DNA of 25,936 bases from a virus, in the IMG/VR virus record IMGVR_UViG_3300025168_013920, positions 1-25,936 of that record; one strand, given 5' to 3'. Position numbers and translations under genes: made by a program. The notes under the pieces were generated by a model, which ran no database searches, had not been told where the DNA came from, and saw nothing but the letters and a program-made list of their open reading frames with translations. Shown in pieces: positions 1 to 25,936 of the stretch (positions are counted from its first letter, which is position 1; every line of letters starts with the position of its first letter).

Positions 1-605
1 GTCTTGAAGAGCTTGGGCTTTTAGGTGATCAGGTTTCTTTAGACGAGCAAGGCATTCAAGATTTTATTGGTCGTCAAGACGATGACCGAGCCTTGCGCAA
101 GTTTACCGCTGGTCGTGCTCTATCTAATATGATGCCAGGCTCAAGCTTGAACTCTAGCGGCGCATGGCTCCAAGCAGTAAACCAAGGCTCAATGGATGTT
201 GCTGCTGCTGAGATGCAGCAGCGGCAACAGGCAGACCGCGAGCTTCGGGGTCTTCGTGATCAAGCAGCAGAGCGCAAAGTCGGCCTTGTGCGCAGGCGTG
301 GCGAGTTAGGAACAAGAGAAACCGATAAAGGGCCTGCTTACGCTAAGGCTCAAGGTATGATTCAAAACGCTATCACTGAAAACTCTAATGTGTGGGGCGG
401 CTTGCGCGGTGATAATACGAAGCAGATGTTTATTGAGGCTTCGACTATTATTAATCAGATCAGGCAAGAAAGCCCTGACGCCGCAGATGCTTTGGTTGCT
501 GAGTATTTAACACCGGGCGGCAAAGGTTATACTCAAATTAGAAACCTTGAGGGCATTGATCAAAACCTTGGCCCTGCTGCTTATGCTGGCACCGCAACTG
601 TTTAG
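1..605 (+). CDS. Unknown phage protein, C-terminal part (cut by window edge)
   Basis: The reading frame is open from the first complete codon at base 3 to the TAG at 603-605, so the gene starts outside the window; the first ATG-like starts inside would be arbitrary. The visible ~200 residues are hydrophilic and mostly helical, rich in Gln, Arg and Ala, with a stretch around bases 215-300 (QQRQQADRELRGLRDQAAER) that could form a coiled coil. I recognise no family. It lies 8 bases upstream of the transglycosylase gene and in the same orientation as the giant gene, so it is probably a member of the same virion or ejection-protein operon, comparable in position to the smaller internal virion proteins of short-tailed phages. 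That role is inferred from position only. Confidence 0.75.
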   Translation, partial: LEELGLLGDQVSLDEQGIQDFIGRQDDDRALRKFTAGRALSNMMPGSSLNSSGAWLQAVNQGSMDVAAAEMQQRQQADRELRGLRDQAAERKVGLVRRRGELGTRETDKGPAYAKAQGMIQNAITENSNVWGGLRGDNTKQMFIEASTIINQIRQESPDAADALVAEYLTPGGKGYTQIRNLEGIDQNLGPAAYAGTATV

Positions 606-613
606 GAATAATC

Positions 614-3001
614 ATGGCTAGAATTATCCAACCTCAGTCTGTTTACAATCGCTCTGTCGATGTTAAACAGGCTCGACCAAAATCAATGTACGACTACAAT
701 CCTTTTGAGGAACTAATTACTCCTCAAGGAGCGATGGCAGCAGTAGATATTGTTGGCAAGGTTGGTGGAACTGTTGCTGACGCTGTTGATCATCACTCGC
801 GAACGCGCGCAGCAGAAGCCAGAGCAGATGAAGTTGTTAAAAAGAGCAAAGCAAGAGCAGAAGCTAAAGCGCTACAAGAACAAATGAAATCCCTTGGGGC
901 GCAAGGCAGGCTTACTCCCGAGATGGCTAGACAAATGCAGTCTAAGATCTCCGGCTTTGAAAAGAAGGAAGAACTAGAGCGCGCAGGTGCCATGGCAGAA
1001 CAAAGCTACGCTACTGGCATGAGCAGACTTGCTGGCGCTAAAGACTACGCAGGCCAGCAAAGTGCGTTAGCCGACATGAGCGCTGCTTATGACCGACCAG
1101 GATCAGGTAGTCTTTGGAATCGCTTTTCTGGCGGAGCAGAAGACACAATCACTAAGCAGTTTGAGCGGGTGCGGCCTCCGCTTTATGCGGACCCGCAAAG
1201 CAAGCTAGATGCTAGAGGTGGTGCGGGTTCAGGCAAAGCAAATCGACGAGTCGGTGAGGGCTATGAACAAAGAAAAGGGCAGATTGATAACTCTCAAGGC
1301 GTTCAAGACATATTAAAAGCCGGTCGCCTTGCCACTGGGCTTGATAGCGACCCAGGGCTAATGGGTGCCCTGCCAGCGGCTTTAAAAGGCGCAGACAAAT
1401 CTAACGGACTGTATTCAAGATCAATTGCAGAGGATCTTGTTAGAGCAGGTAACGGCCAGCTTGAAATGGGAGCAGAAGTTCCTGTTGGCGCAAAAGGCAA
1501 TCCATTTAGCGCGCCAATGTTTACGCTGCGTACCCCCTTAACTGCTAGACAAAGACAGGAAAGCGTAACCGCTGAAGGGGAAACTATCCAGGGAGCACTT
1601 GAGTCGTTCCATAGAGACAACAGCGAAAAGGCTCGAAGGCTCATTGAGCTTGCTATGAGTCCTCGAATTAAAAGCGCTTTTGAAACTGTTCGCATTGGTG
1701 AGGCTGCTCATAATAGTCTCTGGGACCAAGAGCGCTTCGGCGCTTATGGTGACGACTTTAGCCGGAACCTGCAAGGCTGGAATGTTCTCAGGAATCTTAC
1801 GCCTTTTTCTGCTGAGCAAATTTTAAATGCTCGAAACCAATCAGAGTTAATGCAGCCTGGCCATTCAGGGCATGGACCTAGAGTAAACCTAGAGCTTACC
1901 AAGGGCGACCGTCCCTCGATGGAACAACTCCAAAAGTTAAAAGACGAAAGAATGCAGGGTCAGGCAGCTAGTGAGCTTGATAAATTAAAAGCGGCAGAAG
2001 CAGCAGGCTTTAAAACTCCGCCAAGTTTGTCTGGCGCAAGACCTCAAATGTTTATTGATAGAGAAACGGGTCAGGCAACAACTCAGGACCCAAGAAGGCC
2101 TTCAGCTTATCGTGAAGGCGGAAGTTCTTTTGACGATATTATTAAAAGAAACCTTCCTGAAAACCTAAGGCAGCAGCCTTCTTCTGGGTTAGTTTCTTAT
2201 GATATTGGCGGAGGTCGCACCTTACAGCTAACTGCCAAGCAGGCTGCTGAGTTAGATACAGACATGGCAGAGCCAATGACAAAGGAAGATGAAACCTTTG
2301 TTGATCAACAGGCTAAAGCCATGGGTATTAACGCTGCAACAGGCGAATCAATGCCAAACATTAATGAAGACATTCCTTCATCTAGCCGTAAGTATCGGTC
2401 ACGAGCGAGAGGCCGTACAAAAAAACAAACTAAAGAACTTCGCAAAACCCTTGGTCAGTATCCAAAGTATTCTCCTCAATCAATCGTAACGGGATTAAAC
2501 CAGCCAAGCACTGAGCAGGTTTTAAAGATACGAGAAAAAGCAATGCAAGTTGCAACCCAGCAAGGTGTTGAGCCTGCTTTGTTTGATGCTCTTATTAGAA
2601 GAGAAAGCGGATACCATCCTCTTGCTGTCTCTCCTAATAACGCAATTGGTTTAACTCAGGTTACTCCGCCTGCTTTTCATGATCTCGGTGGATCAGCCGA
2701 AGAGTTTGCTAATCTTTTTGATGAAGATATGTCGCTTGAAGCTGGGGCTATGTATTTAAAGTGGGTTGAAAACACCCTAAGAAAATCAGGCTTTATAAAA
2801 AAGAACGACCCCAGAAAAATCCAAAAGATTTTAGCAGGTTACAATGCTGGTGTTGGAGAAACTCAAAGGTTAGGAATTGTTGGTGTGCTTAGCCCAACAA
2901 GGGAAGCTAACGGAAGAATAGGCGAAACGCATAAGTATGTTAAAGAGATTATGATAATGATGGCTAAAGCCAAAAGAAATGCGGTAGCCGAAAGGCGCTA
3001 G
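614..3001 (+). CDS. Virion protein with C-terminal lytic transglycosylase (SLT) domain
   Basis: 795 residues, ATG start with an AGGA ribosome site just upstream. Residues ~1-630 are hydrophilic, helix-rich and unrecognised; residues ~75-130 look like a coiled coil (RAAEARADEVVKKSKARAEA). Residues ~640-785 match the Slt70/goose-lysozyme-like fold: ALIRRESGYHP carries the catalytic glutamate (E664), followed by AIGLTQV and later AGYNAGVG. These are the three hallmark blocks of transglycosylase SLT domains. The enzyme would cleave the MurNAc-GlcNAc bond of peptidoglycan. In phage particles such domains usually open the cell wall during DNA entry rather than cause lysis, which fits its place directly before the giant virion gene (9 bases apart). 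The transglycosylase assignment is firm; the virion location is inferred. Confidence 0.9.
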   Translation: MARIIQPQSVYNRSVDVKQARPKSMYDYNPFEELITPQGAMAAVDIVGKVGGTVADAVDHHSRTRAAEARADEVVKKSKARAEAKALQEQMKSLGAQGRLTPEMARQMQSKISGFEKKEELERAGAMAEQSYATGMSRLAGAKDYAGQQSALADMSAAYDRPGSGSLWNRFSGGAEDTITKQFERVRPPLYADPQSKLDARGGAGSGKANRRVGEGYEQRKGQIDNSQGVQDILKAGRLATGLDSDPGLMGALPAALKGADKSNGLYSRSIAEDLVRAGNGQLEMGAEVPVGAKGNPFSAPMFTLRTPLTARQRQESVTAEGETIQGALESFHRDNSEKARRLIELAMSPRIKSAFETVRIGEAAHNSLWDQERFGAYGDDFSRNLQGWNVLRNLTPFSAEQILNARNQSELMQPGHSGHGPRVNLELTKGDRPSMEQLQKLKDERMQGQAASELDKLKAAEAAGFKTPPSLSGARPQMFIDRETGQATTQDPRRPSAYREGGSSFDDIIKRNLPENLRQQPSSGLVSYDIGGGRTLQLTAKQAAELDTDMAEPMTKEDETFVDQQAKAMGINAATGESMPNINEDIPSSSRKYRSRARGRTKKQTKELRKTLGQYPKYSPQSIVTGLNQPSTEQVLKIREKAMQVATQQGVEPALFDALIRRESGYHPLAVSPNNAIGLTQVTPPAFHDLGGSAEEFANLFDEDMSLEAGAMYLKWVENTLRKSGFIKKNDPRKIQKILAGYNAGVGETQRLGIVGVLSPTREANGRIGETHKYVKEIMIMMAKAKRNAVAERR

Positions 3002-3010
3002 GAGTAATCC

Positions 3011-6000
3011 GTGGTTAAGGTTCCTTCTCCAGATTTTGTTGATCCCTACGAAGTACAAGAAGAAGAGCGATCTAGAATCGCAGGCAGGCCAACTCGCATT
3101 GAGGGTTTGCCGGATACACTTCCAGAAGAAACAGCGCCTGAAAAAGTTACTCAAGCCCAAGCTCAAGTTAATGAATGGGATCAAGTTGAAAACACTCAGC
3201 CGGAACCTGCTCCTGAACCAGTAGATTATAGCTGGGCTAGAAAATTTGGCAGCGGTGTTCCTGGTTTCATCTATGGTGCAGGAACAGGACTAGCACACGG
3301 CGCTCAAGCTCTTGGCGTTCTACCTACCGGTGGAAATATTGATCTTTATTTCAATTATTTTACTGATGATAACTTCTACCAAAAACTTAATAGCGCTCCT
3401 TCTCGTAAAACTTTCCTTGAGCTTCTTGCTTACAATAAGGGCAGAGGATTTGCAGAAGAAGTAGATAAGCAAGACAAAGATTTTGCTAAAGCTGTAACCG
3501 CTCGACCTCCTCAAAACTTACTTGAGTATGGATACCCAGGAACAACTTTTCACCGAGAGCTTCCGGGGCAGGACGAAGAGAAGACTTTTCTTACTGAGGC
3601 ACTTGGTCTTTATATTGATGAGGGTTTTAAAAATTCCCCTCTTTATAAAGCTAGCCCTGTTTATTGGGACACCCTTGAAGCTGAGGGAAATCCTGAGTTC
3701 GACCAGATGGTTAGTCTTTATGACGAATCATACGAGCTAAAACGAAGAACAGAATACCCAGAGTACAATACAGTATTTGAGGGCTACCAGGGTTTTGTCG
3801 ATCATTCTATTCAGCTTGCCCAGCAAGATGCTGGATGGTGGCAAGGGGTAAAGCAGGACTTTACCATGATGGGCGCTGGCACTTGGGAGTTCCTGTTAAC
3901 GGGATCAGGCTTTGGCGAAGACAAGGTTAATGAAACTCCATGGGAATCATCTAAGAAGATGGGTGCCCACTTAACTGGTGGGCTACTTGGCGCTGTCCTT
4001 GCAGCAGTAGAACCTGACAGAGGTGGTGCTGTTTTTCCTGAAGGCATGCCTTTAATCGGCGGAGCTAGAATGCCTGCCGGCTTTAGAAAGCCAATGATTA
4101 TTCTTGGGCTTGCAGGTCCTAAGATCATGAACATTGTTCGGGGCAAAATATCTAAAGCTCAAGCAAAGCGCGTCGCTGAGTTTAGAAAAAAAGATCCTGC
4201 GTTTGATGCAATGCTAAGGAAGTTTGAAATGGGAGAGGCTGCTTATCCTAAAGCCTCTCAGCTTCCTCCTCAGGTCCGCTACGGAAAAGCGCTTAATAAA
4301 CTAGACCAAGCAACGGGTATCCCTAGTCAGATAGGCAGGGCTCTAGAAGCTCCAATTACAAAAGCAGTTAAGATTGGTGACGATGGGATCGCTCGGCCTC
4401 GACTGCCAATGCGGACAAATAAGAAAGTCCTAAAGGGAAAGAAGGAACCTTCTTTTGGTGAGCCTGTTCCTGGTGCTCCAAGGCAAATGCAATGGGGAGA
4501 CTTAACTAGTTCTTTATTGCATGGTGCTGGGATGTGGGTTTGGACCGGTGCACCTGAGCTTGGTTTTCTTAATCCTGGTTTGCGGCTAGCTCATTCCGCT
4601 TTGCAGAATAACAATTTTTACAACGGCGCTCTTAATAAGATGCGCGCAAAGTTTCAAAGATCCTGGGAGAATACAACAGAGGACACTCCTACCGCTGATC
4701 GCATGTCGTTCTTCCACCACAAAATTCAAGACATGGCTCGAGAGACCCGAGGCGCTGAGTTTGTTAGCCAAGCTAAGCAACAAGCTAAAGACGGCACACC
4801 TCCTGAGTGGACTCCCATGCCAGACGTTGAATACCTAGCCCAGGAAAGGCCTGGTGAGGTTGTAATGGGTGGAGTCTTTGATCCTCAAAGGCAACCAGAG
4901 GCACGCACTTTGACTCCCCGGATTGTTGCGGTAAAGGGTCCCCCCCTTAAGGGGGGGGACCCAGTTACCCCAGCAGAAGTGCCAACACAAAGACAGGCAC
5001 AACCACAAAAAAGATTTACCCTTGAGCAGCTAAGAGAAAAGGCTGACCTTGATTTCCCTCTTTATGATTTCCCTGAGTCTACGCAAAGGCGGCCTGGGTT
5101 TGGCGAGCCTATTAATGCTGGAACCGCAGCCCCTGAAAGACCGCCTGCTTACTCTGTCCAGTTAGGCCAGGGCGGTTATGATGTTGTAAACGTCATGAGC
5201 AAAACTACTGCTCAAGGCATCGAAAACGCCCGCATGATTCCTGCGATGAAGCAGGCAGCGCAAAGCTACATTAAAGACATGCAAGACGGCATTGCCTTGC
5301 TGAAGAAGGCTATTGCCAAAGACAAGGTTGAAGCTCCTGGGCGCAAGGGGACCTGGGCAAAAGCAAACAAACGTCGCCGCCAAGAGATTGCTTATTTAGA
5401 AAGCAGCATCAATGCGATTGAAACTGCTGTCCGGGAAATTAGCGAGACCCTTGGGCGTGAAGCGGAAACATCATCTGGATTGCAGCAGCTTTTTGCTGAA
5501 ACAAAGTTTGCCTCTAGGGGCACCAAAGAATCTATTAATAAATCTATCGAGCAAGCCGCTCCTATTGCAGATCAAAGCGGTGTAGCTGGTGTCGAAGTCT
5601 TTGCGTTTAAAGATCTAATCTGGGAATCCGCTCGAGATATTCTCGAGGCAGAGAACGAAGCGCTTCTTACTCGCCAGGCTTCTGTCCTCAAAAAGCTCGA
5701 GGTTGCCCACGGCAGGCGCGCTGTAGCCAACGCCCTAAACGAGAGCCGGAAAGAAGGCACAGCCGATCTGACGCCCGATGGGACCATCATTGAAGGCACT
5801 CCCCTTGCCCGACTTGTGCAGGAGGGGGCGCCAGTAAGGCGCACCCGGCCGCAAGGTGATTACGCCAGGCAAGACAAAAGAGGAGCGCCTGATCCCTCAG
5901 AGTGGACGCTTGATCGAGATGGTCGGCCTATTAAGGAAGACACTTACTATGCCTGGGAAACACTAGCTGAAGAAGTTCCTGTATCCGAAGGGGCGGTATG

Positions 6001-9000
6001 GCTTTTAGATTCTAAAGGCCGGCCTATCCTGCGTGAAAGCATGGATGTCACCAAAGGAAACCCGGACGCATTAAGCACTCCTGATTTTTTGGCTAAGCTT
6101 GACGAAGGAAAAATGAGGCCAAAGAGAAATGTCGCTCCTGGTCCAAGGTCTCAACGAGCCAAAGAGATAGATACATTTTTTGATGAATCAAAATCTGCGC
6201 TCGAGGAGCTGAGCTTTCAGGACCTAGCAAAAAAAGCAGGCGAGCTTGGGTTGCTTGTAAAGAAACCAAAGAAAAAAACCTTAGTTGAATGGAAAGGCAC
6301 TGCTCGAGCAACTGAGCCACAGTTAACTATAGACCCTAAGACCGGGCAGTTTATTAAACGCTCAAAAGTTACAAGCGCTCAGGATGTTGCAGTCTATGAG
6401 ATTGGTAACGAGTCTTTTACTATTGATGCAGCAGGCCGGGCTAAGCTTATTGATAAGATCGCTCGGCTCGAGGCTTCAGAGAAAGCGTTTGCTCCAGAGG
6501 TTATTCCAGAAACTGCTGCTGCAAAAACAGCACCTAAAGAATTTAATTCTTTTAATACACTAGAGGCATTTAACAAAAGAAAAGAAGAAGGGTTTTATAA
6601 GGGCGATGGGGCTGCCAGCAAACAATACAAAGACTGGACCCGTGTTATTGATCAAGAAGGTTTGTTATGGGATGTTGAAAAAGGCAAATGGTACAAACCA
6701 AAAGAAGCTCTCGCTCTAGAGTCAGCGGCTCAAAAAAGAGCAAATGAACAGGGCTTAGCAAAAGAACGGGCAACTATTAAAGCAGAGCAAAGCGTAGCTC
6801 GTGCCGAACAGGGCTTATCTTTTGCCAAACAAAAAGCTGCTAACATTTTAGATGAGGTTAATAAGCGCTCACAACAACAGCAGGAATACTTAGGAAGGCC
6901 AAGGTCAACGAGAGCTAAAGCTGTTATTGCCCGCACTCGGACTGCAAACAAAGAGCGAGACTATGCAGCAAGTGAGCAAGCTAAAGCTAAAGACCTTGTT
7001 AATAAAGCAGAGCAAAGACTTAAAGCTGCCAAAGAAAACCTACGCAAAGAGCAGCAGCAACCTGTTGCGACTGAGCCACGCAAAGCTGAAGCAACAACCC
7101 AGCGCGCTGGGATACCAGAAGATCCAAAACAAACATTTAAAAACAAAGCCGAGGCAGATCGCTTAGCGCGAGAACAAAAAGCTGAAGATGCGGCAGTCGC
7201 TGAAACAGGTGGCCCAGCAAAACAAACAGCTAAGCAGGTTTATTATAAAACGCAGTTTGATTTACTGACTAACCGATCACTAAGAGGCGAGCAGGTTGGC
7301 CTTGATATGTACAACCTAATGCGTGGCCTCGCCAAAGAGCCTGACATTCAGCGAGCTAAGACCGGTGAGTTTACTGGTGTTCCGTTTGATGCCAAGCAGG
7401 GCACAACAAAACTAAAAATGTTTAAGTCTGCCCTTAGCTATATGCCTGAGGGCCTAGGCACTAAGGGAAAAACAACAGATCCAACTCGCTATCCCAATGC
7501 TCGAGCAGAGGTTGAAGCATACATTAAAGGCGAGATGCCTAGAGATCTCTTAGCTAAAGAGAAGCGAACAGTAGATCGTTTTGGTGAGCAACTAAACAAA
7601 GACATTAACAGAATTGATGAAGCTTTTATTGAGGGCAAGATTACCCCTGATGAGCGCGTGTCTTCTTTGGCTGATCTTTTAAAGCAACTTGATGAAGATA
7701 TTATGGAAGGTCTTCGCGAGGTTTCGGATGAGTACTTAGGAGATAAGAACAGAGCCGAGCCCGCACTTGAAGGGTTTAAAAGAAGAGACACCTCAAGGAA
7801 AAAGCCTAGGTTTGCTAGGTCTGTTGTTGGTCGCTATGCTCTCCGGCGCGCTGAATCAAAAATGCAACCACCGCCGAAAGGCATGAGCGTTGTTGAGGCT
7901 AAGGGAGTTAAAAGCCTTCCAGGTATTACAACCAAGAAGCGAGGCCCAGGGATAGCTCGCAGGCTTCATGCAAAAGAGGTTATACCTCTTTTAGAAAGCG
8001 CCCGCCTTTCTTTGGAGAATGCTCAAACACAAAATGTTTCTATTCCTCGGACCAGGGAATACATTTTAACAAAAGAAGTTAATAAAATTCTTGAGGGCCG
8101 AGAAGCTACGAGTGGGTCAAATCAATTTAAACAAATGGTAGCTCAAGCAAGAGATGCATACGGCAAGAACCAGCCTTTAACTCAGCTACTAGAGCGCGCT
8201 TATGAATCAAGCATGAGTATGCCAGAAAAGTTTGTATTTGAACGAGTGATTAGATCTTTAGAGGCAGACACTGGGAAGATTTACCAAGGTATTCAGCGGG
8301 TCTTTCATAATAAGAAAACCCTAAAGGCCGAGCTTGCTCGGGCTAATGAAGTAAAGCCTGATGTCCCCGCAATGGAAGTAGATATTACTTCAACTCAAAA
8401 GGGCAGCCCGCTAAAAGAAAGCAAGCCTCCTACTGTTGGGTTTAGGCAGGACTTCCCAAGCATTGGTGACGTGCCTATGCCGCAGTGGCTTAAGAGTGAA
8501 CTGCAAAGAACGCGATTAAAGTTTGAAGATAAAGCAGGCATGTCTCCTGCTCAGAGCAACGCTTTCCTTGCTTCAATTATGGACGCTTTCAGCGATGGGA
8601 TCTCGCTGTTAGCGAGCCCCACCGCTAAGAAGTACGCAGCAGAAGGAGCGATACGGGCTATTGAGCAACAGCTAGGAAGGCCACTAAACAAAGCTGAGAA
8701 CGCAAGGCTAACCAAAGCTTTTAATGATTACCTTCAGCAGTTTGATCGCCCCTTTGAAGGGCGATCTTCCCTTGCTGAGTATGCTGATGCGCCTGACTAC
8801 TCTAGCCCTGCTGCTTTGGCTCGGTCTGTGATCAGAAAAATACCCAGCAACTTTTTAATCAAAGGAAAAGACGGAGCGGTTTTAGCTACTGTTAACCCTG
8901 GAAAGATTTTCTTTAATGAGTTGTCTTCCCTGAGAAAGCGAGATGCTAAAGGTAAAGCAAACAAAGACCTGAAGAAGATCCAGGATGAAGCGTACCAGGT

Positions 9001-11668
9001 TATCTACAACAAGTGGGTTGCTCAGGCTAAGAAGGAACTGATTAACAAGTTTGTTAAAGCTGAAATGGATCGGCTTAACATTAGTTATGGTTCAACCCTT
9101 GCTGACGCAGCAACCCGGATCGCAATTAGCCGAGAGCTTTACCAGGACTCGATGCCTATTGCGCTGCCGTCTCGCCTCGCTGAATTAGTAGATGTTGTCC
9201 ATCCTGAAGGCACCTACCAAAACAGGGAGCTAACAGTTGTTTCGGCTAAGGACATTGCAAACACAATCCGAACTAACCCCGAAACAATTATTGAAGGCAT
9301 GAACGCTGAGCTTAAAGCAAACGGAAAGAAGGCACTGACTAACGAGCAGGTGCTCGAGCTTACCGGCAACAGACCCAGCGAAAAATACCCAGTGGAAGTA
9401 GGCTCTAAACTAGATCAGCTAGCAGCAAAGCTAGAAAAATATGAAAGCCCTCAGTCTCTCGCAAAGAACGACGCTGAGCTTTACAATAAGTTTGCTGATG
9501 CCTTTGCGATGAAAGACCAGGATTTATCTATGCCTGCCTTCCTTGCGCCGGATGGAAACTGGGTAACATCCCCACTAAAAGAAGCTGCTTACACTGGGGC
9601 TAAGAACAAAAGAACAGGGCTTGATACTTCGATCCAAGAGTTTGCATCTGATGGTGCAATGGGATCGTTTATGCACCCTGATTGGATGGAGTCTGTTGCG
9701 TTTAACGCTCAGCTATTTGATGCCATGTCATCTATGAATACATGGAACTCCATAATGAAAGGCAACGTTACCTTTGGTGCAATGCTTACCCATCTTGGTA
9801 ACACTTTAAGCCACTCACTAGCTGCCGCCCTGCACCGTGGTCAGAACCCTATTAGCTTATATAACGATGTTGCTATGACAGCATGGGCATTTAGGGCTTG
9901 GTCAAGAGAAAAGTCTGGCTTTGCTAACAAAGCATCAGGCATTAAGGATGCTGGTCGCTGGTTTGATCGAGACGCCTTTGAAGCTTTAGATGCTTACGCA
10001 AGCCTAAAGAACTTAGACTTTATTTCAGTAGAAAATGTGAAGCCTATTTTTGGTGGCGACTCACTACCAGGCAAAGCCTTTGGTTTAAAAGAAAAAGCTT
10101 TAAAGAAGCTGTATCAAATGGAGGACAACGCACCCCGTTTGTTTGAGGCGGTAAGCGAGTACAAATCAATTACCAAGGACCTTTCAAAGCTAAAGGATGG
10201 TGAGTTCTTAGAGCTTCAGACAAGCCGCAATGGTTACGCTGTAATCACCAAGCGAGGAGAAAGGTTTATGCAGGGTGGTAGAGAGCTAAACCAGCAGGGC
10301 CTAAGAAAGCTCAAGGTTAGCCAGGCTATGTGGCGTGCATCCAACCGAGTTGTTAACTACTCGCACATTCCTCGCTTCATTAAAGAGATGCGAATTGGGA
10401 ACATGGGAATGCTTGCTACCTTTATCAGCCCATTCATTAGCTTTCCTTATCTTGCTTTGGATATTCCCTACGTTAAGAAAGGTATCTTAGCTGGTACCCT
10501 GTTTGATGGAGGCATGAATTCTCGAGGCAAAACAAACAGCGTTGATATTCTAACATCTAGATCAAGGCAGGATACACTTAGGGCTGTTCGGGTTGGCGCT
10601 TACGGTATGGCAATGGCTGGCATTGCTCATCCGAATACCAACGACCTCCAGGAAATGAACAGGTTTAAACAGGAGCCGGGCTCTGTATCTAGTGCTCTAG
10701 TTAGAAGCACACCAAACCATAATGTTATCCAGACCTGGCGCTGGAACAATGCCAACCAATTTGAAATGACTTTCCTTGCACTAGAAAATATCCTGGCTGC
10801 TCAAGCGTGGATAGCTAGTGGGTACCTTGAGGCTACTGATGGTGGTTTGTTTGGCTCGAAGAAGCCAAACAAAACCATGCGTTATTTCCAGCGAGCTACA
10901 GCAGAAGGAAGAGTCTTAACTCCGAAAGATATTACTCGACTCGGCGCTTTGTCTGGCAACTTTTGGTTGAGACCTTTGGTTAAAATGCTTTACTCTGATG
11001 ACTCGGGTCGATCTAAAGGCTGGCTTGATTTACCAGCTGCTCTTGATGGGTTAGCTGGCGCTCTAATCGGAACAGACAATTGGTCCTTTGCTAAAACAGC
11101 AGCCCCCCTTGCAGGCTACTCTCCAAAGGGGCAATTCTCTAGCTACCGTTCTTTGATTGATGACCTAGAAAGAACTGACCAGCTTCAGTTTGAAAAGCTA
11201 AACCCTCAACAGCAGATGGACTTTATGCTTGAGCATTTTGTCGAGGGCATTAGCCGTGTCTACTTTAGAAGTAGAAAGATTCTAGAGAACGACAAGCAAA
11301 TCAATCAGGCAACTCGCAATCTTCTAACCGGCATTCGGGGTGGAATGATTAACGGGCTAGATAAACAAATCAAAGAATCGACCAATGAAACAGAGCGCCG
11401 AAAACTTCAGTCTTTAAGGACACTTGTGGACCGCTCAATAAAAAAATATGCTAAAGCGCAGGGCGATTTCTATCGGAAGCTGAGAGATGTTGAAGCTTAC
11501 CGTGGAGTTGTATCTAAAGATAAGCTAGCTAAGGACAAAGGATACAACCTTAAACTGCGGCTGCTTCAAGGTGCTCGAGGCGCAAAAGAAGATGCAAGAC
11601 AGACTCTTGATCGAGAGCAGCAACAAATAAAACAGCGTGCCAAAGCAGCACGAGAAAGAGTGAAATAA
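3011..11668 (+). CDS. Giant internal virion / polyvalent-type protein (2885 aa)
   Basis: GTG start with GGAG seven bases upstream, overlapping the previous stop. At 2885 residues it takes a third of the window. The N-terminal 300 residues are acidic with hydrophobic patches (near residues 85-105 and 320-335); the middle is low-complexity, charged and helical, with a coiled-coil stretch of Lys/Glu/Ala/Gln near residues 1235-1400. The region from ~2240 to ~2490 resembles the C-terminal part of phage large polyvalent proteins (LPD38-like): MLTHLGNTLSHS, then LYQMEDNAPRLF, then RASNRVVNYSHIPR followed by the hydrophobic segment FISPFISFPYLALDIPY. The last 250 residues are a charged helix bundle. 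I see no polymerase, protease or nuclease motif. By size and neighbours it is probably ejected with the DNA and may form or line a conduit through the envelope. The family match is from memory of motifs, so moderate. Confidence 0.8.
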   Translation: MVKVPSPDFVDPYEVQEEERSRIAGRPTRIEGLPDTLPEETAPEKVTQAQAQVNEWDQVENTQPEPAPEPVDYSWARKFGSGVPGFIYGAGTGLAHGAQALGVLPTGGNIDLYFNYFTDDNFYQKLNSAPSRKTFLELLAYNKGRGFAEEVDKQDKDFAKAVTARPPQNLLEYGYPGTTFHRELPGQDEEKTFLTEALGLYIDEGFKNSPLYKASPVYWDTLEAEGNPEFDQMVSLYDESYELKRRTEYPEYNTVFEGYQGFVDHSIQLAQQDAGWWQGVKQDFTMMGAGTWEFLLTGSGFGEDKVNETPWESSKKMGAHLTGGLLGAVLAAVEPDRGGAVFPEGMPLIGGARMPAGFRKPMIILGLAGPKIMNIVRGKISKAQAKRVAEFRKKDPAFDAMLRKFEMGEAAYPKASQLPPQVRYGKALNKLDQATGIPSQIGRALEAPITKAVKIGDDGIARPRLPMRTNKKVLKGKKEPSFGEPVPGAPRQMQWGDLTSSLLHGAGMWVWTGAPELGFLNPGLRLAHSALQNNNFYNGALNKMRAKFQRSWENTTEDTPTADRMSFFHHKIQDMARETRGAEFVSQAKQQAKDGTPPEWTPMPDVEYLAQERPGEVVMGGVFDPQRQPEARTLTPRIVAVKGPPLKGGDPVTPAEVPTQRQAQPQKRFTLEQLREKADLDFPLYDFPESTQRRPGFGEPINAGTAAPERPPAYSVQLGQGGYDVVNVMSKTTAQGIENARMIPAMKQAAQSYIKDMQDGIALLKKAIAKDKVEAPGRKGTWAKANKRRRQEIAYLESSINAIETAVREISETLGREAETSSGLQQLFAETKFASRGTKESINKSIEQAAPIADQSGVAGVEVFAFKDLIWESARDILEAENEALLTRQASVLKKLEVAHGRRAVANALNESRKEGTADLTPDGTIIEGTPLARLVQEGAPVRRTRPQGDYARQDKRGAPDPSEWTLDRDGRPIKEDTYYAWETLAEEVPVSEGAVWLLDSKGRPILRESMDVTKGNPDALSTPDFLAKLDEGKMRPKRNVAPGPRSQRAKEIDTFFDESKSALEELSFQDLAKKAGELGLLVKKPKKKTLVEWKGTARATEPQLTIDPKTGQFIKRSKVTSAQDVAVYEIGNESFTIDAAGRAKLIDKIARLEASEKAFAPEVIPETAAAKTAPKEFNSFNTLEAFNKRKEEGFYKGDGAASKQYKDWTRVIDQEGLLWDVEKGKWYKPKEALALESAAQKRANEQGLAKERATIKAEQSVARAEQGLSFAKQKAANILDEVNKRSQQQQEYLGRPRSTRAKAVIARTRTANKERDYAASEQAKAKDLVNKAEQRLKAAKENLRKEQQQPVATEPRKAEATTQRAGIPEDPKQTFKNKAEADRLAREQKAEDAAVAETGGPAKQTAKQVYYKTQFDLLTNRSLRGEQVGLDMYNLMRGLAKEPDIQRAKTGEFTGVPFDAKQGTTKLKMFKSALSYMPEGLGTKGKTTDPTRYPNARAEVEAYIKGEMPRDLLAKEKRTVDRFGEQLNKDINRIDEAFIEGKITPDERVSSLADLLKQLDEDIMEGLREVSDEYLGDKNRAEPALEGFKRRDTSRKKPRFARSVVGRYALRRAESKMQPPPKGMSVVEAKGVKSLPGITTKKRGPGIARRLHAKEVIPLLESARLSLENAQTQNVSIPRTREYILTKEVNKILEGREATSGSNQFKQMVAQARDAYGKNQPLTQLLERAYESSMSMPEKFVFERVIRSLEADTGKIYQGIQRVFHNKKTLKAELARANEVKPDVPAMEVDITSTQKGSPLKESKPPTVGFRQDFPSIGDVPMPQWLKSELQRTRLKFEDKAGMSPAQSNAFLASIMDAFSDGISLLASPTAKKYAAEGAIRAIEQQLGRPLNKAENARLTKAFNDYLQQFDRPFEGRSSLAEYADAPDYSSPAALARSVIRKIPSNFLIKGKDGAVLATVNPGKIFFNELSSLRKRDAKGKANKDLKKIQDEAYQVIYNKWVAQAKKELINKFVKAEMDRLNISYGSTLADAATRIAISRELYQDSMPIALPSRLAELVDVVHPEGTYQNRELTVVSAKDIANTIRTNPETIIEGMNAELKANGKKALTNEQVLELTGNRPSEKYPVEVGSKLDQLAAKLEKYESPQSLAKNDAELYNKFADAFAMKDQDLSMPAFLAPDGNWVTSPLKEAAYTGAKNKRTGLDTSIQEFASDGAMGSFMHPDWMESVAFNAQLFDAMSSMNTWNSIMKGNVTFGAMLTHLGNTLSHSLAAALHRGQNPISLYNDVAMTAWAFRAWSREKSGFANKASGIKDAGRWFDRDAFEALDAYASLKNLDFISVENVKPIFGGDSLPGKAFGLKEKALKKLYQMEDNAPRLFEAVSEYKSITKDLSKLKDGEFLELQTSRNGYAVITKRGERFMQGGRELNQQGLRKLKVSQAMWRASNRVVNYSHIPRFIKEMRIGNMGMLATFISPFISFPYLALDIPYVKKGILAGTLFDGGMNSRGKTNSVDILTSRSRQDTLRAVRVGAYGMAMAGIAHPNTNDLQEMNRFKQEPGSVSSALVRSTPNHNVIQTWRWNNANQFEMTFLALENILAAQAWIASGYLEATDGGLFGSKKPNKTMRYFQRATAEGRVLTPKDITRLGALSGNFWLRPLVKMLYSDDSGRSKGWLDLPAALDGLAGALIGTDNWSFAKTAAPLAGYSPKGQFSSYRSLIDDLERTDQLQFEKLNPQQQMDFMLEHFVEGISRVYFRSRKILENDKQINQATRNLLTGIRGGMINGLDKQIKESTNETERRKLQSLRTLVDRSIKKYAKAQGDFYRKLRDVEAYRGVVSKDKLAKDKGYNLKLRLLQGARGAKEDARQTLDREQQQIKQRAKAARERVK
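4936..4962. repeat. G/C palindrome inside the giant gene
   Basis: GGGT, seven C, TTAA, eight G, ACCC: a nearly perfect hairpin of 11 pairs around the self-complementary TTAA. It is read in frame as ...VKGPPLKGGDPV... near residue 645 of the giant protein, in a proline-rich linker. The core (C-run, T/A tetramer, G-run) is shared with the hairpins at 15319-15338 and 21971-21988, which lie between genes. Confidence 0.85.
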
Positions 11669-11790
11669 TGCCTAAGACTATTGTTCAGTATATTGGACCA
11701 GGCAACGTGCGGCATGAGATCATCGTGCTTGATGAAGAGCCCGCAAAGAAAGCAGCGAAGAAAAAAGCTGAGCCGAAGAAGAAGAAGTGA
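11668..11790 (+). CDS. Small lysine-rich protein (40 aa)
   Basis: Begins at an ATG overlapping the stop of the giant gene (TAATG) and ends at a TGA that overlaps the GTG of the next gene (GTGA), so it sits in a tightly coupled chain, which is the main reason to believe it. The first 24 residues (MPKTIVQYIGPGNVRHEIIV) could form a small beta structure; the last 16 are almost entirely Lys, Ala and Glu/Pro, ending EPKKKK. Similar short proteins with a beta N-terminus and a K/A-rich tail are common between phage structural genes, but no function can be given. A DNA-binding tail is possible. Confidence 0.65.
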   Translation: MPKTIVQYIGPGNVRHEIIVLDEEPAKKAAKKKAEPKKKK

Positions 11791-12449
11791 ATCCGTTTCT
11801 TCTACAGCCAGTACCCACCGGTGACGCATCCGCTCGCTACGAGCGGCTGAGTCACGGTAGCACGACATGGCACGACCTGATGCCGACGCCTGCTAATGGG
11901 ACAGATGGCACGACTGGCGCTGCGTTTACCTGGCCTAACTTCAATGGCGAAAGCTTCGTCACGATTGGCAACCCTGCAAAGCTAAACTTTGCCGGGGCCT
12001 TTACTCTTTGCACTTGGGCCTACCAAGACTCCGGTGTCCCTCATCAGGGAACTGAATTTTTTATTGGTAAAGATGGCGGGCTCGGCCGAGATGTAGGTTT
12101 AACGTCGGCTGATAATGCAAACGACATTAAAGGCTTTGTCTTTGAGGGCGGCTTTGCGGCTGCTCAGTATACCGGTTCAGGCCCTGGCGCTTTTTATTAC
12201 TTGGTCTTTGTTAACGAAGGGCCAGGCAACAATCTGAAGTTGTATGTTGACGGGATTCTTCGAGCCACTAACACAGGAAAAGGCGTAGAAGAAAGTTGGT
12301 CAGCAGGGACGGCTTGGGAGTTTGGCCGAGACCAAGCACCTGATAATTACCTTACGGGTATTCTTGACACCGGCCGCTTTTACTCCAGAGCTTTAAGCCC
12401 CGACGAAATACTTAGAGACTATCATGCCGGCAAGCCGGCGCATCCATAG
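11787..12449 (+). CDS. LamG / concanavalin-like jelly-roll protein
   Basis: 220 residues from a GTG that overlaps the previous TGA. The body shows the LamG-like (Laminin_G_3, PF13385) pattern: GAFTLCTWAYQDSG near residue 70, then alternating strands, YYLVFVN, LKLYVDGILRATNTG near residue 150, and the closing block LDTGRFYSRALSPDEILRDY, the usual 'greatly simplified ...yn.ALs.eEI..ly' end of these domains. The family is a 12-14-strand jelly roll that often binds sugars. In phages such domains occur in head decorations, tail fibres or other exposed virion proteins, so a host-surface or carbohydrate-binding role is plausible. No signal peptide is visible. Fold call is solid; role is inferred. 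Confidence 0.85.
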   Translation: MNPFLLQPVPTGDASARYERLSHGSTTWHDLMPTPANGTDGTTGAAFTWPNFNGESFVTIGNPAKLNFAGAFTLCTWAYQDSGVPHQGTEFFIGKDGGLGRDVGLTSADNANDIKGFVFEGGFAAAQYTGSGPGAFYYLVFVNEGPGNNLKLYVDGILRATNTGKGVEESWSAGTAWEFGRDQAPDNYLTGILDTGRFYSRALSPDEILRDYHAGKPAHP

Positions 12450-12457
12450 GAAAAAGA

Positions 12458-12736
12458 ATGAGCTTTTTAAATAAGAACAATCCCGTCTGGTCATCATCAA
12501 CGACGACCACACTTGTTACGATCAGCGGTAAGTTTGATACCATTGCCGGCCGAGACGGAACAACGATCGTATCTAATCACGGTCCTGTTAATCTTTATGT
12601 TGGTACTGTAGAGCATCCCACTACGGGTATCCTGCTTCAGCCTGGCGCAGCACTAACCCTAGCTATGCAGCCTGGCGTTACCATTTATTTAAATGATAAC
12701 AGCCAAACAGCAGTCTATACCCTTGTGGAATTCTGA
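12458..12736 (+). CDS. Small beta-rich protein, possible virion component
   Basis: 92 residues, ATG preceded by AGGA at a good distance, stop TGA overlapping the next ATG by one base (TGATG). The sequence alternates short hydrophobic strands with Thr/Gly/Asn turns (TTLVTISGKFDTIAG, VNLYVGTVEHPTTGILLQPG, LTLAMQPGVTIYLND), with no helices expected and no Cys. This looks like a compact beta-sandwich or barrel of the kind used in capsid decoration or tail proteins. I do not recognise a family. Its place beside the LamG protein favours a structural role over lysis. Confidence 0.75.
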   Translation: MSFLNKNNPVWSSSTTTTLVTISGKFDTIAGRDGTTIVSNHGPVNLYVGTVEHPTTGILLQPGAALTLAMQPGVTIYLNDNSQTAVYTLVEF

Positions 12737-13131
12737 TGACACCCGGCTGGCCTCCAAATTTCAGTCCGTTCGAGTTCCGTTGCAAGTGTTGCGGGACCAT
12801 TGGGAACGAGCATACCGCACGTCATCTGGCGTGGGAACTGCAACGTATCAGGGAACTGGTAGGCCCGCTGAAGATCAACAGTGCGTACCGATGCCCGAAG
12901 CACAACAAGAAGGTAGGCGGAGCATTCCAAAGCCTGCATCTTGAGAGCATGGCAGCGGACCTAGTTGCCACAGAGATTACGCCCGACAAGCTACAGGACA
13001 CGATCCTTGGCTTGATGGAACACAACCGCATTCCCAATGGTGGGCTTGGAAGGTACAACACCTTCACTCACTACGACATTAGATTAACCCCAGCACGCTG
13101 GGACCATAGGAGCAATCAAAATGAAACGTGA
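12736..13131 (+). CDS. M15-type zinc peptidase (endolysin candidate)
   Basis: 131 residues, the size of single-domain phage M15_3-like (PF08291-type) peptidases, which cut D-Ala-containing peptide cross-links in peptidoglycan. The core INSAYRCPKHN (residues 47-57), then VGGAFQSLHLESMAADL and finally THYDIR give the expected zinc ligands H68, D75 and H112, with D114 in the closing block. The N-terminus has the FRCKCCG cysteine patch often seen in this group. The usual Gly after the first zinc His (HxxG) is replaced (HLES). There is no signal peptide or cell-wall-binding domain, so a holin would be needed for access, and a holin-like gene lies one gene downstream. Start ATG overlaps the previous TGA. 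Confidence 0.9.
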   Translation: MTPGWPPNFSPFEFRCKCCGTIGNEHTARHLAWELQRIRELVGPLKINSAYRCPKHNKKVGGAFQSLHLESMAADLVATEITPDKLQDTILGLMEHNRIPNGGLGRYNTFTHYDIRLTPARWDHRSNQNET

Positions 13132-13447
13132 ATTTATAGCTGACAGCGTTCTTAAAGCAAGGGCTGCTGGCAGAATGCTAGCAGAAAAACGCAAAGGACC
13201 CAGAGGAAAAAGCAACACTCGCCGCTATGAGGACATGGGTGACAATGACGGCATGCAAGATGCTGTAAACCCTAAGCCTAAATTCAGAGTTAGCAATGTA
13301 GAAGACCCCAAGAAGATCAAGCGCAAGGCTAAGCCTAAAGCAAAAGATCCCAAACGAGGGCTTAAGCCAGGCGAGATGCGGGGAACTTCAGCACAACGAA
13401 AGCGCACACTCGAAGCCACTAAACAAAAACGACGGAGTAGTTACTAA
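13121..13447 (+). CDS. Highly basic small protein (108 aa)
   Basis: ATG overlaps the end of the peptidase gene by 11 bases and has GGAG eight bases upstream; its last base is the first base of the next ATG. The C-terminal two thirds are dominated by Lys, Arg and Pro (KIKRKAKPKAKDPKRGLKPG), with a short acidic island YEDMGDNDGMQDA in the middle. No membrane segment, so it is unlikely to be a lysis protein in spite of lying between the peptidase and holin genes. It could bind nucleic acid or packaged DNA. No family recognised. Confidence 0.75.
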   Translation: MKREFIADSVLKARAAGRMLAEKRKGPRGKSNTRRYEDMGDNDGMQDAVNPKPKFRVSNVEDPKKIKRKAKPKAKDPKRGLKPGEMRGTSAQRKRTLEATKQKRRSSY

Positions 13448-13668
13448 TGGATAAGATGAAGAGTCGTAAGCTGTGGCTGTCTATACTGGCAGCAGTTCTC
13501 CCTTTGATTGCTAAGCATTTCTTTCCTAGCTTGCCAACCGAAGCCATCCTTGCTTCAGTGCTTGGCGCTGTGTCTGGTGTGATGGGCATCAGCATGGAAG
13601 ATGTAGCTAAGCAGAAGCGGGCTGCCCTGGAGGCAGCCGCTTCCTCTGCAAAAAAGCCCTCAGAATAA
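13447..13668 (+). CDS. Holin-like small membrane protein
   Basis: 73 residues: a basic start (MDKMKSRK), a hydrophobic segment WLSILAAVLPLIAKHF, a short turn with Pro (FPSLPTE), a second hydrophobic segment AILASVLGAVSGVMGI, then a charged helical tail ending in KKPSE. Two membrane segments and a basic or charged end are the class II holin layout. The protein would make lesions in the inner membrane at a set time and release the neighbouring peptidase. The start ATG overlaps the end of the basic-protein gene. A membrane protein of another role cannot be excluded, but the lysis context supports the call. Confidence 0.75.
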   Translation: MDKMKSRKLWLSILAAVLPLIAKHFFPSLPTEAILASVLGAVSGVMGISMEDVAKQKRAALEAAASSAKKPSE

Positions 13669-13674
13669 TACCCC

Positions 13675-13851
13675 CTGTTATACTACGCCCTGGCGATAGC
13701 GGCGGCCTTGATCTTTCTCTTAGTGGGAATGATCATCGGTGGGACGCTGGTGCTGCTGTTAGACATACGCTCGGACGAGACTTCGATCTCACCGCACAAC
13801 TGTCAGCCGGAGCCAAGTGGGGCGGAGCCACCGATTGGCAAGGAACCGTAG
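13675..13851 (+). CDS. Putative single-TM small protein with non-standard start
   Basis: In the same frame as the holin and only two codons beyond its TAA, a 58-residue frame runs to TAG. It opens with a long hydrophobic stretch (LLYYALAIAAALIFLLVGMI, then GGTLVLLL) followed by a short polar tail with one Cys and several Pro (HNCQPEPSGAEPP). The first usable starts are CTG at 13675, TTG at 13708, GTG at 13723 and ATG at 13729, all without a clear ribosome site; the last three would cut into the membrane segment. Translation could come from reinitiation after the holin stop or from stop readthrough. The position and layout recall inner-membrane spanins, but the tail is very short. Low confidence that this exact frame is expressed alone. 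Confidence 0.4.
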   Translation: MLYYALAIAAALIFLLVGMIIGGTLVLLLDIRSDETSISPHNCQPEPSGAEPPIGKEP

Positions 13852-13871
13852 GGATGAAGTGGAGATGGTAA
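13677..13871 (+). other. Second open frame overlapping the TM frame (beta-strand-like)
   Basis: A frame shifted by -1 relative to the TM frame is open from 13611 to TAA at 13869-13871 and reads, from about 13677, as alternating polar/hydrophobic residues: LDLSLSGND, WDAGAAVRHTL, FDLTAQLSAGAKW, WQGTVGMKWRW. Alternation ending in a terminal aromatic is typical of outer-membrane beta strands. No ATG, GTG or TTG opens it before its last five codons. It may be the second half of a frameshifted product whose first half is the TM frame, an embedded overlapping gene as in Rz/Rz1 pairs, or chance. Confidence 0.35.
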
Positions 13872-13872
13872 A

Positions 13873-14157
13873 ATGAGACGCTCACCTGCGATGGGGTCTT
13901 ATGGGCTGCCTGTACCTGGAAGCTCATCCGGCACACGACCAAGGAAGAAGGTTCGGTTTACCAGGACCAAATCTAAAGCTAGAGAAGAAGCAGCAAAGAA
14001 CAAAGCCAAACTCAAAAAGCTTGAAGAGCGCATGAGAAAGCTTAAAGTTATAGGCAAAGACCAGAAGATTTCAAAGAAGCTCAAGCCTGAGCAGTTTGAA
14101 AAAGGTGTAGATAAAAGTAAACATGATCACCGACGCTTTCGGTATGATCGCGAATAA
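13873..14157 (+). CDS. Basic protein A with MRRSPxxGxYGLPV N-terminus
   Basis: 94 residues, ATG one base after the end of the beta-like frame, with GGAG upstream. The first 14 residues (MRRSPAMGSYGLPV) match those of the next gene, after which the two proteins are unrelated. The rest is Lys/Arg-rich; residues ~30-60 (KAREEAAKNKAKLKKLEERM) look like a coiled-coil helix. Net charge is strongly positive. No enzyme motif or membrane segment. The shared tag suggests that both proteins are handled by the same partner, for example for incorporation into the particle or cleavage by a protease; this is inference. Confidence 0.8.
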   Translation: MRRSPAMGSYGLPVPGSSSGTRPRKKVRFTRTKSKAREEAAKNKAKLKKLEERMRKLKVIGKDQKISKKLKPEQFEKGVDKSKHDHRRFRYDRE

Positions 14158-14172
14158 CACGGAGAGAATAGC

Positions 14173-15042
14173 ATGAGACGATCACCAGTTTTAGGAGATT
14201 ACGGGTTGCCTGTTGGGGGCGCTTCTCGTGGGGGCCGGGCTTCTGTCCGCTCAAAGTCTTCAGGGAAAGCTGCGGCTACAAAAGGCAAGATTGCTATTAA
14301 GTATGGTAAGGCCGGCACTCATAGGGGTGTTAAGTTTGATAAGCCCACTAAACATTCCAGCACTAAAGAAGTCTTTAAAGATTCTGACGTGCGCCGACAA
14401 GCTGCTAGCCGAGGGATGGGTCGCTACCTACGAGAAGGATTAAACATTACTGAACGCACCAGGATGCGACAGTTTGCAAAGAAGTTTAATACAGACAAAG
14501 GGATCATGCGCCAAAGCTCTACGATGCAGGAGCGCACAGCTTTCCTAGATAATATGAGGCGCTCAGGTGCTAAGGTATCTAAGAACATGAAGGAGTGGGT
14601 TAAGCTGGGCGCACGAACCAAGCCAACCATAAATGAAAAAGCGGATGTTAATAGAGCACCAGATGCCTGGAGCAAAAGAAGAAGAAGGCAAAACATTATC
14701 AAGGGTCGCCAGGCTCGGGAAAGAGACAACGTTAGAGAAGCTTCTGAGGCTAGAAGCGAACGAGTTGGACGTGTCCGCAAGCAAATGGTTGAAGCTGCTA
14801 AAAAATCTGGTGGTGATGAGCGAGTCCGGACCCGCAGTCCTAAAGTCAAAGGGAAGAAAGCACTTGGCTTTGATAAGCAGATGGATAGCCAAGCAGCTAA
14901 AAGCCCAAGCGGAACCGCTAAGCTTGCAGTACGCAAGCGCTTAGGCAAAGCACAGGCCGGCAAGCAAAAGGCTCAGAAGGCTATGGCGCGAACGTCTTCG
15001 GCTGATAGGACACGCAAGGGCGGCTTTAGTTTCTATGATTAA
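14173..15042 (+). CDS. Basic protein B with MRRSPxxGxYGLPV N-terminus (289 aa)
   Basis: 289 residues, ATG with GGAG (cggagagaatagc) upstream, 15 bases after basic protein A. It begins MRRSPVLGDYGLPVGG, echoing its neighbour, then a Gly/Ser/Arg linker, and stays highly basic to the end (SKRRRRQNIIKGRQARERDN; KAQAGKQKAQKAMA). Residues ~70-150 have mixed hydrophobic content (RGMGRYLREGLNITERTRMR) and may fold into a small helical domain. I recognise no family. A protein with this charge and a late-gene position could condense or accompany packaged DNA. It ends FSFYD and overlaps the next gene by eight bases. Confidence 0.8.
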   Translation: MRRSPVLGDYGLPVGGASRGGRASVRSKSSGKAAATKGKIAIKYGKAGTHRGVKFDKPTKHSSTKEVFKDSDVRRQAASRGMGRYLREGLNITERTRMRQFAKKFNTDKGIMRQSSTMQERTAFLDNMRRSGAKVSKNMKEWVKLGARTKPTINEKADVNRAPDAWSKRRRRQNIIKGRQARERDNVREASEARSERVGRVRKQMVEAAKKSGGDERVRTRSPKVKGKKALGFDKQMDSQAAKSPSGTAKLAVRKRLGKAQAGKQKAQKAMARTSSADRTRKGGFSFYD

Positions 15043-15310
15043 GTATAGGGGTGAAACGTTTCCAGGTTTAAACAAACCGAAGCGAACACCTGGGCACCCT
15101 ACTAAATCTCATGCTGTACTGGTTAAGGTTAACGATAAGATTCGCATGATTCGCTTCGGCGAGAAGGGTGCAAGCACAGCAGGCAAGCCTAAGTCTGGTG
15201 AGTCTGATCGCATGAAGGCTAAGCGTAAGTCCTTCAAGGCTCGTCACCGTAAGAACATTGCCAAGGGCAAGACCTCTGCTGCGTACTGGGCTAACAAAGT
15301 TAAGTGGTAG
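15035..15310 (+). CDS. Small basic protein with conserved RKSFKARH...YWANKVKW end
   Basis: 91 residues. The first part is a likely beta hairpin (HAVLVKVNDKIRMIRFGEKG), the second a basic strip KAKRKSFKARHRKNIAKGK followed by SAAYWANKVKW. This combination (IRFG, RxKSFxARH, then AxYWxxxxW) recurs in small proteins of many aquatic phages and larger DNA viruses that I associate with DUF5872; the identification is from memory of the motif. No function is established that I can name. The start ATG lies inside the end of basic protein B without a clear ribosome site, suggesting coupled translation. It is the last gene of the plus-strand late block. Confidence 0.8.
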   Translation: MIKYRGETFPGLNKPKRTPGHPTKSHAVLVKVNDKIRMIRFGEKGASTAGKPKSGESDRMKAKRKSFKARHRKNIAKGKTSAAYWANKVKW

Positions 15311-15311
15311 G

Positions 15312-15344
15312 CACACAACCTCCCCCCTAAGGGGGAGGGGTGTG
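15312..15344. terminator. Hairpin between convergent gene blocks
   Basis: Inner stem CCTCCCCC / GGGGGAGG (15319-15326 with 15331-15338), loop CTAA, and outer arms CACAC / GTGTG with small bulges. It begins two bases after the last plus-strand stop and ends three bases before the last minus-strand stop, so it can serve both directions. There is no U-tract on either side, so classic intrinsic termination is doubtful; it may stall polymerase or protect 3' ends. Confidence 0.6.
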
Positions 15345-15347
15345 GTA

Positions 15348-15530
15348 CTATAGCCTGCCTCCAAGCTTTATGATGGCACGCTCGCAAGCCTCCATTGTTT
15401 TCTGATCTTCTGCGTTCAAGTCAACGCTGTAATTTCTATCGCAAAGATCAAGGTAGATATTGTAAAAAGCCTCAATGCCTAATGTAAGTTGTTCTTCTGT
15501 AAAATAAACTGTCTTTCCTTTAGCCATCAT
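15348..15530 (-). CDS. Small unknown protein at the end of the early block
   Basis: 60 residues. Two ATGs lie in tandem; GGAGG is one base from the first and four from the second, so translation probably starts at 15527 (MAKGKTVYFTEEQL...). The first ATG overlaps the helicase stop (ATGA), giving translational coupling. The sequence begins with a predicted strand (KTVYFTEEQL), then a helical body with LGIEAFYNIYLDL and a charged end. The 'vyFTeEQl..g' opening is common in small phage proteins of unknown function. No catalytic motif seen. Confidence 0.7.
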   Translation of the reverse strand: MMAKGKTVYFTEEQLTLGIEAFYNIYLDLCDRNYSVDLNAEDQKTMEACERAIIKLGGRL

Positions 15531-16462
15531 GCCTCCTCGAATCTGTGATGATGTAACTGTGGGTAGAGGGACAGGCTGTCCATCGTGCCGAATCTATTCT
15601 TATCAATGATAACTTCTACCTTGCCAGCTAGTGCCCCTTCCTTATCGACTGGCTTGTGTAGCAGCAGCACTGAGTCAGCATCCTGCTCGATCTCTCCACT
15701 GTCACGCAGGTCCTTCATGCTCGGAGCCTTAGCTGTAGCAGTGCCACGGTTAAGCTGAGCACAACAAAGCACAGGCACCTCTAATCGTTTGGCCATAGCC
15801 TTAAGTGCTTTGGATACTGAGCCTACCGCTTCACTGCGTGTAGCGTACTCACCAATAGGTTGGACTGACGTGATGAAATCAACAACGACCATAAGCAATG
15901 GATCATCGCTGTTCTTTTTAAGTAGGTCACAAGCTTCTATGATGTTCTCTAATTGCATTCCGTAATAAACATGCAACCTACTAAGGACGTTCTGCTCTAA
16001 CGACACGAGAGACTCAACGTGAGTGATCCCCTGCTCATTCTCTTCCTCGTATGGCGTGATACAATTTTGCTTTGCGATACACGAGATAGCTTTGAGCCCG
16101 ATCTCTGCTGGTCCCATCTCAACGGAACAGTAGAACACCTTGCCGTATTTGTAGCCCTTAAGAATCTGGACTGCGATCTGAGTAGCCAAGGTTGTCTTGC
16201 CCGTACCAGGTCTAGCACCCAGTACAATCAATCGACCTGGCGACATACGCACTGCATCATCGAGCCGCTTGAACCCTGTCTTAATACCAGGAGCGAATGA
16301 CTTGCGTGCATTGTTAAGGATACCCTCGAGTGCGCTCGTACCCGCAGCTTTTAACTGATAAGGCTTACCGTACTCATAGCTACCCTGCTTCTCCTGTGGC
16401 CATGAGGTATAGTTTGACAAGGTTTCCTCGCTTAATCTCTGTAAGTGCAATGGCTGCGGCAT
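15527..16462 (-). CDS. DnaB-type replicative helicase, C-terminal-domain only
   Basis: 311 residues, shorter than full DnaB (~450), because it lacks the N-terminal primase-interacting domain. The RecA-like motor is complete: GFKRLDDAVRM, Walker A GARPGTGKTT (residues 82-91), FYCSVEM, Walker B LLMVVVDF (189-196), AQLNRG (236-240), DLRDSGEIEQDAD (251-263) and IIDKNRFG near the end. It would unwind DNA 5'->3' as a hexamer at the phage fork. The ATG at 16462 overlaps the resolvase gene by 83 bases and has no ribosome site; a TTG at 16420 is preceded by GAGGAA and may be the true start (297 residues). No loader or primase lies nearby. Helicase identity is firm. Confidence 0.92.
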   Translation of the reverse strand: MPQPLHLQRLSEETLSNYTSWPQEKQGSYEYGKPYQLKAAGTSALEGILNNARKSFAPGIKTGFKRLDDAVRMSPGRLIVLGARPGTGKTTLATQIAVQILKGYKYGKVFYCSVEMGPAEIGLKAISCIAKQNCITPYEEENEQGITHVESLVSLEQNVLSRLHVYYGMQLENIIEACDLLKKNSDDPLLMVVVDFITSVQPIGEYATRSEAVGSVSKALKAMAKRLEVPVLCCAQLNRGTATAKAPSMKDLRDSGEIEQDADSVLLLHKPVDKEGALAGKVEVIIDKNRFGTMDSLSLYPQLHHHRFEEA

Positions 16463-16931
16463 CTGCTGCGTGCTCCCTTTGTGTCTTAGGTATCTTCATT
16501 AGATACTTAGATGCACCGGGGATATTGTCGCAGAGCCACTCGGTGATCTCGGTTTTGCTGGCTGACTTCTTGCCCGTCAACTCCTGCTTCACATCCTTTG
16601 GATGCCACTGAGTCAACGGCCAGTTATCAACAGCCAGCCCATAGATAAGACCACGAGCCATACCAATCACACGGTCACTCGAAGTGCGTGTCCAACTCTC
16701 TGCCTCCACAGCAATGAGCTTAATGTTATAAGATGAACAGACGTTACGCAGTTCCTCGCCAATGATCTTGCACCTAGCTTGGTTGTCCTGCCAGACAGGG
16801 ATCTTATGCTTAGATTTCTGCGTGCGAATGACGCCAGCCTCGACGCACTTAGCTAGGCTACCATCGTACTCGATGATAGCCCAGCCAAGGCTGCGAAAGC
16901 CTGGGTCAATACCCAGTACTCGGATGCCCAT
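16380..16931 (-). CDS. RuvC-type Holliday-junction resolvase
   Basis: Start chosen at the ATG at 16931 (MGIRVLGIDPG), which follows the stop of the previous gene within two bases and has GAGGTG upstream; a longer form from 16976 would add 15 unlike residues and overlap that gene. 183 residues, close to RuvC (~170). The RNase H-like acidic residues are visible: D9 in GIDPGFRSLGWA, E76 in AVEAES, and D157 in HAADAAAIAL with H154. WHPKDVKQELTGKKSASK corresponds to the DNA-binding and 'K-x-ltG.G.a.K' region. It would cut four-way junctions made by recombination, resolving replicated or concatemeric DNA before packaging. Firm. Confidence 0.9.
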   Translation of the reverse strand: MGIRVLGIDPGFRSLGWAIIEYDGSLAKCVEAGVIRTQKSKHKIPVWQDNQARCKIIGEELRNVCSSYNIKLIAVEAESWTRTSSDRVIGMARGLIYGLAVDNWPLTQWHPKDVKQELTGKKSASKTEITEWLCDNIPGASKYLMKIPKTQREHAADAAAIALTEIKRGNLVKLYLMATGEAG

Positions 16932-16932
16932 T

Positions 16933-17367
16933 TTAGAATGGCACCTCGTTAGAGGGAGGGTTGAACCCCGTGTCATCGCCAGGCGTTAGGTGCTTAACAC
17001 CCGTATACACCTTCTCATTGTACTCACGATTGTTCGTCGTGATCATAAAGCAACGATTGGCTTGCTCGCCTACGGCGAGAGCCCAATCGCCCCATCCTTC
17101 AAGGTCGCCCTTGATACCCATGCCATTGAAGATAGCGCCTGCTTTCCACAGGATAGTATCAGCGTGCTTGATCTTATCCCAAACACGACGACCGTTATGC
17201 TCACCATGGGTGATGGTAAACTCCAATGAGGTACGCATGATACCATCATCAGGGTGAGGCTCGGTCTCTACATTTGTAAGCCGAGCAGTGTAAGTACCTT
17301 CAGGCAACGGAGCGAACTCCTTGTCACCTTGTGTGCTTGCTTCATTCATCCGATTCATAAAACTCAT
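16933..17367 (-). CDS. DUF669-type protein (probable ssDNA-binding partner)
   Basis: 144 residues, ATG with GGAG five bases upstream and eight bases after the ATPase gene. The N-terminal half matches the DUF669 style: FAPLPEGTYTARLTNVE near residues 17-33, then RTSLEFTITHGEHNGRRVWDKI (as two strands and a turn), then helical LWKAGAIFNGMGI. The tail is acidic and Pro-rich, ending NEVPF, the kind of C-terminal tip that single-stranded-DNA-binding proteins use to recruit partners. DUF669 genes sit regularly next to phage RecA-fold ATPases and are thought to bind single-stranded DNA; no experiment known to me fixes the role in this subgroup. The family call is fairly sure, the activity is inferred. 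Confidence 0.8.
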   Translation of the reverse strand: MSFMNRMNEASTQGDKEFAPLPEGTYTARLTNVETEPHPDDGIMRTSLEFTITHGEHNGRRVWDKIKHADTILWKAGAIFNGMGIKGDLEGWGDWALAVGEQANRCFMITTNNREYNEKVYTGVKHLTPGDDTGFNPPSNEVPF

Positions 17368-17375
17368 AATAGCTC

Positions 17376-18122
17376 CTACCGCTGGTTGAGTTTGTTTAGA
17401 AATGCGAGAACATCTTCCTCGCTAACGACTGGTACAACCTGTGACTCGCCATCTTTAAAGATACGATAGCGACACTTACTAACGAACTGAGGATCACGGC
17501 TCAGGTTAAGCACCTGTGATCCTGGTTTGAGATTCAACGCAGCAGCCTGCGTCTTGCTTAACACTTGCAACCTGCCAACCAGATCAAACGTACCAACGAT
17601 GTCCACTCGATCATTCTTAGGACACTCGGGTGCATAGTAACCCGGCAGCCCCTCGACTTCACCGACCGCCTCATGGCTGAGCATTAGAATATTCTTACCT
17701 ACCTTTGAGAGATTCTTTAGCTCATGCATGATCATCTTCAGTTGCTTCTTACGCTCACCGTACATCTTCAATGTGGTTTGGTTAGAGCCAGAGATACCCT
17801 GAAGTAATGACCATGCCATCTCACTTAACGTGTCGACGACAACCCACTTCACTTCTTTCTTATTGCGTAGCTGCTTAAGGAACTCGAGAAGCTCACCGCC
17901 CATGTTCCCATTGGGTTCGGATAGATCAAACAACTTGGTGTCCTTACCCACCTCACGCAATGCCTCTTGCATACCAACCTCAAAGTCTAGCGCCACACCG
18001 ACGCCATCATCAAGGCCTGCGATACGAGCAGCAAGCGTGCTCTTACCAACACCGGGTGGACCATACACCATGGTCATCATTCCTCGTTGGTCGTTCGCAT
18101 AGTCAATCATCTTAAGACCCAT
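17376..18122 (-). CDS. RecA-fold ATPase, Sak4-like recombinase
   Basis: 248 residues, a single RecA-core domain. Walker A is YGPPGVGKST (residues 20-29), followed by VALDFEVG; Walker B is KWVVVDTLSEM (D97); ILMLSHE near residue 147 is the sensor strand. There is no N-terminal oligomerisation domain, as in the phage Sak4 / AAA_24-type group (PF13479), which anneal or pair DNA strands with ssDNA-binding proteins. The ribosome site AAGGAG lies inside the last codons of the nuclease gene, and the start overlaps that gene by 11 bases. With DUF669, nuclease and resolvase it completes a recombination cassette. ATPase fold is certain; strand annealing is inferred from the family. Confidence 0.87.
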   Translation of the reverse strand: MGLKMIDYANDQRGMMTMVYGPPGVGKSTLAARIAGLDDGVGVALDFEVGMQEALREVGKDTKLFDLSEPNGNMGGELLEFLKQLRNKKEVKWVVVDTLSEMAWSLLQGISGSNQTTLKMYGERKKQLKMIMHELKNLSKVGKNILMLSHEAVGEVEGLPGYYAPECPKNDRVDIVGTFDLVGRLQVLSKTQAAALNLKPGSQVLNLSRDPQFVSKCRYRIFKDGESQVVPVVSEEDVLAFLNKLNQR

Positions 18123-19191
18123 GTTTAATCTCCTTCACGGGTAAGCCTGCCTTATAAGCGTGTGCATATAAGAACATGGCTGGGTGGTTTAAATAGTTAT
18201 CGGATACGGTATCGAGTTGCTGGCTACTGCTGGTCTTGTAATCAAGTACAACTGTATTCCCATCGTAGTCAGTGCCGATCAGATCAGGCTGGCATGTTAC
18301 CCACATGTAGGTACCAGGCACACGAAAGATCCTGCGCTGTTCGTACTCGTTGATACATAGAAGCTCCCTCGTTGCCAAGCAAAACATTCTCACTGCTGTA
18401 GACGCACATTCACTCGCCTTGAAGTCCTCATCTAATGCTTCAATGTGTTGTTTAAGCTCAGTTATTTTAGCATCAATACGGAGCCTAGCAATTAAGATTA
18501 GGTCGGACACACTCTGCGTTGGAACAAAACTACCTACATCCTTACAGCCTGAGAATGCATAGGCCAGAGCATCGCACCCCTCGTGCACTAACGTGCCGAG
18601 GGTGCGGGCTGAGATCTTACTCCACTCTTGCCTCGCAGGTTCCTTGTTCATCTTGTAACTGAAGTACCACTGACGAGGGCACATCATGTAGCTACGCAGT
18701 TGCGATGGTGACACGATGAACGCACGATCATGACGCAATGGCTGACGACCAGGAACAGAGTATGACTTACCCGCTCCGCTGTAGTCACCGCTGCGGTCAC
18801 GAACACCGAACCAATTCTCGATGTCACCCGTCGGATCAGTACGACACAGTGTCTTCCAATCGCACAGCCTGCACGCAGCCACGCTACGAGGTGACGCATA
18901 AGTCTCAGCCTTCATGCGCAAGCCAATGGCTCGTGTCTCATCCAGCGCATACTGGATAGAGTCACCAGTCATTACCCAGTCAACCTCCGAAGACCAAGCA
19001 CGCCTGTCTCTGCTATTCAGGTGCTGCATAAAGTCTTGGTCAATCTCTGCCTCATGCTCATGACACGCAGCCAAGTACATAGCTGAGCTAGTATCCTGGT
19101 TCTTAGCAGTGCTAAGCGTACCGTTCTTTAGGACTCTGATTGGTTTCGGCTTAGCGACTCGTCCGAAAACGTACCGTCCGACAATCGACAT
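18112..19191 (-). CDS. Cas4/RecB-like PD-(D/E)XK nuclease with permuted motif order
   Basis: 359 residues. The second half (160-359) holds the start and catalytic core of a PDDEXK_1/Cas4-like nuclease: VSPSQLRSYMMCPRQWYF (C171), GTLVHEG (H203, E204), CQPDLIG (D303), VVLDYKTS (D317, K319), then AMFLYAHAYKAGLPV. The first half looks like the missing C-terminal half: GRYVFGRVAKPKPIRV (the usual 'v.y..i.KP.iR' strand), a helical stretch, then CRLCDWKTLC (C107, C110, C116), the iron-sulfur cysteines that normally follow the catalytic core. The four expected cysteines are therefore all present but reordered. The start is fixed by GGAGG four bases upstream. It probably trims DNA ends for the adjacent recombinase. 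Nuclease call firm, permutation an inference from motif order. Confidence 0.85.
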   Translation of the reverse strand: MSIVGRYVFGRVAKPKPIRVLKNGTLSTAKNQDTSSAMYLAACHEHEAEIDQDFMQHLNSRDRRAWSSEVDWVMTGDSIQYALDETRAIGLRMKAETYASPRSVAACRLCDWKTLCRTDPTGDIENWFGVRDRSGDYSGAGKSYSVPGRQPLRHDRAFIVSPSQLRSYMMCPRQWYFSYKMNKEPARQEWSKISARTLGTLVHEGCDALAYAFSGCKDVGSFVPTQSVSDLILIARLRIDAKITELKQHIEALDEDFKASECASTAVRMFCLATRELLCINEYEQRRIFRVPGTYMWVTCQPDLIGTDYDGNTVVLDYKTSSSQQLDTVSDNYLNHPAMFLYAHAYKAGLPVKEIKHGS

Positions 19192-19349
19192 TCAACCTCC
19201 GTAAGTATGTGCTTTAAAACTAAAACATCATGTTGATAATTTTCAGGGATTGATTTTTCTAAACGCTTGATCATGCTTAACAAGATGACAATGTGTCTGA
19301 TGCTTAGACCTACAAATACCCACTCAGTTAATGGTGTGTTCTTACTCAT
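19128..19349 (-). CDS. Small unknown helical protein (73 aa)
   Basis: Starts at an ATG overlapping the previous stop (ATGA) and runs 64 bases into the nuclease gene in another frame, an unusually long overlap. Residues 9-28 (EWVFVGLSIRHIVILLSMIK) are hydrophobic enough for a weak membrane or amphipathic helix; the rest is charged and helical with an acidic-serine tail. No family recognised. The coupled start supports it; the long overlap with a well-marked gene makes its last third less certain. Confidence 0.6.
   Translation of the reverse strand: MSKNTPLTEWVFVGLSIRHIVILLSMIKRLEKSIPENYQHDVLVLKHILTEVECRLSDGTFSDESLSRNQSES
19196..19200 (-). promoter_or_regulatory. Ribosome binding site fixing the nuclease start
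   Basis: On the minus strand GGAGG, then TTGA, then ATG. This is one of the strongest ribosome sites of the early block and supports translation from 19191, although it lies inside the upstream 73-residue gene. It matters because it shows that the unusual N-terminus of the nuclease is a real gene start and not a fragment of a longer frame. Confidence 0.8.
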
Positions 19350-19531
19350 TGCCCAAGCCTGTCCTCCACATAGTCTTGAGCAAAGTTCTCTTCATTAATG
19401 CGACGGTTAAGCTCACGCTCTACAACCAGTGCCTCTTGCAACTTGCCGTTCATAGCAGTGAGTAACTCAACACTAGATGTAAGGTTATTGATTAGCTTAG
19501 TAGCTGCGACCATTGGATCTTGGTAAGTCAT
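19346..19531 (-). CDS. Small coiled-coil protein (61 aa)
   Basis: 61 residues, predicted to be a continuous helix: heptad-like spacing of Leu/Val/Met in TKLINNLTSSVELLTAMNGK and then LQEALVVERELNRRINEE. The start ATG follows the stop of the 149-residue gene with a one-base overlap, and its own stop overlaps the next ATG. The neighbouring 149-residue protein also has coiled-coil parts, so the two could pair; this is only a guess from order. No known family. Confidence 0.65.
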   Translation of the reverse strand: MTYQDPMVAATKLINNLTSSVELLTAMNGKLQEALVVERELNRRINEENFAQDYVEDRLGQ

Positions 19532-19980
19532 TACTCACCTCCTTGTAAGCTCTCGTCGAAACGCTTGATCCCTCGAGCTAAGTCACGCTGACCTAGATCA
19601 TGCAGGTATTCAAAGAGACACAGCACAGCGTGCTCGAGTTCCTCGATCTTTTTCTGCTGCCTGATTAGCGCAGCGGCTGCCTCGGGGCTGATCTCTTCTC
19701 CCCGCACAGCCTTCCAGTCTTCCTTGTTCTCAGTGGTCAACTCTTTAAGCTGCTCGATCTCACGCTCGACATCATCAAGCCTGTCATCATGACGGTCAGT
19801 AATACCATCCAGGTCATTGATGTCAGAATGCATCTGATCGTAATCGTACTCGTTCATGGCCTCGCTTACAGCGTCGCCCATCATCGAGCCGAAGTCAGAG
19901 CTATCAATCTCTGATCGGACAAAGTCACTCAGCTCGTCCTCGTTAATCGCAAGGCTTCCATTGATACTAACTACTGGCAT
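19531..19980 (-). CDS. Acidic coiled-coil protein (149 aa)
   Basis: ATG preceded by AGGAGG-like bases within the end of the upstream gene, overlapping it by ten bases. The first ~55 residues are very acidic (INEDELSDFVRSEIDSSDFG; NEYDYDQMHSDINDLD). Residues ~62-85 (RHDDRLDDVEREIEQLKEL) and ~105-130 (ALIRQQKKIEELEHAVL) look like coiled coils. Net charge is strongly negative. Acidic early phage proteins are sometimes DNA mimics or inhibitors of host DNA-binding proteins, but nothing here proves that. Unrecognised. Confidence 0.7.
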   Translation of the reverse strand: MPVVSINGSLAINEDELSDFVRSEIDSSDFGSMMGDAVSEAMNEYDYDQMHSDINDLDGITDRHDDRLDDVEREIEQLKELTTENKEDWKAVRGEEISPEAAAALIRQQKKIEELEHAVLCLFEYLHDLGQRDLARGIKRFDESLQGGE

Positions 19981-20180
19981 GATTCCTCCTTAGGAATATT
20001 ACATTGGGGGTCTGACACGTTAGGCTCCGGACATCCGAAGCACATTGATTCAACTGCAAATGGTTGGGGTACGGCACCACCTAGCTTGATGCCGCACACG
20101 ACACATACTTTCTTTATCCATGGATACTTGAGTGCCCATGCAGGGTAAGGTTTGTAGTTACCTTTATTCTTCCAGGTCAT
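19971..20180 (-). CDS. Small zinc-ribbon-like protein (69 aa)
   Basis: Begins at an ATG overlapping the previous TGA (ATGA). Two cysteine pairs, CVVC (residues 26-29) and CFGC (47-50), are 17 residues apart, the spacing of a small zinc ribbon; the region before is aromatic and basic (YKPYPAWALKYPWIKK). Two extra Cys lie in the tail. It would bind one zinc and could contact nucleic acid or a host protein. No specific family is recognised. Confidence 0.7.
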   Translation of the reverse strand: MTWKNKGNYKPYPAWALKYPWIKKVCVVCGIKLGGAVPQPFAVESMCFGCPEPNVSDPQCNIPKEESCQ

Positions 20181-20632
20181 ATTCGCTCCATGATGTCTTG
20201 ATACATTGTCCAGAACGCAGCGACATGGACATCGGGTGGTGCATCACCAAAGCTTTCGAAGTAGGCGTCTTCATTAGGTGATGCGAGTAAAACAGCCTTG
20301 GATCTGGCGGTATAGATAACTTCTTCTGATCCATCGAGTGTCTCATGCAGCCAATTATCCATGTAATCACGAACAACATCATCATCCACATCATCTTCAT
20401 CATCTAACTCCTCAGCCTCGACGGTGATCTCAATGAAACTGTCTCGCTCGCTTTCGTACATCTCGACGTACTCACGCATGACAAAGTGGTACCAATTCTC
20501 TAACGCAGCGTATGCATCTGAGAATGTTGGTGGCTCGTATGGTTCTTCAACCAATACTCGTAACGGCTCTGGCTGCGGCCATCCCATCCATACCCAAACC
20601 TTTAGTGCGAACTTCTTCAGTAGCTCAGTCAT
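20177..20632 (-). CDS. Acidic unknown protein (151 aa)
   Basis: An upstream extension of the frame to 20713 runs through the terminator hairpin and is rejected; the ATG at 20632 has GGAGG five bases upstream and gives MTELLKKFALKVWVWMGWPQ. After this amphipathic start come a helical aromatic segment (DAYAALENWYHFVMREYVEM) and a highly acidic run (EELDDEDDVDDDVVRD) near the middle. The end (HVAAFWTMYQDIMERI) is helical. No motif is recognised. It is the first gene after the terminator at 20658-20715, so it may be served by a promoter close to that site or by readthrough. Confidence 0.75.
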   Translation of the reverse strand: MTELLKKFALKVWVWMGWPQPEPLRVLVEEPYEPPTFSDAYAALENWYHFVMREYVEMYESERDSFIEITVEAEELDDEDDVDDDVVRDYMDNWLHETLDGSEEVIYTARSKAVLLASPNEDAYFESFGDAPPDVHVAAFWTMYQDIMERI

Positions 20633-20657
20633 CTGAACCTCCATCTCTTTTAAATTT

Positions 20658-20715
20658 AAAAAATAAAGTTTGAATGCTTCCCCCTTCCGCTTGCGGGAGG
20701 GGGAGGGATTCAAAC
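20658..20715 (-). terminator. Strong intrinsic terminator, minus strand
   Basis: Minus-strand reading: GTTTGAAT, C-rich arm ending CCCGC, loop AA, GCGGAAGGGGGAA, then ATTCAAAC followed by TTTATTTTTT. The outer arms pair perfectly and the inner arms nearly so. It starts one base after the stop of the 112-residue gene (20717). It divides the early block into separately ended transcripts. Confidence 0.85.
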
Positions 20716-20716
20716 G

Positions 20717-21055
20717 TTAGTAGTCCGGGTCATCCTCGGGCGGACCAACATGAAAGCCCATGCTCTCATTGACCGCAGCCATGCCACCCATAGCAAACGA
20801 TTCCATGTTGCGTAGGTGTGACTCGCCGTCATCCTCTAGCTCTAACTCTTCAGGCTCACCGGCTAGGGTATAGTGATTGATGCTATTGCGTAGCTGGCAC
20901 ACGTTATAGTGCGCAGCCTTGAGTGCATCATGTACTTTGATCGCATCATCAGGGGTTAGCCCTTCGATCCAGTCCTGGTGCCAGAAGGTACGCTCGAGAC
21001 AGTGAAGCTCACCGATCATGCGAACAGTAGCCTCATACATTTCATTTCTTTTCAT
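20717..21055 (-). CDS. Unknown protein (112 aa)
   Basis: ATG at 21055 with GGAGGTG five bases upstream; overlaps the previous gene by 14 bases. Mostly helical: MYEATVRMIGELHCLERTFW, then DDAIKVHDALKAAHYNVCQL. The second half has an acidic patch (EPEELELEDDGESH), a Gly/Met turn (AMGGMAAVNESMG) and an acidic proline end (GPPEDDPDY). No known family; no enzyme or membrane motif. Last gene before the terminator at 20658-20715. Confidence 0.75.
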   Translation of the reverse strand: MKRNEMYEATVRMIGELHCLERTFWHQDWIEGLTPDDAIKVHDALKAAHYNVCQLRNSINHYTLAGEPEELELEDDGESHLRNMESFAMGGMAAVNESMGFHVGPPEDDPDY

Positions 21056-21206
21056 TAAGCACCTCCATGTTAGTTGCCCATTGGACAGCCCGTAGTACTG
21101 AGTCGATTTGTTTTTGTTCTAAATGATTTAAGCTACCAGATTTATCACGCCACAATACAAGGATGCCTTGCCATACTTTCTTCGTTGGCTTGTGAACAGT
21201 ACCCAT
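21042..21206 (-). CDS. Small unknown protein (54 aa)
   Basis: The start at 21206 (MGTVHKPTKKVWQGIL) is chosen over a longer frame from 21263 because it forms TGATG with the previous stop and has AGGGAG upstream. The first half is basic with a strand-like VWQGILVLWRD; the second half is a helix (LEQKQIDSVLRAVQWATNM). Too small for a family call. Confidence 0.65.
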   Translation of the reverse strand: MGTVHKPTKKVWQGILVLWRDKSGSLNHLEQKQIDSVLRAVQWATNMEVLNEKK

Positions 21207-21427
21207 CAGTTCTCCCTTGGATGGATGACAGCTATGAGCCTGAAGCCTTGGCTCTCGGCACACCAGCTAGGCTCGGACCTACCCACACCTACACCGAACA
21301 GGTTTGTGCGTGTGTCTTGGATCACCATCATAGACTCGGCAGCCTTCTCGGATATCTCCAAAGCTCTGCCTCCGGCACGCTTTGGGTGACTGTACCAAGT
21401 CATGTCACGCCAATCAGTCTCGATCAT
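21206..21427 (-). CDS. Small unknown protein (73 aa)
   Basis: The frame is open upstream to 21592, but the ATG at 21427 (MIETDWRDMTWYSHPKRAGG) has GGAGG seven bases upstream and overlaps the previous gene by 14 bases, the pattern used throughout this block. The sequence has a Trp-rich start, a helix (RALEISEKAAESM), then strands around VIQDTRTNLFGVGVG and FRLIAVIHPREN. Possibly a small alpha/beta domain. Unrecognised. Confidence 0.65.
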   Translation of the reverse strand: MIETDWRDMTWYSHPKRAGGRALEISEKAAESMMVIQDTRTNLFGVGVGRSEPSWCAESQGFRLIAVIHPREN

Positions 21428-21764
21428 ACTTAGCCTCCAATGCAGCATCGACCATGGCATCACGAGCATCCTCTTCGCTCTGCGTGTATGCATCAGCACA
21501 TGCAGCGCCTGCATCCTCAAAGCTCTGCTCGTAGTACCACATGTCCTCGCCTGGTATTCTCCACACATAACCGTACCGAATGAAGACTTCATAGCCCTGC
21601 TTGGCTAGCTCTTTAAGGTGGGCTGCGCAGTTTGTACTTGCGATCTCGTCGAGGTCACAGACTAGCTCCTCGTCACGTTCGTTCATTGTATAGGTGGTCA
21701 CATACCAGTCAGGTCCTGCAACTGTACCAGGGCCGTCCTCAGGTGGGTCGTAGTAGCTACTCAT
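21414..21764 (-). CDS. Acidic unknown protein (116 aa)
   Basis: ATG inside the end of the 57-residue gene, with AAGGA upstream. Begins with a Pro/Asp-rich stretch (YYDPPEDGPGTVAGPDW), then strands and a helix (CAAHLKELAKQGYEVFIRYG), an aromatic turn (WRIPGEDMWYYEQSFEDA) and an acidic helical tail (QSEEDARDAMVDAALEAK). The middle could be a small alpha/beta fold. No family recognised. Confidence 0.7.
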   Translation of the reverse strand: MSSYYDPPEDGPGTVAGPDWYVTTYTMNERDEELVCDLDEIASTNCAAHLKELAKQGYEVFIRYGYVWRIPGEDMWYYEQSFEDAGAACADAYTQSEEDARDAMVDAALEAKYDRD

Positions 21765-21930
21765 CGTATGATCCTTCCTTCATAGCTTCTTCTGCTGCAC
21801 GCATACCTTCAGCAAAGCCAATGCTGCGTGCTTGATGCGCAAGTATATGCATCTGACTAAGGCTTGGGTTGTAGTCCTCCATTAATTCATGAAGTTCTTT
21901 GATTGTTTTTGGGATATAAATTAATTCCAT
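21757..21930 (-). CDS. Small helical protein (57 aa)
   Basis: ATG at 21930 to TAG at 21757-21759. Reads MELIYIPKTIKELHELMEDY, then QMHILAHQARSIGFAEGMRA, and ends KEGSYDE: a strand followed by a helical hairpin. Its last eight bases overlap the start of the next gene, matching the coupling used elsewhere in the block. Upstream only a G-run (GGGGGTC) could act as ribosome site. It is the first gene after the 21959-22000 hairpin. Confidence 0.6.
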   Translation of the reverse strand: MELIYIPKTIKELHELMEDYNPSLSQMHILAHQARSIGFAEGMRAAEEAMKEGSYDE

Positions 21931-21958
21931 GCGACCCCCATAATAGACTAAGAATATA

Positions 21959-22000
21959 CCCCTAGGTATACCCCCCCTAAAGGGGGGGATACACTAGGGG
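21959..22000. terminator. Long G/C hairpin after the 111-residue gene
   Basis: CCCCTA and GTAT arms on the left pair with ATAC and TAGGGG on the right around seven C, loop TAAA, seven G. It starts one base after a minus-strand stop (22002). No U-tract follows, so it may act as a 3' end stabiliser or transcription stall site rather than a classic terminator. Its core resembles those at 4936 and 15312. Confidence 0.65.
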
Positions 22001-22001
22001 G

Positions 22002-22337
22002 TTAATAAGCAGACTTAGTATCAGTCTTAGTATCCATGTCCTCATCCTTTAATCTCGTACCGCTCAGTACATACAAGTTAGACAGGTCTAGCTCCCTGTC
22101 CTCATCAGTAGCAGTAGGTGGACCGATCAACTCATCATGAAGATTACCAATCTCTTCGTTGTTACGGTCAAGCCTAGCCCGCACATCAATAGCAATGCGG
22201 ATTACCTTGTTCAGGTTAATGATCTTACGTTCAAGCGTATCACGCTCAAGGCATAACGACGCACGCCTACAACCTAAGTCATCAATCAACTCGGTTGGAT
22301 TGTCACATAAGATCTGAATCAATTCGCTAACTAACAT
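22002..22337 (-). CDS. Unknown helical protein (111 aa)
   Basis: ATG at 22337 with GGAG about ten bases upstream. Residues ~1-75 are one long helical region: SELIQILCDNPTELIDDLG, then LERDTLERKIINLNKVIRIA, consistent with a coiled coil. The last third is acidic and Asp/Thr-rich (DEDMDTKTDTKSAY), probably disordered. No family recognised. Directly followed by the hairpin at 21959-22000. Confidence 0.75.
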   Translation of the reverse strand: MLVSELIQILCDNPTELIDDLGCRRASLCLERDTLERKIINLNKVIRIAIDVRARLDRNNEEIGNLHDELIGPPTATDEDRELDLSNLYVLSGTRLKDEDMDTKTDTKSAY

Positions 22338-22416
22338 CGTTCATGTCTCCAAGACAGGTGTAAACAGAAAGAACACACACTAAGACAGCAGTAAACACAA
22401 CAGCATACTCTAACAC
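22327..22416 (-). CDS. Possible tiny membrane protein (29 aa)
   Basis: GTG at 22416 with AAGG eight bases upstream; the stop overlaps the start of the 111-residue gene. It reads MLEYAVVFTAVLVCVLSVYT then a short acidic tail, a convincing single membrane helix. A longer TTG start at 22437 would add seven charged residues but lies against the terminator U-tract. Supported by hydrophobicity, ribosome site and coupling, but very short, so uncertain. Confidence 0.4.
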   Translation of the reverse strand: MLEYAVVFTAVLVCVLSVYTCLGDMNDVS

Positions 22417-22439
22417 TGACTCATCCTTCTCATTCAAAT

Positions 22440-22498
22440 AAAAAAAAACAGACCATCCATCTTCCCCGTAGCTTGCGAGGGGAGATGGATGATCTGTT
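22440..22498 (-). terminator. Intrinsic terminator with 20-bp stem, minus strand
   Basis: Minus-strand reading: AACAGATCATCCATCTCCCC, an 11-base loop, then GGGG, a single bulge, AGATGGATGGTCTGTT running into a T-run of nine. The arms pair almost without fault. It lies 12 bases after the stop of the 133-residue gene (22511) and ends that transcript. Confidence 0.9.
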
Positions 22499-22510
22499 TC
22501 CAACTGAACT

Positions 22511-22912
22511 CTAACCGTGCAACTCCATCATACACTCATTACATAACGGTGTAATAACTTCGTTCGTCTCTTGCCAACGCTTACGACCATAACGATCTTC
22601 ACTGTCAGCAATCTGTGCCTTGTTGATCTTGACACAGCGGTCAGTCACAACCTCACCTGAAGGGCTATTGTAGCAGCCACAACCAGTGCATTGATAGTAC
22701 CTCGTCTCCGTATCGAAGTCGTGATACATATCTACGCTAGCCATGTCCGTCAGATCGTGGTTCAGATGTCTCTGTCCAGGCTCACGAAACATGATCGTAA
22801 TGTGGGTAGGTATATCACTCACCTTGAACCCATCATCATAGTGCTCACGCACCTGGGGTAATACATTCCTCTTGAGTCCTAACTCACGCACATCTTCGGG
22901 TCTAACAATCAT
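22511..22912 (-). CDS. Unknown protein with zinc-binding cysteines (133 aa)
   Basis: Start at 22912 (MIVRPEDVRELGLKRNVLPQ) chosen over a longer frame because of AAGGAG six bases upstream. The N-terminal half has mixed strands and helices; the C-terminal half has YYQCTGCGCYN near residue 74 and PLCNECMMEL at the end, two Cys-x2-Cys pairs about 50 residues apart with a further Cys (DRC) between. This suggests a zinc-stabilised domain. No exact family is recognised. It is bounded by terminators on both sides and probably has its own promoter in the 224 bases upstream. Confidence 0.75.
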   Translation of the reverse strand: MIVRPEDVRELGLKRNVLPQVREHYDDGFKVSDIPTHITIMFREPGQRHLNHDLTDMASVDMYHDFDTETRYYQCTGCGCYNSPSGEVVTDRCVKINKAQIADSEDRYGRKRWQETNEVITPLCNECMMELHG

Positions 22913-23136
22913 CTCATTCTCCTTATTAAGTCGGCCCGCCCATCGGGCCCTGCGGAGCAGGCTTGGGGCCGGCATTCCCTGAACAGACCCGACAGGATAG
23001 ACATCTCCCAGGTAAGGGGCGGTGTGATCGGCTAAAACGTGGGCGCAGGGCTGGTGGTTTTGGTTTGGTTAAGCGCAGGGTTGGTGGTTTTAACCGAAGG
23101 GGGCCCCGCCTCGGCACAAATAAAAAACAACAAGCC
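22913..23136. other. Intergenic region with inverted and direct repeats
   Basis: No convincing gene: the frames crossing it lack ribosome sites and have abnormal composition. It holds a hairpin GGCCCG/CGGGCC near 22933-22949, a short CCTGC/GCAGG hairpin beside it, a direct repeat at 23043-23091 and a GGGGCCCC palindrome near 23100. It follows a terminator and precedes a minus-strand gene, so it should contain a promoter, but I cannot point to clear -35 and -10 boxes. Confidence 0.5.
23043..23091. repeat. Direct repeat of 19 bases
   Basis: GCGCAGGGYTGGTGGTTTT occurs at 23043-23061 and 23073-23091, one mismatch, 30 bases apart (about three helical turns). On the minus strand this is AAAACCACCARCCCTGCGC twice. 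The helical phasing would suit a dimeric regulator, but no protein can be named. Confidence 0.7.
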
Positions 23137-23172
23137 AAAAAAAAGAGCACCGAGAGCCGAAGCCCCCGATGC
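23137..23172 (-). terminator. Intrinsic terminator with UUCG tetraloop, minus strand
   Basis: Minus-strand reading: GCATCGGGGGC, loop TTCG, GCTCTCGGTGC, then TCTTTTTTTT. The 11-base stem includes three G-U pairs and is closed by the very stable C(UUCG)G loop. It begins nine bases after the stop of the 53-residue gene, exactly where a transcript end is expected. Confidence 0.9.
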
Positions 23173-23181
23173 CCTTTCACC

Positions 23182-23343
23182 CTACGACCACCAATCATCA
23201 TCGTCGTCTGGATATTTCTCACTATCACACATCTCGCAGCCGATCTGAACACGACCGCTTTCTTCAACGAACCGACAAAGGATCTTGCCATCGACGATAA
23301 CTTTAATACCTCGAGCAATATCATCTTTAATCCACTGTTCCAT
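23182..23343 (-). CDS. Small Cys-containing acidic protein (53 aa)
   Basis: ATG at 23343 preceded by GGAGG at five bases, TAG at 23182-23184, followed at once by the UUCG terminator: a full gene in spite of its size. It reads MEQWIKDDIARGIKVIVDGK, then ILCRFV, IGCEMCDS and ends in five Asp and WWS. Three cysteines (C23, C36, C39) could hold a metal if a fourth ligand exists. The run of Asp with aromatic end is strongly acidic. No family recognised. Confidence 0.75.
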   Translation of the reverse strand: MEQWIKDDIARGIKVIVDGKILCRFVEESGRVQIGCEMCDSEKYPDDDDDWWS

Positions 23344-23400
23344 TAGGACCTCCAAAGGTGGGACAAGGAGACATCGCTGCCTCCCTGCCCCGGTTAAAGA

Positions 23401-23937
23401 TTACGAGTTAGGAGTAGTGTGCAACGTACCAGGATTGTAAGCCGTCGTCGTCGCAACTTTATTCTTGGTCATGGTGTAAGAAGCATTGCTATACAACGCA
23501 AAGGGAGTGAAATCCTCAGCGAGCATACGATCAAGCTCAGCTTCCATCGAGCCATCAAACAGACCAGACAAGACACCAGCAGCAAGGTCCTCTTCGATCA
23601 TCGTATCAGACGAACGAAGCTTAAGACGAGCACCGTAGCCAACGTAAGCGTTAGCAGGAGCATCGACCAGCTTGCCATCGACATTGTGAACGACGGGACC
23701 ATGAGCCACCACCACCACACGCCAGAAGATGTTAGGTACTTCGATCTGATTACCGTCCGCATCAAGCAGCGGCTGATCATTCGAATCCTTTTTAACAATC
23801 GTTCCAGAGTACTTCGCATTGTACTCACGATCGAACATCACCATGACAGCGCCAATGCCTGATGGCAACTGACGACGACGACCTCCGTTAGTGGCTTTTT
23901 GTTGGGAGGATTTAGCACCGAGAAATTTGGTAGTCAT
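23401..23937 (-). CDS. First gene of the early block, unknown protein (178 aa)
   Basis: ATG with AAGGAAATACTA upstream. It starts basic (TTKFLGAKSSQQKATNGGRRRQ), followed by a compact beta-rich region: IGAVMVMFDREYNAKYSGTI, then VPNIFWRVVVVAHGPVVHNV, and KLRSSDTMIEEDLAAGVLSG. The middle (DSNDQPLLDADGNQIEVP) is a charged turn. It ends in a Thr/Asn-rich tail. I recognise no family. As the promoter-proximal gene of the leftward block it is probably made early and abundantly, the position in which host-takeover or regulatory proteins are often found; that role is inferred from position only. Confidence 0.8.
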   Translation of the reverse strand: MTTKFLGAKSSQQKATNGGRRRQLPSGIGAVMVMFDREYNAKYSGTIVKKDSNDQPLLDADGNQIEVPNIFWRVVVVAHGPVVHNVDGKLVDAPANAYVGYGARLKLRSSDTMIEEDLAAGVLSGLFDGSMEAELDRMLAEDFTPFALYSNASYTMTKNKVATTTAYNPGTLHTTPNS

Positions 23938-24170
23938 TAGTATTTCCTTTCGACTTACCTGTTAACAAGCGCCTGCCAGAATGGCCGACGAAGGAGTGGC
24001 ATGACAGGCGCATCCCCTGCGGTTAAATGCATGGTGCAGACCGACGCGTAGTCCTGGTAACGACAACCCCCCCTCCGGTACCCGACCTTCCTCCCGGACT
24101 TCCGGCCCACCCTCTATATATGGACTTTTCTGCCGAACAGTTTTTCGCTAAAGAGTGACATCTGGAGGTA
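23938..24170. promoter_or_regulatory. Divergent intergenic region between early genes and terminase block
   Basis: 233 bases without a gene separate divergently transcribed blocks, so promoters for both directions are expected here. The only clear -10-like string is TATATA (24115-24120), palindromic and usable on either strand, but no good -35 box is spaced from it. A C-rich stretch (24067-24112) contains CCGGACTTCCGG and other CCGG repeats. Being just upstream of the terminase genes, it could also hold the packaging start site; neither role is shown by sequence alone. Confidence 0.5.
23969..24011. repeat. Inverted repeat in the divergent region
   Basis: GCGCCTGCCA and TGACAGGCGC pair over ten positions (one G-U) around a 23-base loop. 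In minus-strand transcripts it would form a hairpin in the leader of the first early gene, about 30 bases before its ATG, so it may act on RNA, or as a protein-binding site on DNA. There is no U-tract. Confidence 0.65.
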
Positions 24171-24173
24171 ATG

Positions 24174-24644
24174 ATGGGACGCAAACAAAAAGACAGCACC
24201 TACACACCGGTGCTTAATCGCCATTTATTAGAGGGTGCTTTTTCGGAGTGCATGAGTCAGGTCTTAATGAGTCTGGACCAGTGTCGCTTGCACAAGGAAA
24301 CCAAGGACCTGACCATTGAGCAGCACATTCGTGCGCTCTGGGGCATTACGATGGACGAGACAGGTGTTCCTGTTTTGCTTACCGATGGTCGCCACAGCAG
24401 CACACTAGTTAAGAAGCAGGCTCAATACATTCAGCGGATCAAGTCTCTTCGTGCAACCCTGATGAAGCTTGACCCAAACGAAAAGGATAACCTGGCTCCG
24501 ATCCTCAAGGCGATCACCATGTGGATTCAGGATGCTCATTTGATTCTGCATGAAGACACGCCATCAGATGTTCGTGAGTATTTAGCAACGAAAGGGGCTG
24601 TAGATGACGAAGCGGAAACCAGGGAAGTTGTCGGTATCCAGTGA
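24174..24644 (+). CDS. Unknown protein upstream of the small terminase (156 aa)
   Basis: The frame contains two adjacent ATGs; GGAGG is two bases before the first and five before the second, so 24174 (MGRKQKDSTYTPVLNRHLLE) is preferred. The protein is helical: EGAFSECMSQVLMSLDQCRL, then a helical hairpin QAQYIQRIKSLRATLMKL and a longer helix NLAPILKAITMWIQDAHLIL, with an acidic tail. No membrane segment. Its end overlaps the terminase gene by 41 bases. Position before the terminases suggests a packaging accessory or regulator, but no motif supports a specific role. Confidence 0.75.
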   Translation: MGRKQKDSTYTPVLNRHLLEGAFSECMSQVLMSLDQCRLHKETKDLTIEQHIRALWGITMDETGVPVLLTDGRHSSTLVKKQAQYIQRIKSLRATLMKLDPNEKDNLAPILKAITMWIQDAHLILHEDTPSDVREYLATKGAVDDEAETREVVGIQ

Positions 24645-25278
24645 GGCCTATGAGATTTACGATCCTACCGAGGCGGTTAAGATTGTTCCTGAGGGACATG
24701 TGGCGGCCGGGAAGAAGGTTATCAAGCGCGAGGCTCATGGAGCCATCAACGGCGTCCTTCGTTCTATTATACAGGCCGAATGGGAATCGGGTGAAACCGT
24801 TTCTTCACTGGCTAAACGCCATAGCGTTACCGGGCGAACGATCCACCGATGGAAAAACGATAGCGGCTGGGAACGTTCTATTGATGGAACGTCTACTGCA
24901 ATCCTCGAGCACGCTCGGGCCGAGATCCGACGAAAGGTCGAGCGAAGCAAGGTTGAGGTTACGGCGGCGATAGAGGACGTTGTAGCTGGGCATAAGGTTG
25001 CTACTCAAACGTTAAACGCAATGATGCAGGAAGCTATGGCTCGCGCTCTTGCGTATCCTCATAAAGATCCCTTTCGTCAGTTGTTGATTATTAAAGTGGC
25101 GTCTGAGGTAGCTCGAAATATTCAAATGATGGACCGCAAGACCTGGGGCATTGACGATAGTAAGACTAAGACTACCACTGAAATCTTCGACGTTTTGACA
25201 ACAATGGAAACAAAAGTTGAGCGACAAGCTCTTGCGGTAGATAAGTCACCCGCTATAATAGATGACTATGGAAAATAA
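24604..25278 (+). CDS. Probable small terminase subunit with HTH
   Basis: 224 residues. A helix-turn-helix lies near residues 60-90: ESGETVSSLAKRHSVTGRTI followed by HRWKNDSGWERS, the pattern of phage terminase small subunits that read the packaging site. After it come long helices (ARAEIRRKVERSKVEVTAAI; DPFRQLLIIKVASEVARNIQ) fit for ring assembly. The gene is followed, after one small gene, by a recognisable large terminase. It would bind packaging-site DNA and feed it to the motor. The start ATG lies in the end of the upstream gene, with a GGGG stretch as weak ribosome site. A general HTH regulator is the alternative. Confidence 0.75.
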   Translation: MTKRKPGKLSVSSEAYEIYDPTEAVKIVPEGHVAAGKKVIKREAHGAINGVLRSIIQAEWESGETVSSLAKRHSVTGRTIHRWKNDSGWERSIDGTSTAILEHARAEIRRKVERSKVEVTAAIEDVVAGHKVATQTLNAMMQEAMARALAYPHKDPFRQLLIIKVASEVARNIQMMDRKTWGIDDSKTKTTTEIFDVLTTMETKVERQALAVDKSPAIIDDYGK

Positions 25279-25597
25279 TGTTTTACAAATGCTTGGTGAG
25301 TTTGGTGCGCTTGGTTTAGCCAGTGGCGCTATCTTCTGGATGTACATTAAGATGAGCCAGCGCATGGATAAGATGACAGACAACTTCCAAGCCCAGCTCC
25401 GAGAGCAAGCACTAGGGCACAACGACCGTGAGGCTGCGCTCAGAGACCGCTACGACCAGGTAATCGCCACCTACAACGATGAGCGACTAGAGGTTATCCA
25501 GGGCATTGGCAGCAGGCTTGAGGTTATGGAAAAGGAATTAGAAGACATCGAAGGCAATTTAAAATTAGTTTTAGAGCTACTGAATGACGGACGTTAA
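25262..25597 (+). CDS. Membrane-anchored coiled-coil protein (BhlA/UviB-like)
   Basis: 111 residues (109 from the second ATG at 25268). One membrane segment near the N-terminus (LGEFGALGLASGAIFWMYIK) is followed by a long charged coiled coil (FQAQLREQALGHNDREAALR; RLEVMEKELEDIEGNLKLVL). This layout matches BhlA/UviB-type putative holins and also inner-membrane spanins such as Rz. It overlaps the end of the small terminase gene by 17 bases and the large terminase start by 14, an uncommon place for a lysis gene, though some short-tailed phages do put a holin or spanin beside the terminase. A choice between holin and spanin is not possible from sequence. Confidence 0.7.
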   Translation: MTMENNVLQMLGEFGALGLASGAIFWMYIKMSQRMDKMTDNFQAQLREQALGHNDREAALRDRYDQVIATYNDERLEVIQGIGSRLEVMEKELEDIEGNLKLVLELLNDGR

Positions 25598-25936
25598 AAA
25601 CGAAATTTTGCGCTGCGCGCAAAGCTTTGAGTACTTCAGTGAAAACCACCTGAAGATTATTACCAAAGAGTCTCAACTTCAGCCGCTCAAGTTAAACTCA
25701 GCGCAAAAAGAAATCATTGCTGGGTTTGATGACAGCAGCCACCTAATGCTGCTTAAGGCTCGCCAGCTTGGCAGCACGACGGCGATCGCTGCGTACTTCT
25801 TTTGGTATACGTTGTTTAAGCCGTATACTCGTACCGCTGTGGTGGCTCATACTGACGAGGCAGTGAAGAAGATCTTTGAGATCTATCGGATGTTTTACGA
25901 CAAGCTACCAGATTTTTTAAAGCTAGAGACAACTCG
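25584..25936 (+). CDS. Large terminase subunit, N-terminal part (cut by window edge)
   Basis: Begins at ATG 25584 inside the end of the previous gene and remains open to the edge (117 residues visible). LKLNSAQKEIIAGFDDSSH is the typical approach ('l...Q'), then LMLLKARQLGSTTAIAAYFF gives the Walker A variant (KxRQxGxST/T) of phage large terminases, followed by the strand RTAVVAHTDEAVKKIFEIYR. Walker B and the nuclease domain would lie outside. The enzyme is the ATP-driven motor that packs DNA into the prohead and cuts the concatemer. The terminase call is secure. Confidence 0.9.
   Translation, partial: MTDVKNEILRCAQSFEYFSENHLKIITKESQLQPLKLNSAQKEIIAGFDDSSHLMLLKARQLGSTTAIAAYFFWYTLFKPYTRTAVVAHTDEAVKKIFEIYRMFYDKLPDFLKLETT

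Follow-up and report, generated by a model that had tools for sequence, protein, structure and literature searches.

Does the open reading frame at positions 18112-19191 of this virus record encode a Cas4/RecB-like nuclease whose two halves have changed places? Bacteria, archaea and eukaryotes, as well as the viruses of all three, have nucleases of the Cas4/AddB/RecB type, in which a cluster that ties the two chain ends together is regarded as structurally essential. This structural iron-sulfur cluster is bound in Cas4 and AddB by one N-terminal cysteine and three C-terminal ones (PMC3466216). The window analysed here is the whole record of 25,936 bases, and the original prediction had read the frame as a natural circular permutant of this family. 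We consider it very likely, with a probability of about 0.88, that the gene encodes a circularly permuted Cas4-like PF12705 (PDDEXK_1) nuclease that carries its back half first. The permutation itself, that is, collinearity with the canonical family only after rotation, is shown below.

A nuclease reading frame with its motifs in swapped order

The open reading frame occupies positions 18112-19191 of the minus strand, on which all features described here lie unless stated otherwise, and encodes 359 amino acids from an ATG, followed by a stop codon. The original prediction gave the same coordinates without naming the strand, and every motif that it quoted is present: GRYVFGRVAKPKPIRV at residues 5-20, CRLCDWKTLC at 107-116, CPRQWYF at 171-177, GTLVHEG at 199-205, CQPDLIG at 300-306, VVLDYKTS at 314-321, and the YAHAYKAGLPV helix. 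Its account of the translation signals also held. A GGAGG Shine-Dalgarno sequence (19196-19200) stands four bases before the ATG, and the last nuclease codons contain both AAGGAG (18130-18135), the ribosome site of the next gene, and the ATG of that gene (18122-18120), with the nuclease stop falling after that ATG.

The chain opens with a predicted beta strand (residues 3-11; 19159-19185), which forms the new N-terminus and is equivalent to the canonical strand GVIWDYIRTK that comes after the QxxxY helix. Residues 1-122 (18826-19191) correspond to the canonical C-terminal part and include C107-x2-C110-x5-C116 (18844-18873), three cysteines whose canonical counterparts are C-terminal. A link of residues 117-158 (18718-18843), leading from the old C-terminus to the old N-terminus, contains DPTGDIxNW... 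and is partly aligned to the canonical tail. The canonical N-terminal and catalytic part follows (residues 154-355; 18127-18732), with CPRQW and its C171 (18667-18681), a cysteine whose canonical counterpart is N-terminal, GTLVHE with the catalytic-type H203 (18580-18597), the PD motif with D303 (18283-18288), and D317-Y-K319, the (D/E)xK motif (18235-18243). The last helix (residues 337-348; 18148-18183) is the equivalent of the canonical QxxxY helix, and the chain ends soon after it. The cysteine order is thus swapped relative to the family norm of one cysteine, core, and three cysteines.

Profile matches become collinear after rotation

In native order, PF12705 matches only residues 160-350, to model positions 2-175 of 247 (61.5 bits), the match stopping there because the chain ends. 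When the protein was rotated (residues 151-359 followed by 1-150), a single match covered positions 2-247 of 247 with 65.3 bits; both orders score above the curated Pfam cut-off of 22 bits. PHROG_1218 behaved in the same way, its match extending from positions 7-166 of 364 (32.8 bits) in native order to 7-332 (38.1 bits) after rotation. The N-half alone remained below significance in the Pfam and PHROG libraries, and a dedicated canonical profile was built for this reason.

A tblastn search of 50,697 phage records with the native protein gave no match. The rotated protein gave only weak matches, yet these led to a canonical enzyme in MW202455.1, which lies directly before an AAA/Sak4-type gene and reads ...GVIWDYIRTKPPTKPEVLKNGSISKAKSIDSTYGVYM...CKQCSYYSLC, compared with MSIVGRYVFGRVAKPKPIRVLKNGTLSTAKNQDTSSAMYL...CRLCDWKTLC at the N-terminus of the permuted protein. 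The canonical enzymes were recruited by way of MW202455, which the rotated query had first met at E=9; the Pfam and PHROG results are free of this selection. Eleven phage enzymes were used to build the canonical HMM of 334 positions. Residues 1-122 matched positions 193-303 of this model with 27.9 bits, whereas the best of 2000 shuffled N-halves reached 6.6 bits. The C-half matched positions 6-53 only weakly (8 bits); its match to Pfam is strong. The original prediction would have been refuted had the N-terminal half matched no canonical C-terminal segment; it does match one, and the permutation reading held. An unrelated zinc-finger-like N-terminal domain was also considered for this half and rejected.

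In distant members of the family, introduced below, both halves map in inverted order on the canonical HMM and rotation fuses them. The L019 protein gave 14.7 and 12.9 bits for its separate halves and 35.2 bits as one collinear match after rotation, and L057 gave 19.5 and 20.9 bits versus 49.3; single collinear matches were likewise obtained for rotated L003, L004, L013 and L018. For L059, Pfam itself places PF12705 positions 208-247 upstream of positions 2-189. Profile-profile alignment by hhalign assigned the N part of the permuted family to canonical columns 205-324 (E=1.8e-11) and the C part to columns 25-194 (E=9.5e-13), and the whole family, once rotated, aligned to columns 24-320 over 291 columns with E=1.6e-21. 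The breakpoint separates the QxxxY-type helix from the strand after it, without any detectable loss from the canonical enzyme, which corrects the earlier estimate that little had been lost. A search of PDB sequences with native and rotated orders returned no match.

The permuted order is a trait of one phage lineage

Scans of IMG/VR that used the nuclease, Sak4 and RuvC as queries identified ten further full-length homologues, 29-95% identical and from other metagenomes, that share the same domain order and start position. All contigs carrying them are metagenomic fragments. Identities to the nuclease are 95% (L002), 88% (L003), 87% (L004) and 84% (L005, partial) for the close relatives, and 34% (L018), 33% (L019), 29% (L013), 34% (L059), 31% (L057), 29% (L055) and 30% (L051) for the others; L012 and L054 are C-terminal fragments at contig edges. 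Each homologue starts at the same strand, in L059 by means of a TTG after AGGAGG, a clear Shine-Dalgarno sequence of its own. The L051 protein (L051:1164-2369) carries about 37 inserted residues within its N-part. All contigs with the same Sak4 clade and a complete upstream gene carry the permuted nuclease. Searches of bacterial and archaeal genome contigs with the nuclease and with Sak4 found no member of the family. The possibility that a record also holds a canonical copy was considered and rejected: whole-record searches of 11 records, which are incomplete, found one PF12705 gene in each and no second.

In a tree built after rotation, the permuted proteins form one side of a single branch (support 98/98, or 100/99 with the longest rows removed), which establishes a single origin of the permutation in the sampled set. 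Some long branches remain in this tree, and the place of the clade among canonical enzymes is therefore unsettled. We take the canonical order as ancestral because it is common to Cas4 and AddB (PMC3466216). Among four close relatives, dN/dS was 0.05-0.15 in the N-half and 0.13-0.20 in the C-half, and both halves are under purifying selection.

The cysteines C107, C110, C116 and C171 are kept in 11 of 11 full-length permuted proteins, all of which retain Cys-x(2-4)-Cys-x5-Cys, CxRxW, His, Asp and (D/E)xK. The catalytic set here is H203, D303 and D317/K319, and its His, Asp and (D/E)xK are common to all sampled members. Variation is found around these residues: (D/E)xK is ExK in L051, L055, L057 and L059, PD is AD in L051 and L055, and HE is HL or HK in L013, L018 and L019. 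The original prediction had listed a (Q)xxxY element, which requires correction, for here Y342 is kept and the Gln is absent (PAMFLY). The Gln is replaced in all sampled permuted members except L013 (PQPYFY). QxxxY is less strict than the catalytic acids; its loss is nevertheless a caveat, and catalysis may be altered. The claim that the cluster cysteines and catalytic acids are kept, and hence that the enzyme is active, held for the residues, whereas activity is inferred only.

A confident single-chain fold is predicted

AlphaFold modelling with a 14-sequence family alignment produced a compact single-chain fold (pLDDT 83.3, pTM 0.80); short helices lie around C107-C116 and C171, and confidence is lowest at residues 135-140 and 188-192. 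This model supersedes an earlier one from 9 sequences, which was poor in the cysteine region and gave a Foldseek E of only 0.06. With regard to the structural check proposed with the original prediction, a compact monomer is predicted with confidence, and clustering of the cysteines and proximity of the termini are inferred only.

Foldseek compares chains in sequence order only. Its best fold match in the PDB was AdnA (E=4.5e-4), and canonical Cas4-type structures (ACE1) gave TM values of only 0.22-0.37, as expected if a sequential comparison can match only one half at a time. Among BFVD models, phage PD-(D/E)XK nucleases gave partial matches only, and the viral protein A0A516LBA7 (365 aa) matched from end to end (E=5e-32, TM 0.82/0.80). 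This protein has the same order as the permuted nuclease and 27% identity over the full length, and is very likely another member of the permuted family; in the literature searched we found no description of it as permuted.

Neighbouring genes and proposed role

Downstream, a Sak4-like RecA-core ATPase (AAA_24; PHROG 124 'Sak4-like ssDNA annealing protein'; 17376-18122) overlaps the nuclease gene by 11 bases, and translational coupling of the two is likely, as inferred from this overlap. It is followed by a DUF669/phage single-strand DNA-binding-type protein (16933-17367, a weak match), a RuvC-like Holliday junction resolvase (16380-16976) and the C-terminal domain only of a DnaB-like replicative helicase (15527-16462), giving the order nuclease, Sak4-like ATPase, DUF669/SSB-like, RuvC and DnaB. 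In the loci examined, Sak4 comes directly after the permuted nuclease, and the same holds for most of the canonical phages that were inspected.

Several other features of these regions were recorded. The DnaB-like helicase (15527-16462, minus strand) lacks the N-terminal region that its relatives in L012 and L013 have. Two neighbouring plus-strand frames, 13873-14157 and 14173-15042, share the opening MRRSP-x-x-G-x-YGLPV, which suggests paralogues or a duplicated leader. A further plus-strand frame, 15035-15310, encodes a full-length PHROG 7595 protein of unknown function, at most 79% identical to Roseobacter phage proteins and widespread in marine phages. On another contig, a TnpB/OrfB-like transposon-type frame (L023:1687-2847), identified by eye only, lies upstream of a canonical-order nuclease.

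Cas4-type enzymes degrade ssDNA as 5'-3' exonucleases and are believed to generate 3' tails for recombination (PMC3466216, PMC5704561). Sak4 anneals single strands in an ATP-dependent manner, and its cognate SSB stimulates it (PMC5928155). Because of these activities, the gene order fits an end-resection and annealing module (PMC3466216, PMC5704561, PMC5928155). We propose that one chain would rebuild the full single-domain Cas4-like iron-sulfur PD-(D/E)XK fold. The chain ends of Cas4 and AddB must lie near each other, and could be joined by a link, because the cysteines of both ends share the cluster. In the permuted protein, the link of about 40 residues (117-158) would connect the old termini, which the canonical family brings together at its four-cysteine cluster; the new ends would have been opened in the loop that leads from the helix with the last catalytic-motif tyrosine to the core strand after it. 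The cluster is inferred to be bound through C107, C110, C116 and C171, and DNA would be cut with H203, D303, D317 and K319. Judging by analogy with the canonical phage enzymes that accompany Sak4, the nuclease would most likely trim DNA ends to expose single strands, which would be used by the Sak4-like annealase and the SSB-like protein, with RuvC resolving the junctions. A metal-dependent end-resecting exonuclease feeding Sak4/SSB/RuvC recombination is thus the most likely role, inferred without biochemistry; Fe-S binding, nuclease activity, polarity and the part played in recombination are all inferences, unsupported by experiment.

Evolutionary route and alternative explanations

The original prediction had suggested tandem duplication followed by loss of the outer halves. 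This route is plausible but unproven; we favour head-to-tail duplication, given that part of the link still resembles the C-terminal tail of canonical enzymes. No intermediate or relic of it was found among the sequences sampled. A gene split into two parts and re-fused in the other order is an improbable route. It draws some support from BFVD A0A516L0S8, a 152-aa viral protein that matches about 135 model columns with TM 0.69 of its own length and is perhaps a free half, although it could equally be a truncated reading frame. Against it, the tail-like piece of the link, which aligns as far as canonical column 320-324, fits a fusion of two complete copies.

The rearrangement might instead be an artefact or a pseudogene, in which mis-assembly or a decaying duplication had brought together two fragments of an ordinary nuclease. 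The source is metagenomic and such artefacts do occur. This explanation is all but excluded, however, by relatives from many metagenomes that share the same order and start at 29-95% identity, by dN/dS of 0.05-0.20 in both halves, by the retention of all motifs, and by the full-length BFVD match. The original prediction would have fallen had close relatives shown the usual order; relatives near and distant are all permuted. Two further readings accept the permutation and dispute its consequence. The chain could be active only as a dimer or swapped oligomer in which the N-part completes the catalytic part of another subunit. Sequence cannot separate completion within a chain from completion between chains, and the archaeal Cas4 SSO0001 is a decamer (PMC5704561), but the single-chain fold is confidently predicted (only the monomer was modelled) and the link, at about 40 residues, has sufficient length, which leaves this reading with very little likelihood. 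The protein could also be folded and yet no efficient nuclease, serving as a DNA-end-binding partner of Sak4, as the loss of the QxxxY Gln in most members and the change of HE to HL or HK in L013, L018 and L019 might suggest. We regard this as very improbable too, since invariant His, Asp and (D/E)xK at about 30% identity are hard to explain without catalysis.

A bolder version of the single-chain nuclease reading holds that the permutation is functional and not neutral. The four-cysteine staple would become a contiguous internal module, and the core strand and catalytic helix, freed as chain ends, would alter substrate handling or offer a docking surface for Sak4, a change fixed once and kept by the whole phage lineage. 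We consider this proposal unlikely.

Relation to known nucleases and implications

The closest counterpart of the permuted nuclease is the canonical phage 'Cas4 family exonuclease' (PHROG 69/1218; PF12705) encoded beside Sak4, as in MW202455.1 (UOF76991.1), Serratia phage Serbin, Pseudomonas phage PMBT14 and Mycobacterium phage FF47. The two have in common the catalytic motifs, the four cysteines, an LKNGxLSxAKxxDT...Y segment, a whole-length profile match after rotation, and a position before a Sak4-like ATPase gene. They differ in that the permuted nuclease has its halves swapped, a new N-terminal strand, a link at the old ends, and a QxxxY motif whose Gln is mostly lost; in many canonical phages, unlike here, the upstream neighbour is a DNA polymerase. 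Cas4 (TIGR00372) and AddB/AdnA place one cysteine before the core and three after it (PMC3466216), whereas here the three come first, and the permuted nuclease is not fused to a helicase, unlike the AddB/AdnA nuclease domains. The TIGR00372 model gave 21.6 bits, below its equivalog cut-off of 65. Other natural circular permutants, the jumbo-phage DNA methyltransferases and the cpRAS GTPases (PMC7824862, PMC2430557), show the same kind of rearrangement in unrelated folds. The open-access literature searched, which did not cover the main superfamily review, yielded no earlier description of a Cas4/RecB or PD-(D/E)XK nuclease in permuted form. What appears to be new is a PF12705/Cas4-like nuclease whose permuted order characterises the whole family in a lineage of uncultured phages, although the absence of an earlier report is unproven.

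Profile annotation hides such a rearrangement, for Pfam gives the permuted nuclease an ordinary partial PDDEXK_1 match. The existence of a natural lineage with an internal staple means that a common nuclease fold tolerates the exchange of its ends while apparently still working, and this lineage provides a natural test case for the function of the iron staple.
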